Translations under genes and position numbers: made by a program
Shown: positions 1 to 64,000 of the stretch, in pieces
How positions within the stretch are numbered: the first letter of the stretch is position 1
Layout of the letters: every line of letters starts with the position of its first letter
Notes under the pieces: generated by a model
Told to the model about the DNA's origin: nothing
The model's database searches: none
Seen by the model: the letters and a program-made list of their open reading frames with translations, nothing else
From: Verrucomicrobiales bacterium
GTDB taxonomy: Bacteria > Verrucomicrobiota > Verrucomicrobiia > Limisphaerales > CANJXF01
NCBI GenBank assembly: GCA_947478865.1
Contig: CANJXF010000017.1
Location: forward strand, 1 to 64,000
DNA: 64,000 nucleotides
Direction of reading: 5' to 3'

Positions 1-149
1 GCCAACGCCTTCTCCACCACCCGCTGCGTCAACCGCGCCACCAACCCGTTCCGACCCAACACCGCCTCCCGGCTGATCCCATTCTCCGCCAGTAACTCGT
101 CAATCAATCCATCCGCTCTTCTCCTCGCTTCTTTCTGCTCTTTGGTCAT
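1..149 (-). CDS. IS256-family transposase, N-terminal fragment cut by window edge
   Basis: Reading the minus strand from the ATG at 149-147 gives 49 uninterrupted codons starting MTKEQKEARRRADGLIDELL and continuing with a GRNGLVARLTQRVVEKAL block. This charged start, followed by LLAE.G....AVLGRNGLV and a run toward the left edge, resembles the N-terminus of IS256-type (mutator-like, DDE) transposases. The catalytic residues would lie outside the window. Only 18 bases separate its start from the stop codon of the RCC1-repeat gene, which leaves little room for the usual terminal inverted repeat. The element may therefore be degenerate, or it may have landed in the end of that gene. Family assignment is inferred from the short N-terminus only. 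Confidence 0.65.
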   Translation of the reverse strand, partial: MTKEQKEARRRADGLIDELLAENGISREAVLGRNGLVARLTQRVVEKAL

Positions 150-167
150 GTCTGCTTTTTCCTCCAG

Positions 168-2009
168 TTATAACCCAAACACAATCTTTCTGATACGCTC
201 GCATCCAGCCACACTCGGCATCCAACCATCTTGTGGGCCGCCTAGATCACCAATTAAATCCACATGGTTGCCGCCGACATCAAAAAGGCTGATTGCTGAA
301 ACGGCGACGTGGTCGTTGGCGTTTGTGGCGAATGGCAACACCGTTTTCAACACCGCCTCGCGTTTGAAATCGTCACTGTGTCCCCAAGGATGAGCGCAGG
401 TCTTGCTCATCCAGTCCAAGTGTTTAAGGGCGTAAAGTTGATTTGTCGTGTTTGCTTCCCGAAGCAGAAGGTTCAGCTCAATCCAGTGCGCATCTTTTAC
501 GGAGTGGCTGCTCAGTGGGCGAGCATCAAGCGTGTGAAGAACACCTTCGTCATCTTGGATTGGAAAATCTGCAATTTGTCGAAATACCTCTGGCTTGGAA
601 TGGTGACCAGGAGGAGGCGCATAGTATTTGTCGGGCTTGTCGGTTTTCGCAGCAAAAATGAGATAAGACTTTCCTGGTTCCATTTGGTGAAAAGCAGGCG
701 GATGCGCGCCACTCCATCCATGTCCTCCAGGAAGCCATCCAGAGTAATGTTGGAAAACAATGAGATTGGTCGGAACGACCCCTTTTATGGTAGAAATGAC
801 TTTGAGCTTGGTCGCATGCACCGACATATCCGAGACTCGAAACGCCGCATTGGTGATTTGCTCGGTGGAAAGAACCTGTCCTTTGAAAATCAAATCCGCT
901 TGTCGATCCATTTCTTCCAATCGACCATGGGGTTGAACGAAAACAGTCGGCGGTATGCTTCCAGTAGTAACTGCCAGGCTAACCATGCCGTCCGAAGCGA
1001 TTGCGACGACATTGCTTAATCCTGCGGGCACCGAGGTTTGACCGTTAGCGTTGCTGCCCCAGGCGACCACGGTTCCATCTTTTTTAAGGGCTAAACTGAC
1101 GCTCCAACCGGCAGCAATTGTGCTGACGTTGCAAAGATCTGCAGGCACGGTTGATTCGCCGCTGGAATTGTTTCCCCATGCAACGACGGTGCCGTTTCTA
1201 GCGAGTGCGAGACAATGGCCCCCTCCGCATGTGAGAGCCGCCACATTGCTCAGAGCATTTCCGCCAACCATAACCGGATCGGCCGAAGTGTAGTCATATG
1301 GTGTTTTCCGGCTCTCGCCTCCCATATCAATTGCGATGGTTCTCTTACCAGCTTGGGTTACGATGGGTTCCGCTGGCGGTCGGCCCGGCGTCTGGAATCC
1401 CAATCTTAAAACTGTCCCATCGGCCTTGAGGATCATAGGCGTGAAATCCATTGAGGCCACACCGACCACATTCCTCAAGACTTGCCCGCGGACTCTTACT
1501 GGAAGAACTGGCGCTGGATTATCCAAGCGCATTCCGACCAATGTGCCGTCTGTTTTTAAAGCCAAATAGCTTCTATAGCCTGCCCATGCGATTGCGGTGA
1601 CATTGGTTAAACCGGCAACCACGTTTTGCTCGTCTTCGTCGGCACCCCACCTGACTACCGTTCCATCACGTCTAATCGCCCAAGCAGAACCCCCTTCGAG
1701 CGAAATCGAGACAACATTGCTCAGACCAGCGGGCATTTTACCCCAAGGATAAGGTTCGTTACCAAACTCGATTATTGTGCCGTCATTTTTGAGCGCCAGT
1801 CCTTGTGAATTTCGAACGGCAACCGTAACCACATTACTCAGCCTGTCGCTGCCAATCTCAATCACACCATTGGTGTGTTCGGAATAAATTCGTTCAGCGG
1901 AAACAACCTTTCCCCACCATACGACTTGTCCACTGGGCGAGTCTGCCTGACAAAACTGGTTGAGTAGTGCAAAGCACAAGACCACTTGAAGAACCCGAAG
2001 CGCTTTCAT
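168..2009 (-). CDS. Secreted RCC1-repeat protein with C-terminal NTR/TIMP-like region
   Basis: The 613-residue protein begins with a signal peptide (hydrophobic stretch about residues 5-22, cleavage near CQADS). Residues about 25-360 hold repeats of the type LSNV..IA.G...LALK.DGTVVAWG, the signature of RCC1 beta-propeller blades. These are common in exported Verrucomicrobia proteins of unknown role. The last 240 residues change character: ADLIFKGQVLS, a later LKVISTIKGVV segment and a PGKSYLIFA segment resemble NTR/TIMP-like secreted domains. That last point is my inference. The gene ends 18 bases from the transposase fragment, so its C-terminus could have been altered by insertion. Function unknown. 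Confidence 0.8.
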   Translation of the reverse strand: MKALRVLQVVLCFALLNQFCQADSPSGQVVWWGKVVSAERIYSEHTNGVIEIGSDRLSNVVTVAVRNSQGLALKNDGTIIEFGNEPYPWGKMPAGLSNVVSISLEGGSAWAIRRDGTVVRWGADEDEQNVVAGLTNVTAIAWAGYRSYLALKTDGTLVGMRLDNPAPVLPVRVRGQVLRNVVGVASMDFTPMILKADGTVLRLGFQTPGRPPAEPIVTQAGKRTIAIDMGGESRKTPYDYTSADPVMVGGNALSNVAALTCGGGHCLALARNGTVVAWGNNSSGESTVPADLCNVSTIAAGWSVSLALKKDGTVVAWGSNANGQTSVPAGLSNVVAIASDGMVSLAVTTGSIPPTVFVQPHGRLEEMDRQADLIFKGQVLSTEQITNAAFRVSDMSVHATKLKVISTIKGVVPTNLIVFQHYSGWLPGGHGWSGAHPPAFHQMEPGKSYLIFAAKTDKPDKYYAPPPGHHSKPEVFRQIADFPIQDDEGVLHTLDARPLSSHSVKDAHWIELNLLLREANTTNQLYALKHLDWMSKTCAHPWGHSDDFKREAVLKTVLPFATNANDHVAVSAISLFDVGGNHVDLIGDLGGPQDGWMPSVAGCERIRKIVFGL

Positions 2010-2178
2010 ACGCTAAGACTGAACCTTTTTCCTGTTTCGCCAAAGCTTCTTTCCCCAGACGAGCGTCTCGCAAATCAAATCATCGGGCTGAACATTTTTT
2101 GTAGGCGCAGCCCGCAAAAATCAATCTTGGAATGATTATTTAGTGATTATTGGTGCTACAGTTTCGGTTTGCGCCGCT

Positions 2179-3090
2179 TTATCGCGGCTCAGGCGCGAGA
2201 TCGAGTTCGCCAGCGCGATCGAGTCGCGTGATCTCGGCGGTGTAGCCCTGCCGGAACGTCGGATATTTAAACTGGTAACCGAGTTCCATTTTCAGTTTGC
2301 GATTGGAAATTTTCTTCTGCGTGACGCCGCGCTTGCTTTGCGCCACGTCTTCCTCGGCGGAAAAAGGCGGCATGTATTTGCCTAGCGTTTCCGAAAGCCA
2401 GCGGAAGAAATGGATCTGTGCCACCGGTTCGTCATCGACGGCGTTGTAAACTTCTCCCGGCCGGCCGTTCTTCAGCGCGGCGATGATCGCACCGACCACG
2501 TCGTCCCGGTGAATCATGTTGATCAACCGCTCTCCTTTGCCCGCAATCTTCGCTTCATTGCGGCAATACTGCTGGAACAAATGGCCGCGATCCGGGCCGT
2601 AAATTCCAGCGACGCGCAAAATCACGGCTGGAAAATTTTTCTGCTGCGCGGCATCGAAAAGAACCTTTTCCGTCTGGACCAAAATCTTCCCCGTGTCGGT
2701 CTGCGGTTCGGTGGGGCTGCTCTCCTTGACGAGCGATCCGTCGTTCTGTCCATAAACACCGGTGCTGCTCGTGTAGACGAATTTTTTCGGCGGATTGGCA
2801 CTGAGCCAATCGATCAAATGGCGCGTGCCATTCAGATAAACCTGTTCGTATTCGGCGGCGCCACCGCGACTTGATGCGACGGTATTGATCACCCAATCGA
2901 ACGGGCCCGTTAATTTGTCCAAATCTTCCCGGCGTGAAATATCGGCAACCAGCGGATGAATGCCCGCCGCCTTCAACTCCGCATCAGCATCGGTCGATCG
3001 ACGGACGCCAAAAACTTCGTGGCCCAGCCGAGCCAGTTCCGCGCCGAGAGGAATGCCAACGTAACCGCAGCCGATGATTAAAACTCGCAT
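2179..3090 (-). CDS. NAD-dependent epimerase/dehydratase family protein (YeeZ-like SDR)
   Basis: The extended short-chain dehydrogenase fold shows an N-terminal Rossmann motif, MRVLIIGCGYVGIPLG (GxxGxxG type). It is followed by a conserved TSSTGVYG segment containing the serine and tyrosine region, and by RVAGIYGP. The C-terminal half has the HRDDVVGAI and YNAVDDEP segments usual in sugar-nucleotide epimerase-like proteins. I chose the ATG at 3090 rather than the upstream one at 3132 because the Rossmann strand starts immediately after it; this gives 303 residues. The substrate cannot be predicted. The gene stands alone on the minus strand, divergent from the pseudopilin-like gene. Confidence 0.8.
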   Translation of the reverse strand: MRVLIIGCGYVGIPLGAELARLGHEVFGVRRSTDADAELKAAGIHPLVADISRREDLDKLTGPFDWVINTVASSRGGAAEYEQVYLNGTRHLIDWLSANPPKKFVYTSSTGVYGQNDGSLVKESSPTEPQTDTGKILVQTEKVLFDAAQQKNFPAVILRVAGIYGPDRGHLFQQYCRNEAKIAGKGERLINMIHRDDVVGAIIAALKNGRPGEVYNAVDDEPVAQIHFFRWLSETLGKYMPPFSAEEDVAQSKRGVTQKKISNRKLKMELGYQFKYPTFRQGYTAEITRLDRAGELDLAPEPR

Positions 3091-3177
3091 TGAAACAGTT
3101 AAACGCAAAGGTGCCAGTGAGCAAAGACGCAAACAGGGTTTGTGAGATGGTCGTTGAATGTTAGCTTGAAGCCGCTG

Positions 3178-3789
3178 ATGAAAAAGTGGTCAAAAAGAAA
3201 GCGGTGGCTGGTAAGCATTGCAACTAGTGTTGCGATCGTATTGCTACTTTCTCTGGGAGGTTTTTTCGCTATTGCTTACTTCAACCTTTTTCATGCGCAC
3301 GAACACTGCATCAAGAACACTGGTTTAAGTCTTAGAATTTATGCTGGCGACCACGAAGGTAATTTTCCGTTCCACACCAATGGATTTGGCGATGCGCTCG
3401 CGGTGTTGGTAAAGGAATGTTCTCCGGATTTTATCGGTATCGCCACCGCGCCGGGAGATAATGGAGAGTTGCTGAAAGAGTGCGTCCGGACGGGATCGCA
3501 CATGCCAGATGACCGCTGCACGCGCATGTATGTGCAGGGCCTGAGGGAAGCCGGCAACCGGGAAATTGCGATGGTTTTTGACCGTTACCCAACACGGGGC
3601 GGAGATCATTTTCGCAAGCCGTGGGGGGAATGGTTGAGGGAAGTGTGCCTCGCAGACGGGAGTATGCAGGTCATCAAAGAAGAGGACTGGCCAGCGTTTC
3701 AGACAAAGCAAATCGGGCTATTATTAGCCGAAGGCTTCACCCGGGCGGACGCAGAGAAGATCTACATGCCGATGCCAAAATTAAAATGA
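3178..3789 (+). CDS. Membrane-anchored pseudopilin-like protein of unknown function
   Basis: This 203-residue protein has a basic start (MKKWSKRKRW) and one hydrophobic segment, about residues 10-32. A short block then reads CIKNTGLSLRIYAGDHEGNFP, closely resembling the C..NL.Q.G.....YA.D..G.FP block that follows the helix of PVC-group pseudopilins. It lacks the G-FTLIE prepilin peptidase site, so it is probably a signal-anchored relative rather than a processed pilin. The ATG at 3178 sits directly before the basic residues; a GTG at 3142 is possible. Its stop overlaps the start of the U32 gene by four bases (ATGA), indicating translational coupling. Confidence 0.6.
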   Translation: MKKWSKRKRWLVSIATSVAIVLLLSLGGFFAIAYFNLFHAHEHCIKNTGLSLRIYAGDHEGNFPFHTNGFGDALAVLVKECSPDFIGIATAPGDNGELLKECVRTGSHMPDDRCTRMYVQGLREAGNREIAMVFDRYPTRGGDHFRKPWGEWLREVCLADGSMQVIKEEDWPAFQTKQIGLLLAEGFTRADAEKIYMPMPKLK

Positions 3790-6443
3790 GCAAAATCACG
3801 CCGATCGAACCTGTGACAGTTGACCAGACAGGCCCAAAACCGCGACGGGTGCCTGAGCTGCTGGCGCCGGCCGGAGATTGGGAATGCGCCAAGGCCGCAG
3901 TCGAGAATGGTGCCGACGCGATTTATTTCGGTTTGGAAAAATTCAACGCGCGGATGCGGGCACACAATTTCACCGCCGCCGATTTGCCAAAGTTGATGGA
4001 GTTTTTGCATCGGCGCGGAGTGAAAGGCTACGTCACTTTCAACACGCTGGTTTTCGCCAATGAGTTGGACGATGCGGAAGATTATTTGCGCTCCATTATT
4101 TCTGCGGGAGTGGATGCCGCGATCGTTCAGGACGTCGGCATCTGCCGATTGATCCGAAAACTCTCGCCCGATTTTCCGATTCATAGCTCCACGCAGATGA
4201 CCATCACCAGCGCCGCAGGTGTGGAGTTTGCAAAGGAGTTGGGCTGCAATCTCGTGGTGCTCGCCCGCGAATGTTCCATCAAGGAAATTGAGAAGATTGG
4301 TCAAGCGACGAATGTCGAAGGCCGAGCGCTGGAGATTTCACACGGCGACCTTCCCTCGACGCTCAACGATCAACGCGCGACAACCTTGCCATTGGAAGTG
4401 TTTGTCCACGGTGCATTGTGCGTCGCTTATTCGGGCCAGTGTTTGACCAGCGAATCGCTCGGCGGGCGCTCGGCGAATCGGGGGGAATGTGCTCAGGCGT
4501 GTCGCATGCCTTATGATTTGATTTCAGATGGCGAAACGGTTCCGCTCGGCGACAAGCGCTATTTGCTGAGCCCGCAGGATTTGGCCGGATTGGAAATCCT
4601 GCCCCATCTCGTGGGCGCCGGAGTGAGTTCGTTGAAGATCGAAGGCCGGCTGAAGACGCCGGAATACGTCGCGAACATTACGCGCGTTTATCGGAGCGCT
4701 CTCGACAAACTGGTCAGGATCGATCCGGCGCCGATGCAAAAATCTGAATCCAGCAAAGTCAGGGACGCGCTGGAACGTGTCCCCACCGAATCACGTTACG
4801 ATTTGGAAATGGGTTTTTCGCGCGGCCTCTACACCGGTTGGTTTGAAGGAATCAACAACCAGAAACTCGTCCACGCCCGCTTTGGAAAAAAGCGCGGCGT
4901 GTTCCTGGGCGAAGTGCAGAAGATTCAGGGCGAGAAAGTCTTGCTTAAACTCGAAGCGCCGTTGAAGCCGGGCGACGGAATTGTTTTCGACGCGGGCCGA
5001 CCCGATGAAAAAGAAGAAGGCGGACGCGTTTACGAGGTTCAAACCAGCGGCCAACAGGTCGCCCTCGCGTTCGGTTGGGGCAACCTGGATTTCAGCCGCA
5101 TTCATGTCGGCGACAAAGTTTGGAAAACGAGCGATCCTGAACTCGACAAACGACTGCGCCAAACATTTGCGGGCGAGTTGCCGCAGTTTCACCGCGACAT
5201 CGAGATCGAAGTTCACGGGAGCGTCGGTCTGCCGCTCACGCTCATTCTGCGTGACGAAGTTGGCCATGTCGTAAAAGAGAATTCGGCCAAACCGTTGGAG
5301 CGAGCTGAAAAACGCCCGCTGACCGCCGAATTGTTGCGCGAGCAGTTTGGCCGGTTGGGTGGCACGCCATTTAAATTGGGTGCCCTGAAGAACTTTTTGG
5401 AAGGCGAAGTCATTTTGCCGATGAGCGAGATGAACCGGCTGCGGCGCGAAGCGGTCAGCCAATTGGAAGCGTTGCGAGCGCAGCCAAAGAAATGGATTCT
5501 AAATCACCACAAAGGTGCAGAGTCATTGAGCGGGAAAATGGCGTCGAGCGACTCCGCATCTCCGCGACTGCCCGGTTCAGACTCCGCCGATTTGATTGTC
5601 CTCGTTCGCAATATGGCGCAACTGGAGGCGACACTGCGCTGCGGTGTCCGAACCATTTACTGCGAATTTGAAGATCCAAAAAAATATCGCGAAGCCGTTC
5701 GCATGGCGCATGAATCCTTTGGCTGTTCTGATCCGGAAAAAACAATTTGGGTCGCGCCGCCGCGCATTTTCAAAACCGGCGAAGAATGGACATTGAACCA
5801 GGTTCGCTCGTGCAATGCCGACGGATACTTGGTTCGCAATTATGATCACTTGAAGTTTTTCGCCGATTGCCGACGCGTGGGAGACTTTTCCCTGAACATC
5901 GCGAATTCGCTCACCGCAGAATATTTCAAAAACAAATTTACGCTGGAACGACTCACGGCGTCATACGACTTAAACTTCACGCAACTCGAAGCGCTGGTGA
6001 AATCGGCGCCGCCGGAATGGTTTGAGATTACGATCCACCAACACATGCCGATGTTTCACATGGAGCATTGTGTTTTTTGCGCGTTTCTTTCCAAAGGCAC
6101 AGACTTCACGAACTGCGGCCGGCCCTGCGACACGCACGATGTTAAGCTTCGCGACCGCGTCGGCATGGAACATCCGCTCAAGGCTGATGTGGGATGTCGC
6201 AACACCGTTTTCAACGCGCGCGCGCAGACGGGCGCTGAATATGTTGCGCGTCTGATGGAACTTGGCGTCCGGCAATTCCGAATCGAGTTCGTTAACGAAT
6301 CGCCTGAGGACGTGGTGCAAACCGTTTCCAAATATCGCGCGCTGTTGCGTGGCGAAATCGCCGGTTCAAAGGTGTGGCGCGAATTGAAATTGCAAAACCA
6401 ACTCGGCGTCACGCGCGGGCAGATGGAAAAAGCTGAGAATTAG
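3786..6443 (+). CDS. U32-family peptidase / RlhA-like 23S rRNA modification protein
   Basis: The 885-residue protein opens with the U32 core: PELLAPAGDWECAKAAVENG, DAIYFGLEKFNAR, GVKGYVTFNTLVFANEL and IHSSTQMTI. Cysteine-rich segments follow (SLGGRSANRGECAQACRMPY, then SLKIEGRLK). A DUF3656-like part lies around residues 460-610 (LTLILRDEVGHVV, GTPFKLGALKNF). The last third resembles a second U32-type half containing HMPMFHMEHCVFCAFLS, with further cysteines. E. coli RlhA (YdcP), made of U32 plus DUF3656, is needed for 5-hydroxycytidine in 23S rRNA; that role is inferred here. The start at 3786 overlaps the upstream stop by four bases and agrees with where homology begins. Confidence 0.85.
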   Translation: MSKITPIEPVTVDQTGPKPRRVPELLAPAGDWECAKAAVENGADAIYFGLEKFNARMRAHNFTAADLPKLMEFLHRRGVKGYVTFNTLVFANELDDAEDYLRSIISAGVDAAIVQDVGICRLIRKLSPDFPIHSSTQMTITSAAGVEFAKELGCNLVVLARECSIKEIEKIGQATNVEGRALEISHGDLPSTLNDQRATTLPLEVFVHGALCVAYSGQCLTSESLGGRSANRGECAQACRMPYDLISDGETVPLGDKRYLLSPQDLAGLEILPHLVGAGVSSLKIEGRLKTPEYVANITRVYRSALDKLVRIDPAPMQKSESSKVRDALERVPTESRYDLEMGFSRGLYTGWFEGINNQKLVHARFGKKRGVFLGEVQKIQGEKVLLKLEAPLKPGDGIVFDAGRPDEKEEGGRVYEVQTSGQQVALAFGWGNLDFSRIHVGDKVWKTSDPELDKRLRQTFAGELPQFHRDIEIEVHGSVGLPLTLILRDEVGHVVKENSAKPLERAEKRPLTAELLREQFGRLGGTPFKLGALKNFLEGEVILPMSEMNRLRREAVSQLEALRAQPKKWILNHHKGAESLSGKMASSDSASPRLPGSDSADLIVLVRNMAQLEATLRCGVRTIYCEFEDPKKYREAVRMAHESFGCSDPEKTIWVAPPRIFKTGEEWTLNQVRSCNADGYLVRNYDHLKFFADCRRVGDFSLNIANSLTAEYFKNKFTLERLTASYDLNFTQLEALVKSAPPEWFEITIHQHMPMFHMEHCVFCAFLSKGTDFTNCGRPCDTHDVKLRDRVGMEHPLKADVGCRNTVFNARAQTGAEYVARLMELGVRQFRIEFVNESPEDVVQTVSKYRALLRGEIAGSKVWRELKLQNQLGVTRGQMEKAEN

Positions 6444-6468
6444 CCGGCCGGCCCGCGGCTAATTTTTT
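6440..6468 (+). terminator. Rho-independent terminator after the U32 gene
   Basis: A seven-base stem, TTAGCCG (6440-6446) with CGGCTAA (6456-6462), is followed by six T. It overlaps the stop codon of the U32 gene and that of the convergent M16 gene, so it may serve both directions. Confidence 0.7.
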
Positions 6469-7979
6469 GTCATCGGCTTCATCGTCAGCGGATCGCGCAA
6501 CGGCAAGTCCACAATGCGACCGCCAGCCAATTCCTTTAGAGAAACCGGGTGGTCCGGATGCCCTTTTAGAATTTCCTCTTTTTGCCCGACCACCAAAATC
6601 GCGAGCTTCTCGGCCAGTAAATATTTTTTGGCAACGCGCTGCGCTTGCTCCTTGGAAACCGCGTTGAGCCGTGAGCGATAGTTTTTCCAATAATCGGGAT
6701 TCCTGGCATAGCGCCCGGTGAATTCATCCTGCGCAAAAGTGTTGGCAACCTGGGTTTTTGTCGCAAAAGCGCGGGGAAACCGTTCGATGAATGATTGTTT
6801 GCTCGTGTTTAACTCTTCATCGGTCGGCAACTTCGCGGCCATTTGCTTCATTTCATCGAGCACGATGGAAATGGCATAAGCGACGGTGCGAGACTTGGAT
6901 TGAAATCCGGCCGTGAAAGTCAATGGATAGTAAATCCCGCCCTGGAAACTGGAACCCGCCGAGTAAGCGAGCCCTTCGTCTGAACGAACCCGATTCATAA
7001 TGTGCGAGGTGAACCCGCCGCCGCCAAGTATATCGTTCATGATCACTCCAGCGAAATAATCCGGATCATCGCGCATGATCCCGGGCAAAAGAATTGAAAC
7101 GCGGCCTTGGTTCACATCCTTGTCCACGAGGTAAACGCCTGGTGCGGCAAACACGGTGTTGGTTGGAATTTCGGCCGGTTTGTCCCCGACGAAAGGCCAG
7201 TCGGCGAACAGCTTCTCCAGTTTTTCCACCATTTGCGCACGATCGAAATCGCCATTCACGGCCACCACGAAATTAGCTGGATAAAACCATTTGCGATGAA
7301 AGGTTTCGATGTCGGAGCGGGTAATGCCTTGAACAGACGCTTCGGTCGAATGGCGGTTCACCCAAAAGTTTTCACCGAACGCAAGGAAGCCGCGTTCGCG
7401 CGATTCGATGGCCGAGGATTCATCGTTGCGCTGCCGCATCGATTGCATGGTTTGATCTTTGACCAGCGCGAGTTTGTTCTCCTGAAAGCGCGGAGCAGTG
7501 AGCGCTTCGCGCAAAATGCCGAGACCTTCTTCAAGATCTTTGGACAAAAGATTAAGGCTGACACTGCCCTGAGTGTCTCCGACAGATGAGTTCAATTGCG
7601 CCGCGAGAAAAGCCAGGCGCTCTTCGAGATCCTCGGCGGTTTTGGATTTCGTTCCGCCGCGTGCAATCAGGTAACCGGTGATTCCCGCCAGACCCTCTTT
7701 GCCCACGGGAACCAGATAATCCCCGGTTCGCACATAGATAACGATGTTTACGAGCGGTAATTCGCGGTCGGGAACCACGTAGGCAATCGGCCCATTCTTT
7801 AATTGGACGCGGTAATCCGCGGGATTTGGCGGATCATATTTCAGAGGAGGAAACGTGAGTTTCTCGGGACGACTCGGAATCGTAGCGTCCGTAGATTTCG
7901 TTTGGGCACGCAATCCGGTCGTTCCAAAAATAGCAAAAGCGCAAATAAGAGTAAGAGCGCGAGAAGAAAGCGGTTTCAT
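6459..7979 (-). CDS. M16-family metallopeptidase-like subunit lacking the zinc motif
   Basis: The 506-residue protein has a signal peptide (residues 1-25, ending LRAQ) and the two-lobed M16 architecture. The position where active members carry HxxEH instead reads [14 protein letters not shown], so the zinc ligands are missing. The C-terminal lobe contains RVSILLPGI and [18 protein letters not shown], typical of the substrate-binding half. It lies directly downstream of the active M16 gene with a four-base ATGA overlap. M16 enzymes often work as a catalytic plus non-catalytic pair (as in mitochondrial processing peptidase), and that is the likely arrangement in this periplasm. Confidence 0.88.
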
Positions 7980-9532
7980 TTCTGTTTCGGGGAGACGTTT
8001 TGAGCGGCGGTTGCCGAAGGTTTGGTTCCTTTGCGCGTGTAGGTTGCAACCGCGCGATTTTCTTTCGTGAAATATTGATTGGCCACCCGCTTGAGGTCGG
8101 CAGCGGTGACCGCCTGAATCTTCGCGTTGGCTTCATTGATTTCCTTCCAATTACCCAATCCATCGTAGTGCAGGAGTTGCATGAGAATGGGCGTGTTCGA
8201 ACTCAATTTGCGATATTCATTCGCGGCAAAATTATTTTTCACCTTCTGCAATTCTTCCGCCGGAACCTCCTCGGTTTTGAGCTTCTCCAATTCCGCGTAA
8301 AGTTTTTGTTCCACCTGTTCGGGCGTGTGTCCGTCCTTGGCTTCGCCGCCGATGTTGTAGTAGCCAGCCCACTTGCGTGGATCCTGCTGCGCCCAGGTCT
8401 CAGTCGCGACTTGAGAGCCGAGGACCAACCCTTTGAATAGACGGCCGGTGCGGGTGGAGAGGATTTGGGAGAGAACACTCAGCGCGTAGGAATCTCTATG
8501 CCCAAACGGCACGCTGTGCCAGAGGATGTCGACCTGCGGATTGGTTTCGGCTTCGGCATACATTCTTTTTTCCGCGACTTGTTTTACTTCAAGGGTGACG
8601 ACATCGGGCGCCGGTTTTTTTCCAGGTGGAATGCGGCCAAAATATTTCTCGGCCATTTGCGTTGCATCATCAAAACGAAAATCGCCCACAAGAATCACAG
8701 TGATGTTTTGCGGGGCGTAATAAATTCCATAAAACTCGTCCGCTTGGGCTTTGGAAATCGCCGGGATATCCGAAGGCCAACCTATCACTGGCCAGTGATA
8801 GGGGTGGGATTCCCAGAACATCGACTCGAATTCCTCGGCGAATTTTCCGAGCGGCGTTGAGTCGGTGCGCATCCGGCGCTCCTCAAACACGACGTCGCGT
8901 TCCGCATAAAATTCGCGAAAGACCGGTTGCAGCAAGCGGCCCGATTCCATCCACATCCAGAGCTCCAGTTTATTCGCAGGCACCGTGATGAAATACGCGG
9001 TCATGTCTTCACTGGTGTAAGCGTTCATGCCCGAGCCGCCCGCTGTGGTGTAAATCTTGTCGAATTCATTTTTCACCAACACCTCGCGCTGTTGTTGAAT
9101 CAGCGTTTGAAATTGTTTCTCCAATTCACGCCAGCGCGGGGTGGTGTTCTCGACTTTCGCAACGTCATCGATTTCACCGGCGCGGTACATCGCCCGCATT
9201 TTCTTTTCTTCTTCGCGCATCTCGTCGCGAATTCGCTCCTGTTCGGCGATGATCTCCAAATCCTTCTTGTAATCTTTCGTTCCAATGGTCGGCGTGCCTT
9301 TGAACATCATGTGCTCGAACAAATGCGCGATGCCAGTGATTCCGGGACGCTCGTTCGAACTGCCGACGTGCGCAACCCAACCGCCGGAAACCGTCGGCTC
9401 GTCATTTCGCTGCACGAGCAAAAGGCGCATGCCGTTGGATAATGTTTTTTCCGTGACCGGGACGCGCTGCGCATAAAGCGAAGTGAACGGCACCGCCAGG
9501 CCGAGAATGAGAATTACGAGACGCATTTGCAT
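7976..9532 (-). CDS. Periplasmic M16-family zinc metallopeptidase (catalytic subunit)
   Basis: The protein has 518 residues from the ATG at 9532 (another ATG lies six bases on), preceded by a long open frame without homology. A signal peptide covers residues 1-21 (ending LYAQ). The inverted zinc motif HLFEH is at residues 70-74, within [17 protein letters not shown]. The segment around [10 protein letters not shown] is where M16 proteins normally place the third zinc ligand and nearby conserved residues. The C-terminal lobe includes [11 protein letters not shown] and [13 protein letters not shown]. It is first in a two-gene operon with the inactive M16 partner. Role: degradation of exported peptides; the specific substrate is unknown. 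Confidence 0.9.
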
Positions 9533-9614
9533 TGAAAAATCAATTTTGAAAACTTTGACCAGCGAAACCGTTTTTATGTTCACGGGAGTAACCTTCGCAT
9601 TCCAAACCCTAACG

Positions 9615-10883
9615 TCAACGGTGAAGAGGCAGCGTTCGCCGCAATAAATCCAGCGCGAGTTGCGACGTGACGAACTTGAATGTCTCGCGGTCGTATTGAA
9701 GCAGGTGCTGTTGGGTGACGGTTTTTTCCGCACCCGCCAGAGCAATGAAAACGGTCCCAACCGGTTTCTCCGTCGAGCCGCCGCCAGGGCCCGCAATTCC
9801 GGTCACGGCGATCGCGTAGTCAGCGTTGCTGCGGAGCCGCGCGCCTTCGGCCATTTCGCGAGCCGTTGCTTCGCTGACCGCGCCGAATTGCGCCAGAGTT
9901 TCAGAATGCACGCCAACCAAGCGTTGCTTGGATTCGTTGCTGTAGGTCACCATGCCATTGAGGAAAACTTCCGAAGCCCCGGGAACATTGGTGATGCGAT
10001 GACAAATAAAACCGCCCGTGCATGATTCCGCGATGGCCAGCGTTTTCTTCGCTGCGATCAGCTGTCGGACCACAACCTCTTCCAGCACATCATCGTCCCT
10101 GCCGAAAATATGCGCGCCGATAAGACCTGAGATAATCTTTTCCGCCTCCGCCACGCAACACTCGCCATCGGCTCCATGCGCGACCAATCGGACATCGACT
10201 TCGCCCACCCGAGCGCAGTAGCCCAGTTCGATCCTTCCATCGGTCAAATGCTTGAGCGGTCCCGCAATTTTTTCTTCGACATACGATTCGCCGATGCCTG
10301 TTGTCTTCAGCGTGCGGCAGACGAATGCAGTTAGCTTGGGAAAATACTTTCCCAGCAAAGGAATGACTTGCTTGGAAAACATCGGTCGCAATTCGCGGGG
10401 TGGCCCGGGCAGCATGACGAGAACCGCGCGTTTGCCAGCCGAGCCAAATGGATTTGGATCCAGCTCGATCACCAGGCCCGGAGCGGTGCCGTGCGCATTC
10501 TGCAAAACGATCGAACCTTCCGGAACTAATGCTTGGACTTTAGTCGTTTCCGGCATGCGACGATTCCGCTGCGCGAAAAATTGCTCGATCCGGCTGAGCG
10601 CTTCTGCATCCACTCGCAACTTTTTGCCAAGGAGTTCAGCAATTAAATCGCGGGTAATATCATCGGAGGTCGGACCCAAACCTCCGGTCACAATAATCAA
10701 TTCAGCTCGACCGAGTGCTTCGCGGACTGCGTTTTGGATCGCAGGCCCGGTATCCGAAATTGCCACCTGCCGCGTCACGACCATGCCGAGATTTGCGAGT
10801 TGGCTGCAAAGGAATTGTTGGTGCGTGTTGAGCACACGGCCCAATAACAGTTCGCTGCCGGTATTGATGATTTCGATTTCCAT
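9615..10883 (-). CDS. cinA: CinA family protein, nicotinamide-nucleotide amidohydrolase
   Basis: The 422-residue protein matches full-length CinA (usually 410-430). The N-terminal molybdopterin-binding-like domain is marked by EIINTGSELLLGRVLNTHQQ and by TGGLGPTSDDITRDL. The C-terminal CinA/PncC domain starts around residue 260 and contains IAESCTGGFICHRITNVPG plus YAIAVTGIAGPGGGSTEKP. PncC-type domains deamidate NMN in pyridine nucleotide salvage. The N-terminal COG1058 domain has ADP-ribose pyrophosphatase activity in some members. I chose the ATG at 10883 because conserved sequence begins there; an in-frame extension to 10997 would run into the divergent fur gene. Transcribed away from fur. 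Confidence 0.93.
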   Translation of the reverse strand: MEIEIINTGSELLLGRVLNTHQQFLCSQLANLGMVVTRQVAISDTGPAIQNAVREALGRAELIIVTGGLGPTSDDITRDLIAELLGKKLRVDAEALSRIEQFFAQRNRRMPETTKVQALVPEGSIVLQNAHGTAPGLVIELDPNPFGSAGKRAVLVMLPGPPRELRPMFSKQVIPLLGKYFPKLTAFVCRTLKTTGIGESYVEEKIAGPLKHLTDGRIELGYCARVGEVDVRLVAHGADGECCVAEAEKIISGLIGAHIFGRDDDVLEEVVVRQLIAAKKTLAIAESCTGGFICHRITNVPGASEVFLNGMVTYSNESKQRLVGVHSETLAQFGAVSEATAREMAEGARLRSNADYAIAVTGIAGPGGGSTEKPVGTVFIALAGAEKTVTQQHLLQYDRETFKFVTSQLALDLLRRTLPLHR

Positions 10884-10951
10884 TTGAATCGTGCCGCTGA
10901 CATCGCGGAACGCGGCTAAATTGCAGATTGCCACGTTTGACGGCAAGCACG

Positions 10952-10979
10952 TTGACTTGATCGCCACCTCGAATATATT
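10952..10979 (+). promoter_or_regulatory. Sigma-70-like promoter of the fur-family gene
   Basis: TTGACT at 10952-10957 and TATATT at 10974-10979 are separated by 16 bases. A start about seven bases after the -10 would fall within two or three bases of the ATG at 10988. No Shine-Dalgarno sequence is present, so the message may be leaderless. Confidence 0.55.
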
Positions 10980-10987
10980 TCCACCCC

Positions 10988-11464
10988 ATGGCAGCACCGC
11001 AAAAAGCCCACGCTAAGAAGAAATTCATGGAGTTTCTTGGCGGAAAAAGTTTACGGATCACGTCTCAGAGGCAGGCGATCATCGACACGGTTTTCAATAC
11101 GGAAGAGCATTTTACCGCGGAACAATTGCTGGAATGGTCGCGCAAATTGGATAAATCCGTTTCCCGCGCCACGGTCTATCGGACCTTGCCTCTGTTGACG
11201 GAAAGCGGTTTGGTCCACGAAATGGATTTTGGGAAGGATTGCAAAGTTTACGATCCGAACTACGCGGATCATCCCAATCACAACCACATCATCTGTCAGG
11301 ATTGCGAAAAAATTGTGGAATTCGACAGCGAAAAAATTGAGCAACTTGAGGGTGAAATCAGCCATCGCCTCGGATTTTCGGTGAAGACTCACCGCCTGCA
11401 AATCACCGGTAGCTGCGATGAATTAAAAAAGCTGGGCGCCTGCAAAAAAAAGAGCTCCTGTTGA
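10988..11464 (+). CDS. Fur/PerR-family metalloregulator
   Basis: The 158-residue protein carries the Fur winged helix (LRITSQRQAIIDTVF, then SRATVYRTLPLLTESGLV) and the metal-sensing dimerisation domain. The histidine-rich loop DHPNHNH covers residues 94-100. A structural zinc site is suggested by C103/C106 (CQDC) and the second group C143, C152 and C158 near the C-terminus. Members sense iron, zinc, manganese or peroxide; the sensed signal cannot be settled by eye. It is divergent from cinA with a 104-base gap that holds its promoter. A downstream ATG at 11027 is an alternative start but would remove the basic N-terminal extension. Confidence 0.9.
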   Translation: MAAPQKAHAKKKFMEFLGGKSLRITSQRQAIIDTVFNTEEHFTAEQLLEWSRKLDKSVSRATVYRTLPLLTESGLVHEMDFGKDCKVYDPNYADHPNHNHIICQDCEKIVEFDSEKIEQLEGEISHRLGFSVKTHRLQITGSCDELKKLGACKKKSSC

Positions 11465-11767
11465 TTATCTGCCGGGCTGCACTTCGATTGGCCCGCTCTC
11501 CGGCACCCGCAGCTTTGTTGTATAGTCCAGAATCAAATCGAATTGCTCGGGTTTGAGTTTAGATTTTTTCTTCATCTTCACCATCCACCTCTTCCAATCT
11601 GCGCCGTCGTATTTCTTTGGATCGTAGAGTTCGTGACACTTGGCGCATTTGATCACGTAAAGTGCGCGCGCATCGCTTGGCAGCAAAGCATCACCTGAAA
11701 CCGCTGTTTCCGTTTGGCAGGAAGTCCAAGACAAAGCAGCGGCGAGACTGAAGAAAATTAGCCGCAT
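11465..11767 (-). CDS. Small monohaem c-type cytochrome lipoprotein
   Basis: The 100-residue protein starts with a lipoprotein signal (hydrophobic residues 3-16, lipobox SWTSC with C17). One c-type haem site, CAKCH, spans residues 41-45. The distal Met ligand could be M56 or M59 in the RWMVKMKKKSK segment. It is probably anchored in the outer or inner membrane facing the periplasm and acts in electron transfer. Its start codon shares one base with the stop of the upstream outer-membrane protein gene (TAATG), so the two are co-translated. The gene ends on the base after the fur stop, so no terminator fits between them. Confidence 0.85.
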   Translation of the reverse strand: MRLIFFSLAAALSWTSCQTETAVSGDALLPSDARALYVIKCAKCHELYDPKKYDGADWKRWMVKMKKKSKLKPEQFDLILDYTTKLRVPESGPIEVQPGR

Positions 11768-12573
11768 TAAAAACTTAAACCGACAATCAGCCGAACGTTG
11801 ACGTGCTCGTGTCCTTCGAGTTCAAAGTGCGAGTTCTTATCTGGATCTCCGCCCCAGTTGGCGCCGAACACCTGCGGCATGACGCTCAAAGCAGCCCACC
11901 ATTTTTCAGTCTTATAGCTAACTACGGGACCGACATAGAGCGCGGTGTTTTCCCATCGGTCGTATTCTGGCAATTCATTATGATCGCGAACTTCGATTCC
12001 CACCGCGCATCGCTTGGTTAGCTGATAAGCAACGCCAAAGGTCGCTTCCAGTTCGCCTTCGGTTTCGTTGAAATCATCCGCCCACTCGGTCGCGTGAGTG
12101 AGATTCAGCGCCCATTTCCAATTCCCATGCCGTTGGCCAAGGATAATCTTTTCCTCGAGCTCAGCCTCATCGCCCGAATAGCTCGGCTCAAGGTAAAGGC
12201 TCAATCCAACGGCGTGATCGGCTGGGTTCAAAACCATGTAACGGTTCTCCAATGAAACGCCGTCGAATGAAAAATCAGAGAACTTGTTTCCATCAGGTTC
12301 CGTGTAGCGTTCCGACTTTGTCTTCAGATAAAGAGAAACGGTATAATTGTCGGTCACGCCATACTCCAACTCTTCGCGTAAATCCCAACGGCTATAGTTT
12401 TCCTGGCCAACCGCTGCGTTGCGCCCGGCGCGTAACGTAACCCATTGTTCGAATTCCATTCCGCCTTCCGGCATGGTTTCCGGTTCGTAGGTGTAAGTGA
12501 AGTAACGCTCATTGGCGTAAGCGGAAAAGCATAAGCTGCCCGCGAGAATGGCGATCGAGATTCTATTTTTCAT
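11767..12573 (-). CDS. Outer-membrane beta-barrel-type protein (DUF6662-like)
   Basis: The 268-residue protein has a signal peptide (MKNRISIAILAGSLCFSAYA) and then alternating aromatic/hydrophobic strands such as RYFTYTYEPETM and YTVSLYLKTKSERYT. It ends in VRLIVGLSF, a typical outer-membrane insertion signal with terminal Phe. The E.MPEGGMEFEQWVTLR segment recalls DUF6662 proteins, but I assign this only tentatively. It precedes, and overlaps by one base, the gene for a haem lipoprotein; a shared role in envelope electron transfer is possible but unproven. A start at 12600 would add nine residues before the signal peptide and is less likely. Confidence 0.75.
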   Translation of the reverse strand: MKNRISIAILAGSLCFSAYANERYFTYTYEPETMPEGGMEFEQWVTLRAGRNAAVGQENYSRWDLREELEYGVTDNYTVSLYLKTKSERYTEPDGNKFSDFSFDGVSLENRYMVLNPADHAVGLSLYLEPSYSGDEAELEEKIILGQRHGNWKWALNLTHATEWADDFNETEGELEATFGVAYQLTKRCAVGIEVRDHNELPEYDRWENTALYVGPVVSYKTEKWWAALSVMPQVFGANWGGDPDKNSHFELEGHEHVNVRLIVGLSF

Positions 12574-12662
12574 TTCAACGCTTTGTAAGTTGCGCGTCAT
12601 TTCTAAATGAGAATGGGTCTCAGTGTCAATAAGAAGATGCCGACAGCCCAGAGCATGAATCG

Positions 12663-12965
12663 CTACGAGAGAAGGTCCCTTGCTTTCTTGAGGAGGTCGC
12701 CCTCTAAACGGTTTTTGAACGGTAAAGCGGCAAACGGCAGATTGGCTTCGACATTAACTGTATCGACTTCGATCTGAAGATGTCCTGAGACTGCGAAACC
12801 CATCGCTTTGAAACGAAAGGTTCCACGGTTGTTAGTCCACGATTCTTCCAGATCCGAAACTTTATTCCCCATTTGACCTTTGGCTTCGCTGAGAAGACGC
12901 ATGATCCGCTGTTTGGCTTCGTCGACTCCGAGTTGATGCGGGACGGAAACTTTGATGGACGGCAT
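12663..12965 (-). CDS. Polyhydroxyalkanoic acid system family protein
   Basis: The 100-residue protein matches the small PHA-granule-region family (PF09650 type). Visible features are MPSIKVSVPHQLGVDEAKQR at the start, then a SWTNNRGTFRFKAMGF segment, HLQIEVDTVNVEANLP, and a C-terminal helix ending LLKKARDLLS. Family members occur near PHA genes in some bacteria, but no PHA synthase is seen here, so the physiological role is uncertain. It sits between the outer-membrane/cytochrome pair and the atpDC terminator, as an apparently separate unit on the same strand. Confidence 0.8.
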   Translation of the reverse strand: MPSIKVSVPHQLGVDEAKQRIMRLLSEAKGQMGNKVSDLEESWTNNRGTFRFKAMGFAVSGHLQIEVDTVNVEANLPFAALPFKNRLEGDLLKKARDLLS

Positions 12966-13015
12966 GCGAAACTATAAAAACAGTCTACTCCCGTTGCAAT
13001 GGGCGGGAGCGAAAT

Positions 13016-13042
13016 AAAAAAGACGCCGGCAGGCGTCTTTTT
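13016..13042 (-). terminator. Bidirectional rho-independent terminator downstream of atpC
   Basis: The GACGCC/GGCGTC stem (13022-13027 with 13032-13037, GGCA loop) is flanked by A6 and T5 runs, so it can act on either strand. It lies 22 bases after the atpC stop and closes the atpDC transcript. Confidence 0.85.
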
Positions 13043-13063
13043 AAAATTTGTGGCACCGCTGAT

Positions 13064-13471
13064 TCAGTGCTGGCGACGTTTTACTTTAAGCTGAGCCAAA
13101 GAATGAGCGAGCGAAGCGCTGACGAGAGCTGTTTCTTCGTCATCAAGCTTCTCAGCCAAGCGAGCTTCAGCACGTTTCCGGGCTTCGTCCGCTTTGACTT
13201 CATCAATATTCTCAGCGCGAATTGCCATGTCAGTCAGAATGGCAACCCGGTTCCCGGTGATTTCGACAAAGCCTTCGCCAACCGCCAGGAAATAATCCTG
13301 ACCATTTTTGCGCGCCACGATCTCGCCGGGGACAATTTGCGTCATCAGCGGAACGTGCTGCGGATAAATCCCCATCTCGCCGTCAACGCCCGGCAGCGTG
13401 ACCATATCCACGTCTTCAGAGTAGGTCTTGGCTTCGGGAGTAACGATTTCGAGCTTTAACGTGTTGGCCAT
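13064..13471 (-). CDS. atpC: ATP synthase F1 epsilon subunit
   Basis: The 135-residue protein has the normal epsilon length. It opens with LKLEIVTPEAKTYSEDVDMV, TLPGVDGEMGIYPQHVPLM and FLAVGEGFVEITGNRVAILTD, the beta-sandwich domain. A C-terminal pair of helices (about residues 85-135) is rich in Ala, Glu, Arg and Lys. The epsilon subunit sits on the central stalk and inhibits ATP hydrolysis. I chose the ATG at 13471 rather than 13483 because homology begins at MANTLKLEIV. It follows atpD by 60 bases, and the pair is separated from the other ATP synthase genes, none of which is in the window. Confidence 0.95.
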   Translation of the reverse strand: MANTLKLEIVTPEAKTYSEDVDMVTLPGVDGEMGIYPQHVPLMTQIVPGEIVARKNGQDYFLAVGEGFVEITGNRVAILTDMAIRAENIDEVKADEARKRAEARLAEKLDDEETALVSASLAHSLAQLKVKRRQH

Positions 13472-13531
13472 TTTAGATTCCAAAGTCGCCGGGTTTTAAG
13501 GATCGCTTGAAACCCAGCTTTTCAATTTAAC

Positions 13532-15011
<1,480 letters not shown>

Positions 15012-15018
15012 GAGCGGG

Positions 15019-15048
15019 AATCTACGGGTTTCCCCAGTTTTGTGTCAA
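15019..15048 (-). promoter_or_regulatory. Sigma-70-like promoter of atpDC
   Basis: A perfect TTGACA (minus strand, 15048-15043) and TAGATT (15024-15019) are 18 bases apart. The distance to the atpD start is about 77 bases. Confidence 0.65.
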
Positions 15049-15096
15049 GTTGGAGAATGGAAATTCTTCAACGCATCTCCAATCGAGATCAAACCG

Positions 15097-16215
15097 TTAA
15101 GTTGCCCTAAATTGATCGACCTTTGCTTCGTCCAACTCGACACCGAGGCCCGGCTTGAGGTTTGGTCGTGCCTGGCCGCCGACGATCGGAAGGCTCTCCG
15201 CCAGCAAATCGTGTTCGTAGAAAAATGGGCCGATAATGTCGCAGGGAAAATGCTCGGCATCGATGCCGCGGGTTGCCATCGCGAGGTGGGTCATGGCCGC
15301 GCTGCCCACCCCCAATTCCAGATTGCTTCCGACCGTGCATTTCAAGCCAGCCGCCTCGGTGAACTCTGCGATTCGCTTTGCTGGCAGAATTCCACCCGCT
15401 TTGCCCACATAAATTGAAAAAACATCCGCCGCGCCGAGCTGCACCAGGGTTTTCGCATCCTGCAACGTGTAAATGCTTTCGTCCGCGATGACTGGAATAC
15501 CAATCTGTTTTCGAACCAGGGCCATTTCCGCGACGTCATCCGGGGAAACCGGCTGTTCAGCGAAATAAATTCCAAACTCGCAAAGCCGCTCAATGGTTTT
15601 TGCAGCAACGGCCAAACTCCAACCGCCATTGGCATCCACGCCTAGTTTTATGTCGGGCCCAATCGCTGCGCGCACGGCCCGCACGCGGGCCACGTCGCCA
15701 TCGGGATTGATTCCCACTTTGACTTTCATCGCGCGGAAACCTTGTGCCACGGCCCACCGCGCAATTTCTGCGGCGCGTTCTGGTTCAACGCCCGAGACCG
15801 ACCATTTTGTCGGAATAAATTCGCGCACTTTGCCGCCCAATAGTTCGTAAACCGGTTTGCCCGCCGCTTTCCCAGCAATGTCCCAGAGCGCCATTTCGAT
15901 TGCCGCCTTCGTGAAGAAATTCCCCGCGACTGACAGGCGAAAGGTTCCCGCAAGCCTTTCGACTTCGATTGGATTCTCTCCAACTAATTTTGGCGCGAGG
16001 TAATGGTTGATGAAATGCGCGGCGCTGACTTGATCTTCGCCGCTCCAGCGCGGAGTGCAGGACGCCTCGCCCAAACCAACGAAGCCATCGTCCGTGTGAA
16101 CTTTGACCAAAAGGAATGGCGAAGCCGTGTGCGACCCGCCGCGCCCGCTGCGGATGGCCAGTTCCGGTTTGATGGGAACGTTGACGGGAATGGTTTCGAT
16201 GCGGGTAATTTTCAC
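15097..16215 (-). CDS. Mandelate racemase/muconate lactonizing enzyme family protein
   Basis: The 372-residue protein is an enolase-superfamily member: N-terminal capping domain (MKITRIETIPVNVPIKPELA, DGFVGLGEASCTPRWSGE) and a TIM barrel. It shows FRAMKVKVGIN (catalytic KxK), GVDANGGWS (Asp metal ligand), YFAEQPVSPDD (Glu ligand) and VIADESIYT (third ligand). DVFSIYVGKAGGI carries a lysine on a late barrel strand. The enzyme abstracts a proton next to a carboxylate. Candidate reactions include muconate cycloisomerisation, N-succinylamino acid racemisation or epimerisation, and the sequence alone does not decide among them. The start at 16215 agrees with the family. It is divergent from the aroF attenuator region. 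Confidence 0.85.
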   Translation of the reverse strand: MKITRIETIPVNVPIKPELAIRSGRGGSHTASPFLLVKVHTDDGFVGLGEASCTPRWSGEDQVSAAHFINHYLAPKLVGENPIEVERLAGTFRLSVAGNFFTKAAIEMALWDIAGKAAGKPVYELLGGKVREFIPTKWSVSGVEPERAAEIARWAVAQGFRAMKVKVGINPDGDVARVRAVRAAIGPDIKLGVDANGGWSLAVAAKTIERLCEFGIYFAEQPVSPDDVAEMALVRKQIGIPVIADESIYTLQDAKTLVQLGAADVFSIYVGKAGGILPAKRIAEFTEAAGLKCTVGSNLELGVGSAAMTHLAMATRGIDAEHFPCDIIGPFFYEHDLLAESLPIVGGQARPNLKPGLGVELDEAKVDQFRAT

Positions 16216-16266
16216 GGCGCGGGGAATTTAGTAATTCGCTCCCAACTTACAAAGCTTTTCCCGCGC

Positions 16267-16294
16267 TTGACGTGTCTTTCGCCTTTGCTACCTT
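16267..16294 (+). promoter_or_regulatory. Candidate promoter of the aroF leader
   Basis: TTGACG at 16267-16272 and TACCTT at 16289-16294 are 16 bases apart, with TGC directly before the -10 (extended -10 type). Predicted transcription start is about 16301, just before the GTG of the leader peptide. Confidence 0.45.
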
Positions 16295-16303
16295 TTCCGT
16301 CGC

Positions 16304-16378
16304 GTGAATTTTTGCAGCTTTCGATTTAGTGCTGGCCGGTTTGGCGAATATTTTTTTCGCCACGCCTCCCTGCGCTAG
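16304..16378 (+). CDS. Putative Phe-rich attenuator leader peptide of the DAHP synthase gene
   Basis: The 24-codon frame runs from GTG (16304) to TAG (16376-16378). It begins MNFCSFRFS and continues GRFGEYFFRH. Six of 24 residues are Phe, all coded TTT, and one is Tyr, with a Tyr-Phe-Phe run at 16349-16357. A terminator hairpin follows at 16407-16433, then the DAHP synthase gene, whose product makes the first intermediate of aromatic amino acid synthesis. This is the classic layout of ribosome-mediated attenuation. No Shine-Dalgarno sequence precedes the GTG, so leaderless initiation would be needed. Phe codons can arise by chance in T-rich DNA, which keeps confidence moderate. Confidence 0.5.
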   Translation: MNFCSFRFSAGRFGEYFFRHASLR

Positions 16379-16406
16379 GCTGCGTTCGATTGAAACACAA
16401 CCCAAG

Positions 16407-16433
16407 CCGCAGGTCGCCCCTGCGGTTTTTTTT
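16407..16433 (+). terminator. Attenuator-type terminator upstream of aroF
   Basis: The CCGCAGG (16407-16413) / CCTGCGG (16419-16425) stem with a TCGCC loop is followed by eight T. The nearest upstream plus-strand gene in the window ends near 11.46 kb, so an ordinary end-of-operon role is unlikely. CGCAGG (16408-16413) can instead pair with CCTGCG (16369-16374), which lies next to the leader-peptide stop codon; this would form an antiterminator. Confidence 0.65.
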
Positions 16434-16461
16434 GTGACGACCCGCGCAACGTAGGAAAATT

Positions 16462-17475
16462 ATGATTATTGTTCTTAAACCGGATATTTCGAAGAAAGAC
16501 GAGCTCGCCGTCCTCAAGGAGATCAAGAAGCTCGGCTACAAACCGCACGTCATGCGCGGCGTGGAACGCACCGTCGTGGGGGCCATTGGCGACGAACGCA
16601 CTCATCAGAATCTCGAAGCGCTGAACACCTGGCCGCAAGTCGAGAAGGTCATGCCAGTGCAAAAGCGCTACAAACTCACCAGCCGCGAAGCGCACAAAGG
16701 CAATTCGACGGTGAACGTTTGCGGCAATATCATCGGCGGAAAAAAAATCCAAATCATGGCCGGGCCTTGCTCGGTCGAGGATGAAAAGCAGTTGCTCACC
16801 ACGGCTCATGCCGTGAAAAAAGCGGGCGCGACCATTCTCCGCGGCGGGGCATACAAGCCGCGGACTTCGCCCTATGAATTTCAAGGTCTCGGCGTAAAAG
16901 GATTGAAGCTGCTGGCCAAAGCACGGAAAGAAACCGGCCTCGCCATTATCACCGAACTGCTTTCTGAACAGCAGGCCGAACTCGTCGCCGAATACTCCGA
17001 CATCCTGCAAATTGGCGCGCGCAACGCCCAGAATTTCCAATTGCTCATCGCCGCCGCAAAGACAGGCAAACCGGTTCTCCTCAAGCGCGGCCTCTCGATG
17101 CGCATTGAAGAATGGCTGCTCGCCGGCGAATACGTGTTGGCCAACGACAACGCGAACCTCATGTTCTGCGAGCGCGGCATCCGCACGTTCGAAACCTACA
17201 CGCGCAACACGCTCGATCTTTCCACCATTCCGATTATCAAAAAGGAATCACACTGCCCGATCGTCATTGATCCGAGCCAGGGAGCCGGCCGTTCTGATCT
17301 CGTGGTCGCCATGTGCAAAGGTGCCGTGGCGATGGGCGCGGACGCGTTGCTCATCGAAGTGCATCCGAATCCCGCCGAAGCGTGGAGCGACGGCGCGCAG
17401 CAACTTACGATCGAAGGTTTTGCGAAATTGATGGAAGAGCTGAAGCCGTTCATCGCGGCGGCAGGACGGGAATAA
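16462..17475 (+). CDS. aroF: 3-deoxy-7-phosphoheptulonate (DAHP) synthase, type I beta with N-terminal regulatory domain
   Basis: The 337-residue protein has a ferredoxin-like N-terminal domain (residues 1-70, MIIVLKPDISKKDELAVLKE), as in Thermotoga-type DAHP synthases, and a TIM barrel. Barrel motifs are IQIMAGPCSVEDEKQ (metal ligand C103), GATILRGGAYKPRTSPYEFQ, QIGARNAQNF, LKRGLSM and PIVIDPSQGAGRSDLV, with IEVHPNPAEAWSDGAQ near the end. It condenses phosphoenolpyruvate and erythrose 4-phosphate as the first step of the shikimate pathway. The N-terminal domain is a known site of feedback inhibition in relatives. The gene appears to be controlled by a leader-peptide attenuator and is followed by its own terminator. 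Confidence 0.95.
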   Translation: MIIVLKPDISKKDELAVLKEIKKLGYKPHVMRGVERTVVGAIGDERTHQNLEALNTWPQVEKVMPVQKRYKLTSREAHKGNSTVNVCGNIIGGKKIQIMAGPCSVEDEKQLLTTAHAVKKAGATILRGGAYKPRTSPYEFQGLGVKGLKLLAKARKETGLAIITELLSEQQAELVAEYSDILQIGARNAQNFQLLIAAAKTGKPVLLKRGLSMRIEEWLLAGEYVLANDNANLMFCERGIRTFETYTRNTLDLSTIPIIKKESHCPIVIDPSQGAGRSDLVVAMCKGAVAMGADALLIEVHPNPAEAWSDGAQQLTIEGFAKLMEELKPFIAAAGRE

Positions 17476-17493
17476 TCGGTAATTTTTAAACGC

Positions 17494-17525
17494 AACCGCA
17501 GCGAGGAAACTTGCTGCGGTTTTCT
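17494..17525 (+). terminator. Rho-independent terminator after aroF
   Basis: The AACCGCAGC (17494-17502) / GCTGCGGTT (17513-17521) nine-base stem is followed by a T-rich tail (TTCTTTT). It lies 18 bases after the stop codon and makes aroF a single-gene unit. Confidence 0.85.
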
Positions 17526-17545
17526 TTTGCCCTGCGCCTCTGACG

Positions 17546-18232
17546 TCAGTCTTCCACTTCCAGCACGATGGCGCCGGGAATCACACGGATGCTTTTGACC
17601 CCTTGCAGGACCGGCTTGCCGTTGCGTTCGCCCACTGCGTCTGCAATCAGGTTTTCACCCTTCAACCCACCCAGCCACGCCTTGGGCAGACTTAGCCCGA
17701 GGATGCTGACATCTTCTAGAATGGCGTAGGGCGCCTGGTCGTTGCTCAGCGAGACGCGAAAACGTCCGCGTGCCCGAAACATTTTCCCGCCGCCGATCGG
17801 AAAATCCTGCGGGATCGGAATGGCGAGGTAAGCGTTAATGGCGTCGCGACCCAATTCGAATCGCACGGTTTGGCCGAGGGCCGTGTTCGCGTTCAACAAA
17901 CCGTTCAGTTCCCGTTCCGTCAATTGCAACGACTTTGAACCGGAAGTGTAGGTGCGATCCGGTTCCGGCTTCGGCACTGCGACCCGCGCCGACGGGCGGC
18001 CCGGACGGGGATCCGACCCGCCGCCGAGATGTTGCAGCTTCTCCTCTACTTTGGCCTTCTCTGCCGCTGACAGCACGATCGGCCTGATCGGGCGCTGAAT
18101 CCACCAGAGCGTCAAGGCGACCGTCGCGGCAATAATCAAGAGCAACACCAGCAAGCCGCCGCACCCCCAAAGCAGCCAGCGACGTCGTATCGGAGCGGGC
18201 GGCGCGGCTTCGGTCACTGGGAGATTCTTCAT
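17546..18232 (-). CDS. Single-pass membrane protein of unknown function
   Basis: The 228-residue protein has a proline-rich cytoplasmic start, basic RRRWLLWG, and one strong transmembrane helix (about residues 20-45, LLVLLLIIAATVALTLWW). A soluble domain then faces the periplasm. That domain includes LTERELNGLLNANT, an amphipathic block reminiscent of lipid-binding DUF2140/YpmS-like proteins, and beta-rich FRARGRFRVSLS and SIRVIPGAIVLEVED. I cannot name a family with confidence. It forms its own unit on the minus strand between the aroF terminator and the CDGSH gene. Confidence 0.6.
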   Translation of the reverse strand: MKNLPVTEAAPPAPIRRRWLLWGCGGLLVLLLIIAATVALTLWWIQRPIRPIVLSAAEKAKVEEKLQHLGGGSDPRPGRPSARVAVPKPEPDRTYTSGSKSLQLTERELNGLLNANTALGQTVRFELGRDAINAYLAIPIPQDFPIGGGKMFRARGRFRVSLSNDQAPYAILEDVSILGLSLPKAWLGGLKGENLIADAVGERNGKPVLQGVKSIRVIPGAIVLEVED

Positions 18233-18357
18233 TTCAGAAAAAATTTAATCGGGATGCGCAGGATATTCAGGATTCAGAAAACCACTGGCCACGCAGAATT
18301 ATCCTATCCATCTATTTCATCCCGGTTCAATTCTGCGATTTCTAATCTGAAAGTGCG

Positions 18358-18597
18358 CTACGGAATCCGGCTGTGCGAGCCGTCGCAGAAAGGCATCGTC
18401 TTGGATTGTTTGCAGGCGCACCAGGCGACGGTTTTCTTTTCCGCGATTTCAGTTTTCAACGGACCAAAACCGGTTCCCTTATGCGCGCCGTCGCAAAACG
18501 GCTGGCTTTTGGAATGCCCACACGCGCACCACCAATAAGTTCCCGGCTCGACGAGTTGCACGATAGGCGCTTTCTGAAAAACAATTGGGTCAGACAT
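18358..18597 (-). CDS. Double CDGSH iron-sulfur domain protein
   Basis: The 79-residue protein contains two complete CDGSH sites of form CxC-x8-C-x3-H: C24, C26, C35, H39 and C60, C62, C71, H75, each ending PFCDG(A/S)H. Each should bind a redox-active, labile [2Fe-2S] cluster through three Cys and one His, as in mitoNEET-like proteins. No membrane anchor is present, so the protein should be soluble in the cytoplasm. Two-site small proteins of this kind occur widely in bacteria and are linked to iron or redox homeostasis. Neighbours give no further clue. Confidence 0.92.
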   Translation of the reverse strand: MSDPIVFQKAPIVQLVEPGTYWWCACGHSKSQPFCDGAHKGTGFGPLKTEIAEKKTVAWCACKQSKTMPFCDGSHSRIP

Positions 18598-18650
18598 GCG
18601 CTGTTTGTAACGGCGGGGTGCGAGGGGGGCAAACTAAAAGACGGCAAGAT

Positions 18651-18770
18651 GCAATCCCGTTGGGGTTGTAAATCTCTTATCATCATACCCCGGGGTTGCG
18701 AGGTAACGAGCTGCCCTTGGGCTGATTTATACAATCCTTTTGGAGCGGCATCGCATTGAGCGGTGATTTT
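18651..18770. repeat. REP-like cluster of short palindromes
   Basis: Four small stem-loops occur within 120 bases of non-coding DNA: AATCCC/GGGGTT (18653-18667), ACCCCGGGGT (18687-18696), GCCCTTGGGC (18713-18722) and ATCC/GGAG (18734-18745). The composition and spacing resemble the dispersed REP-type palindromes often found in Bacteroidota, Planctomycetota and Verrucomicrobiota intergenic regions. No second copy occurs in this window, so the dispersed nature is inferred. Confidence 0.45.
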
Positions 18771-18852
18771 CCAGGAATGGCCTTGAAAGAGTTGCGGAAG
18801 TGGATGCGCGAAAGGAAAGGAGAATTTGCAGCCTATCTGGGTATTATGCGGT

Positions 18853-19284
18853 CTATTTGGTTTTATAGTAGATATGGTCTGCTGTTGCCTCTGCGACTTT
18901 GAGTTTGTATGTGCCGTTGATGAGTTTGGGGAGACGGTCATCGTCAACATTGATGTGAACGAGGATTCTCTTGGAATCTACCTCCGTGATTTTCACTGCC
19001 GCGCTTTTCGGTCTGAAACCCGCTTCTGAATCGCTCGGTAAAATGCTTATTTGCATCTCGTTCTGTGTGTATTGGTTGCTTTTGGTCGTCATGGAGAACG
19101 AGTAGTTGCACCGTCTGAAGTTGAGGAAGTTTTCTCTTCCCTGAAACAAACCCTCCCTCGTATTGACTCTGATCCACAAGTTGTTTTTGTATCGATTCGA
19201 GTAGGCTGTGTACCTTACCTCATCTACTGTTGCAGCGCACCCAGAGAGCACGATGACAAGGAGCATTAGCGCTGTGTGCTTCAT
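18853..19284 (-). CDS. Putative lipoprotein of unknown function
   Basis: From the ATG at 19284 the product has 143 residues. It starts with a lipoprotein signal (MKHTALMLLVIVLSGCAATV, lipobox LSGC at residues 13-16), which is why I chose this start over the longer frame to 19407. The mature part is rich in polar residues with likely beta strands (NNLWIRVNTREGLF, RILVHINVDDDRLP, GTYKLKVAEAT). No family recognised. Codon and base use are somewhat more AT-rich than neighbouring genes, and it lies next to the REP-like palindromes, so it may be a more recent acquisition. Confidence 0.55.
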   Translation of the reverse strand: MKHTALMLLVIVLSGCAATVDEVRYTAYSNRYKNNLWIRVNTREGLFQGRENFLNFRRCNYSFSMTTKSNQYTQNEMQISILPSDSEAGFRPKSAAVKITEVDSKRILVHINVDDDRLPKLINGTYKLKVAEATADHIYYKTK

Positions 19285-19433
19285 GAACTTTGCCGCATAA
19301 CTTATATTCGGCATCGTGGTTTGCAGCCTATCCGGGTTCATGGTTGAAACAGTATTCTGGACGAGAATTCCTGTCCAACTTAGTTCTTTTCCCGAAACAA
19401 GCTCCAAACCTATCCCGCAAAGGCGGCAAAAAT

Positions 19434-20474
19434 CTATCTCGCCCGGACGCGCAGGCCGGTTTTTTCCGTGGCCGTGGCAAAGGAAACTTTTCCATTCACC
19501 GAGGTCGGGCCGATGTAGGGATCATTGGAGCAAAGGAGATTGCCGTCGATGTCGAGGTGATTGGTGAGTTCGGCCAGGTGCGCTGCGGCGGAAGTCAGGA
19601 TGCTGCTCTCAATCATGCAGCCGATCATGGTCTTGAGGCCGAGCTTGCGCGCGGCTCGCAACGCTTCGTAGGCGCCGCTGATGCCGCCGGTCTTGATCAG
19701 CTTGGCGTTCACGCCGTGAAAACATTCGGCGCAATACTCGGCGTCGGCGGCGTGATGAAACGATTCGTCGGCAAAAATCGGGATGGGCGTGCGGGCCTTG
19801 AGCCAGACCCAATCGGCGCGTGGCGTGGAGGCATGCATCGGCTGCTCGCAGAATTCGATGTTCGGATCCTGGGCGAACCATTCGAGGTTGCGCAGCGACT
19901 CTTCCTTGGTTTTCCAGCCTTCGTTGGCGTCAATGCGGACGGTTTTCTTCGGCGCCGCTTCGCGGAGCGCGGTCATGTTCTGCTGATCGTCCGGCCCGCC
20001 GACTTTCAATTTCAAAATGGGATACGGCTCGGCTTCGAGAACTTTCTTGCGAATCATTTCCGGCGTGTCGATCCCGATGGTGAATGAGGTGACATGGCGG
20101 TTTTCCTGGAAACCGAGTTTGAGAAAATCGTAAATGGGCTGGCCCGCCTTGCGCGCCGCACCGTCCATCAGCGCGATGTTGATCGCGCATTTCGCCCCGT
20201 AATTGCCGGGAAATGTTTCCAGATAATTCATGCTTCCGGCCACGTCGTCGAAGGAGAGTTTATTCGCATCGACCTGTTTCAAAAATTCCATGACGGTGCC
20301 GACATTTTCCTCGTAGCGCGCCGAGGGAGCCGATTCGCCGAGGCCGACGACGCCTTGGTCATCGGTCAAATCAAGCAGGACAATTCCAAAAACGGTTTTG
20401 CCCCGGTTCAGGCTGCTGGCGACGGTCCACTCGTGGCGGAGTTTCAGGTCGAATTTTGAAAAATTCATTTTCAT
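19434..20474 (-). CDS. Dipeptide epimerase (enolase superfamily)
   Basis: The approximately 346-residue TIM-barrel enzyme shows PILKLKVGGPDD (catalytic KxK), RIDANEGWKTKEE, IEFCEQPMHAS, PIFADESFHHA and AKLIKTGGISGAYEA (second catalytic Lys). The segment MIGCMIESSILTSAA followed by LDIDGNLL gives the DxD-type signature used by L-Ala-D/L-Glu epimerases to bind the dipeptide amino group. These enzymes recycle murein-derived L-Ala-D-Glu. The start is 20474, or 20468 (a second ATG). A VanX-like D-Ala-D-Ala dipeptidase elsewhere in the window would fit the same peptidoglycan recycling theme, though the genes are unlinked. Confidence 0.85.
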   Translation of the reverse strand: MKMNFSKFDLKLRHEWTVASSLNRGKTVFGIVLLDLTDDQGVVGLGESAPSARYEENVGTVMEFLKQVDANKLSFDDVAGSMNYLETFPGNYGAKCAINIALMDGAARKAGQPIYDFLKLGFQENRHVTSFTIGIDTPEMIRKKVLEAEPYPILKLKVGGPDDQQNMTALREAAPKKTVRIDANEGWKTKEESLRNLEWFAQDPNIEFCEQPMHASTPRADWVWLKARTPIPIFADESFHHAADAEYCAECFHGVNAKLIKTGGISGAYEALRAARKLGLKTMIGCMIESSILTSAAAHLAELTNHLDIDGNLLCSNDPYIGPTSVNGKVSFATATEKTGLRVRAR

Positions 20475-20537
20475 AAGGTGCAAACCAAATCCCATCTGCC
20501 GTCCGGACGCAATCTCTCTTTGGCGACGCCGCGGCGA

Positions 20538-23500
20538 TTACGGCAGGACTCGAATGCGATAAAAACCTTGCGGCGAAGGCGCGCCACCCGGTCGGCTCGC
20601 ACTCGTGCCAGTGGCCGAAACGTCCCCCGGCAGGTCGGTCCATTCCGACTCGTCGAGCGTCGATTTAAATTGAACGCGATAATCGCGGCCGGGAATGGAA
20701 TTCCAAATGAGCATGACGCTGCCGTCCGGCTGCACCTCGCCTTGCAGCGTCGGCGGCGCGACCACCAGCACCGAAAAACTGGCCGTGTCGCTCAAGCCCG
20801 GCGCGCCATCATCACTCACGCGAATGGCAAATTCGTTCGTGCCCATTTGCTCGCTAGTCGGGGTCCATGCGAAAATGCCGTTCGTGGAATTTAAGTCCGC
20901 GCCCGGCACGGTTGAATCGAAACCAAATTGAAGATTGTTCGCCGGCCAATCGCGGTCGCTCGCCGCATTCGTGAAGGTGAGCGTGGTTCCCGCGTAAATC
21001 GTCTGGTTGGAAACCTGCGTCAACGACGGCGGTTCGTTCACCTCATTGACCAACACGGTGAAAGTCTGCGTTGCGCTCAAGCTCGGCGAACCATTATCGG
21101 TCACGCGAATCGTGATCGAATTGGAACTCGGCCCTTGCGCTTCACTCGGGGTCCACGCGAACACGCCATTGGTTGGATTGATCTCAGCTCCCGATGGTGC
21201 GCCCGGTTCCAGGCTGAACGTGAGTTCGCCATTTTCGGGATCGCTCGCAGAATTCGTAAATTGGAGCAGCGTCTTCTCATCAACGGTCTGCGGCGCAATT
21301 CCGGCGAGAATTGGAGCGTCGTTCACCTCATTGACCAACACGATGAAGGTCTGCGTTGCGCTCAAGCTCGGCGAACCATTATCGGTCACGCGAATCGTGA
21401 TCGAATTGGAACTCGGCCCTTGCGCTTCACTCGGGTTCCACGTGAACACGCCATTCGTCGCGTTAATCTGCGCGCCAGCCGGTGCGCCCGGTTCCAGGCT
21501 GAACGTGAGTTGATCACCATCGGGATCGCTCGCGTAATTCGTGAGCTGGAGCAGCGTCTTCTCATCAACGGTCTGCGGCGCAATTCCGGCGAGAATTGGA
21601 GCGTCGTTCACCGGGTTTACCGTCAGCAAAAATTGATTAGTCACACTGGACGAACCGTCGCTGACCACGACTGAAATCGTGCTGGCGCCGGACTGATTCG
21701 CCGCCGGGGTGACGGCCAGAAACCGGTTGGTCCCCGTGCCCGAGAAAACCAGATTCGCGTTGGGCACGAGATTGGTATTCGAGGACGATTTCGAAAGAAC
21801 CAGTAAATCAGCCGTGGTTTCGGCGTCTGAAATCGTGAAGGCGATTCCCGCCAAAGGAACGTCTTCATCCGTGTTTTGATTGGACAAGGAAGAAATCTGC
21901 GGCGGCGTGTTTCCCGAGCAGCACTGCGGGATTCCAGTGGTCAAGGTGAGCCGCCAACCACTGGCGAGGCTGCCGCTTTTCGGGTTGGAGTCGTCCATGA
22001 TGTAGAGCGACCAGGTTCCGTTCGGATTGACCCCCTCGAACGCGGTCAGGTTTGCGCCATACGGACCAGCGGGCGCGGGCGAATTGAACGGATCGGCCGC
22101 TGCTTCGTAATTGCTGGGCAAAAATGTGCCGGAAACAATTTGCGTTGCGTCCGGCAATGTCGAGGCCGCCGCGCTATCGAACGTTAGATTGACGTTATTG
22201 AGCGAAGAGCCGCCGCCGCAATCGGACATCAGCAAGACAGTTTGGCCACTCGGAGAAACGAGCAGAATATCGAGATCGTCAGGGCCGGAGTGGCTCAATC
22301 CCACGAGCGAAACCGTTGCCTTTAACACCGAACCGGTTGCCCCTGCCACCGTGATCGCCGAAGGATAGAGCGACGCGGCTCCAATATTGCCCGTTGCGGG
22401 AAGGTTGATGCTGGTCGTGTTGGAATAGCTGTTGATCTGCGGGGTCGTGCTGCCGAGGGACAAGATTACGGTGACGAAACCGAGATTGGTCGATCCATCC
22501 TGCAGCTGCAGCACCGGATGAATGGTCCCGCCGCAAATTCCATTAGCCGTAAACGTGAAGGCTTTGGCCACCGGCGATCCGCCTGCGATCAAAGAGCCGT
22601 AGGTCTGCGCGCCGCTGGGCGCGATGACTCCATTGGTCGCCAGAAGGGTCGCGACCAAATTAGCCGTGTTGGCCGAGCCGCTGTTCTTCAGGGAGAATTG
22701 CAGCGTCACCGTTTCGCCTGGATCCACCGCGCCGTTGGTTGCGCCGCAATTTTCCGCCGAGAGCAAGGTTGAATCGAGCGTCACGATGGGAGTCGGCGTG
22801 AAAGTGCTGATGGAAAAATTCGCATCGGACACATCGAAGAAAATGTTTCCAGCCGCCTCAACTTTAATGCGGGCCAAGCTCGTGGAAAAATTCGGCAGCA
22901 GGATTGATTCAGCACCGTCATTTGGCGTGTTGCTGGCCAGAAGAATGGAGAACGTATTTCCGCCGTTGGTCGAAAGCCAGATGTTGACGTTGGTTGCAAA
23001 GATCGGCGACGCGGTTGTTCCAGCGACGTCCCAGGTCACGGTTTGCGCTCCCGACCAACTCACCGCCGTGTTGGGCGCGGTGACAAGAAATGGTCCAGCG
23101 GCGGAGTTGACTGTGACCTGCATGTTGGCGGTATTCACGCCTCCTCCTCCCGCGCGATTGTCCCGCGCTGTGACTCGAAAATTCATGGTCCGGCTCGCGG
23201 TGGGCAACTTTTCACCCAGCGAGCTGCTGTTGGCCAAAATGCTCGATAGCTTTGGGAAAATCCGGGAAGGACTCGCCGTCGGATTGAACGAACGAAAAAT
23301 GGGGCTGCTCCCGTTGTCAGGGTCCGTCAATAATTGCGCCGCGCCCAGATCGCGTTCCTCCCAGCAATAGGTCAGCGCATCCCCATCCACGTCGCTCCCG
23401 CTCGCGGTCAGGGTGAACGGCGTGCTTTTGGGAATCACATAATTCGCGCCCGCATTCACAGTCGGGGCCGTATTTCCAGTCGAGGAAATAACCGGGCAAC

Positions 23501-24767
23501 CGCTGCCGAATCCAGTGGTGGTGTAAGCCAAAATTTCATCGAAGCTGATCGAATGAAAATAAGGATCGCTGTGTGGCTGAAGGTCATCAGCGCCACAAAT
23601 CCCGGCGTAGGGCATGATCGTGGATCCGCTGCCGGGCTCGTAGGCAGTCGAGGCATAGCGATTTCTACCGCCGCAATTGAGGGTCACGCTGTTGAACGTA
23701 TGATTGCCGCCGAACTGATGGCCCATCTCGTGCGCAACATAATCGACATAAAACGCGTCGCCCGTGGGAGCGGTCAACCCGGTCACTCCGCGCGCTTTGT
23801 CGTTCGACCGGCAAACCACCCCCAATCCGGCGATCCCGCCGCCGCCGGTGCTGAAGACGTGTCCAATATCGTAGTTCGCATCGCCAATGATGCTGTCCAC
23901 GGTGGATTGATTTTGGCCAAGCATCGTTGAACCACTGGAGTTGGAAAAGGGATCCGTGCTGGCGTTCGTATAAACCAGCAAATCATTGTTGGGCACCAAG
24001 ACCATGCGGACGGCCAGCTCCACTTCGTAAATCCCGCTCACGCGATTGACTGCAGTGACGATTGCCGACATGCCAGCGGATACGGTGCCTCCGTGATAAG
24101 CGACGTATTCTCCCGTGGCCGCGCAAGCGAGCCGATAGGTCCGTAAATTTCCACCGGAACGCAGCAATTCTCCCTGCGCCAGCGGTTGAGCGATTTCATC
24201 ATTCCCGCCGGCAACCAAACACTGGAATCCATCCGGGCCCTTTCGATAATCGCGTTTGTAATAACTGGTGTGCAGGACGGCGTCGCCGCGCCAATACGGA
24301 TCAATATAGACGGCGCCCTTTGGTGAAAGGATCTGCCCGTGAAAACCGGACGGGCTCACGTCAAAACGCACGCTGGCCGAAGGATCGTCGATGCCCTGGC
24401 CGAGATAAGTTTTGATCTCGGGAAATTTCGCCGCGAGTTCCGGCGCCATGACCGGTGATTCGACAATCTCAAACCGGGCAAGGGTTCCATCGGGCATGGG
24501 CAAACTGATTTCTCCAGGAGCGATTTTTGCTTCCTGTGAAAATTCTTTGGGCACGCGTTCCAGCGCCGCCCGGAGGGACACGTGATCGACTTTGAAGGCG
24601 TGAAATTTTTCCGGCGGCACCCAGGCGTCAGATGCAGGACGGTTTTTTGCAATGGCTTCGACCCTTTCCCAAATCGGTTTGCCGGGCGCGGGTTGAGAGC
24701 GGCCTGTGGTGACAGAAACCGCGGCAAGGACGGATCCAAAAACAAACAGGACTCTTTTTAAATTCAT
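20538..24767 (-). CDS. Large secreted reprolysin-like zinc metalloprotease with P-domain and cadherin-like repeats
   Basis: The 1409-residue exported protein has, in order: a signal peptide (1-24), a propeptide-like region to about 200, and a metzincin catalytic domain with HEMGHQFGGNH at residues 346-356 and a TIMPYAGICG Met-turn. A Pro-rich/Ig-like linker follows, then a proprotein-convertase-type P-domain (about 775-945; LDILLVSPSG), and several cadherin/He_PIG-like repeats starting with NDAPILAGIAPQTVDEK. It ends in a YRVQFKSTLDESEW...GFYRIRVLP module common at the ends of Verrucomicrobia surface proteins. Zinc ligands are H346, H350 and H356 with catalytic E347. It probably degrades extracellular protein. 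It is transcribed alone, upstream of the dipeptide epimerase gene. Confidence 0.9.
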   Translation of the reverse strand: MNLKRVLFVFGSVLAAVSVTTGRSQPAPGKPIWERVEAIAKNRPASDAWVPPEKFHAFKVDHVSLRAALERVPKEFSQEAKIAPGEISLPMPDGTLARFEIVESPVMAPELAAKFPEIKTYLGQGIDDPSASVRFDVSPSGFHGQILSPKGAVYIDPYWRGDAVLHTSYYKRDYRKGPDGFQCLVAGGNDEIAQPLAQGELLRSGGNLRTYRLACAATGEYVAYHGGTVSAGMSAIVTAVNRVSGIYEVELAVRMVLVPNNDLLVYTNASTDPFSNSSGSTMLGQNQSTVDSIIGDANYDIGHVFSTGGGGIAGLGVVCRSNDKARGVTGLTAPTGDAFYVDYVAHEMGHQFGGNHTFNSVTLNCGGRNRYASTAYEPGSGSTIMPYAGICGADDLQPHSDPYFHSISFDEILAYTTTGFGSGCPVISSTGNTAPTVNAGANYVIPKSTPFTLTASGSDVDGDALTYCWEERDLGAAQLLTDPDNGSSPIFRSFNPTASPSRIFPKLSSILANSSSLGEKLPTASRTMNFRVTARDNRAGGGGVNTANMQVTVNSAAGPFLVTAPNTAVSWSGAQTVTWDVAGTTASPIFATNVNIWLSTNGGNTFSILLASNTPNDGAESILLPNFSTSLARIKVEAAGNIFFDVSDANFSISTFTPTPIVTLDSTLLSAENCGATNGAVDPGETVTLQFSLKNSGSANTANLVATLLATNGVIAPSGAQTYGSLIAGGSPVAKAFTFTANGICGGTIHPVLQLQDGSTNLGFVTVILSLGSTTPQINSYSNTTSINLPATGNIGAASLYPSAITVAGATGSVLKATVSLVGLSHSGPDDLDILLVSPSGQTVLLMSDCGGGSSLNNVNLTFDSAAASTLPDATQIVSGTFLPSNYEAAADPFNSPAPAGPYGANLTAFEGVNPNGTWSLYIMDDSNPKSGSLASGWRLTLTTGIPQCCSGNTPPQISSLSNQNTDEDVPLAGIAFTISDAETTADLLVLSKSSSNTNLVPNANLVFSGTGTNRFLAVTPAANQSGASTISVVVSDGSSSVTNQFLLTVNPVNDAPILAGIAPQTVDEKTLLQLTNYASDPDGDQLTFSLEPGAPAGAQINATNGVFTWNPSEAQGPSSNSITIRVTDNGSPSLSATQTFIVLVNEVNDAPILAGIAPQTVDEKTLLQFTNSASDPENGELTFSLEPGAPSGAEINPTNGVFAWTPSEAQGPSSNSITIRVTDNGSPSLSATQTFTVLVNEVNEPPSLTQVSNQTIYAGTTLTFTNAASDRDWPANNLQFGFDSTVPGADLNSTNGIFAWTPTSEQMGTNEFAIRVSDDGAPGLSDTASFSVLVVAPPTLQGEVQPDGSVMLIWNSIPGRDYRVQFKSTLDESEWTDLPGDVSATGTSASRPGGAPSPQGFYRIRVLP
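21034..21603 (-). repeat. Two tandem 285-base repeats inside the metalloprotease gene
   Basis: Two copies, 95 codons each, encode adjacent cadherin-like domains. Stretches 21065-21150 and 21350-21435 (86 bases) are identical, as are 21262-21327 and 21547-21612 (66 bases). The identity at DNA level points to recent duplication or gene conversion. Confidence 0.9.
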
Positions 24768-24974
24768 GAAATAATTCCCCGCGTCAATGCGCCCAGAAAC
24801 GCATAACGCCGTTTTCGGACGCTAGCGGAAAGAGGATTGCAGGTCAATTTTCCTGATTTTGGAATCTCCGGTCGCGCCGCTGTCCAAAAAATGAGCAATG
24901 CGCCGGGAACAATTCAAGACTCTTCACGTGCCTGAGCGACCAAGCCTTTAGCCTCTGAACAGATTTTCGCTCGC

Positions 24975-26360
24975 TCAAGCGGGGGTTGTCCGGCGCGGGT
25001 TTCGAAAGAAGGATATGAACAGAATCAAAATTGCCGCTGCAAAACCCGCGGGCTTCAGCCAAAGAGGCTTCCAATCGATCGATCTTAGCTCCTCCTGGTG
25101 CAGCGCAATTTTTTGCTCATCGGAAAGTCCCGCGCGAAGGTTTTGCAATAACGAATCGAGCTGTTTGCGAAATTCATTGGCTTCGGTTGGCTGAGCAGAA
25201 GCAAGTTTGCCCTCCAACGCTTTAATGTCGCTAATTTTGTCGGGAGCAACTTTTGCAAAATACACTGACGCTTTGGGAGAATGTTGCGCCTCGATCCTTG
25301 CCGCCACTTGCGCACCAATGAACATTCCCAAACCGAGCGTGAAAAGAACCAACATTCCCTGAGCCTGCGCCCGAATGTTTTTCGGCGCGGCCTGATCGGT
25401 GTAAATCTGACCTGTGACAAAAAAGAAATCGTAGCAGATTCCGTGTAGCACAATTCCAAGGATGATCATCCACTGGATTTGCTCCGAAGCGCCGATGGCA
25501 AAAAGTCCATAACGGACGACCCACGCCAACATCCCGACGGCCAACATCCATTTCACACCCAGCCGGGCGAAGAAAAGCGGCATGATCAGCATGAAAACGA
25601 TCTCGGACATTTGCCCATATGACATCGTCTGGCCAATGGGCAAACCGGTCATCTCCACGACTCGGCTGGTGATTTGGTAATAAAAGGCGAGGGGAATGCA
25701 AATCAGCGCGGATGCGACCATGAAGGTTAGATAGGATCGGTTTTTTAGCATGACCAACGCATCCAGCCCGAGGATTTGCCGCGCGGAAACCGGTCCAGAG
25801 CCAACGGGCGGTGTGTGTGGCAAGGCCAGGCTGAAAAACCCCAGCAACAAAGCCGCGCCCGCCGTTAAATAAAACATATTGATTGTCTTATCCCAGCCCA
25901 GCCAGCTCAGAGTGAGACCCGCAGCAATCCAGCCGATCGTTCCCAGGACACGAATGAGCGGAAACTCCTTTTCCGGGTTGGTCATGTTCTTCATCGCAAG
26001 CGTGTTCGTCAGGGCAAGGGTTGGAAAATACGTCAGCATATATCCGAAGAACACGCCATTGATGGCGGTGGGTGCAGCGCCCGCCTTCATCAAAGTGGTT
26101 GCATAAAGCATGAGGGCGGCCCCGATAAAATGCATCGCAGCCAAAACGCGTTGAGCTGGAAAAAATCGATCCGCGATCATGCCCACAAAAAATGGAGAAA
26201 TCATTCCCGCAATTGGGCCAACCGAATAGGTCCATCCGAAGTCTTCCGCTTTGAAACCGAGGGCGCCGAGGTAATTTGGCCCGGTCACATACCAGGATCC
26301 CCAAATAAAGAATTCCAAAAACATCATCACGGAAAATTTTAGGCGAATCGCAGGTTTCAT
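24975..26360 (-). CDS. MFS nucleoside:proton symporter family transporter
   Basis: From the ATG at 26360 the protein has 461 residues and about 12 hydrophobic segments. It starts [20 protein letters not shown], the characteristic opening of the nucleoside:H+ symporter (NupG/XapB) family. [15 protein letters not shown], the usual loop 2-3 motif, and a later [24 protein letters not shown] support the assignment. An unusual hydrophilic segment of about 70 residues (roughly 370-440) separates the last helices. The substrate is probably a nucleoside but some relatives take other small molecules. The frame extends to 26498 without homology, so the shorter start is preferred. Confidence 0.82.
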
Positions 26361-26536
26361 AGTTTGTGCGTGCGAAACTAGGTGAATCGAAAAATTTCGG
26401 CAAGCCTCGACTCGCCCGGAAAAGCTCACGCGCGGTTTTGTTTCAACCTTCGCCGGGAGGCAGCCGGGCTTCTTGAATTCAGGCGAAAACTGTGGCAAAA
26501 GTTACTCAAGCGAATTATTTTGTCCTCCGACAATTC

Positions 26537-27139
26537 ATGAACTTGCCAACCGTAATTCTGGCTTCGGCGTCGCCCCGGCGTTCAGAACTTCTACGGCAAT
26601 TGGACCTGGAATTCGAGGTCATCCCAAGCGACGCCACCGAGATTCACCACGAGCAACTCACCTCGGGCGAACTTTCGCAAATCAACGCGTATCGAAAAGC
26701 CCGAGCGGTCTCCAAGAGATTTCCCGACGCGCTGGTCATCGGGATGGATACGCTGGTTTCGCTCGGCACAAAATTATTTGGCAAGCCTGCCAGCCGGGCC
26801 GACGCGCAGCGGATGCTGGAAGACCTGCAAGGTTTCACGCATGAAGTTGTCACCGGCGTGTGCCTCATTCATTTGCGGGGACATCGCCAAAGAATTTTCG
26901 CCGACCGCACTCGAGTGACGTTTCGTTCCCTCAGCCCTGCGGAAATTGCGCACTATCACTCGAAAATCAATCCGATGGATAAAGCCGGTGCCTATGCCAT
27001 TCAAGACCACGGAGATGAGATCGTGCGAAAAATTTCCGGCTCCTTCAGCAACGTCGTCGGGCTGCCATTGGAGCGCTTGAGCGAGGAATTGGCTCAATTC
27101 GAAGTGCGTGCCCCCTCGGTTCTCGCCTCTGGGCATTAA
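26537..27139 (+). CDS. maf: Maf family nucleotide pyrophosphatase
   Basis: The 200-residue protein begins PTVILASASPRRSELLRQLD, the Maf signature, followed by VIGMDTLVSLG (usually ADT) and KPASRADAQRMLEDLQGFTHEVVTG. The segment DKAGAYAIQDHG is also typical. Maf proteins hydrolyse non-canonical or canonical dTTP/UTP-type nucleotides and can affect septation. The replacement of the usual ADT by MDT places Met next to the conserved catalytic Asp. I chose the ATG at 26537 because homology begins there; the frame extends upstream to 26492. Confidence 0.88.
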   Translation: MNLPTVILASASPRRSELLRQLDLEFEVIPSDATEIHHEQLTSGELSQINAYRKARAVSKRFPDALVIGMDTLVSLGTKLFGKPASRADAQRMLEDLQGFTHEVVTGVCLIHLRGHRQRIFADRTRVTFRSLSPAEIAHYHSKINPMDKAGAYAIQDHGDEIVRKISGSFSNVVGLPLERLSEELAQFEVRAPSVLASGH

Positions 27140-27285
27140 TCGGCCCAACCATTTTGCAAAGCCCGTTTGCTGGGGGTCGCAAGGGCAAATCAGGACAAAA
27201 ACGTTTTTCATCGCGACATCTGATTTGCTCAAACTGTTATCGCGTCCTTGACCCGTCCGCCCGAAAATGACAGACATACTTGCGT

Positions 27286-28611
27286 ATGATCCAACATTTA
27301 ATTCTGGTTGCGTTGTTTTCTGCCACGATCACCGCCTCCGCGAAAAATTACGAACTGCATTCGTTCCGAAAAATTCAACTGACGGACAAATTCTGGAGCG
27401 AAGGCGCTACCATCGGTGATCTCAATCGCGACGGCAAAATGGATGTCGTCTCCGGACCGTTTTGGTACGAAGGGCCGGACTACAAAAAAAGTCACGAATT
27501 CTATCCGGCCACGGAAAAATTCGTCGTGAAAAAGAAAGACGGCACGGAGGAAACCATTCCCGGATTTGAAGGCGCGCTGGGATCGAACAACACGTATTCA
27601 AGAAACTTCCTCTCTTTCACCTACGATTTTAATGGCGACGGCTGGCCTGATATTTTGGTCCTCGGTTTTCCCGGCGCGGAATCGTGGTGGTTTGAAAATC
27701 CAAAAGGAAAGGAAGGCCATTGGGCACGCCACGTGGCCGTCACCGTGACGGACAATGAATCGCCCACCTTCGGCGACCTCACCGGCGATGGAAAACCGGA
27801 ATTAATTTTTCACACCGACGGCGTTTTGGGTTATGCGGAGCCTGATTGGAAAAACCCGACGGCCAAATGGACGTTTCATCCCATTTCCACCAAGGGCGAC
27901 TGGCAACGGTTCACGCACGGCCTCGGCTACGGCGACCTGAATGGCGATGGTCGCAAGGACATGTTTGAAAAAGACGGATGGTGGGAGCAGCCCAAGTCAT
28001 TAGCCGGTGATCCGATTTGGAAACGGCACCGTTTCCCATTTGCTTCTGGCATGGGCGGGTCGCAAATGTATGCATACGACGTGAACGGCGACGGGCGCGC
28101 TGATTTGATCACGTCTCTGGCGGCGCACGGTTACGGCCTGGTTTGGTATGAGCAATTGAAGGAGAAAAATGCCTCGGGCGAAATCGATTTCAAGCCGCAC
28201 GTCATTCTCGACAAGGATGGCAAGCCGAACGAATACGGGATTGCCTTCTCACAGCTCCACGCCATCGATCTGGTCGATGTCGATGGAGATGGCTTGAAAG
28301 ATATTGTCACCGGAAAACGTTTTTGGGCTCACGGAAATCACGGGGATGCAGAGCCAAATGCTCCCGCCGTTTTGTACTGGTTCCAACTGGTTCGCAACAA
28401 AGATAAATCCGTCAGTTTTGTTCCACACCAGATCGACAATAATTCCGGCGTGGGCACCCAGGTTTTGGCGGCGGATATCGACGGCAACAAATTGCCCGAC
28501 GTGATCGTGGGAAATAAAAAAGGTGTGTTTGTTCACCTGCACGAAAAGAAAAAAGTCAGCCGGCAGGAGTGGGAAGCCGCCCAGCCGAAGCCCACGGATG
28601 GCAAACCATAA
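27286..28611 (+). CDS. Secreted FG-GAP/VCBS-repeat protein
   Basis: The 441-residue exported protein has a signal peptide (residues 1-20, ending TASA). It carries at least seven calcium-binding-type DxDxDG loops: DLNRDGKMD, DFNGDGWPD, DLTGDGKPE, DLNGDGRKD, DVNGDGRAD, DVDGDGLKD and DIDGNKLPD. These are spaced like blades of an integrin-type beta propeller. Such proteins are abundant in Verrucomicrobia and Planctomycetes and are of unknown or adhesive function. The ATG at 27286 is chosen over an in-frame TTG at 27280. A condensation-like gene follows 35 bases later on the same strand. Confidence 0.85.
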   Translation: MIQHLILVALFSATITASAKNYELHSFRKIQLTDKFWSEGATIGDLNRDGKMDVVSGPFWYEGPDYKKSHEFYPATEKFVVKKKDGTEETIPGFEGALGSNNTYSRNFLSFTYDFNGDGWPDILVLGFPGAESWWFENPKGKEGHWARHVAVTVTDNESPTFGDLTGDGKPELIFHTDGVLGYAEPDWKNPTAKWTFHPISTKGDWQRFTHGLGYGDLNGDGRKDMFEKDGWWEQPKSLAGDPIWKRHRFPFASGMGGSQMYAYDVNGDGRADLITSLAAHGYGLVWYEQLKEKNASGEIDFKPHVILDKDGKPNEYGIAFSQLHAIDLVDVDGDGLKDIVTGKRFWAHGNHGDAEPNAPAVLYWFQLVRNKDKSVSFVPHQIDNNSGVGTQVLAADIDGNKLPDVIVGNKKGVFVHLHEKKKVSRQEWEAAQPKPTDGKP

Positions 28612-28646
28612 AGAGTTTGAAGAAGAAATCGCATTTCGAGTAAAAC

Positions 28647-29660
28647 ATGCCCATGCCCAAGCAACCGAGCGATCCCATAGCTCCTTGGTTTATCGCCGCA
28701 GAAGAACTCAACGAATACATTGGGATTCGTTTTGGGCGCGTTGCACCCGGCAAGACCGAACCAGAATGGATGTTCCTTCGGCACATCGACTTTGACGGAA
28801 TCGGCGGGCTCGCGGAGATACTCCGGGGAAGAGGTGCGACACTGGAACGGCTGTCCCAGATAAAACATCCAGCTTTGCCATCCCCATTTTCGCTGCTGAG
28901 ATTTTTGCCGAAATATCTAAAGCCGCGTCGGCGGCTTGAGTGGGAACCGCTGGGAGAGCAACGCCCCAGCACGGTTTCCGAGCCGCCGCCGGCCGTTGCC
29001 TGGCATATTTTCGACGAGACTTCCACCACTCAGGTGCGAAGGATTTGCCGACGAGCCGGCGTCACGGTGAATTCGTTTCTGCTCAAGCATTTAACCAAGT
29101 CGATCCGCCCTTTTCTAAAGGATCAATCTTCCATTGTGCCTTGGATGATCCCGATCAATCTTCGGGGCAAAGTAGTTCGCGACCGAGATACGGCTAATTT
29201 TTCCAGCTACGTCGGGGTAAAAATTAAATCCTACGAGACGGTTCACGATGTTCATCGAAATATCTACGCCGCACTGGAAAGCGGCGAACATTGGGCAAAC
29301 TGGCACGCATATCAGCTCGGGCGCTTCGCCAACAATGCGATGCGAAAATATTTAATTTCAACGGACCGGGCGATGTCGCAATGGAATTTGGGATCGTTTT
29401 CAAACCTGGGTGACTGGGATCAGGAAAAGAGAATCGCGCAGAGCGAATGCCTGGGCGGATGGCTTTTTGCGCCGCCGGTTTTGCGCTGCCAATTGGTTGG
29501 AGCAGGCTGTGTGACGTTCCAAAATCGCTTAAGTCTGACTTTGCAAACCCATCCCGAACTGACCACAGATTCCGGGGTGCCCCGAACCTGGGTTGAAAAC
29601 TGGGTTAAGGAAATCCAGATTGATCTCGCCAGTTCACTGTCCAAGCCAGCGGCGTTCTGA
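28647..29660 (+). CDS. Condensation-domain-like CoA-dependent acyltransferase superfamily protein
   Basis: This 337-residue soluble protein contains LRHIDFDGIGG, which fits the HxxxDG active-site motif of the chloramphenicol acetyltransferase/condensation superfamily. A downstream PINLRGKVV segment is of the kind seen in the second half of that fold (in wax-ester synthases and NRPS condensation domains). It is shorter than a complete condensation domain (about 450), has no carrier or adenylation partner nearby, and has no signal peptide. The acyl donor and acceptor are unknown. It follows the FG-GAP gene at close range and is convergent with the FadL-type porin gene, which could hint at a lipid substrate. 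Confidence 0.5.
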   Translation: MPMPKQPSDPIAPWFIAAEELNEYIGIRFGRVAPGKTEPEWMFLRHIDFDGIGGLAEILRGRGATLERLSQIKHPALPSPFSLLRFLPKYLKPRRRLEWEPLGEQRPSTVSEPPPAVAWHIFDETSTTQVRRICRRAGVTVNSFLLKHLTKSIRPFLKDQSSIVPWMIPINLRGKVVRDRDTANFSSYVGVKIKSYETVHDVHRNIYAALESGEHWANWHAYQLGRFANNAMRKYLISTDRAMSQWNLGSFSNLGDWDQEKRIAQSECLGGWLFAPPVLRCQLVGAGCVTFQNRLSLTLQTHPELTTDSGVPRTWVENWVKEIQIDLASSLSKPAAF

Positions 29661-29699
29661 AATTCCAACTCAGGAAATTTTTTCTCAGTTAGAATTTCA
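29658..29699. terminator. Stem-loop between convergent genes
   Basis: TGAAATTC plus AACT (29658-29670) can pair with AGTT plus GAATTTCA (29687-29699) across one mismatch, with a T-rich loop. It overlaps the stop codons of both convergent genes and could end both transcripts. Confidence 0.5.
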
Positions 29700-30945
29700 A
29701 AGTGGTCGAAATATTTATCGCGTGGTTCAAGGTGCTGTAGGTTCCATCAGCCAAACCGGATGAACTCCCCGTTACTTTGCGATCCAGATTGAATGCGCAG
29801 GTATATCCGATTGCCCAATCCCAGCGCACCCCTTTGCGACCGAATCCAGCGCTGACCAGATGCAAGTCTGAATCGGGAATCAGGGGGTTGAAATTTTTAT
29901 CCGGGCTGGAGTTTTCGCTATAAATATAACCGACGCTGGCGAACCATTTTTCACAAAATTTCCGGGTAATGCCAAATTCATACATCAGGCTGGACCGGTA
30001 ATCCAGAGTAAGGGGTGTGGGACCACCCGTGTTCCCCTGGAAAACAATCTTATCAAGCGTGTTCCAATCAGTCCAATCGATGTCGAATTCCAGATTCCAT
30101 TCTTCGGCTGGCCTGAACGAAATACCAAAAGCGGCAGATTGGGGAAATTTAATTGCAGCATGAGTATCAGTGGGCTTGGCGTACGGTTTGGCTTCTGATT
30201 CGCCTTCGTAATCCAAGGTGGTCGCGGAACGATAATTGAGGCCAAACGCCCATTGTTCCAAAGGCTTCCATTGCAGCCCGGCGTTGAATCCGAAATCGGT
30301 GTCGTCGCCTTCGAACTTGAATTGGTCGTTTGGAGTGAGCCCAATGGCTCGCTTGAAGTGTGCTTTGGAATAATTGATTGTCGGCCCGGCGCCAATCGAA
30401 AGCGTGGGATTGATTTGCCAGGCGACCACTGGATTGGCTGTGAGGTAGAGAAGATCTCCGCTTTGCGCGATGGTTTTTAGAGGCGAATCTTTTCCCCAGT
30501 CAATTGCCAGTCCATAGGGCGCATAAACTCCCAAGCCAAATGAAAACGGCCTATTCTCAACGGAATTCACATAATAAAGCTGAGGTACGGGTTGAAAACT
30601 CGAGTCCGTTTCCGCCTTGGCTCCAGTGGATGAGGTGAACTCCGTGCTGGCTGAAATTAAATAAATTCCGGCGCTTAGACTTTGCCCTTTCAGCTGGGTG
30701 ATTCCAGCGGGGTTATAATAGATCGCGGAAGGATTATCGGCCGTGGCGGTGAAAGCATTTCCTCGTGCAATGGCTTCAGGATCCTGGTTGGGTAGGCGAA
30801 AACCCACAGCCTCCACATGGGGCGGCTGGCAGAGCAACAAGCTGCCGCAAACGGCGGCCGCAGCGCCCGCCAAAGGCGCTCGGCGTATCGGCAAGCTGCG
30901 ATTAAAGGTAATCTTCTCAACCATTGCTGGCTTGGTACAACTCAT
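29689..30945 (-). CDS. OmpP1/FadL/TodX family outer-membrane transporter
   Basis: The 418-residue beta-barrel protein has a long basic leader (NRSLPIRRAP), then a hydrophobic signal (LAGAAAAVCGSLLL, cleavage near HVEAVG). The mature start, GFRLPNQDPEAIARGNAFTA, is followed by DNPSAIYYNPAGITQLKGQ, the FadL hallmark. The barrel includes many alternating strands and ends INISTTLKF, with the terminal Phe recognised by the Bam machinery. The family takes up long-chain fatty acids or other hydrophobic compounds. ATG choices at 30945 and 30924 are both possible; I chose the first. It is convergent with the condensation-like gene. Confidence 0.9.
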   Translation of the reverse strand: MSCTKPAMVEKITFNRSLPIRRAPLAGAAAAVCGSLLLCQPPHVEAVGFRLPNQDPEAIARGNAFTATADNPSAIYYNPAGITQLKGQSLSAGIYLISASTEFTSSTGAKAETDSSFQPVPQLYYVNSVENRPFSFGLGVYAPYGLAIDWGKDSPLKTIAQSGDLLYLTANPVVAWQINPTLSIGAGPTINYSKAHFKRAIGLTPNDQFKFEGDDTDFGFNAGLQWKPLEQWAFGLNYRSATTLDYEGESEAKPYAKPTDTHAAIKFPQSAAFGISFRPAEEWNLEFDIDWTDWNTLDKIVFQGNTGGPTPLTLDYRSSLMYEFGITRKFCEKWFASVGYIYSENSSPDKNFNPLIPDSDLHLVSAGFGRKGVRWDWAIGYTCAFNLDRKVTGSSSGLADGTYSTLNHAINISTTLKF

Positions 30946-31373
30946 AATTTTTTCCGCGCGCGAACGATCAATTCTTCCTCGAGACAAAAGAGAACTCCGT
31001 CAATTTCATGTCTCTTAACACCTTTCGTTCACGAACTTCCCCTCCCCGCCTAGCAGGGAGAATGCCATGCGTGCTGACCGTCTCAAAACATGTCAAAAGA
31101 AATATTTTTCGAAAATAAATAACAGAAACAGGACATCCAAACGGCATTCAAGCTTTCGCAGGGTCAACCGAAATGGGACAGGTGGGTGTGTTTCGCTTAC
31201 ACAATTTTGAAAGCCCCTCTTCGTTCAAAGCCCCAAAATGATCGCGCAAGCAGTTTTTGCCATCTGACCGATTACCCCTGAGTTGAACAGTTTCAGGGGC
31301 TGACCTGTGACGGATGACGTTTCCGTTTTGCGTTTTCGGTTGGTTGGCCGCATTTTCCTCGGAGAATTTTTAT
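30946..31373. other. 428-base intergenic region upstream of the Hsp70 gene
   Basis: No coding potential is visible. It holds the start regions of two divergent genes (FadL-type and Hsp70). An AT-rich stretch includes the palindrome TTTTCGAAAA at 31106-31115. A CCCCTGA/TCAGGGG inverted repeat (31275-31281 with 31293-31299) could be an operator or leader hairpin for the chaperone gene. It is not the CIRCE sequence. GGAG at 31361-31364 is the likely ribosome site of the Hsp70 gene. Confidence 0.4.
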
Positions 31374-33287
31374 ATGAGTAGAATTGTCGGCATTGATTTA
31401 GGCACAACCAACTCGGCGGTCGCGACGATCGATTCAGGCATTCCTCTGGTCATCGCGGATGTCGGGGGTCAACGGCTCACGCCATCGGTTGTGCACTTTC
31501 CGAGTGATGATGGCGAGCCGATCGTCGGCCACAAGGCGAATCGCGTGCGCGTGCTCAAGCCCGCCGAAACGGTCTACTCCGTGAAACGATTCATGGGCCG
31601 CCGCGGTTCGGAAATCTCACGGGAAGAAATGCTGGTCACCTACCCCGTAAAAGGAGAGGGCGCTGGGCCGGTCACAATTGAGATTCACGGACGCAGCTAC
31701 ACGCCGGAGGAGATTTCCGCCGAAATCCTGAAGAAGCTCAAACGCGATGCAGAGAATTATTTCGGCGAAGCCGTCACCAGAGCGGTCATCACCGTTCCCG
31801 CCTATTTCAACGATGCGCAACGCAACGCCACCAAGCGCGCGGGTGAACTGGCCGGACTGACGGTCGAACGGATTGTCAATGAACCCACCGCCGCAGCGCT
31901 CGCCTACGGCCTGGATAAGTTGAAGGAGAAATCGAAGATCGCAGTTTACGATTTGGGCGGCGGCACGTTCGATCTCTCGATTCTTGAATTGAACCATGGC
32001 GTGTTCCAGGTTTTATCTACCAACGGCAATACGCGCCTTGGCGGGGATGATTTGGATAAACAACTGATCGATTTTCTGGTCGAGAAGATCAAGGCGGCGC
32101 ATGGGCCGGATGCCGGAAAAGATTTACCGATGCTCGCGCGCATTCGCGAGGTCGCCGAGCAAACGAAAATCCGTCTCAGCACCGAAACCGAAGTCGAAGT
32201 TGCGCTGCCCTTCCTGACATCCGATTTCAGCTTCAGCTACAAACTCACGCGCGCCGAACTGGAAAATCTCACGCGCGACATCATCGCCAAGACGCGCCCG
32301 CATTGTCTGCGCTCGATTTCCGACGCGAAACTCGAAGCCAAAGATTTGGATCAAATCATTTTAGTCGGCGGGCAAACGCGGATGCCGCTTGTGCGCCAGA
32401 TGGTTTCGGAAATCTTCGGATGCGCTGAGTTTGAGGAAAACCGCGGCGGAATTCGCCTTGGCGCGGATTATCACAAAGCCAAAGGACCGCAGCTCAACAC
32501 CTCGCAAAATCCCGATGAAGCGGTCGCCCTCGGTGCCGCGATCCAAGCGGAGATTCTCAGCGGCGGTTTCAAGAATGTTCTATTGCTGGATGTCACGCCG
32601 CTTTCGCTCGGCATCGAAACTTTCGGCGGTTTGATGAATGTGATTATCCCGCGCAACTCGACGATTCCGATCAAGGCGGGTGAGATGTTCACGACGGCGG
32701 TGGATAATCAGCCGAACATGTTGATCCATGTCTTGCAGGGCGAACGCGAACGCGCCAAAGACAACTGGAGCCTCGGCCGATTCACGCTGGACTTCGAACG
32801 CGCGCCCAAAGGTGTGCCACGCGTCGGCGTGCAATTTGAAATTGATGCCAATGGAATTTTGCACGTGCTCGCGCGCGACATCAAAACGGGCAGGCAGACT
32901 GTCGTGCAGATGAAATCAGCCGTGGACGTTGATGATGCCGATGTGCAGAAAATGGTTGAGGAATCGGTCGAATACGCGTTTGACGATTTGAAAGCGCGGC
33001 AATGGATCGAGGCGAAAATCCGCGCGGCGGAAACAATCACCGCCACGCGAAAAACCATGGCGGAATTCGCGAAGGAACTTGAGCCGGATTACAAAAAACA
33101 AATTGATGCTGCCCTGGAAATAATTGAAGCAGCGCTCTCCACCGAAGAGCCGAAAACCAAAACGGGCGATGCAAATAAACTAAAAGCGGCAACGGCTGCC
33201 TTGGATGAAGTGACCAAGCCGCTGGCAGACCTGGCGATGGATAAAGTGATGGAAGCAATGCTGCGCAAAAAAGGTTTGATCGAGTAA
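31374..33287 (+). CDS. Hsp70 family chaperone (DnaK-like)
   Basis: The 637-residue protein carries the Hsp70 signatures: IVGIDLGTTNSAVATI, then VITVPAYFNDAQRNATKRAG, ERIVNEPTAAALAYGLD, AVYDLGGGTFDLSILE and ILVGGQTRMPLVRQ. The substrate-binding half starts near residue 410 (LLLDVTPLSLGIETFGG). The C-terminal lid ends at RKKGLIE, without the usual Gly-rich disordered tail ending EEVDK. No dnaJ or grpE lies nearby, so this is likely an additional paralogue. ATP-driven protein folding in the cytoplasm is expected. Start at 31374 is supported by GGAG about nine bases upstream. A 20-codon upstream extension is unlikely. Confidence 0.92.
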   Translation: MSRIVGIDLGTTNSAVATIDSGIPLVIADVGGQRLTPSVVHFPSDDGEPIVGHKANRVRVLKPAETVYSVKRFMGRRGSEISREEMLVTYPVKGEGAGPVTIEIHGRSYTPEEISAEILKKLKRDAENYFGEAVTRAVITVPAYFNDAQRNATKRAGELAGLTVERIVNEPTAAALAYGLDKLKEKSKIAVYDLGGGTFDLSILELNHGVFQVLSTNGNTRLGGDDLDKQLIDFLVEKIKAAHGPDAGKDLPMLARIREVAEQTKIRLSTETEVEVALPFLTSDFSFSYKLTRAELENLTRDIIAKTRPHCLRSISDAKLEAKDLDQIILVGGQTRMPLVRQMVSEIFGCAEFEENRGGIRLGADYHKAKGPQLNTSQNPDEAVALGAAIQAEILSGGFKNVLLLDVTPLSLGIETFGGLMNVIIPRNSTIPIKAGEMFTTAVDNQPNMLIHVLQGERERAKDNWSLGRFTLDFERAPKGVPRVGVQFEIDANGILHVLARDIKTGRQTVVQMKSAVDVDDADVQKMVEESVEYAFDDLKARQWIEAKIRAAETITATRKTMAEFAKELEPDYKKQIDAALEIIEAALSTEEPKTKTGDANKLKAATAALDEVTKPLADLAMDKVMEAMLRKKGLIE

Positions 33288-33289
33288 TC

Positions 33290-33793
33290 CTATTGTCGCG
33301 GCATCTGGTCGGATGCCTCGTGAAATCGCGGTTCGAGATGGGCCACGATTCTTAACACAAACAAGGCCAGCAACGCAGTTCCAGCGGCCAAAATATACCG
33401 GTCCAGCGCGACGGCAATTCCAATGGGCGCGGTGATCAGAAGCGATGCAGCCGTCGTCAGCCCTCGCATGGTCAATGAGGCGCGATCACGAAAGATTGTG
33501 CCCGCCCCGAGAAATGCAACCCCTGTGACGATCGCTTCAATGATACGCACGGGATCGGTCCGGAGCGTTTCGGGATTCAGAACTCTTTGGGAATCGGCAA
33601 TTAAAATTTGTCCGACCCGCACGAACATCATCGACGCCATGCAAACCAGCATATGGGTCCGCAACCCAGCCCATTTATGCGCCGTCTCGCGTTCCCAACC
33701 GAGCAATCCGCCAAGCAACAGGGCAATCATCGCCTGAACAAGAATGTAAAGTTCCGGCCGGATCGATTGAAGAAACGTTTCAAAGCTATTCAT
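33290..33793 (-). CDS. MgtC/SapB family membrane protein
   Basis: The 167-residue protein has four to five hydrophobic segments and the MgtC motifs LLGGLLGWERE, followed by GLRTHMLVCM and AIVTGVAFLGAGTIF, then GLTTAASL with a small C-terminal part. Family members are linked to magnesium homeostasis or modulation of ATP synthase in pathogens; here the role is open. It converges on the Hsp70 gene with two bases between stop codons. The C-terminal tail is short, so the regulatory ACT-like domain of Salmonella MgtC is absent. Confidence 0.88.
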   Translation of the reverse strand: MNSFETFLQSIRPELYILVQAMIALLLGGLLGWERETAHKWAGLRTHMLVCMASMMFVRVGQILIADSQRVLNPETLRTDPVRIIEAIVTGVAFLGAGTIFRDRASLTMRGLTTAASLLITAPIGIAVALDRYILAAGTALLALFVLRIVAHLEPRFHEASDQMPRQ

Positions 33794-33934
33794 CGTTCTT
33801 GCCTCAGATTCAATCTACCCGCGGCGCGCCCTTTTTCCACTGCGCGTCGGTCGTCCAGCGGCCTCGAAGGCTGCTGCGCGTTGCGCCATTCATTCGTGGT
33901 TCCTTTCTCAACGATTCGGGCTAAGCTGGTCGGC

Positions 33935-34684
33935 GTGGCAAAAACAAACTACATCGAACTAGGCGAAGGAAAACGGGCAGAGCAGATTTCCATTGTTTAC
34001 GAAGATCGTTCGGTGATCGCCATCGACAAGCCGGCGGGCTGGATGCTCGTCCCCTTCTCCTGGCAAAAGACCACGCGTAATCTCCAGGCAGCCATCACCT
34101 CGTCCATTGCCGCCGGAAGCTTTTGGGCGCGCTCACGCAATTTGAAATTTCTCCAGTTCATTCATCGTCTCGACGCGGACACGACGGGCATTCTGTTGTT
34201 CGGCAAAAGTCCCGGCGCGGTGAGAACGTTCGGCGATCTGTTCGAGTCGCGGAAGATGGAAAAAACTTATCTCGCGGTCGTCGAAGGCGTCCCGAAAAAG
34301 ACGGAGTGGACCTGCGAGCTGAAGCTTGCGCCGAATGCCTCGGAGATTGGGAAAATGAAGGTGGATGCGCAAAACGGAAAAGATGCGGAGACTTTTTTAA
34401 AAGTCTTGAAAAGTCACGACGGGACAACGCTGATTGAGGCGCATCCGCGGACGGGACGGACGCATCAAATCCGAGTTCATCTCGCCCAATCGGGATACCC
34501 AATTAGCAACGACCCTCTCTACGGCTCTGGCACGAAGCTCCCGAAAAAAGAGCAAGCCCTACTGCAATTTCCCATTGGGCTTCGAGCGGTGTCGCTGGCT
34601 TACGTGGACCCGTTTGATCGCCGCCGCGTGAAGATTGAAGCGCCGCGCGAAAGCTTTTTGCAGGAATTTGGATTCAAGTTCTGA
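33935..34684 (+). CDS. RluA-family pseudouridine synthase
   Basis: From the GTG at 33935 the protein has 249 residues. The catalytic motif HRLDADTTGILL includes the Asp that attacks uridine. It also shows VIAIDKPAGWMLVP, EKTYLAVVEG, and the RTGRTHQIRVHLAQSGYPISNDPLYG signature (shown here as two shorter runs: RTGRTHQIRVHLAQ and GYPISNDPLYG). It modifies uridines in rRNA or tRNA. No S4 domain is present. The frame is open upstream to 33608 but overlaps the MgtC gene without homology. GTG is the first plausible start and has no obvious Shine-Dalgarno sequence. Confidence 0.87.
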   Translation: MAKTNYIELGEGKRAEQISIVYEDRSVIAIDKPAGWMLVPFSWQKTTRNLQAAITSSIAAGSFWARSRNLKFLQFIHRLDADTTGILLFGKSPGAVRTFGDLFESRKMEKTYLAVVEGVPKKTEWTCELKLAPNASEIGKMKVDAQNGKDAETFLKVLKSHDGTTLIEAHPRTGRTHQIRVHLAQSGYPISNDPLYGSGTKLPKKEQALLQFPIGLRAVSLAYVDPFDRRRVKIEAPRESFLQEFGFKF

Positions 34685-34716
34685 CACGCTTCTTATCGGT
34701 CAAAATCCAAACTCCC

Positions 34717-36031
34717 ATGAATTTCAAAGACCCGGTTCCGCTTTGCGCCGTTTTCGACGTGATTGCAACCGGGTCCGCGCCGCTGAACTACCAATGGTTT
34801 TTCAATAACGCAACGATTGCCGGCGCGACAAATGCGAGCTTTACGCGCAGTAATGCGCAGCCGGTTCATCAGGGAAATTATTTCGTCGTCGTGACGAATT
34901 CAGGCGGCGGCGCCACGAGCTCTGTCGCGGTGCTCACAGTTGAGACCAATCTCTTGTTCGCGGGAAAATTTCGATGGGCATGCGTCACCAAGCTTCGTGA
35001 CGAATGTTGGGACGACGAATGGTTACAAGATTGTTTTTCGCGCGGCCTCGGGCGCGGTGGATTTTAAAGCGATTTTTGGTTTCGATTATTCAAGCGTGAC
35101 TTACCCGACCAGTATTCCGTCCGCACCGCAATCAACAGGCGGCACGACCAAGGGGCTTTTCCTAACAGCAAACAAAGATACCAATGCAGCGGCGGCAGCA
35201 GTGAATTTGTATCCGACGAACCGGGTCTTCAGCGGAGATTACTCGTTGAAATTTGATCTTTGGATCAACTGGGCGAGTTTAACTACGTCCACCGAACACA
35301 CGTTGCTGGGAATAAATCATTCCGGGAATGTAACCAATAGGATTGGGCAGACGCCGAGCGACGGATTGTTCTTTGCCGTTTCCGGCGATGACGACTCGCT
35401 GCCCACCTCGCCGACGCTAAGGGATTATTCCGTGTTTCGCGGCGGAACCAGCGGAATACCGATCTTGATGATTACGAATAACACCACGTTCGGCCCCGCG
35501 CCGCTCCTGGTTCCGAACTTTGAAAATTATGAAGCTGGGTTCGCCAACCTATTTCCGTCGCAAACCTTTCCCCTCTACGGGACCACGCCGCCGGGAACTG
35601 CGGGTTTGCGCTGGATCAGCGGCGAAATTCGCCAGCGAACGAATCTAATTACCTGGCTGCTCAACGGAACCATCGTCGCGCAATTTACAAATAGTTTCGC
35701 CTACACCAACGGCAATATCATGCTCGGTTACAACGACAATTTCAGTTCCATCGGCGACTCAAATAATTTCGTGGTGCTGGATAACATTCGCGTCGAAACA
35801 TTTGTCGCGACTCCGGTCACGCTTCTATCGCCGCAGATCGCGGGTAATGATTTCAACTTCACTTTTGCCAGCGACTGGGGTGAAAATTACGTCGTCCAAA
35901 CGTCTGCCACACTGAATCCGTCTAGCTGGGCGACTTACACCAATCTGAGCGGCAACGGCGCTTTGAGAACCATCCACGCCCTCCTGACCAACAATGTGAC
36001 TGAGAATTATTTTCGAGTCGTTCGGCCGTGA
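34717..36031 (+). pseudogene. Broken gene for a secreted Ig-like/LamG-like Verrucomicrobia protein
   Basis: Two reading frames join to one protein. The first (34717 to about 34964) holds an Ig-like domain (TGSAPLNYQWFFNN to SSVAVLTVE). The second (about 34963-36031) continues FDGHASPSFVT and ends with the standard C-terminal ENYVVQTSATLNPSSW...YFRVVRP module. The join fits one extra G in the GGG at 34962-34964: dropping one gives LFAENFDG. No signal peptide or upstream Ig repeats are present, and the 5' end is also truncated. A sequencing error cannot be excluded for the frameshift, but the missing 5' end supports a remnant. Confidence 0.7.
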
Positions 36032-36060
36032 GGCGCGGGGAATGGCCCGGCGCCTTTTGT
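36031..36060 (+). terminator. Rho-independent terminator after the broken secreted-protein gene
   Basis: The AGGCGC (36031-36036) / GCGCCT (36050-36055) stem, with a GC-rich loop, is followed by TTTTGTTT. Confidence 0.65.
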
Positions 36061-36218
36061 TTGGCTTGCCCCGGAAAACTCTTTAGCGTCCAGCGTGTTC
36101 GCAGTTAGTTTGTTCCGGCTGCCGGTTGAGGCGATTTCCCGTTATTGAACGGCGGCATGAAGCCGGGCTATGAAAGTGTTTCTGCTTTATTGAAGCGCGA
36201 TTTAAAAAAATTAATTTA

Positions 36219-37304
36219 GTGAAACTTCCCACGCCACTACAACAAATCGACCGCACCTACGTTCGCCTGGGACGACGAAAGCTTAGCTATTTTGCGGGCT
36301 GCGATTATTTCCGCATGGCGAGCCACCCGAAGGTTTTGCGAGCCATGCAGGAAGGGGCGAAAAAGTTTGGCCTGAACGTGGCGGCTTCGCGGATGACCAC
36401 TGGCAACCATGCGTTTTATGGAAAACTGGAGGCAGCGTTGGTCCGATTTTTCGCGTGCGAAACCGCCGTCCTTGTTGCCAACGGATACGTCACCAATCTG
36501 GTCGTTGCGCAGGCGCTCGCGGGAGATTTTTCCCATGTGATCGTCGATGAGCAAGCGCATGCATCGCTGCTGGATGCCGCAATTTTTTTCGACTGCCCGA
36601 TTTTGAAATTTAAGCACCGCGACGCAGCAGATTTGCTCCGGATCGTTGGACGCATTGGCAAACAGGCGAAGTCGGTTCTGCTCGCCGACGGCGTTTTTTC
36701 GCACGATGGGTCGCTGAGTCCGTTGCGCAAATACCTGAAAATCTTGCCGCGCAATTCGGTCCTGCTCGTGGATGATGCACACGGTGCGGGCACGCTGGGC
36801 GAGACGGGAAAAGGGGCCGTTGAGCTCGAAGGCACCCCCCGGCATCGCGTCATTCAAACCATCACCTTGAGCAAGGGATTCGGCGTTTACGGCGGGGCGA
36901 TATTGTGTTCGCGCTCGCTGCGGGAAAGGATTTTTGCCAGAAGCCGGATGTTTGCGGGCAGCACGCCGTTGCCATTGCCGCTGGCCAGCGCCGCGTTGAA
37001 AGCCGTCCAGGTTTTGGCGGCGGAGAAAAGCCTTCGCCAGCGGCTCGTGCGAAATGTGGCTTTTGTCAAAGGCGAGCTAAGCAAAGCTGGCGCAAATATT
37101 TCCCCGCCGCCGAGTCCGATCGTGGCGATTATTCCGCAGACCGTTCGCGAAGCGGAAAGAATCAAAGCCCGCTGTTTGGCAGCAGCGGTTTTCCCGTCTT
37201 TCATAAAATATGGCGGCGGTCCGCAGGACGGCTATTTTCGCTTTGCCATTTCCAGTGAGCACACCAGAGAACAATTGGATGCTTTGGTGCGAGCGCTGGT
37301 TTGA
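36219..37304 (+). CDS. Alpha-oxoamine synthase family PLP enzyme (BioF/KBL-like)
   Basis: The 361-residue fold-type I PLP enzyme shows GSR-like substrate region AASRMTTGNHAFYGKLE, VLLVDDAHGAGTLGETG (D185 and H188) and TITLSKGFGVYGG, with the PLP lysine at K219. Family members condense an acyl-CoA with an amino acid: 8-amino-7-oxononanoate synthase, 2-amino-3-ketobutyrate ligase, serine palmitoyltransferase and others. No biotin gene is nearby, so the product cannot be named; a lipid or biotin-like role is equally possible. It starts at GTG 36219, directly after an in-frame-looking TAG region, without a strong ribosome site. A putative esterase follows. Confidence 0.82.
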   Translation: MKLPTPLQQIDRTYVRLGRRKLSYFAGCDYFRMASHPKVLRAMQEGAKKFGLNVAASRMTTGNHAFYGKLEAALVRFFACETAVLVANGYVTNLVVAQALAGDFSHVIVDEQAHASLLDAAIFFDCPILKFKHRDAADLLRIVGRIGKQAKSVLLADGVFSHDGSLSPLRKYLKILPRNSVLLVDDAHGAGTLGETGKGAVELEGTPRHRVIQTITLSKGFGVYGGAILCSRSLRERIFARSRMFAGSTPLPLPLASAALKAVQVLAAEKSLRQRLVRNVAFVKGELSKAGANISPPPSPIVAIIPQTVREAERIKARCLAAAVFPSFIKYGGGPQDGYFRFAISSEHTREQLDALVRALV

Positions 37305-37335
37305 CAGAATCAACAAGTTTATCAGAATTGATCTT

Positions 37336-38220
37336 ATGAATTTCTTTCCACGCTTCGTGATCCCGTCCGTTTTGTTGATGCTGTCCAACTTCTCGGCGCT
37401 CGCCATCGATGACTACAAACTTGGAGAAAACTCCATGTTCCATGCCGAGGTGCCTCACGGCCAGGTGACGAAAGGGATATGGGACAAGAGTAAGATTTTT
37501 CCCGGCACGACGCGCGATTACTGGGTCTACGTTCCGAAACAATATGATCCAGCCAAGCCGGCGTGCGTGATGGTTTTTCAAGACGGGGACGGCTACGTGA
37601 AAACCAACGGGCAATATCGCATTCCGAATGTCTTCGACAATCTCATCGCCCGAAAAGAACTGCCGGTAATCATCGGTGTGTTCATCGATCCCGGCATGAT
37701 CCCCGCGGCTGAAATCGGGCGCGAGCCGAAGAGGAATCGCAGCGTTGAATATGATTCACTGGGTGACGCCTACGCCCGTTTTCTATTGGAAGAAATTCTC
37801 CCCGAGGTGAGCAAAAAATATAATCTCGCCACAAACGCCGCGAGCCGGGCGATTTCCGGTGCCAGCTCCGGCGGCATTTGCGCATTCACGGTGGCATGGG
37901 AACGCCCGAATGAATTCAGCAAAGTTCTCAGCACGATTGGAAGTTTTACGGATATTCGCGGCGGATACGTTTATCCGTTTTGGATTCGCAAGGAGAAGCC
38001 GAAGCCGATTCGCGTTTTTCTCCAGGATGGCTCCAATGATTTGGACAACCAGTTTGGGAACTGGCCGCTGGCCAACCAGACGATGGCTGCGGCCTTGAAG
38101 TTTGCGAAATACGATTACCAGTTTGTTTTCGGCGACGGCCAGCATAGCGCAAAACATGGCGGCGCGATTTTTCCAGAAGCGGTGAAATGGTTATGGCGAG
38201 ATTATCCGCCGACGCATTAA
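37336..38220 (+). CDS. Secreted esterase of the enterochelin-esterase-like alpha/beta-hydrolase family
   Basis: The 294-residue protein has a signal peptide (MNFFPRFVIPSVLLMLSNFS, cleavage near ALA). It then shows RDYWVYVPKQYDPAKPACVM, VFQDGDGYVK, and the nucleophile elbow SGASSGGICAF (Ser of GxSxG type). A late histidine lies in GDGQHSAKHGG. Enterochelin esterase-like (Fes/Esterase D) proteins of PVC bacteria cleave acyl or feruloyl esters outside the cytoplasm. The frame extends upstream to 37210 inside the oxoamine synthase gene but the signal peptide fixes the start. A degenerate repeat-like stretch lies between 37305 and 37335. Confidence 0.85.
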   Translation: MNFFPRFVIPSVLLMLSNFSALAIDDYKLGENSMFHAEVPHGQVTKGIWDKSKIFPGTTRDYWVYVPKQYDPAKPACVMVFQDGDGYVKTNGQYRIPNVFDNLIARKELPVIIGVFIDPGMIPAAEIGREPKRNRSVEYDSLGDAYARFLLEEILPEVSKKYNLATNAASRAISGASSGGICAFTVAWERPNEFSKVLSTIGSFTDIRGGYVYPFWIRKEKPKPIRVFLQDGSNDLDNQFGNWPLANQTMAAALKFAKYDYQFVFGDGQHSAKHGGAIFPEAVKWLWRDYPPTH

Positions 38221-39773
38221 GCGCCTTCTTTGCGATAACTTTTCACCACCCAATCGCTCAAAACTTTGTCCGGCGCCTCCACGGCATCGCGGCCGATGGC
38301 AAATTCTTTTTGTCCGGTATTTTGCGCGATCAATTTCAAGCCAAACTGAAAATCCTTAAATTTGGCCGCACACAAATCGCGCACGGGCGTTCCTTGTTCG
38401 ACCGCCATTTGCACGAGCAGGTCAGCCGCAGCATCGGTGAAGCGAATGGTGATTCCGTGGTTTTCACGAAAGCGCTCGGCGAAATCGTGCACGAGCTGAC
38501 GGACCACGGCGCGTTCCTCACTCTCATGTTCCGCAAGCAACTTTTCTAAATCGGCATCCGGGCGGTCCACCAGCTCGCGCGTGACGACGAACCGCTTCAC
38601 CTTGGTCGAGGGCAGCTCGAATTTGAAATTGCGAAAGATGCGCTCGCAAATGGTCATCAGACCGCGCGCGCCAGTTTGTTCCTCGGCGGCCAGCTCCGCG
38701 ATGCGTTTCAACCCATCATCGCGAAACAATACTTCGATCCCATAGGCCGCAAACGTCTGTTCGTATTGGCGAATGATGCTGCCCTCGCTGGATTTCAAAA
38801 TGAGAAATAAATCCTCAGCGTTGAGCTGCTGGCAGACGACGCGCACCGGGAGCCTCCCGATGAATTCCGGCTCGAAACCGAATTCAATGAAATCGCGAGT
38901 TTGCACCTGTTCCAGCGCCGTTTCCTCGGCGACTTGTTGCTGAAGGGTTGCCGCAAAACCGATTGTCGCATCGCGCAAACGTTTGCGAATCAACTTTTCC
39001 AAACCGCCGAACGCACCGCTGACGATGAACAAAATGTGTTTGGTGTTGATGTTGCCCGGCGATTTTTTGCCGCGCTGATTCAAATCCATCATCGCCTGGA
39101 TTTGTCCGGCAATGTCCTGCGGCGAGCGGGCGGGCACTTCCGTTTCCTCCATCAGTTTCAGCAAATTCGTTTGCACGCCGCGCCCGCTCACATCACGGCC
39201 GGAATTCGTGTTGGCCGCGGCGATTTTATCAATTTCATCGATGTAAATGATGCCATATTGCGCGCGTTCCACGTCGCCATCGGCGCGGCGCAAAAGTTCG
39301 CGCACGAGATCCTCGACATCGCCGCCGACGTAGCCGGTTTCAGAAAATTTAGTCGCGTCACCTTTCACAAACGGAACGCCGATCAAATCCGCCGCGCTGC
39401 GAATCAGGTAAGTTTTTCCAACGCCGGTCGGCCCGACGAGAATGACATTTTGCTTGGCGTAATTCGGCTGGTCTTTGCCTTCCATCGCCAGCCGCACGTG
39501 GTGGTAATGATCGCACAACGCGACGCTCAGGACTTTCTTGGCTTCCTCCTGTTTGATGACAAATCGGTCGAGATACGCTTTGACTTCGCGCGGCGTTTTG
39601 TCGAACGAAAAATCTTTGGGCTCAGGCTCGGCTTCCGGCGATTCCGGCGCGCCGGACATTTCCGTGCGCGAAGCGGCTCCCGGCGCATTTTGAAAATGCT
39701 GCCGCATGAACTCCTGCAATTGCCGCTGAAATTCCTCCGGCGACGGCGGCCCGCTGGAAATTGTGTTTCGCAT
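38217..39773 (-). CDS. ClpX-like AAA+ unfoldase without zinc domain
   Basis: The 518-residue ATPase has the Walker A motif GPTGVGKT at residues 114-121, Walker B IIYIDE at 175-180 and the pore loop GYVG at 148-151. The ClpP-docking-type IGF loop is at 271-273, followed by FGFEPEFIGRLPV. A ClpX C-domain follows, with extra helices at the end. The N-terminal C4 zinc domain of ClpX is absent; instead residues 1-55 are polar and Pro/Glu-rich, so substrate or adaptor recognition must differ. No clpP is in the window. The gene overlaps the convergent esterase gene by four bases and is last in a long minus-strand directon. Confidence 0.9.
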   Translation of the reverse strand: MRNTISSGPPSPEEFQRQLQEFMRQHFQNAPGAASRTEMSGAPESPEAEPEPKDFSFDKTPREVKAYLDRFVIKQEEAKKVLSVALCDHYHHVRLAMEGKDQPNYAKQNVILVGPTGVGKTYLIRSAADLIGVPFVKGDATKFSETGYVGGDVEDLVRELLRRADGDVERAQYGIIYIDEIDKIAAANTNSGRDVSGRGVQTNLLKLMEETEVPARSPQDIAGQIQAMMDLNQRGKKSPGNINTKHILFIVSGAFGGLEKLIRKRLRDATIGFAATLQQQVAEETALEQVQTRDFIEFGFEPEFIGRLPVRVVCQQLNAEDLFLILKSSEGSIIRQYEQTFAAYGIEVLFRDDGLKRIAELAAEEQTGARGLMTICERIFRNFKFELPSTKVKRFVVTRELVDRPDADLEKLLAEHESEERAVVRQLVHDFAERFRENHGITIRFTDAAADLLVQMAVEQGTPVRDLCAAKFKDFQFGLKLIAQNTGQKEFAIGRDAVEAPDKVLSDWVVKSYRKEGA

Positions 39774-39809
39774 AAAGAGAAGACAAGTTGGATGGAGAAA
39801 AGTTCAGGG

Positions 39810-41081
39810 TCAACCGCTCCATTCATTTAGTGCGCGTTCGTTGTGGCCCTGCTTGGACTGCAACAATTCCAACGCCTCGCCGACCAGATAAAGGGAGCCG
39901 GTGATGACGACGAAAGAATCCTCGGCCGTTGCTTCAAGCGCTAGCGCCAGGGAATTCAAGACCACGATTCTCGCGCCGGGGTTTGATTTGCAAATGGCGC
40001 GTTCCAATTCTTTCGGCGCGGCCGTCCGTTCGCTGCTCACTGGAACGACCAACAATTTTTCGGCCAGCGGCGCGAGGATTTCGCAAATCGTAGACCACTC
40101 TTTGTCCTGCAAAATGCCGAGGATGAGCGTCGGTTTCTTTCCGGGAAAATGTTTCGCAATCGCTTCACGCAAAGCAGTTGCACCGGACGGATTATGCGCG
40201 CCGTCCAACAAAATGGTTTGGCCGGATTTCGTTTTGATTTGCTGAAGACGCCCGGGCCATTGCACTTGCGAGAGTCCGTCGCAAATCGCGTCTTCGGAGA
40301 CTGGAATCGTAGCGTTCAGAACACGCGCTGTAGCGATGGCGAGAGCCGCGTTGAGGCGTTGATGTTCGCCGATCAGCGGAAGATCAAGGTTGTCGAGCGG
40401 CGGTGTTTTCGTTTCGGCCGATCCGATCCGCGTCAAAGGAGAATTTTTATTGCGCGCAGTTCTGGCAATCACCTCAAGCACTTCAGGTTCACCCGCTGCG
40501 GTGATCACCGGAACGCCGGGTTTAATGATGCCTGTTTTTTCCGCAGCAATTTCCGCGAGCGTGCTGCCGAGCCATTTTTCGTGATCGAAAGCCACATTCG
40601 TGATCACGCTGGCGAGCGGCATGACGATGTTCGTCGCGTCGAGGCGTCCGCCCATGCCGGTTTCCCAAATCACCAGATCGCACCCATGCTCGGCGAAGTA
40701 TTTCAGGGCCATCACGGTCACTACTTCAAAAAACGTGGGATGCGCATCGCTGGAAAATTGTTTCAACAACGGTTGAATTTCAGCCACGAGGCGGATGATG
40801 TCCGGTTCGGAAATAAACTGCCGATCCACTTGAATTCGTTCCGCAAATGAAACCAGATGCGGCGACGTGAAAAGCCCGACGCGCAAACCCGCCGCGCGAT
40901 AGATGCCTTCCAACATCGCGCAGGTCGAACCTTTGCCATTGGTGCCGGCGACGTGAATGAAGCGTAGTTTTTCCTGTGGATTTCCAGCGAATGCGGCGAG
41001 TTTGAAGGTGTTCTCCAAACCGAACTTAGCGCCGAACAATTGGAGTCCGTAAAGGAATTGAACGGCTTCGGTGTAGGTCAT
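39810..41081 (-). CDS. folC: Bifunctional folylpolyglutamate synthase/dihydrofolate synthase
   Basis: The 423-residue protein matches FolC. It opens MTYTEAVQFLYGLQLFGAKF, then IHVAGTNGKGSTCAML (P-loop), VGLFTSPHLVSFAERIQ and a TFFEVVTVMALKYFAE segment. VIWETGMGGRLDATN, ITNVAFDHEKWLGSTLAEIA and the ATP-binding LLDGAHNPSGATALREA complete the pattern. It adds glutamate to dihydropteroate and folates. The ATG at 41081 is chosen because homology starts there; it lies one base from the stop of the VanX-like gene, indicating tight coupling. The GxxGKGSTCAML P-loop is intact, so the enzyme should be active. Confidence 0.95.
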   Translation of the reverse strand: MTYTEAVQFLYGLQLFGAKFGLENTFKLAAFAGNPQEKLRFIHVAGTNGKGSTCAMLEGIYRAAGLRVGLFTSPHLVSFAERIQVDRQFISEPDIIRLVAEIQPLLKQFSSDAHPTFFEVVTVMALKYFAEHGCDLVIWETGMGGRLDATNIVMPLASVITNVAFDHEKWLGSTLAEIAAEKTGIIKPGVPVITAAGEPEVLEVIARTARNKNSPLTRIGSAETKTPPLDNLDLPLIGEHQRLNAALAIATARVLNATIPVSEDAICDGLSQVQWPGRLQQIKTKSGQTILLDGAHNPSGATALREAIAKHFPGKKPTLILGILQDKEWSTICEILAPLAEKLLVVPVSSERTAAPKELERAICKSNPGARIVVLNSLALALEATAEDSFVVITGSLYLVGEALELLQSKQGHNERALNEWSG

Positions 41082-41082
41082 C

Positions 41083-41739
41083 TCAGAATTTAATTCTCGA
41101 AGAATCAATGTCGAGCAGCTCGTAAGTTCTCCAGTTCGCATCATCGAAATGCCACCACTCGGTTGCCAAACCAACGAAACCGTGTTTGATCATGACGCAT
41201 TCGAGCAAGTCGCGGTTTTGGAGCGCTTCAGCCGGGGCGCCTGGGTAATCGCGATGCGCCCTCTCCGTAAACTCGTCGTAGCTCGAGGGCATCAGCACTT
41301 CTTTTTTGTCCTGCAGACGAATCAGGGTCACGTCAACGGCCGCCCCGCGATTGTGGCGCGAACCCTTGGCGGGGTTCGCGACGTATCCTTCCACAGGGTA
41401 AACGGCCCACATTTTCCTCTGCACGGAAATCGGCCGATAGGCGTCGTACACTTTCAAGCCGAAGCCCAGCGCATTGAACTCACTCTGGGCGTCGCGCAAT
41501 CTCTGAGCAACGGCCTGGCGCAAAAAGGTGCGGCTCGTCTCATAAAGTTTTTGCCCGGTGAAGTTATTTGTCGTGGCATAGCGAATTTCCAAAACAACAT
41601 TCGGCACAACTTTTTTCACCTCCACCAAATCGGCGGGAGGCGTCGTGGCGCAGGAATTGAGGAGGAGAATTGAGGCAGCGCACAGGGCTTTTCCAAGTTG
41701 GACGAATCGGGGGAAAAGCGCGGAATGGTTCTCAATCAC
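41083..41739 (-). CDS. VanX/DdpX-type D-alanyl-D-alanine dipeptidase, lipoprotein
   Basis: The M15D zinc peptidase is seen in SRHNRGAAVDVTL (first His and Asp ligands) and ATEWWHFDD (Glu base, last His ligand). YDAYRPISVQRKMW and VEGYVANPAKGS are also conserved. A lipoprotein signal precedes it: LGKALCAASILLLNSC, with the lipobox at NSC. I place the start at a GTG (41739), giving 218 residues; the longer frame to 41886 overlaps gmhA and lacks homology. It hydrolyses D-Ala-D-Ala, usually for peptidoglycan recycling rather than vancomycin resistance when no vanH/vanA is present. The gene sits between gmhA and folC in an apparent operon. Confidence 0.85.
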   Translation of the reverse strand: MIENHSALFPRFVQLGKALCAASILLLNSCATTPPADLVEVKKVVPNVVLEIRYATTNNFTGQKLYETSRTFLRQAVAQRLRDAQSEFNALGFGLKVYDAYRPISVQRKMWAVYPVEGYVANPAKGSRHNRGAAVDVTLIRLQDKKEVLMPSSYDEFTERAHRDYPGAPAEALQNRDLLECVMIKHGFVGLATEWWHFDDANWRTYELLDIDSSRIKF

Positions 41740-41831
41740 GCGAGCACGGATACTTTGAATGAGTCGCCTCGTCAACGGAGCAAATCGGAGATCACCTTCG
41801 TTTACGACGGAGAGTTTTTTGAGGGCCAAAC

Positions 41832-42404
41832 CTATAGTTTGCTCAACTCTGGATTCTCCATGAAGGCGTAGCAGAGGATATGGCAAATGCCCATTTGCAC
41901 GTCTTCCACGCGGCCGTAATGGGTATCGTTGATGACGATCGCCTGGTCAGCAATTTCCGCCATGCATCCGCGTTTTGCGCCGACGAGCGCGACGGTGTGC
42001 AATCCGTTTTTCCTGGACCATTCCAGAGCCTTTACGCAATTGGGAGAGTTGCCGCTGACGCTCAGCGAAAGAACGACATCGCCTTTGCGCCCGTAGTTCT
42101 CCAACTGGCGAACGAAAACATCGTCGTAAGAATAGTCGTTACCAATGGCGGTCATCCAACTGACGTTGTCGTTCAAGGCGAGCACGCGAAACCGTTTGGG
42201 AAGTTTGTCGGAAGCGCCTTTGCCAAGATCTGTGACGAAGTGGGATGAATTAGCCGCGCTGCCGCCGTTGCCGAAAATGAAAACCTGGCGGTCATCCTTG
42301 AGCGCCTGGTGCAACGTCTTGATGATTTGCGCCACACCGTCGACGGGAATGGAATCGAGCGCTGCTTTTTGAGCGTTAATGTAGTTGGAGATCCATTGAT
42401 TCAT
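41832..42404 (-). CDS. gmhA: Phosphoheptose isomerase (GmhA, SIS domain)
   Basis: The 190-residue protein is a single SIS domain of normal GmhA length. Motifs are VFIFGNGGSAANSSHFVTDL, LNDNVSWMTAIGNDYSYDDV, LSLSVSGNSPNCVKALEWS and VEDVQMGICHILCYAFME. GmhA converts sedoheptulose 7-phosphate to D-glycero-D-manno-heptose 7-phosphate, which starts ADP-heptose synthesis for lipopolysaccharide core. It follows the ROK kinase gene by 27 bases, suggesting joint sugar phosphate metabolism. Other heptose genes (gmhB, hldE) are not in the window. The last Glu/His residues seen (VEDVQMGICH) match the metal-linked active site in this family. Confidence 0.92.
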   Translation of the reverse strand: MNQWISNYINAQKAALDSIPVDGVAQIIKTLHQALKDDRQVFIFGNGGSAANSSHFVTDLGKGASDKLPKRFRVLALNDNVSWMTAIGNDYSYDDVFVRQLENYGRKGDVVLSLSVSGNSPNCVKALEWSRKNGLHTVALVGAKRGCMAEIADQAIVINDTHYGRVEDVQMGICHILCYAFMENPELSKL

Positions 42405-42431
42405 TGTGGTGGAGTGTAATTCAGGCGCGGC

Positions 42432-43355
42432 TCATTTCAAGCTCCGGGAACGGGCTAATTCCAAAGCACCGATCGTAACAGCGTCTTCACCCAGTTGAGA
42501 CAAAACTACTTGGGGCCGTGGCGTGAAGGCTTCCATGACATAGCGGGAAAGCGAACCCCCGACCGCCGCGCGAAGCGGTTCGCCGATCAATGATAAACCG
42601 CCGCCGAGAATAATTTTTTCCGGATGAAATAAATGCGTCACATGGGAAAGGCCGAATGCCAGGTCATCCGCCGTTTCATCCACGATTCGTCTGGCGATCG
42701 AATCGTTTTGATCGAGAGCCGCTTTGAGAAAGCGGGCTTCGTTACCCGCCGCGCTCCCGATTAGTTGGGAGAGCGCGCAGCCCGGATGTTCTCCAACGAC
42801 GGCCCGCACCCGCTTATCGACCGCCCAGCCCGAGCAGCGCGATTCCACGATCGTTCCGGTTTTGTCCAGGCGCACGTGGCCGATCTCTGATTCTCCCGGC
42901 TTTGCGCCGTGGTAAATTTTCTGGTCCACCACCATTCCTCCGCCGACGCCGCTGCCGAGCGTCACGTAAAAAACCGGATTGCAGCCCGCGCCGGCACCAT
43001 GGATTGCTTCACCCAGCGCGGCTACGTTTGCGTCGTTGTCCACGAAAACTGGAACAGCGCTCAACGATTCCAGCCATTGCGCGATGGGAAATTCCGACCA
43101 GCCTGGGATCTGGTGCGAACAACAAATCTCTCCGGTCTGCCAATCGACCGGACCGCCGAACCCTACGCCAATCGCGGCGACTTTCGTTTTCTCGAGCAGC
43201 GCGGCCAAACCGGTTTCAATTTGCTGGCGGATTCCTTTTGCGCCGGCTGTGGGAGAAATGGAGAAGCGAAGTCGCTCTGAAATAGTTGCAGTTTCATCGC
43301 CAGCCACGATTTGCAATTTCGTGCCGCCAATTTCGATGCCAAGAAAACGGTTCAT
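42432..43355 (-). CDS. ROK-family sugar kinase lacking the usual zinc cysteines
   Basis: The 307-residue protein shows MNRFLGIEIGGTKLQ (phosphate 1 loop), GVGFGGPVDWQTGEI, VFVDNDANVAALGEA with the catalytic Asp, VTLGSGVGGGMVVD (phosphate 2), and IILGGGLSLIGE. ROK proteins normally carry GxCxCGxxGCxE. Here the equivalent stretch, GTIVESRCSGWAVDKR, keeps only one cysteine, so zinc binding is probably lost. It phosphorylates a hexose or an N-acylated sugar; the substrate is unknown. The start at 43355 is set by homology. It lies between a thiol-redox gene and gmhA in the same directon. Confidence 0.85.
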   Translation of the reverse strand: MNRFLGIEIGGTKLQIVAGDETATISERLRFSISPTAGAKGIRQQIETGLAALLEKTKVAAIGVGFGGPVDWQTGEICCSHQIPGWSEFPIAQWLESLSAVPVFVDNDANVAALGEAIHGAGAGCNPVFYVTLGSGVGGGMVVDQKIYHGAKPGESEIGHVRLDKTGTIVESRCSGWAVDKRVRAVVGEHPGCALSQLIGSAAGNEARFLKAALDQNDSIARRIVDETADDLAFGLSHVTHLFHPEKIILGGGLSLIGEPLRAAVGGSLSRYVMEAFTPRPQVVLSQLGEDAVTIGALELARSRSLK

Positions 43356-43392
43356 GGGTGGTTTGGGGACGGGTTCAGATGCGGCGCCGTTC

Positions 43393-43965
43393 TCAATAGC
43401 CCGGCGGGTTGCCCGGCTTCCACTTGATGTTGCAGCCGACGCTGGGAGTTTGTTTTTCCGAAACTGGTTTACCGGCAAGCACCGCATCGAGCGCGGCGCG
43501 CAAATCGTTTCCAGTCACAGGAACTCCGTTGCCCGGACGGCTGCCGTCGAGCTGGCCGCGATAAACGAGTTTTAAATTTCTATCGAAGAGAAAGAGATCG
43601 GGCGTGCAGGCGGCGCGATAGGACTTCGCCACCGATTGGGTTTCGTCAAAAAGATAAGGGAAGCTGTAACCTGCGGATTTCGCTTCCTGCCGCATTTTTT
43701 CAGGGCTGTCGTCGGAGTAATTGGCGGCATCATTGGAGTTGATCGCGACGATGCCGATGCCTTTGGCCTTGCAATCGCGACCGATTTTCGCCAGTTCGCC
43801 GCGAATGTGTTTCACGTAAGGGCAATGATTGCAGATGAACATGACCAGCACCGCTGGAGCGCCGGCAAAATCACCGAGCGAGACGATTTTTCCATTTGTA
43901 TCCGGCAAGCGAAAATCAGGCGCCGTCGTGCCGAGCGCGAGCATGGTGGAAGGTGTCAAAGCCAT
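43393..43965 (-). CDS. Thioredoxin/AhpC-type thiol-redox protein
   Basis: The 190-residue cytoplasmic protein resembles the AhpC/TSA-Redoxin group. It has APDFRLPDTNGKIVSLGDF, then VMFICNHCPYVKHIRGELAK with a CxxC at C45 and C48, and NSNDAANYSDDSPEKMRQEA, SFPYLFDETQSVAKSY and ACTPDLFLFDRNLKLVYRGQ. This exact arrangement (NHCPYVKHI) is a well-populated family of uncharacterised thioredoxin-like proteins, possibly peroxide-reducing. It has no signal peptide. It begins the minus-strand directon that runs through the ROK kinase to clpX-like, but the gap to the next gene is 37 bases and shared regulation is unproven. Confidence 0.87.
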   Translation of the reverse strand: MALTPSTMLALGTTAPDFRLPDTNGKIVSLGDFAGAPAVLVMFICNHCPYVKHIRGELAKIGRDCKAKGIGIVAINSNDAANYSDDSPEKMRQEAKSAGYSFPYLFDETQSVAKSYRAACTPDLFLFDRNLKLVYRGQLDGSRPGNGVPVTGNDLRAALDAVLAGKPVSEKQTPSVGCNIKWKPGNPPGY

Positions 43966-44018
43966 GACGAGAATTTCGATGGCCGAATTTCGATTGTCGA
44001 GCGCGGATTTTAGAGACT

Positions 44019-44097
44019 GAATTAACAGGATTTACAGAATTTTCCGGAAAGACGCGGAGCCGAATTCTTTTTGGAATTCTGTTAATTCTGTTAATTC
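44019..44097. repeat. Imperfect palindromic repeat before the beta-helix gene
   Basis: GAATTAACAG (44019-44028) and its complement CTGTTAATTC (44079-44088, and again from 44088) flank a spacer holding two GAATTC sites. It lies in the 138-base gap between the divergent thiol-redox and beta-helix genes. TTAACAG/CTGTTAA arrays of this kind are widespread dispersed repeats. A degenerate relative may lie at 37305-37335. Confidence 0.45.
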
Positions 44098-44103
44098 TGT
44101 CTC

Positions 44104-44793
44104 ATGTTCAAACCAGCCGATTTGTTCGACCTGAGTCAAAGCGAGCACGTGAGAATTTTCGACGATTGCGAAAATGCGTGGGACGCTTTGAAGAAATTAA
44201 AGGACTATGTGGCGGCGAACCTTCGGCGCGAATTGCACAATCGTTGCGAGGGAAAGGTGTTCATCGGCAGCGATGTTTTTATTGGAGAGGGCACAGTTGT
44301 GGAAGACGGGGCGATGATCAAAGGCCCGGCGATCATCGGAAAAAACTGCGAGATTCGTCACAGCGCTTACATCCGTGATCACGTCATCATCGGTGACAAT
44401 TGTGTGGTTGGAAATTCCAGCGAGATTAAATATTCGATTCTATTCAATGGTTGCCAGGTGCCGCATTTCAATTATGTCGGCGACTCAATTTTCGGCTACA
44501 AAGCGCATCTCGGCGCCGGCGTGAAAATTTCGAATGTCAAGCTGGTGCCCGGCAGCGTGTTTATCGATATGGACGGCGAGCCATTCGATACCGGTTTGAG
44601 AAAATTCGGCGCGCTCCTCGGTGATTTCGCAGAAATTGGCTGCAACTCGGTTTTGAATCCCGGAAGCATCATCGGTCGCAACTCAATCATCTATCCCAAC
44701 ACGAATTGGCGCAGTATCTTACCGGCGAACATGATTGTGAAAAATAAAGCCGCCCAGGAAATCGTGGAACGCCATCCGCGAGACGAGAGATGA
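44104..44793 (+). CDS. Left-handed beta-helix (LpxA/GlmU-like) transferase-type protein
   Basis: The 229-residue protein holds hexapeptide repeats of the form [LIV]GxxxxI: VFIGSDVFIGEGTVVEDGA, then AIIGKNCEIRHSAYIRDHVI and IGDNCVVGNSSEIKYSILF. A loop (VPHFNYVGDSIFGYKAHLGA) follows, of the type seen in GlmU and sugar-nucleotidyltransferase acetyl domains. No N-terminal nucleotidyltransferase domain is present, so this is a stand-alone beta-helix enzyme, possibly an acetyltransferase or pyrophosphorylase partner. The ORF start has an ATG right at the end of the repeat-like region. The stop overlaps the dinG start by four bases (ATGA). Confidence 0.8.
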   Translation: MFKPADLFDLSQSEHVRIFDDCENAWDALKKLKDYVAANLRRELHNRCEGKVFIGSDVFIGEGTVVEDGAMIKGPAIIGKNCEIRHSAYIRDHVIIGDNCVVGNSSEIKYSILFNGCQVPHFNYVGDSIFGYKAHLGAGVKISNVKLVPGSVFIDMDGEPFDTGLRKFGALLGDFAEIGCNSVLNPGSIIGRNSIIYPNTNWRSILPANMIVKNKAAQEIVERHPRDER

Positions 44794-46946
44794 TCAGTTT
44801 CATCGAACAGCAGCCCGCGGGCTCCGGCATCGATCTCGTCCAGCAAGTCGCAGAGATTTTCTCGCCGACGGGCATTTTATCCAAAGCCAAAAACTTTGAA
44901 TATCGCCCGGAACAACAGCAAATGGCGGTCGCGGTGGCAAAATCATTAGAGACGAAGGAACACCTCGTCGTGGAAGCCGGAACGGGCGTCGGCAAAAGTC
45001 TCGCCTATCTCATCCCGGCAATTTTGTTCGCGGTCGCAAACAGCAAGAAAGCCGTTGTGTCCACGCACACCATTAACCTTCAGGAGCAGTTGGTGGAAAA
45101 AGATCTGCCGATGCTCGAAGCAGTTCTCGGGCAGCTGCCAACGCCGGTGAAGTTTAGTTTCACGATGTTGAAGGGGAGGCAAAATTATCTCTGCACACGA
45201 CGTTTGCACAAAGCAATGCAGCAGGCCGACAGCTTGTTCACGTCGCCGGAGATCGAGGAACTCAAACGAATCTACGAATGGTCGAAAAGCACCGAGAACG
45301 GAAGCTTGTCGGATTTCGAAATTGAACCGGATCAAAAGGTCTGGTCGCAGGTTTGTTCTGAACGCGGTCTTTGCACGCCGAAACTTTGCGGGCATCAATC
45401 CGACTTTGCCAAGAGCGCGAACCACAACGCCTGTTTTTTCCAGCGCACCCGCAGCCGAATTCTTTCGTCCGATGTGCTGGTGCTCAACCACACGTTGTTC
45501 TTCATGAACCTCGGGGGCGTGGATGAAGAAGTGGAGGGCGGCGTGTTGTTCAAGAACGACTTCGTCATCTTCGACGAAGCGCATCAGGTGGAAAATGTCG
45601 CGTCCAGACACATTGGGCTCAGCGTTTCCAGCGGGCAAATGCGCTACGCGCTGCAACGGCTTTGGAATCCGCGCACCGAGAAAGGTTTGCTCGCCACGTT
45701 GCGAAAAGGTTCCGCCGTCAAACTCGTCGCCGATCTCATTGGCCAAATCGATCAATTTTTTCTTTCGGTCGAGGAGGCTTGCGAAAACCTTGTGGCGGCA
45801 CAAAAGAAAATTCAAAGCTCAACCGAATCCCGCTCCAGCAAGGAACGCAGCTGGACGGAGCTTCGGATTCGCCAGCACGATCTCGTTGAAGACAATGTGA
45901 CACTGCCGATCCAGCGTTTGCGCGAGGCCGTGAGCGAGCTGATTAAAATCAGCGAGGACAAAGACACCGGCCAGGAGTTGATGGAGTGCAATCGCCGATT
46001 GGCGGAGTTAAGAAATGAGGTCGCGACATTCCTGAGTCAGGCGGAAGAGGAATACGTTTATTGGGTGGAGCGCTCCGGGAAAACGCAGAAGAATCTCGCG
46101 CTCAATGCCGCGCCGGTAAACGTCGCCGAGTTCTTGCGCCAGCGCCTTTTTGGTTCGGACACGTCAATCATCATGACGAGCGCCACTCTTTCGATCGATT
46201 CAAAAGCCACTGAAGTGGAGCCCAGCCCCGGCTGGGTGGGAAAACGCAAGGCGCAGGTTTCAACTCGAAAAACCGGTTTGGGCTATTTTGCGCGGCAGGT
46301 CGGGGCGGAGCGCGCCACGCTGCTTCAGGTCGGCTCGCCATTTTCGTATGAGCAGCAGATGAGATTATTCGTCGCGGGCAAAATGCCGGACCCGCGCGAG
46401 TCTGGCTATGAAGACGCGCTGGTGCATTGGATCGAACATTTCCTGCGCATGACCCATGGCAAAGCGTTTGTGCTTTTCACGAATTTCAAATTGATGCAGC
46501 AAATCGCGCTGCGAATGGAGCCGCTCTTCATGGAACTAAATCTGGAATGTTTTGTCCAGGGCACCGGCACGCCTCGCTCGCTGATGTTGGAAAAATTCAA
46601 GGCGGACGTCGACTCCGTCCTGTTCGGCACGGATAGTTTTTGGCAAGGAGTTGATGTTCCGGGCGAAGCACTTTCCAATGTGATTATCACGCGGCTGCCG
46701 TTCGCCGTCCCGGATCACCCGTTGATCGAAGCCAAGATTGAAAACATCGAAGCGCACGGCGGCAATTCGTTCATGGATTTTTCATTGCCCGAAGCGATTT
46801 TGAAATTTCGCCAGGGGGTTGGCCGATTGATCCGCACGAAAAGTGATCAAGGCATTGTCGTCGTCCTCGACAACCGTGTGCTCACGAAAAAATATGGCCA
46901 GGCGTTTCTTGATGCCCTGCCGAAATGTCCGCTGGAAATCGTCTAG
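44790..46946 (+). CDS. DinG-family ATP-dependent DNA helicase
   Basis: The 718-residue helicase shows RPEQQQMAVAVAKSL (Q motif), Walker A VEAGTGVGKS at residues 61-70, STHTINLQEQL, and the DEAH box in IFDEAHQVE. Helicase motifs IV-VI follow (TSATLS, FVLFTNFKLMQQ, QGVGRLIRT). Cysteines C135, C189, C195, C200 and C215 provide the spacing of the 4Fe-4S cluster seen in XPD/DinG proteins. The enzyme unwinds DNA 5' to 3' and helps resolve R-loops or stalled forks. It is translationally coupled to the upstream beta-helix gene, whose function is unrelated, so coupling may be mechanical. Confidence 0.92.
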   Translation: MISFIEQQPAGSGIDLVQQVAEIFSPTGILSKAKNFEYRPEQQQMAVAVAKSLETKEHLVVEAGTGVGKSLAYLIPAILFAVANSKKAVVSTHTINLQEQLVEKDLPMLEAVLGQLPTPVKFSFTMLKGRQNYLCTRRLHKAMQQADSLFTSPEIEELKRIYEWSKSTENGSLSDFEIEPDQKVWSQVCSERGLCTPKLCGHQSDFAKSANHNACFFQRTRSRILSSDVLVLNHTLFFMNLGGVDEEVEGGVLFKNDFVIFDEAHQVENVASRHIGLSVSSGQMRYALQRLWNPRTEKGLLATLRKGSAVKLVADLIGQIDQFFLSVEEACENLVAAQKKIQSSTESRSSKERSWTELRIRQHDLVEDNVTLPIQRLREAVSELIKISEDKDTGQELMECNRRLAELRNEVATFLSQAEEEYVYWVERSGKTQKNLALNAAPVNVAEFLRQRLFGSDTSIIMTSATLSIDSKATEVEPSPGWVGKRKAQVSTRKTGLGYFARQVGAERATLLQVGSPFSYEQQMRLFVAGKMPDPRESGYEDALVHWIEHFLRMTHGKAFVLFTNFKLMQQIALRMEPLFMELNLECFVQGTGTPRSLMLEKFKADVDSVLFGTDSFWQGVDVPGEALSNVIITRLPFAVPDHPLIEAKIENIEAHGGNSFMDFSLPEAILKFRQGVGRLIRTKSDQGIVVVLDNRVLTKKYGQAFLDALPKCPLEIV

Positions 46947-47056
46947 CAGAGTGGGCCGCTGGGACAAAGTGGCAACTCCCAATCCTTAATCGCCCGACAA
47001 CTTGATTGGTTGAAAACCAGCTTGTTTAATTCTTCGCGTTGCTCAAACCTTGGCAC

Positions 47057-47461
47057 ATGGGTGAAATTGTAAAATTTGTGCATAAAGGGGCATCAAGAAT
47101 CACACCAAAGGTATTGAGTGGAATTCAGAAGAAATTGCCCCTGCTCAAGCTGGAGTTCAACGAGCTGCAGGACCCGAAATATCCGCACCTCGCCGATCAG
47201 CTGGAATTTCTGGCAGACCTGGTCGAGGATTTCGCAGAGGGCCTCACGGAGGACTTGCCTTACGTCACCGCCGCGAATGCCGCCTTCGCCCTCGTTTACG
47301 CCCATCGCCAATTCGATTTGATTCCCGATTCTGTGCCTGAATTCGGCCACGCGGACGATTCAGCCGTCGTCCGCGCCGTGCTCATCGAGCATGAGAGAGT
47401 TCTCGCGGCTTACGCTGAGAAACAGGGCAAAAAATGGGATGCGATTTCGATTGATCCCTAA
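47057..47461 (+). CDS. DUF1232 (YkvA-like) family protein
   Basis: The 134-residue protein has a basic start (HMGEIVKFVHKGASR) and a C-terminal ALVYAHRQFDLIPDSVPEFG followed by HADDSAVVRAVL. The pattern is the DUF1232 signature (P.DLIPD..P..G..DD..V) with the proline replaced by Arg-Gln. The first half is predicted soluble with a DPKYPHLADQLEFLADLVED helix and may be a separate domain. No membrane segment is obvious. I chose the ATG at 47057; the frame extends from a TTG at 47039. Function unknown. Confidence 0.68.
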   Translation: MGEIVKFVHKGASRITPKVLSGIQKKLPLLKLEFNELQDPKYPHLADQLEFLADLVEDFAEGLTEDLPYVTAANAAFALVYAHRQFDLIPDSVPEFGHADDSAVVRAVLIEHERVLAAYAEKQGKKWDAISIDP

Positions 47462-47507
47462 ACACGCGGGAGCAGCGAAAAGTCGTTCCAATTCACTGTG
47501 CGGATCT

Positions 47508-47538
47508 TGACGCGTCGATGCGTTTCATCTTTATACTG
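47508..47538 (+). promoter_or_regulatory. Candidate promoter of the GntR gene
   Basis: TTGACG (47508-47513) and TATACT (47533-47538) are 19 bases apart; TTATAC one base earlier gives 18. A GGGGG run follows at 47539-47543. The start codon GTG lies at 47556, so the untranslated leader would be about 10 bases. Confidence 0.5.
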
Positions 47539-47555
47539 GGGGAATAATCAAACTC

Positions 47556-48281
47556 GTGCCCACTGCATCTTATAGTCTGCCCAAGTATTTCGATATCAGC
47601 CGGGAAATCATTTCGATGATCCAGCAGGGCAAAATCGTTCCCGGGGCCTTGGTTCTTTCCGAAAACGAAATCATCGAGAAATACAAAGTCAGCAATACAA
47701 CCGCCCGCAAGACGCTGCACGAACTTGAAAAAGCCGGCTGGGTTACTCGCATCAAAGGGAAGGGCACTTTTGTTCGCAACAACACCGTTGAACGCCCGGT
47801 CACCCGCATTTTTGGTTTCACCAAGAACATGATTGAGGCAGGCCGCAAGCCGAGCACGAAACTGCTCGGGTTTCACCTGCGGGAAAACGATCGCGTCTTG
47901 AATTTAAATGGCCGTGATTATGTGTTGAAAGGTCCGTACTGCGAAATCGAACGGCTGCGTTGCGCTGATGGCATTCCGATGATGAAGGAGACGCGTTTTA
48001 TTTCGACGCAGCTTTGCCCGGGAATTCAAAAGCGCAATTTAGAGCAGTCGCTCTACAGTATTTTCGAACGTCACTACAATATTCAACTCGTCGAAATCAA
48101 GCAGATGCTCAGCTCCGTCCATCTCGAGGGCGAATGGATGAAAAACTTCGAATGCAAGCAGCCGATCCCGGCTTTTCGCGTGGAAGGCGTTTCCTTTTCC
48201 GGGAAAAACCTGATCGTCGAAATGGAAGATTCCTATTATCGCGGCGATATGTATCGGTTTTCTGTTTCTGCCGTGCGCTGA
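47556..48281 (+). CDS. GntR-family transcriptional regulator (UTRA/HutC type)
   Basis: The 241-residue protein has an N-terminal winged helix (YFDISREIISMIQQGKIVPG, VLSENEIIEKYKVSNTTARK, GKGTFV) and a UTRA ligand domain (residues about 95-235: EIERLRCADGIPMMKETRFI, FSGKNLIVEMEDSYYRGDMY). These regulators bind a small sugar-phosphate or related ligand and repress a nearby operon. The GTG start fits the position of the winged helix. It precedes a prepilin-like gene and a large secreted protein on the same strand, with 289 non-coding bases between, so either may be its target; autoregulation is also possible. Confidence 0.9.
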   Translation: MPTASYSLPKYFDISREIISMIQQGKIVPGALVLSENEIIEKYKVSNTTARKTLHELEKAGWVTRIKGKGTFVRNNTVERPVTRIFGFTKNMIEAGRKPSTKLLGFHLRENDRVLNLNGRDYVLKGPYCEIERLRCADGIPMMKETRFISTQLCPGIQKRNLEQSLYSIFERHYNIQLVEIKQMLSSVHLEGEWMKNFECKQPIPAFRVEGVSFSGKNLIVEMEDSYYRGDMYRFSVSAVR

Positions 48282-48570
48282 ATTCGCTCCCCACCGCCCG
48301 ATTAAACCTGGTTTCAGTAAAATTTCCCCAATGTGCGAACGCACTGGCTGTTCTGAATCGCAGTTCAGGTTCAAAATACCGGTTTCCTTGAAATGTGATT
48401 GACGGAAAACGGTGAATTCGTTTAGTTAGTGCGTTAACGCCCCTGCACCTGAAAAATATGGCATCTGGGTGGCGCTGGGATCGGACGAACCGTGACCCGT
48501 TTGTAACGAAAATGTGACCGGACTGCGCTGGATTCGCAGATGTCGTCCTGGCTAAGATTTTGAAAGCTGT

Positions 48571-49395
48571 ATGACCGTAGAAAACAGAAGAAGAGCGGGA
48601 GCTCCCGCGGGGTTCACCCTGATCGAATTGCTGGTCGTGATTGCGATTATTGCCATTTTAGCGGGCTTGCTCCTGCCCGCGCTTTCCAAGGCTAAAGCCA
48701 AGGCTCAACGCATTTCCTGTTTGAGCAACCTGAAACAGCTGGGAATGGGATGCATGATGTATGCCAGCGACTACAAAGGCCATTTCACTGCGCCGAGCAC
48801 CAAAACCACGCCAATCAACGAGAAGGGCAATGCCACCGCCTTGATTGCCCCCTATGATGCTGATCGTTCCGCCAGCGATGATGACTTGAGCTGGCTCTTT
48901 CCGACGTATGTTTCTACAGCCAAAGCGTATAATTGCCCGACCACAAAACATTCCATTCGCACGAGCGTCACAGAAAAGAACCTGACTACCGGAGATACAG
49001 TGCTGACGGACTTGAGGTCGCTCGCCAAGCCCACGGGCGCGATCGCAAACTTTGGCCTGAGCTACGAGGTCTTCGGATTATTCACGGGCTCTGGAGTCGT
49101 GAAGCCCAAAAAGACCGAATCGCGCGTCAACAACCAGATCATTCGCGCCGCTTCGAAATATAACGGGCAGAAAGTTTCAGTTGCCGACATTTTTCTGATG
49201 GTGGACTCGGACAATGGTTCAGGCGGTTCTCCGGTTAATCTCAGCGCGGGCGGTAACAGCAATTTTCCCGACCCCGAAGACAACCACGGGAAAGAGGGTG
49301 CGAATATGAATTTTTGCGACGGCCACGCATCCTATGTTAAGCGTGAAAAATGGCTCGACGCCTGGAACCTATCCCAAGACACCAACCGTAACTAA
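48571..49395 (+). CDS. Type IV pilin-like/DUF1559-type protein with prepilin peptidase site
   Basis: The 274-residue protein has a prepilin leader. Cleavage is expected after G14 (APAG, then FTLIE with E19), followed by a hydrophobic helix ([19 protein letters not shown]). Next come [20 protein letters not shown] and YASDYKGHF, then a C-terminal HxxxxxxxxxDGHA-type end ([20 protein letters not shown]). This is the PVC-group secretion pseudopilin family; many copies exist per genome. It may form or decorate a type II secretion pseudopilus, or help export neighbouring proteins. A secreted-protein gene starts 15 bases later, so they share an operon. Confidence 0.92.
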
Positions 49396-49409
49396 AAAAA
49401 CAAATCAAC

Positions 49410-51455
49410 ATGAAAAAAGCAGCTCTTCTACTCACCGCTGTTCTCGGACTCGTAGCGAGTTCGCCGGCGACCACCATTACGTTGTGGAACTTCAATTCTT
49501 CAACTTCTGACACCAACCCCGCTACGGGAACCTTTACCCCCGCCATTGGATTCGGGACGCTGACGAACATTGGCGGCACCGCAGGTTCCTTTGCCACGCC
49601 AGCGAATGGGGGACAGACCGCGACGAGCGATCCCGAAACAAATGACAATTCAGGCCTGCGCTTAGGGACATTTCCCACGTCAACCGCCAACAACAAAACT
49701 GCGGGAATTCAATTCTTTGTCAGCACCGTTGGATACGAAGGGATTCAGGTTGTTTTTGACCAGGAAAACAGCGCTACCGCCAGTCTTTATTGGAGAGCCC
49801 AATACACCACCAATGGCACAGATTGGGTTGATTATACTGTTCTTCAAGCGGCCGGTGGTACTGCTTGGCTCAAGGCGAGGGTGGTGGACTTGAGCACGGT
49901 TCCGGGAATTAAGAACAACCCCAATTTCGGATTCCGCTACGTCAGCGAATGGGTTTCCACAGCTACCGGAAGTGGCGTCAGCTCGTATCAGGGCAACTCC
50001 GGCACCTATGGAACGGCTGGCACGCTTTGGGTAGATATGGTCACTGTAAACGGCTCACCGCTCAATACGGGCAACAATGACCCGACCATCAGTGCTATTT
50101 CAAATCAAACGATTCACGCCAATCAAGCCACCAGTCCCATCGGATTCATCGTCGGCGATGTCGAGACCGCAGCCTCAAATCTCGTCCTTTCTGCCGAGTT
50201 CTCCAACCCCGGTTTGATCTCCGGGTTTTTATTCAGTGGATCGGGAACCAACCGGTTCATCACCATCACTCCAGTGGCTAACCTATCGGGATCAACCATG
50301 GTCACGGTCGGCGTCACCGACGAGGGTTTGAAGAAAATCACTTCCAGCTTCAGCCTCACCGTGCTTCCACCTTCCATTGCTATTTCCAATCAAACGATGA
50401 GAGTGAATTCCTCCCGCACCATTGCTCTGGATATTGCGGAATACAGCTCCTTTTTGGGCGCGGTCACCGTTTCGGCCAGCTCGGTGGACGGCACCCTTCT
50501 TCCTCCTGGAAGTCTTGTTGTGGGCGGATCGGGCAGCAATCGAAACCTGACCATTACCCCGGCCGCCAACGAATTGGGCTACGCCATCATTACCGTTTCG
50601 GCAACCGACGGCTCTCTGACCGCAAATGGCTCGGTTTTCCTGAATGTGGTTGCAAGCAATACGGTTGCCTTGTGGAATTTCAATAGTCCGTTGCGCGACT
50701 TTATTACCAGCACCGGAACGACCAATGCCATTTATGGCAGCGGTTTTGCAACCCCCTTGGTGGCAGATGGCACGTTCGGCGCAAACGGAACCTCCTCGGA
50801 TTTGGATGGCGAAGATAATTCCCGTTGGCGGCTGGGAACATTTCCGTCCCAAAACACTGGCAACAAGACCGGCGGGGCGGAATTCCGTCTCAGCACCGTT
50901 GGGTTTCAGGACATCGAATTCACCTGGGAACATTACAACAGCGCCAGCGGCAGCCGTTACTGGCGGGTCCAATACTCGATTGATGGAGTTAATTTTACCG
51001 ATGCGCTCAGCTACTCCAATCTTGTGGTTACAACCTTTTTTCCGATGACGAACTCCTTCATGGGCGTGGCAGGAGTTGCCAACAATCCAAATTTTGCCGT
51101 GCGCATCGTCTCCGAATTCGAGTCCACTGCAGTTCCCGGCAGCACCAATGGGTATGTAGGCGTCCAGGCAAGCGGAGGCTATACGACAGCTGGCACGCTT
51201 TGGCTGGATACGATCAAGTTCACGGGAAACTCCTATGTCGCGGTGACTCCGGCTACCTTAACTGTTTCGCATTCCGGCAATGATGTCCTGATTTCGTGGC
51301 CAGCCTCAGCGGTTGGAACCCTTTACGGAAGCAGCTCTTTGGGCGCTTCAGCAAACTGGCAGCCTGTTTCTGAAACACCCGTCGTCCAAGCCTTGGAGAA
51401 TGTCGTCACCATCGTCAATCCGGCGGGCAATAAGTTTTATCGCCTGGTGCAATAG
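49410..51455 (+). CDS. Secreted multidomain protein with duplicated LWNFNS module and Ig-like repeats
   Basis: The 681-residue protein has a signal peptide (residues 1-20, ending SSPA). The first module (residues about 21-215) begins TITLWNFNSS and contains LRLGTFPTSTANNKTAGIQF. Two Ig-like/cadherin-like domains follow (TISAISNQTIHAN; VNSSRTIALDIAEYSSFL). A second copy of the LWNFNS module starts near residue 420 (NTVALWNFNSP, RWRLGTFPSQNTGNKTGGAEF), and a WQPVSE..FYRLVQ ending closes the protein. The modules match each other, so the gene arose by internal duplication. It is likely an adhesin or carbohydrate-associated surface protein. Transcribed with the prepilin-like gene and followed by its own terminator. 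Confidence 0.85.
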   Translation: MKKAALLLTAVLGLVASSPATTITLWNFNSSTSDTNPATGTFTPAIGFGTLTNIGGTAGSFATPANGGQTATSDPETNDNSGLRLGTFPTSTANNKTAGIQFFVSTVGYEGIQVVFDQENSATASLYWRAQYTTNGTDWVDYTVLQAAGGTAWLKARVVDLSTVPGIKNNPNFGFRYVSEWVSTATGSGVSSYQGNSGTYGTAGTLWVDMVTVNGSPLNTGNNDPTISAISNQTIHANQATSPIGFIVGDVETAASNLVLSAEFSNPGLISGFLFSGSGTNRFITITPVANLSGSTMVTVGVTDEGLKKITSSFSLTVLPPSIAISNQTMRVNSSRTIALDIAEYSSFLGAVTVSASSVDGTLLPPGSLVVGGSGSNRNLTITPAANELGYAIITVSATDGSLTANGSVFLNVVASNTVALWNFNSPLRDFITSTGTTNAIYGSGFATPLVADGTFGANGTSSDLDGEDNSRWRLGTFPSQNTGNKTGGAEFRLSTVGFQDIEFTWEHYNSASGSRYWRVQYSIDGVNFTDALSYSNLVVTTFFPMTNSFMGVAGVANNPNFAVRIVSEFESTAVPGSTNGYVGVQASGGYTTAGTLWLDTIKFTGNSYVAVTPATLTVSHSGNDVLISWPASAVGTLYGSSSLGASANWQPVSETPVVQALENVVTIVNPAGNKFYRLVQ

Positions 51456-51485
51456 CCACAGTTGAACAACACGCTCTGAACAGCG

Positions 51486-51522
51486 GGCGGAAGGTTGCCT
51501 TCGTGCAAACTTCCGCCTTTTT
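51486..51522 (+). terminator. Rho-independent terminator before the HAD gene
   Basis: The GGCGGAAG (51486-51493) / CTTCCGCC (51510-51517) eight-base stem has five T after it. It lies 30 bases after the secreted-protein gene and overlaps the GTG at 51503 that would otherwise open the HAD gene. That favours the ATG at 51527. Confidence 0.8.
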
Positions 51523-51526
51523 CGAA

Positions 51527-52360
51527 ATGAAGAAGGACCTATCCACAATCCGCCATGTTGCCCTCGACATGGACGGAACGATTTATAAGGGCGGAACCCT
51601 TTTTGATTTCACCAAACCGTTTCTGGCGCTGCTCAACAGGCTCGGCATCGGCTACACGTTTCTCACCAACAACCCGTCCAAAAGCGCCAAAGATTACCTC
51701 GCCCATTTACAAAAATTTGGAATCCAGGCAGACGAAACCCAGCTCTACACCTCCGTGCAATGCACGATAAACTTTTTGCGCGAAAACTATCCTGCCGCCC
51801 AACGCGTTTTCGCGCTCGGCACCCCAAGCATGTGCCAGGAGTTTTCCGAGGCGGGATTTGTTTTGTCCGAAGAAAGCCACCTGGATGAGCCGGACCTGGT
51901 CGTGGTTGCATTCGACCTGACTTTGGATTTTCCGCGGCTTTGCCGAGCCGCTTACTGGATTCAAAAAGGAAAACCTTATGTGGCGACCAATCCCGACCGC
52001 GTTTGCCCAACCGACGAACCAACCCTTCTGGTTGATTGCGGCTCGATCTGCGCCTGCCTGGAAGCAGCCACAGGTCACGCGCCAACCGCAGTCATGGGGA
52101 AACCTGATCCAGCCATGCTCACCGGCATTCTCGCGCGTCACTCGCTGCAACCAGCCGAACTCGCCATGGTCGGCGACCGCATTTACACCGACATCGCCAT
52201 GGCGAAAAAAGCCGGGGCGCTTGGCGTCCTGGTCTTGACTGGGGAAGCAACCGCCGCCGAGGCCGCGGAATTTGTGCTGCCGCCAGATTTGGTTTTCCCG
52301 AGCTTGCAAGAACTCGGCGAGAAATTGCGCGAGATAAAACCAAAAGCGATTTTAGCGTGA
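51527..52360 (+). CDS. HAD-IIA family phosphatase, possibly for glycerol phosphate
   Basis: The 277-residue HAD phosphatase shows LDMDGTIYKGG (nucleophile D14 and D16), TFLTNNPSKSAKDY, GKPDPAMLTGI and MVGDRIYTDIAMAKKAGALG. The C2A cap type is that of NagD, PNPPase and the glycerol-3-phosphate/phosphoglycolate phosphatases. It is first in a three-gene cluster and its stop overlaps the glpD start by four bases (GTGA). That context suggests it acts on glycerol 3-phosphate or a related metabolite, but this is inference. A GTG at 51503 would sit inside a terminator hairpin, so ATG 51527 is preferred. Confidence 0.85.
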   Translation: MKKDLSTIRHVALDMDGTIYKGGTLFDFTKPFLALLNRLGIGYTFLTNNPSKSAKDYLAHLQKFGIQADETQLYTSVQCTINFLRENYPAAQRVFALGTPSMCQEFSEAGFVLSEESHLDEPDLVVVAFDLTLDFPRLCRAAYWIQKGKPYVATNPDRVCPTDEPTLLVDCGSICACLEAATGHAPTAVMGKPDPAMLTGILARHSLQPAELAMVGDRIYTDIAMAKKAGALGVLVLTGEATAAEAAEFVLPPDLVFPSLQELGEKLREIKPKAILA

Positions 52361-53913
52361 TCTCCGTCGGCCCAGATTTTCGCCGCCGCTCAATCGAGGC
52401 ACTCACCGCCTCAGCCCTCGACTTGCTCGTCGTTGGCGGAGGCATCGTTGGCGCTGGCATCGCGCGGGATGCCGCCATGCGCGGGCTGCGCGTCGGTTTG
52501 GTTGAGCAACTCGATTTCGCGTTTGGCACCAGCAGCCGCTCCAGCCGGTTGCTGCACGGCGGGTTGCGCTACCTCGCGCAAGGCCGCATCGGCCTGGTTC
52601 GCGAAGCGAGCATCGAAAAAAAAATCCTGCATCAGATTGCCCCGCACCTGGCCGATCCGCTGGCCTTTGTTTTTCCAACTTATCGGACCCGCCCCGATTG
52701 GAAGCTGTGGCAACTAAAAACCGGCGTAAAAATTTACGATCTCCTTTGCAGCGGAAAAAACCTCGGCAACTCGACCTGGCTCAACCCGCAACAGGTGTCA
52801 GCCCATCTTCCCGGTTTGAACCGAAGCGATTTGACCGGCGCGGTTCGCTATTACGACGGCTTCACCAATGACGCGCGGCTCGTCCTCGACACGTTGCGCT
52901 CCGCCGAAAAAAACGGTGCGACGGTTTTGAATTACGCCAAATTTGAATCCGCCGAGTTCGACTCGGGCGAATGGCGTTGCGACATTTCAGACGTGGCCAA
53001 GGCTTCAGGTCTGCCGGGCTCGACTAATTTTGGAGCCGCATCCACAAACCTTCGCCGCACCGTTCGCGCGCGCGCCATCGTCAATGCGACCGGCCCCTGG
53101 GCGGACAAAATCCCCTGCAGCGACGTCAAACTGCGCCTCACCAAAGGCATTCATGTCGTCGTCCCTCGCGCCAGAATTCCGGTCCCGGATGCCGTCGTCA
53201 TGACGGAAGGCAAACGGATTTTATTTGCGATTCCCTGGGGCGAGCGGACCATTCTCGGCACCACCGACACCGATTACAGCGGTGCGCTCGAAGACGTTCG
53301 CGCCAACGCCGGGGACATTCACTGCGTCCTGCAAATCGCCAACGAATTTTTTCCAAAAACGAAATTGAGCGAGCGTGACGTTATCAGCACCTGGGCTGGA
53401 TTGCGTCCGCTCATCGCCGACCCGAACGGAAAACCGTCGGACATTTCGCGCTCGCACCAGATCAAAAGTCCCAAGCCATTCTGGTGGGATGTCGCGGGGG
53501 GCAAGCTGACCACGTACCGGTTGATGGCGGAACAAGCCGTCGATCAGATCGCAAGGAAACTGGGCGGAAAATTTGCCGGCTGCCGCACCGCGATCGAACC
53601 GCTTCTGGCGACCGGCGAAACGAACGGCGTGAGCGGCATTATTCCGCCTGATTTCAGTCGTGCGGTGGTCGAACATTATTGCGCGAAAGAATGGGCGAAG
53701 AACCTGGATGACGTGATGATTCGCCGCACCAGCTGGCATTATTACTTTACCAATGCGAGCGAGCGCGCCAGGGAAGTTGCGGATTGGATGGCTGAGATTC
53801 TGGGTTGGAGCAGCGAAAGCAAAGAGGAACAGATCCAGCGCTACGAAAAATTCGGCAGGACAGCGTTGCCAGAATTTAAGCCTGCCGCCAAAATGGCGTT
53901 ATCACCTGAATGA
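52357..53913 (+). CDS. glpD: FAD-dependent glycerol-3-phosphate dehydrogenase
   Basis: The 518-residue enzyme has an N-terminal FAD Rossmann motif, DLLVVGGGIVGAGIARDAAM, then GTSSRSSRLLHGGLRYLAQG. FAD-linked segments ATGPWADKIP and LRLTKGIHVVVPRARIP are visible. LFAIPWGERTILGTTDTDYSG and GGKLTTYRLMAEQAVDQIA are conserved in GlpD. It oxidises glycerol 3-phosphate to dihydroxyacetone phosphate and feeds electrons to quinone. The GTG start overlaps the HAD stop, and its stop overlaps the glpT start (ATGA), so all three are co-translated. The C-terminal extra domain of E. coli GlpD is only partly visible. Confidence 0.93.
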   Translation: MISVGPDFRRRSIEALTASALDLLVVGGGIVGAGIARDAAMRGLRVGLVEQLDFAFGTSSRSSRLLHGGLRYLAQGRIGLVREASIEKKILHQIAPHLADPLAFVFPTYRTRPDWKLWQLKTGVKIYDLLCSGKNLGNSTWLNPQQVSAHLPGLNRSDLTGAVRYYDGFTNDARLVLDTLRSAEKNGATVLNYAKFESAEFDSGEWRCDISDVAKASGLPGSTNFGAASTNLRRTVRARAIVNATGPWADKIPCSDVKLRLTKGIHVVVPRARIPVPDAVVMTEGKRILFAIPWGERTILGTTDTDYSGALEDVRANAGDIHCVLQIANEFFPKTKLSERDVISTWAGLRPLIADPNGKPSDISRSHQIKSPKPFWWDVAGGKLTTYRLMAEQAVDQIARKLGGKFAGCRTAIEPLLATGETNGVSGIIPPDFSRAVVEHYCAKEWAKNLDDVMIRRTSWHYYFTNASERAREVADWMAEILGWSSESKEEQIQRYEKFGRTALPEFKPAAKMALSPE

Positions 53914-55229
53914 TTGCCGGATTTTTTAATTGGTTTCGACCCGCTCCACATCGACCCCGCCTATCCGAGTCGGAAATCAAGCGGCTCTATCCGCGCTATC
54001 GCTGGCAGGTTTTTGAAGCCGCCTTCCTGGCCTACGCCATGTTCTATGTCGTGCGAAATAACTTTTCGCCGGTGCAAAAGGAGATGGGCGAGGCGCTGGT
54101 TTACACGAAATCGATGATCGGCGACATCCTGGCCGGAACCGCGATCGCGTATGGCATCGGCAAGTTCGTCATGGGCTATTTCGCCGATCGCAGCGACGCG
54201 CGCAAATACATCGCCACCGGCCTCTTGCTCAGTGCGGCGATCAATTTCCTGTTCGGCGCGACCTCGAATTATTGGGGGCATTTAATCCTTTGGACGATCA
54301 ACGGATTCGTGCAAGGCATGGGCTACGGGCCTTGTTCGCGCGGGCTGTCGCACTGGTATAGCGCCAAAGAACGCGGAACCGTTTTCGGCATTTGGAATAT
54401 CTCGCACAACGTGGGCGGCGGAATCGCGGGCTACCTCGCGGCAAAATGCGCCGAACATTGGGGGTGGCAATCGGCGTTTTATGTTCCGGGGATCATCGCG
54501 GCGCTTGGCGCGATTTACCTCTTCTGGCGAATGCGCGACACCCCTCAGTCGGTTGGATTGCCCGCCGTTGAAGAATATAAAAACGATTGGCCGCCCGATG
54601 AAAAAGAAGAGCACGAACGGGAACTTTCCGCGCGCGAGCTTCTGCTGAAATACATTTTCCCGAACAAAATGCTCTGGATACTCGCGATCGCAAACGTCTT
54701 CGTTTACATCGCGCGCTACGCCATGGTCGATTGGGGTCCGACCTATTTGAAGGAAGTGAAAGGGGCGACCATCGGCGCGGGCGGCTTTAGCACCACGGTG
54801 ATCGAATTCGCGGGCGCGGCGGGCATGCTCTCGATGGGCTGGCTCTCGGATAAACTCGGCGGACGCCGTGCGCGCGTGAGCGTGATTGCGATGATTCCGC
54901 TTTTGTTCGCCTTTTACGGCATCATCGTTTTGCCCGCCAACAAGCTTTGGATTGATATGGTTTTGTTTGGCATCATTGGATTCTGCGTTTACGTGCCGGT
55001 GATGTTTTCGGGCGTGATGTCGCTCGATTTAACTTCGAAAAAAGCGGTCGGCACGGCGGCGGGATTCGTCGGGCTATTCGGTTACATCGGGCGAACCATT
55101 GAGAGCAAAGGAATCGGCTGGCTCGTGGACCACCATGGCTGGAGCGTCGCCTTGTGGAGCATCCTAGGCTGCACGCTGATGGGAATCATCTTGCTGGCGT
55201 TTCTCTGGAACGTGAAGCCGAGAGGGTGA
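53910..55229 (+). CDS. glpT: OPA-family (GlpT/UhpT-type) glycerol-3-phosphate transporter
   Basis: The 439-residue membrane protein has about 12 helices. Motifs are AAFLAYAMFYVVRNNFSPVQ (helix 1 with the substrate-binding Arg), IGKFVMGYFADRSDARKY and WTINGFVQGMGYGPCSRGLS. NISHNVGGGIAGYLA and PTYLKEVKGATIG are also OPA-like. OPA transporters exchange phosphate for organophosphates such as glycerol 3-phosphate. Overlap with glpD supports glycerol 3-phosphate as substrate. About 60 residues of charged loop (PPDEKEEHERELSARE) lie between helices 6 and 7, as in relatives. A 225-base gap with small hairpins follows. Confidence 0.9.
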   Translation: MIAGFFNWFRPAPHRPRLSESEIKRLYPRYRWQVFEAAFLAYAMFYVVRNNFSPVQKEMGEALVYTKSMIGDILAGTAIAYGIGKFVMGYFADRSDARKYIATGLLLSAAINFLFGATSNYWGHLILWTINGFVQGMGYGPCSRGLSHWYSAKERGTVFGIWNISHNVGGGIAGYLAAKCAEHWGWQSAFYVPGIIAALGAIYLFWRMRDTPQSVGLPAVEEYKNDWPPDEKEEHERELSARELLLKYIFPNKMLWILAIANVFVYIARYAMVDWGPTYLKEVKGATIGAGGFSTTVIEFAGAAGMLSMGWLSDKLGGRRARVSVIAMIPLLFAFYGIIVLPANKLWIDMVLFGIIGFCVYVPVMFSGVMSLDLTSKKAVGTAAGFVGLFGYIGRTIESKGIGWLVDHHGWSVALWSILGCTLMGIILLAFLWNVKPRG

Positions 55230-55454
55230 TTGAGAAACTGGTTCGTGTTTGCCACCTATTTCTACCGACGGAATGGATATCCTGCTCACCAACACCATGT
55301 CCTGCTGGTTCCCACCAGCACCGCGCTGGAAGTCGGGATCGCTCCCGCAAGAACAGGAAAAGTCAGCAACCAGCGGCAAACCAGGTGATGAGGGATCTCA
55401 GATCCCTAAGGCGCGATAGTTGAGGTCAAAACCAAACTCGGATTAGACTGTGGC

Positions 55455-56339
55455 GTGAAGCCAATTCAGAAGCACAACACCGGTTCAAAAACGATCTCCA
55501 TCTTGCGCGAACAATTCGCCAAAGCCTTTGCCCGCCCGGCTGTGCCGGGATGGTATTGCGCCGCGATCCTGCTTCTGGGTGTAACGAGTTGTGCCACTCA
55601 TCCAACGAGCCATTGGAAATTGATCTGGCAGGATGAGTTCGGCGGACGCCAGGTTGATCCAGCGAAATGGGAATTTGAAGTCAACGCAGAAGGCGGCGGC
55701 AACAACGAGCTTCAATACTACGTGACCAACAATGCCCGGGTGCAAGACGGCTGCCTCTTCATCGAAGCACGCAAGGAAGAATACACCGGCCCGGAAGGGA
55801 CGCGCCAGTTCACATCGTCACGCATTCGCACCAAGAACCGCGGCGATTGGAAATATGGCCGGTTTGAAATCCGCGCCAAGCTCCCGGCAGGGCAAGGCTA
55901 TTGGCCGGCCATCTGGATGTTGCCGACCGATAACGTCTATGGCGGCTGGCCGCACAGTGGAGAGATAGACATCATGGAAATCGTCGGCCATAAACCCGGC
56001 GAGCTTCACGGCACTTTGCACTACGCAAATCGGGAGAAAAACCACGCCTATCAGGGAACGAACACCACGCTTGCCGCCGGAACATTTGCCGAAGCCTTTC
56101 ACGTCTTCCGTGTGGATTGGGAGCCGAACGTGATCCGCTGGTACGTGGACAACCGGCTCTACGAAACCCAAACCAACTGGACGTCCGGCACGAATGCTTT
56201 TCCCGCTCCGTTTGATCAGCGCTTCCATCTCATTCTGAATCTAGCCGTGGGCGGCAACTGGCCGGGCAACCCAAACCCGAAAACGGTTTTCCCTCAAGCC
56301 ATGGTTGTGGACTATGTCCGCGTGTATGGCAAAAAGTGA
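55455..56339 (+). CDS. GH16 family glycoside hydrolase lipoprotein (laminarinase/beta-glucanase-like)
   Basis: The 294-residue protein has a lipoprotein signal (residues 31-46, AAILLLGVTSC with C46), so it is tethered to a membrane. The GH16 fold shows WQDEFGGRQVDPAKWEFEV, then RFEIRAKLPAGQGYWPAIWM. The catalytic triad is HSGEIDIMEIVGH with nucleophile E170, D172 and acid/base E175. VDWEPNVIRWYVDN and LNLAVGGNWPGNP follow. It probably hydrolyses beta-1,3-glucans such as laminarin. The start is a GTG; the next in-frame start would remove part of the signal. It stands alone after the glp operon. Confidence 0.9.
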   Translation: MKPIQKHNTGSKTISILREQFAKAFARPAVPGWYCAAILLLGVTSCATHPTSHWKLIWQDEFGGRQVDPAKWEFEVNAEGGGNNELQYYVTNNARVQDGCLFIEARKEEYTGPEGTRQFTSSRIRTKNRGDWKYGRFEIRAKLPAGQGYWPAIWMLPTDNVYGGWPHSGEIDIMEIVGHKPGELHGTLHYANREKNHAYQGTNTTLAAGTFAEAFHVFRVDWEPNVIRWYVDNRLYETQTNWTSGTNAFPAPFDQRFHLILNLAVGGNWPGNPNPKTVFPQAMVVDYVRVYGKK

Positions 56340-56515
56340 ACGGGGAAAACAAGCGCTCGCGAATCGGCTAATATAGCGTCGCTGAAGTTGATTCCGCCAG
56401 ACGACCGACTGGCTATCGGAGCAGATATGATCTGAAACTTGGGGCTGCAATCCGCTTTATCATCCCTCTACTTCGGAGTTTGGGTCTAAGCAAACGGCAA
56501 CATGTCGAAAGACAA

Positions 56516-58171
56516 TCACGCCCAATACCGATAATTCACCTCTGGAAAAATATTGTCCATCGACTCGATTTGCGTGAGCCAGGTTTCGTCAATTCGGGTC
56601 GCCGTCAGTTGTTCGTGCAGGGAAATGAAACGGAGCAAATGATCTTTGACGCGTTTGCGCGCGTAGTCGGGACTGGTGCCGGTGCGCAGGATGAACGGCC
56701 AATCGCTGGATTGGGCGAGGAGCAGTTCGCGCGCGGCTTGATTGAGGGCGCGCTCTTCAAGGGCCGAGGGGATCTTACTCTTACTCATCATCTTAATCTC
56801 AGATTCTTCCGAAGGATTAAGAGTGAGATTAGGATTAGGACAAGGAGTAAGGCCGGAAAAAGTCCGCGCGAGATTGGTCATCCGTTCCTGCGCGATGTGC
56901 AGGTGTGGATAAATCCATTCGTTCGTCTCGTTCAGCCAGACGCGCCAATAGCCTTCTTCGCCCCAGCTGGATGCGCTTGGAGTCGCGACCTGTTGCGTGG
57001 GATTGCGCTGCAGGTATTCGTTCGGCGTGGTGAGCGCGAGGGTGTCCTGATCGTAGTAAGCCTTGCGCATGAAGTAATCGAGAAACTCCACTCCTTCATA
57101 CCACCAGTGGCCGAATAATTCGGCGTCGTAGGGCGACAGAATCAGCGGCTCGCGGCCCATGATGCCAGCGAGATGCTGAACCTGGCCAACGCGGGCGTTG
57201 AGAAAATGTTGCGCGTGTTCGGCCGCCATTTGCAATGCAGCAGCGCGATTGTAAGGAAGTTTTTCCGAGATTCCGCCGGTGATCTGGTGATATTTTATTC
57301 CGGTGAACCCGCGAAATTCCGGCGACGGCAAATGTGGTTTAACGTAGTCAAAATCCAAATCAAAACCGATGTCGCGGTAGAAATCGCGATAGTGAACGTC
57401 GCCCGGATAACCTTGTTCGCGACTCCAAACCTGGCGCGCGGAATCGAGGTCGCGCCCGAATGCGGCCAGGCCGTTTGGCGTGAAGATTGGGGCAAACACG
57501 CCGTAGCGCGGACGCGGTTTGGCGTGGAGAACCCCGTGTGTGTCGATAATGAACCAGCGGATGTTCGCTTCCTGAAGAAAATTTTCCACGCCAGCGACGT
57601 AAGCGCATTCCGGGAGCCAGATTCCGCGTGGGTCACAGCCGAAGCAGCTTCGATAATGATCGCGCGCAACGAGAATCTGCGCGCGAATGGATTGCGGATG
57701 ATCGGCCATCAACGGCAGGAGCGCGTGGGTCGCGGCGGTGGTGATGATTTCCAGTTTCCCCTGCTCCTGAAATTTGCGAAACGCGCCCACGAGATTTTTT
57801 CCATAGGCGAAATAAGTGTCGCGCACCCCGGTGAACCGATCGTGATACATCCAGGCGAGTTGATGAATGGACGGCTCCCAATGCGTGCGATGAATTTCTT
57901 TGTCGGCAAGCTCGATCAAGCCGTTGAGGTGTCGCAGATAACGTTCCTGCAACAGCGGATCGAGCAACATCGAGCAAAGCGTCGGCGAAAGCGTGAGCGT
58001 CAGGCGCGTCTCCATTCCATCGCGCAACCAGCCGTCCATTTTTTGAATCAGCGGGACGTAAGTTTCCGTGATCGCTTCAAAGAGCCAGTTTTCTTCCAGG
58101 AATTTGTCGTGCTCCGGATGCCGAACGAACGGCAAATGCGCGTGAAGAACGAGTGCGAGATGGCCTTGCAT
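56516..58171 (-). CDS. GH57-family 1,4-alpha-glucan branching enzyme
   Basis: The 551-residue enzyme opens GHLALVLHAHLPFVRHPE, as in GH57 branching enzymes (with DUF1957-type C-terminus). The nucleophile is E188 in GIWLPECAY, the acid/base is D349 in SPYDAELFGHWWYEG. It introduces alpha-1,6 branches into glycogen-like glucans. Residues about 437-466 carry an extra segment (PNPNLTLNPSEESEIKMMS) that coincides with a 78-base palindrome (56774-56851), unlike anything in other family members. It lies between strand helices of the C-terminal domain and keeps the frame. The gene follows a small membrane protein and a DUF4912 gene on the same strand, a common partnership. Confidence 0.92.
   Translation of the reverse strand: MQGHLALVLHAHLPFVRHPEHDKFLEENWLFEAITETYVPLIQKMDGWLRDGMETRLTLTLSPTLCSMLLDPLLQERYLRHLNGLIELADKEIHRTHWEPSIHQLAWMYHDRFTGVRDTYFAYGKNLVGAFRKFQEQGKLEIITTAATHALLPLMADHPQSIRAQILVARDHYRSCFGCDPRGIWLPECAYVAGVENFLQEANIRWFIIDTHGVLHAKPRPRYGVFAPIFTPNGLAAFGRDLDSARQVWSREQGYPGDVHYRDFYRDIGFDLDFDYVKPHLPSPEFRGFTGIKYHQITGGISEKLPYNRAAALQMAAEHAQHFLNARVGQVQHLAGIMGREPLILSPYDAELFGHWWYEGVEFLDYFMRKAYYDQDTLALTTPNEYLQRNPTQQVATPSASSWGEEGYWRVWLNETNEWIYPHLHIAQERMTNLARTFSGLTPCPNPNLTLNPSEESEIKMMSKSKIPSALEERALNQAARELLLAQSSDWPFILRTGTSPDYARKRVKDHLLRFISLHEQLTATRIDETWLTQIESMDNIFPEVNYRYWA
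56774..56851. repeat. 78-base imperfect palindrome inside the GH57 gene
   Basis: Outer arms CTTACTC (56774-56780) / GAGTAAG (56845-56851), inner arms CTTAATC (56792-56798) / GATTAAG (56815-56821) and TAATCTCA (56794-56801) / TGAGATTA (56824-56831) are visible. It reads through the host gene without frameshift. It resembles small dispersed palindromes seen in other genomes of this group. Confidence 0.7.
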
Positions 58172-58182
58172 GATTTAGGGGT

Positions 58183-58269
58183 GAAAAAATCGGACATCGA
58201 ACATCCAACGTCCAACTCTGAGTTTAAGATTCCCGCACTCGGCCATTCGATGTTCGATGTTCATTTTTC
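58183..58269. repeat. Long imperfect palindrome of ACATCGAACAT type
   Basis: ACATCGAACAT (58194-58204) pairs perfectly with ATGTTCGATGT (58250-58260). Outer tracts GAAAAAA T and ATTTTTC extend the symmetry. It sits between the small membrane gene and the branching-enzyme gene and touches the stop codon of the former. Tandem ATGTTCGATGTTC arrays are common intergenic repeats in this group. Confidence 0.55.
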
Positions 58270-58499
58270 TATTCGTCAAAGTCCTCGGTCAACTTTTTCG
58301 CGATTGTCCCGCTTTTTAGCAGGAGGACGATGCCGAGCAATACAGATAAAATCTCCAGTATAAGCCATATCATTTCCGCGCTAGGCTGGCCTCGGCGACG
58401 GGTAAAATAATCTGCGCCGAGTTGGAGCGCTCCGAACAAGATGAAAGCGAAAGCAACGAGTCGAATAATGAAAAGGGCGGCCTTTCTGTAAGGATTCAT
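58269..58499 (-). CDS. Small two-helix membrane protein
   Basis: The 76-residue protein starts MNPYRKAALFIIRLVAFAFI. Two hydrophobic helices span about residues 7-28 and 43-61, with a short basic loop (YFTRRRGQPSAE) between. It ends with the acidic LTEDFDE. No family recognised. The ATG at 58499 clears the upstream DUF4912 stop by 13 bases; an ATG at 58523 would overlap it. It belongs to the DUF4912-branching enzyme unit and may simply be a linked membrane anchor or unknown component. Confidence 0.6.
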   Translation of the reverse strand: MNPYRKAALFIIRLVAFAFILFGALQLGADYFTRRRGQPSAEMIWLILEILSVLLGIVLLLKSGTIAKKLTEDFDE

Positions 58500-58512
58500 C
58501 AACGTCCAAAGC

Positions 58513-59946
58513 TCAAGCGACATTCGCTACTTCAGGAGTTTTGAGCTGTGAATCCTGCGGATGCGCGCCGACTTCGCCGTTGTAGTTTGTCCCGCGGCTG
58601 AATTTCAAATGCGCGCTGCGCGAGTCGTCGCCATCGGCGGAAGTGGCTTGGGCGGGGAGATCGTAATTTCCGTCGGGCAGAATGAAACGGAAGCTGAACG
58701 TGCCGTCGGACCGAAGTTGGATTTTGCGTCCACCGATGGTCACTTTTGCATCAGGCTCGGTTGCGCCGTAAATAATCAGCTCGGCGTTGACGTTGAACCA
58801 AAAACCTTTGCGTCGTTCGATGCCGCCGAGCGGGCTTGACAGGCTGGAAACGGAAACCGAACTCGGCAACGAAAACTGCGCGACGCCAGCCGAAGAAATT
58901 CCCTGCATTAATTGGCGGCGAATTAGCTCCGTAATTTCCAGCGAACCAATCCAAACGCGGCGCACGGAATCCATCGTGATGATCGAGCCGAGCGCAGTCT
59001 CTTGTGCGGAAGTCCATTTCGTGGAAACGAATTCGCTCGGCTTGGGCAGATTTTTGAATCCTTCTGCGCGGAGCTGCATGATGGCTTCGGCCAAAGGAAT
59101 ACTTTCGCGCGCCGCCGCCTTGACGATCTGGATCAAGCTTTCAAAGGGGACATCAATGGGAATGGTCGCGAAACGGACCGAGGTATCTTCGGAAAGCGAA
59201 TCGGGCGGAGTGAACGTGGCCCCGGACGCAGATATCCGCACCCAGCCTTCGTCGCCACTGTAATATCCAAGTTCAGCCAGGTATTTGCTGCCGACATCGG
59301 CCACATGGACAAACCAGTTGCGTGACTCCGGGTGCACATGAACCTGGCTCTCCGGTTTGCCGGCCAATTCGTTTTTATAAACGCGCACAACCAAATGGCC
59401 ATCATCGGAACGCGCGTTGTAGCTGCGGAGCTGTTCCGCGGTTAAATCCCAGTGCGCATAGAGCCAATGTGGATCGCGCGCGGTGAGTAAAAGTTTTTCT
59501 GTGCCGTATGCTTCGGGTAAATCGCCTTCTGCAGAAAAATTTTCGTGGGGTGGCGTCGGCCCGAGAGAGTAGCGCTGGCCGGGTCCGCTGGGAGTTGGCG
59601 CGACGGGCGCATCGCCTTCCAAAAGAATTGCGGGAATTTGCATAGGCGTTTTGCGAGCGGCGCGAAGCGCAGGTTTTGTTTTGGCGATCGGTTCTTCGGG
59701 AACGGCCTTGATCTTTCCGATCGCGCGGGTGGTGGTCCTGGCTGCCGTCTTAACGGTATTTGCCCGTGCGGGTGGAGCGATGGTGGTGCGGGTCTTGGCG
59801 GCCTTCGCCTTGGCCGCCGGAGTTTTGGCGGTTTTCTTGGCGGCAATTTTTGACTTAGCAGCAGTCTTTTTTTTCGGGGTTGCCGCTCGTTTCTTGACCG
59901 TTGGGCTTTTGGCTTTGGGCGATAATTTTTTGTTTTCAGGTTTCAT
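58513..59946 (-). CDS. DUF4912 domain protein with lysine/alanine-rich N-terminus
   Basis: The 477-residue protein begins with about 100 residues of Lys/Ala/Pro/Thr-rich sequence (KAKSPTVKKRAATPKKKTAA), like histone H1 tails. A DUF4912 domain follows (AYGTEKLLLTARDPHWLYAH, DVGSKYLAELGYYS, SASGATFTPPDSLSEDTSVR). The C-terminal part has a beta-rich FWFNVNAELIIYGATEPDAK. DUF4912 proteins are often linked to DUF1957/GH57 branching enzymes, as here (two genes downstream), so a role in glycogen metabolism or granule formation is likely. The start at 59946 is set by the MKPENKK sequence. Confidence 0.85.
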   Translation of the reverse strand: MKPENKKLSPKAKSPTVKKRAATPKKKTAAKSKIAAKKTAKTPAAKAKAAKTRTTIAPPARANTVKTAARTTTRAIGKIKAVPEEPIAKTKPALRAARKTPMQIPAILLEGDAPVAPTPSGPGQRYSLGPTPPHENFSAEGDLPEAYGTEKLLLTARDPHWLYAHWDLTAEQLRSYNARSDDGHLVVRVYKNELAGKPESQVHVHPESRNWFVHVADVGSKYLAELGYYSGDEGWVRISASGATFTPPDSLSEDTSVRFATIPIDVPFESLIQIVKAAARESIPLAEAIMQLRAEGFKNLPKPSEFVSTKWTSAQETALGSIITMDSVRRVWIGSLEITELIRRQLMQGISSAGVAQFSLPSSVSVSSLSSPLGGIERRKGFWFNVNAELIIYGATEPDAKVTIGGRKIQLRSDGTFSFRFILPDGNYDLPAQATSADGDDSRSAHLKFSRGTNYNGEVGAHPQDSQLKTPEVANVA

Positions 59947-60092
59947 AAGCTTTGGATGCGCTTTGGGGGGAACCTTGCCGCAGACAACTGGGTTGAAACT
60001 AAGTCGAGATACCGCCCGCACGCAAATTATTTTTCGAGGCTTGCAAAAGGTCGCCAGCAGTTTTTAATCGCGGTTATCCCAGCTTGGGTTTT

Positions 60093-60506
60093 ATGAGTGA
60101 CACAACCAAACCAACCCAGATGCGCAATCAACCGCCGCTCATTTTCATCGCCGACGATCATCCCGACCTGATGCGGCTCGCCGAGATGCTTCTCACCAGC
60201 GAGGGTTATCGCTGCCGGATTTTTTCCAGTCCGGAAGAGGTGCTCAAAGTGATGGAGGCGGAGTGTCTGCAACCGGATCTGCTGCTCACGGATTACGAAA
60301 TGGGTTCGATGAATGGTCTGGAGTTGGTCAAGCGTTGTCGATCGACCATCCCGTGGCTGAAAACAATTCTGGTCAGCGGAACCGTCGAAGCGGACATCGT
60401 CTCAGGTCATCCGGTGCAAGTGAATGAGTTCCTGAGCAAGCCTTTTCACCCGCAGGCATTGCTTTCGCTGGTTCGCTGTTTGCTCGCGGAAGAGCCTCCC
60501 GTTTGA
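60093..60506 (+). CDS. Stand-alone response regulator receiver domain protein
   Basis: The 137-residue protein is only a receiver domain. The acidic pair is D21/D22 (FIADDHPDL), the phosphorylation site D67 (LLLTDYEMG), the conserved Thr/Ser in ILVSGT, and K116-P117 (LSKPFHP). No output domain follows. Such single-domain proteins pass signals to a partner or act as a phosphate sink. No histidine kinase is nearby. It is divergent from the DUF4912 gene and is followed after about 33 bases by a DsrE-like gene; whether it controls them is unknown. Confidence 0.9.
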   Translation: MSDTTKPTQMRNQPPLIFIADDHPDLMRLAEMLLTSEGYRCRIFSSPEEVLKVMEAECLQPDLLLTDYEMGSMNGLELVKRCRSTIPWLKTILVSGTVEADIVSGHPVQVNEFLSKPFHPQALLSLVRCLLAEEPPV

Positions 60507-60538
60507 CAGCCCCGCGCGGTTCACCTACGCTTTTTTCA

Positions 60539-60856
60539 ATGTCATTGCGCGGAAAAAAATTGGGCCTGCTCATTTCTTCAAAACCGGATTCGCCCAAGTT
60601 TCAACACGGTCTGCAATTAGCCGAAACGGCGCTCGCTGAAGGAGTGGATGTTTATCTCTATTGCATTGATGACGCGGTGACCGGCGTCGCGGATCAGAAG
60701 CTGCAGGCCTTGAAAGAGCGCGGCCTGAAGCTATACGCGTGCGCTTACGGTGCGCATCGCCGAAGCATCCCGTTGAGCGACAGGGCGACGTTCGCGGGCT
60801 TGACCGTGGTCAGCGACTTGATCGCAGGCACAGATCGGTTCCTCAGCTTCAACTAA
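60539..60856 (+). CDS. DsrE/TusD-like sulfur-relay family protein
   Basis: The 105-residue protein resembles DsrE/TusD. It has the alpha/beta pattern LGLLISSKPDSPKFQHGLQL followed by ETALAEGVDVYLYCIDDAVT. A conserved cysteine lies in LKLYACAYGAHRRSI, where DsrE/TusD proteins carry their active Cys. It ends FAGLTVVSDLIAGTDRFLSF. It starts at the ATG at 60539; an earlier in-frame start near 60503 would overlap the receiver gene. With the next two genes it makes a DsrE, DsrF-like, DsrH-like set, suggesting sulfur transfer, tRNA thiolation or another persulfide role. Confidence 0.8.
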   Translation: MSLRGKKLGLLISSKPDSPKFQHGLQLAETALAEGVDVYLYCIDDAVTGVADQKLQALKERGLKLYACAYGAHRRSIPLSDRATFAGLTVVSDLIAGTDRFLSFN

Positions 60857-60867
60857 CTCAAACAAGG

Positions 60868-61221
60868 ATGCCAAACCCCAAAGTTCTTTTCATTGTCACG
60901 GGCGATCCGCGAACGAATCCCCGTCCAGCGGAAGCTGTTCGCATCGCCGCTGGCGTGGGCGCATGGAAGAAGGCTGACATCAGTCTTTATCTGCGCGATT
61001 CCGCCGTGCTCGCCTTGAGCGAATTCGCGGACGAATTTGTGGATGAAGATAATTACACGCGCTATTTGCCGATTGTCGGAGAATTTGGCCGGCCGATTTA
61101 TGTGCAGCAAAATGCAAAGGAGCTTGCGGAATTGGGCGAATCGCCGCTGAAGTTTAAGGAGATTTCTGACGCTGAACTTGCGGCGATGGCGGCGCAAAGC
61201 AATTACGTGCTCCGGTTTTAA
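60868..61221 (+). CDS. DsrE/DsrF-like small protein without cysteine
   Basis: The 117-residue protein starts MPNPKVLFIVTGDPRTNPRP and contains a helix (AEAVRIAAGVGAWKKADISL) and YLRDSAVLAL segment as in DsrE/F folds. It contains no cysteine at all, so it cannot carry persulfide and may be a structural subunit. It follows the DsrE-like gene by 11 bases and precedes the small DsrH-like gene by two bases, fitting a heterotrimer like DsrEFH or TusBCD. The frame extends upstream but overlaps the previous gene; ATG 60868 has a purine-rich stretch (AACAAGG) just before it. Confidence 0.65.
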   Translation: MPNPKVLFIVTGDPRTNPRPAEAVRIAAGVGAWKKADISLYLRDSAVLALSEFADEFVDEDNYTRYLPIVGEFGRPIYVQQNAKELAELGESPLKFKEISDAELAAMAAQSNYVLRF

Positions 61222-61223
61222 CG

Positions 61224-61403
61224 ATGAGAACTTTACTCCATGTTTTGACGCAAACCGAAGATGCGCTGGCGGCGGACATCATCGCCAAACAAAAAACGGA
61301 AACGGAAAACCAGGTTGAAGTTGTCGATCTGACGAAGGACGACGCGGATTACAAGAGCCTGTTGGAAAAGATTTTTGCCGCAGACTCAGTCCAAGTCTGG
61401 TGA
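61224..61403 (+). CDS. 59-residue DsrH/TusB-like protein
   Basis: The short frame encodes MRTLLHVLTQTEDALAADII followed by a Lys/Glu region, the segment VEVVDLTKDDADYKSLLEKI and a C-terminal VQVW. The opening TLLHVLT with alternating helix and strand, plus position after the DsrE/F-like genes by two bases, matches TusB/DsrH proteins. No cysteine is present. The gene is easily missed because of its length. Function inferred from context; alternative is a small partner of unknown type. Confidence 0.62.
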   Translation: MRTLLHVLTQTEDALAADIIAKQKTETENQVEVVDLTKDDADYKSLLEKIFAADSVQVW

Positions 61404-61470
61404 AAATATTGAGTCAGGCCTGGGCTCCCCGGAGGGCCTATTCGCACTCGGCGGGCCGATCCCACCCGAA

Positions 61471-62268
61471 TCAACCTTCTCTCAATCGCCTCCGGAATCC
61501 AGATGATTCCGTCTTCATGATCACGCGCATCGATTCCGTCAGCTTGCGGGCCTCGTAATCAGTTCGCGTCCGTTGATCAAACCAGATGCCATCAGGCAAA
61601 CGCGTTCGCTCCAACATGAAAAAAGCCTTCTTCACCGAACCAAGAATCCCGCCACCAAACAGAATTTCTGAATCAAGGTGAACCTGCGCCCTGGCCAATT
61701 CAAATTCAGCGGCATCAATCCAAAGTTTTCCCGCCGCTTGATTCAGAATGCGATCCACCACTGTTTTTCCGGATGAGCTTCGTTTCTTTGGTGTAAAATC
61801 CACCTCGAATGCCGTCCGGCCGTTCACGGTGGTGCGAGCCACCAGCGTGAAAACATATTTTGCCAGCATGTCTGGCGTCAGAAGATTGAGGTAGTCCGCG
61901 CGGTTGGAAGATTTTGGCTTGTCGGATTTGAGCGAATTGCTCTTTTTTTCGTCTCCTCCGGCAACGCTATTTGGTTCGGCGCTTTGAATTGGTTTGCGGG
62001 AGGTAATTCCCGACTTGAAAAACATTTCATTCGAACTGCTCTTGTGCTCCTTAATTTTTCCCTCTGAATCAAACTCCTCGCGTTCGGTGACTTTCGTAAA
62101 CGTGTATTCCGGTTGGGCAGTTTGGGCCAGCGTCAGTTTAGATTTCTCAACCGCCTTTTCGATGATCTGCTCGACGGAAGGGCAACCCTTGGTCTCGCCG
62201 GCAGCGGCTCCCGCCCAAAGACAAAATCCAAACGACAGCGCGATTCCTTGGCTAAATATATTCCTCAT
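61471..62268 (-). CDS. Exported protein of unknown function
   Basis: The 265-residue protein has a signal peptide (residues 1-24, IALSFGFCLWAGAAAGE). The mature part includes EKSKLTLAQTAQPEYTFTKV, a charged low-complexity stretch (GGDEKKSNSLKSDKPKSSNR), FEVDFTPKKR, and AGKLWIDAAEFELARAQVHL. The last parts (KLWID..E..L...) recall outer-membrane lipoprotein sorting/LolA-like folds, where a WID..T/E motif is common, so a lipid-binding periplasmic role is possible. I chose the ATG at 62268 because of the signal peptide. No family named with certainty. Confidence 0.6.
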   Translation of the reverse strand: MRNIFSQGIALSFGFCLWAGAAAGETKGCPSVEQIIEKAVEKSKLTLAQTAQPEYTFTKVTEREEFDSEGKIKEHKSSSNEMFFKSGITSRKPIQSAEPNSVAGGDEKKSNSLKSDKPKSSNRADYLNLLTPDMLAKYVFTLVARTTVNGRTAFEVDFTPKKRSSSGKTVVDRILNQAAGKLWIDAAEFELARAQVHLDSEILFGGGILGSVKKAFFMLERTRLPDGIWFDQRTRTDYEARKLTESMRVIMKTESSGFRRRLREG

Positions 62269-62347
62269 GGGCGTGAGAAGCTTCCACAACTCGAACAGAG
62301 TGCAAGAGGCCAATCGAAGGTTTTTTCGCCAGCTGTGCGGCGCGCCT

Positions 62348-63058
62348 CTATTTGCCCGGCAGCTCCAGAATTTTCACATTGCGAAACCATGCTTCGTCGT
62401 GGTGATCGGTCAAAAGAATGTGGCCTTTGTTCTTATCGCCAAAATCTTTAATGCCCTTGAATTTGCTTTGGGCAAGGGCCTCCTTTAATTCCGCGCTGCC
62501 CAAGTCGTAAGCCAGAACCTTCTTGCCGTTGAGCCAATGTTCCACGTGATTTCCTTTTATCAAAACGCGGGAGGAATTCCATTCTCCCACTGGCTTGAGC
62601 GGTTTGTCTTTGCTCGGTGGCAGAATGTCATACAGCGCCGCGGTTTGATTTTTCGCATGGCCCGCGGTGGCATCATCGATCATTTGATATTCGGGCCCGG
62701 GCGCTGAACGGTTTTCGCTGACAAGATACTTTACGCCGTTGTTTGCACCGGCGGGAAGTCGCCATTCCCAGCGCAAATCGAAGTCAGTGAACTTTTCCAA
62801 AGTGATAATATCTCCGCCGCCTGCCTTGGCCTGATGCTTGAGGCAACCATCCTCGACCACCCAACCTTGCTTGGGCGCGTCGGGTTTCTGATAGCCGCGC
62901 CAGCCGTCCAGAGATTTGCCGTCAAACAGCAATTTCCAACCGGCCTTCTTTTCGGCGGCAGAGAGCTGATTCATTTTTGCGTTGGCTTTCTCGGCAGAAA
63001 ATCCGGCCAGCGTTCCGGCCAAAACAAAACCGGCAAACAGAGTGGTGAATCGTTTCAT
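62348..63058 (-). CDS. DUF1080 family secreted protein
   Basis: The 236-residue protein has a signal peptide (residues 1-21, ending GFSA) and a DUF1080/3-keto-disaccharide hydrolase domain. Visible segments are WKLLFDGKSLDGWRGYQKPD, WVVEDGCLKHQ, LRWEWRLPAGANNGVKYLV, EYQMIDDA, GEWNSSRVLIKGNHVEHWLN and ILLTDHHDEAWFRNVKILEL. The jelly-roll fold is very abundant in Planctomycetes and Verrucomicrobia and some members cleave 3-keto-glycosides. Its role is inferred. It precedes, on the same strand, the exported protein gene and follows the haem-protein gene. Confidence 0.9.
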   Translation of the reverse strand: MKRFTTLFAGFVLAGTLAGFSAEKANAKMNQLSAAEKKAGWKLLFDGKSLDGWRGYQKPDAPKQGWVVEDGCLKHQAKAGGGDIITLEKFTDFDLRWEWRLPAGANNGVKYLVSENRSAPGPEYQMIDDATAGHAKNQTAALYDILPPSKDKPLKPVGEWNSSRVLIKGNHVEHWLNGKKVLAYDLGSAELKEALAQSKFKGIKDFGDKNKGHILLTDHHDEAWFRNVKILELPGK

Positions 63059-63155
63059 AATCTAATTTGGGAGCGAAAAAAACGTGAATGTGGCGTTCAT
63101 CGGGTGAGACTTGTATGCGAGCATTCCGCCGAGGTCAAGGAGCTGAATCTTTCGC

Positions 63156-64000
63156 TCAATCGAGTTTGGGCGCGGGCATTTTGTCGCCGAGTCGGAGATA
63201 TTCCCAGATCGCGTCAATCTGCTTTTCGGCGCTGCCTTCCAGGACATCAGCGAGCGGACTCTTGCCTTCGTCATCAAAATAAACCGGCATTTTGGTCATC
63301 GAATCAACGAGCGGTGGATTGCGCAGCCAGCGTTTGAAATAACCCGGCAGCAAGCGTTCGCCGCTTTTCGCGAGATTAATTCCTGGCGCCTCAAAAACCT
63401 GGGTCGCCCCAACGTTTCCAACGGTGTGACAAGAGATGCAGGAAAATCCTGCGGGCGGGGCGGAAACCAAATTGCGCCCGACTTCGACGAGGTCCGCGTG
63501 GGGCGATGCGGAAACCGATGTCGCGGGATATCCATGCTGCTGGGCGAGCCCCTCCGCCAACAAGCGCGCGCGCTTGGGAAACGCCGGCATTTGCGACTCA
63601 AGCCAGGGCCGCGGCTTCTCATCAACTTCACCGGCAATGAATTTCCCGGCCCACTCGGGCTTTAATTTTCCGCCAAGAATGTCGAATTGCGGAATGCCTT
63701 CGATTTTCCCGTGGCACTCAGCGCAATTGAGGTCACGCGATTGTCGCTCCGCAAATTCGGCGGGAACATGCCGCGCGAGAGAGGCGCGGTCGGTTGCGGC
63801 AAACAATTGCAACGCGGTCCGTTCTTCGGTCGAAAAATTGAACTGCGGCGCTTTCGAGTTTCCCGTCGCGCCCTCGGCCAGACAGCCGCTCTTCCAATTG
63901 CTGATCTGCGCCAATCCTTTTGCTGTGAATTTGTTTTCCAGCTTCATCGCGTGGCAGTTCAGGCAGCCTGAATTTTGGAGCAGCGTTTTTCCGCGTTCGG
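63156..64000 (-). CDS. Multi-haem c-type cytochrome protein, N-terminus outside window
   Basis: The reading frame stays open to the window edge, so the ATG at 63947 is internal. At least three CxxCH haem motifs are present: CLNCH (just upstream of 63947), CAECH (about 63719-63733) and CISCH (about 63431-63445). After the last motif, NLAKSGERLLPGYFKRWLRN and DKMPAPKLD follow the pattern of PVC-type haem-binding domains often found in large exported proteins. The true start and the number of haem sites cannot be seen. Confidence 0.8.
   Translation of the reverse strand, partial: ERGKTLLQNSGCLNCHAMKLENKFTAKGLAQISNWKSGCLAEGATGNSKAPQFNFSTEERTALQLFAATDRASLARHVPAEFAERQSRDLNCAECHGKIEGIPQFDILGGKLKPEWAGKFIAGEVDEKPRPWLESQMPAFPKRARLLAEGLAQQHGYPATSVSASPHADLVEVGRNLVSAPPAGFSCISCHTVGNVGATQVFEAPGINLAKSGERLLPGYFKRWLRNPPLVDSMTKMPVYFDDEGKSPLADVLEGSAEKQIDAIWEYLRLGDKMPAPKLD

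Follow-up and report, generated by a model that had tools for sequence, protein, structure and literature searches.

What does a short, phenylalanine-rich reading frame followed by a terminator hairpin do directly in front of a DAHP synthase gene? The question is raised by positions 16260–16461 of the window, by which we mean the whole analyzed stretch of 64,000 nucleotides from a Verrucomicrobiales bacterium. An initial annotation, made from the letters alone, had read this region as a leader-peptide attenuator that makes aroF respond to Phe and Tyr supply. We consider it very probable (at roughly 90%) that the leader is a ribosome-mediated transcription attenuator controlling DAHP synthase; its anatomy and conservation are described below from the genomes themselves, and it is from these that we infer a response to amino acids.

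Anatomy of the leader and its gene

The elements discussed throughout are the following, all on the plus strand.

16267–16294, +: promoter, TTGACG (16267–16272), 16-nt spacer, and TACCTT (16289–16294); seen in the sequence and kept in relatives
16304–16378, +: putative leader peptide frame with GTG start, 24 codons, and TAG stop, VNFCSFRFSAGRFGEYFFRHASLR; marked by in-frame aromatic codons across 70 leaders
16314–16319, +: core of region 1, GCAGCT, whose partner is GGCTGC beside the stop codon; own pairing exceeds cross-species pairing and slid controls
16343–16361, +: inner hairpin GGCGAA/TTCGCC, whose loop holds the control codons; a comparable hairpin occurs in 53 of 53 non-redundant leaders
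16349–16357, +: control codons TAT TTT TTT (Tyr-Phe-Phe), at conserved aromatic positions; the last codon lies 14 nt before region 2
16369–16383, +: region 2, overlapping the leader stop codon; identified by within- versus cross-species pairing and by pair counts
16407–16413, +: region 3, CCGCAGG, the 5' arm of the terminator, of which CGCAGG is the partner of region 2; hardly varies in the alignment
16419–16433, +: region 4, CCTGCGG (16419–16425), with eight T (16426–16433), forming the 3' arm and U-tract of an intrinsic terminator
16462–17475, +: DAHP synthase (3-deoxy-7-phosphoheptulonate synthase, with a ferredoxin-like N-terminal domain), by NCBIfam and Pfam

The window belongs to the Limisphaerales/Pedosphaera group of the Verrucomicrobiota. 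The identity of the regulated gene, proposed earlier, is borne out by a match to NCBIfam PRK08673 (score 464.5 bits, cut-off 335) and by the Pfam families DAHP_synth_1 and a ferredoxin-like domain. Its closest named relatives (77–91% identity) mostly come from Pedosphaera, Limisphaerales, and Verrucomicrobiales metagenome bins, a few of which are obviously misnamed. As the initial annotation had stated, no plus-strand gene lies within 4.8 kb upstream: the nearest real-looking one is a Fur-like frame ending at 11464. Directly behind the gene (17490–17527) stands another CCGCAG/CTGCGG stem, followed by a short T run; it closely resembles the leader terminator in sequence and is likely the end of the transcript.

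The 24-codon frame had been placed correctly to the base, including its six TTT codons and the Tyr-Phe-Phe run (codons 16–18). The CCGCAGG/CCTGCGG hairpin with its eight T is likewise present at 16407–16433, and the proposed antiterminator, in which CCTGCG of region 2 (16369–16374) pairs with CGCAGG of region 3 (16408–16413), is indeed complementary and shows compensatory change in relatives. The earlier parts list was thus accurate for what it named, but it had overlooked region 1, which pairs with the GGCTGC of region 2 (16378–16383), as well as the inner hairpin. The leader RNA folds better than shuffled sequence (z-score −4.9), and the arrangement as a whole is conserved; it is not a product of chance.

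Conservation, translation, and promoter geometry

The upstream regions of 110 orthologous DAHP synthase genes were compared, 89 of which are distinct. The same order of elements (promoter, start codon, a frame of 20–32 codons, terminator, and aroF) recurs in 70 of these 89, with the frame ending a median of 82 nt before aroF. A terminator is present in most leaders; six failed a strict terminator criterion, several of which still have a stem with a weak T run (e.g., L018). A covariance model built from the leader matches directly before DAHP synthase in 42 of the 47 same-order genomes that have the gene (hand count; 39 of the 42 at E < 1e-3), although many of the matched sequences had also trained the model. 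In order genomes outside the training set, the same aromatic frame was recognized by eye. All matches within the order at E < 1e-4, read by hand, lie directly before DAHP synthase. For a second match in the window's own genome (G000:C74), no DAHP synthase gene lies in the vicinity.

Across the 70 leaders, 24.6% of the codons in the proposed frame encode Phe, Tyr, or Trp, against 6.9% and 9.5% in the other two frames and 9.4 ± 0.6% in shuffled leader frames; the window's DAHP synthase protein itself contains 4.7%. This in-frame enrichment is the main evidence from which we infer that the frame is translated. Tests of substitution by codon position and of gap length between pairs of close relatives were too noisy to show coding by themselves.

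The initial annotation had also proposed that the promoter places the GTG within a few bases of the transcript start, and the geometry of the relatives fits. TTGAC is found between −48 and −24 in 70 of 70 relatives, and the full pattern TTGAC-N15..18-TANNNT in 61 of the 70 leaders (spacer N16 in 52). In the 61 leaders with a clear −10 box, the start codon follows it by 6–12 nt, and in 40 of them by 6–7 nt; in the window, the distance is 9 nt. With the usual distance of about 7 nt from the −10 box to the transcription start, the 5' UTR would be very short or absent and could not hold a Shine-Dalgarno site. To judge by promoter geometry, the transcript from which the leader peptide is read is therefore probably leaderless or nearly so, which would imply that these bacteria translate leaderless short frames.

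Competing helices and the position of the ribosome

Three competing helices can form in the leader: 1:2, 2:3 (the antiterminator), and 3:4 (the terminator), where region 1 consists of early leader codons and region 2 lies around the stop codon. On a plain alignment, RNAalifold recovered the terminator only, as the antiterminator takes either of two registers and the arms of 1:2 shift in position. For this reason, pairing between segments of one species was compared with pairing between segments of different species, using 53 non-redundant leaders. All three helices pair better within species: −25.2 versus −20.6 for 1:2 (p 8e-8), −19.5 versus −17.2 for 2:3 (p 3e-6), and −18.8 versus −16.6 for 3:4 (p 8e-8). 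The control pairings 1:3 and 2:4 showed no significant difference between the two settings in the same 53 leaders. Pair counts on 39 aligned leaders agree: a larger share of cells is paired in helices 1:2 and 2:3 than in slid controls (for 1:2, 83.8% versus 31–51%).

The antiterminator and the 1:2 helix thus show compensatory change. Within the order, the terminator arms hardly vary in the alignment, whereas the antiterminator differs in its outer part, with pairs such as CTCGGG with CCCGAG (L032) or TGCGGG with CCCGTG (L054). Its two registers are formed against the same region 3, one of the L032 type (CCTGCG/CGCAGG) and one of the L051 type (TGCGGCT/AGCCGCA).

These helices bear on two other accounts of the leader. 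The first holds that a plain intrinsic terminator, which might for instance close a small RNA or keep out transcription from upstream, happens to follow a chance short frame. A CCGCAG/CTGCGG-type stem also stands behind aroF, so such stems are not peculiar to attenuators; yet the in-frame aromatic enrichment, the two further covarying helices, the conserved promoter immediately before the frame, and the lack of a nearby upstream plus-strand gene make this account very improbable. The second supposes a metabolite-, tRNA-, or protein-binding attenuator (a riboswitch, T-box, or TRAP-like element) to which the frame is incidental. Such elements typically switch between a terminator and an antiterminator fold, and alternative folds of this kind are seen in this leader as well. 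However, what is conserved outside the stems is codon content rather than an aptamer-like core, and a search of the window and the relatives' leaders against the 4227 families of Rfam 15 gave no leader match at gathering score, nor a credible one at a relaxed threshold, where matches were at chance level. We regard this second account as hardly likely at all. The same search found an Acido-Lenti-1 match at L018:2645–2690, which lies downstream of the DAHP synthase gene and is unrelated to the leader.

Returning to ribosome-mediated attenuation, the placement of the control codons can be compared with the reach of a stalled ribosome. The last aromatic codon precedes region 2 by a median of 13 nt (interquartile range 11–15), which is roughly what separates a ribosome's A site from its leading edge. 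Taking the last aromatic codon as the anchor (100% by definition), position −1 is aromatic in 89% of leaders and position −2 in 68%. The inner hairpin has a comparable counterpart in each of the 53 non-redundant leaders (−9.1 kcal/mol on average, versus −5.5 kcal/mol for shuffled sequence, which is the fair comparison since the arms were chosen by pairing); its stem sequence varies between species, and at least two aromatic codons lie in or beside its loop in 41 of the 53.

Folding with a masked ribosome points in the same direction. When the control codons were masked and the RNA was folded before region 4, region 3 was captured upstream in 49–51 of 53 leaders, against 10 of 53 when the stop codon was masked. 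By computation, therefore, the control codons are placed such that a stall would free region 2, whereas it would be covered by a ribosome that has reached the stop codon. Once region 4 has been made, the terminator is favored at equilibrium even with a stalled ribosome (45–51 of 53 leaders); the switch must therefore work kinetically, which is the rule in this class.

The proposed sequence of events is as follows. Transcription would start at the leader GTG or within a few bases of it, and a ribosome would initiate without a Shine-Dalgarno site. When charged Phe- and Tyr-tRNA are scarce, the ribosome would stall on the Tyr-Phe-Phe codons in the loop of the inner hairpin, blocking the pairing of region 1 and leaving region 2 free. 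Free region 2 could then capture region 3 before region 4 is made, allowing the polymerase to read into aroF. With charged tRNAs at hand, the ribosome would move on to the stop codon and cover region 2, upon which 3:4 would form and transcription would end at the T run. If the leader were not translated at all, 1:2 would form and the terminator would win as well.

The window's own leader contains Phe and Tyr codons only, in line with the Phe/Tyr signal proposed at the outset. That proposal needs amending for the group: of the 53 non-redundant leaders, 44 contain Trp codons and 43 contain all three aromatic residues, so that Phe, Tyr, and Trp are probably all sensed. The device would thus identify a probable controlling signal of aromatic synthesis for many uncultured bacteria.

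A different way of sensing would be a TnaC-like, sequence-specific arrest of the nascent peptide, perhaps with a bound aromatic amino acid, in place of uncharged tRNA. A recurrent Y-F-S/W run followed by P or R would suit such a peptide, and a C-terminal L-R pattern also recurs, but the latter is explained by the RNA pairing of region 2. Moreover, no residue of the peptide is invariant, and both the length of the leader and its C-terminus vary. Phe, Tyr, and Trp are freely interchangeable at the control positions, which favors the sensing of charged tRNA and leaves a specific arrest peptide improbable.

Known systems, distribution, and loss

The Escherichia coli pheL-pheA and trpL-trpE attenuators contain four regions, control codons, a 2:3 antiterminator, a 3:4 terminator, and a stop codon by region 2, an architecture that they share with the leader described here. 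The E. coli leaders, on the other hand, serve terminal branches and have a ribosome-binding site, whereas here the leader precedes the common first step and no such leader is found at pheA or trpE. The latter was addressed before pheA in 28 genomes and before 30 trpE/pabB loci: a scan for a promoter and leader, run without a positive control, found no leader, and a scan for an aromatic frame plus terminator found none either while recovering the control aroF leaders. The common first step therefore seems to be the attenuated one.

DAHP synthase attenuation is already known elsewhere. In Corynebacterium glutamicum, the leader aroR precedes aroF and contains Phe-Tyr-Phe, and ribosome stalling under Phe limitation raises read-through (Neshat et al. 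2014, as cited in PMC11802643; also PMC4046766). As described in these papers, the likeness lies in the gene and the logic only, namely an aromatic leader peptide before a DAHP synthase gene. Unlike aroR, the leaders here belong to another phylum, often include Trp, and come from dozens of genomes with compensatory change. In Acholeplasma, the uORFC-13-1 motif before aroF combines a predicted Phe-containing upstream frame with a terminator and was proposed to be an attenuator; its reported occurrences are limited to Acholeplasma and unassigned environmental sequences, and it has a ribosome-binding site and at least one Phe (PMC8632094). Compared by description, it shares with our leader an upstream frame and a terminator before DAHP synthase. 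In the open-access literature, we found no paper on such a device in Verrucomicrobiota, where it is apparently undescribed; it adds a clade-wide attenuator to this phylum.

A precedent for the leaderless start is trpL of Sinorhizobium meliloti, where the attenuator transcript begins at the start codon of the leader peptide (PMC7298713). That leader, however, is a Trp leader before trpE(G), and the transcript start in our case was deduced from the promoter alone. Because the S. meliloti leaderless peptide sets a precedent for action in trans (PMC7298713), the peptide or the terminated leader RNA might do the same here, with attenuation as only part of its role. We think this unlikely, as the peptide sequence is poorly conserved apart from its aromatic content.

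How far does the attenuator extend beyond the order? There, the covariance model recognizes a single DAHP synthase leader (G302), and the remaining loci that it finds are probably ordinary terminators. A search blind to sequence, which looked for an aromatic-rich frame and a terminator before DAHP synthase elsewhere in the phylum, yielded candidates in 14 of 40 further stretches and in none of 200 shuffled ones. Two more loci qualified (L179/G081 and L192/G191) among 29 from other parts of the phylum. In 15 diverged leaders, aromatic codons account for 30% of the frame versus 9–10%, and the helices 1:2, 2:3, and 3:4 again pair better within species (p 6e-4, 3e-5, and 3e-5), which was not the case for the control pairings in this set. 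Diverged leaders of other classes thus have the same three helices in a different sequence. Some look leaderless (L304, L293, and L263), and others have a longer 5' UTR (L290).

The aromatic-rich frames with rewritten arms before DAHP synthase were seen in L278–L317, L259, L263, and L264, e.g., MNRYFSFGFYFGPRAARPSR (L304) and MSGKIYNSFYFYFGYRFYFRNGARCCMVGC (L289). Tentatively, and at somewhat less than even odds, an often leaderless, aromatic-sensing DAHP synthase attenuator may be an old or repeatedly evolved trait throughout the Verrucomicrobiota, serving as the main attenuation point for all three aromatics; the four-region logic and the Phe/Tyr/Trp codons would then have outlasted repeated rewriting of its RNA arms. 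Naturally rewritten four-region attenuators in such numbers allow helix register, control codons, and the position of the start codon to be compared.

The leader has also been lost. Retention of the hairpin after loss of the Phe-rich frame, the pattern that the initial annotation named as speaking against an attenuator, is clear in one lineage only among the 89 upstream regions, namely the near-identical L014 and L050. There, the promoter leads into a frame of 16 codons, one of them aromatic, and the terminator is changed (CCGCCGG...CCGGCGG in L014), a pattern that we read as decay of the attenuator in this lineage. In the other upstream regions, the frame, the antiterminator, and the terminator either persist or have, for the most part, disappeared as a set. 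L013 has kept the frame and lost a clear terminator; in L017, L026, L067, L082, L089, L095–L097, L100, and L102, neither frame nor terminator was found before the gene.

A TTGAC promoter stands directly before aroF in several lineages without a leader (e.g., L089, L095, and L097). In L089, L095, L096, L097, L100, and L017, the whole leader is gone and a TTGAC...TANNNT-like promoter lies close before the start codon of DAHP synthase; this looks like a deletion of the leader that, in some of them, left aroF itself leaderless. A different arrangement is seen in L084, where a tRNA-Leu(gag) gene (1225–1309) precedes the start of the aromatic leader frame MNSIRSGYSISLWRGFFAFAVRLSAWTV by about 20 nt, with DAHP synthase at 1501. 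Given this short distance, transcription of the attenuator in L084, and the formation of its 5' end, may be coupled to those of a tRNA.
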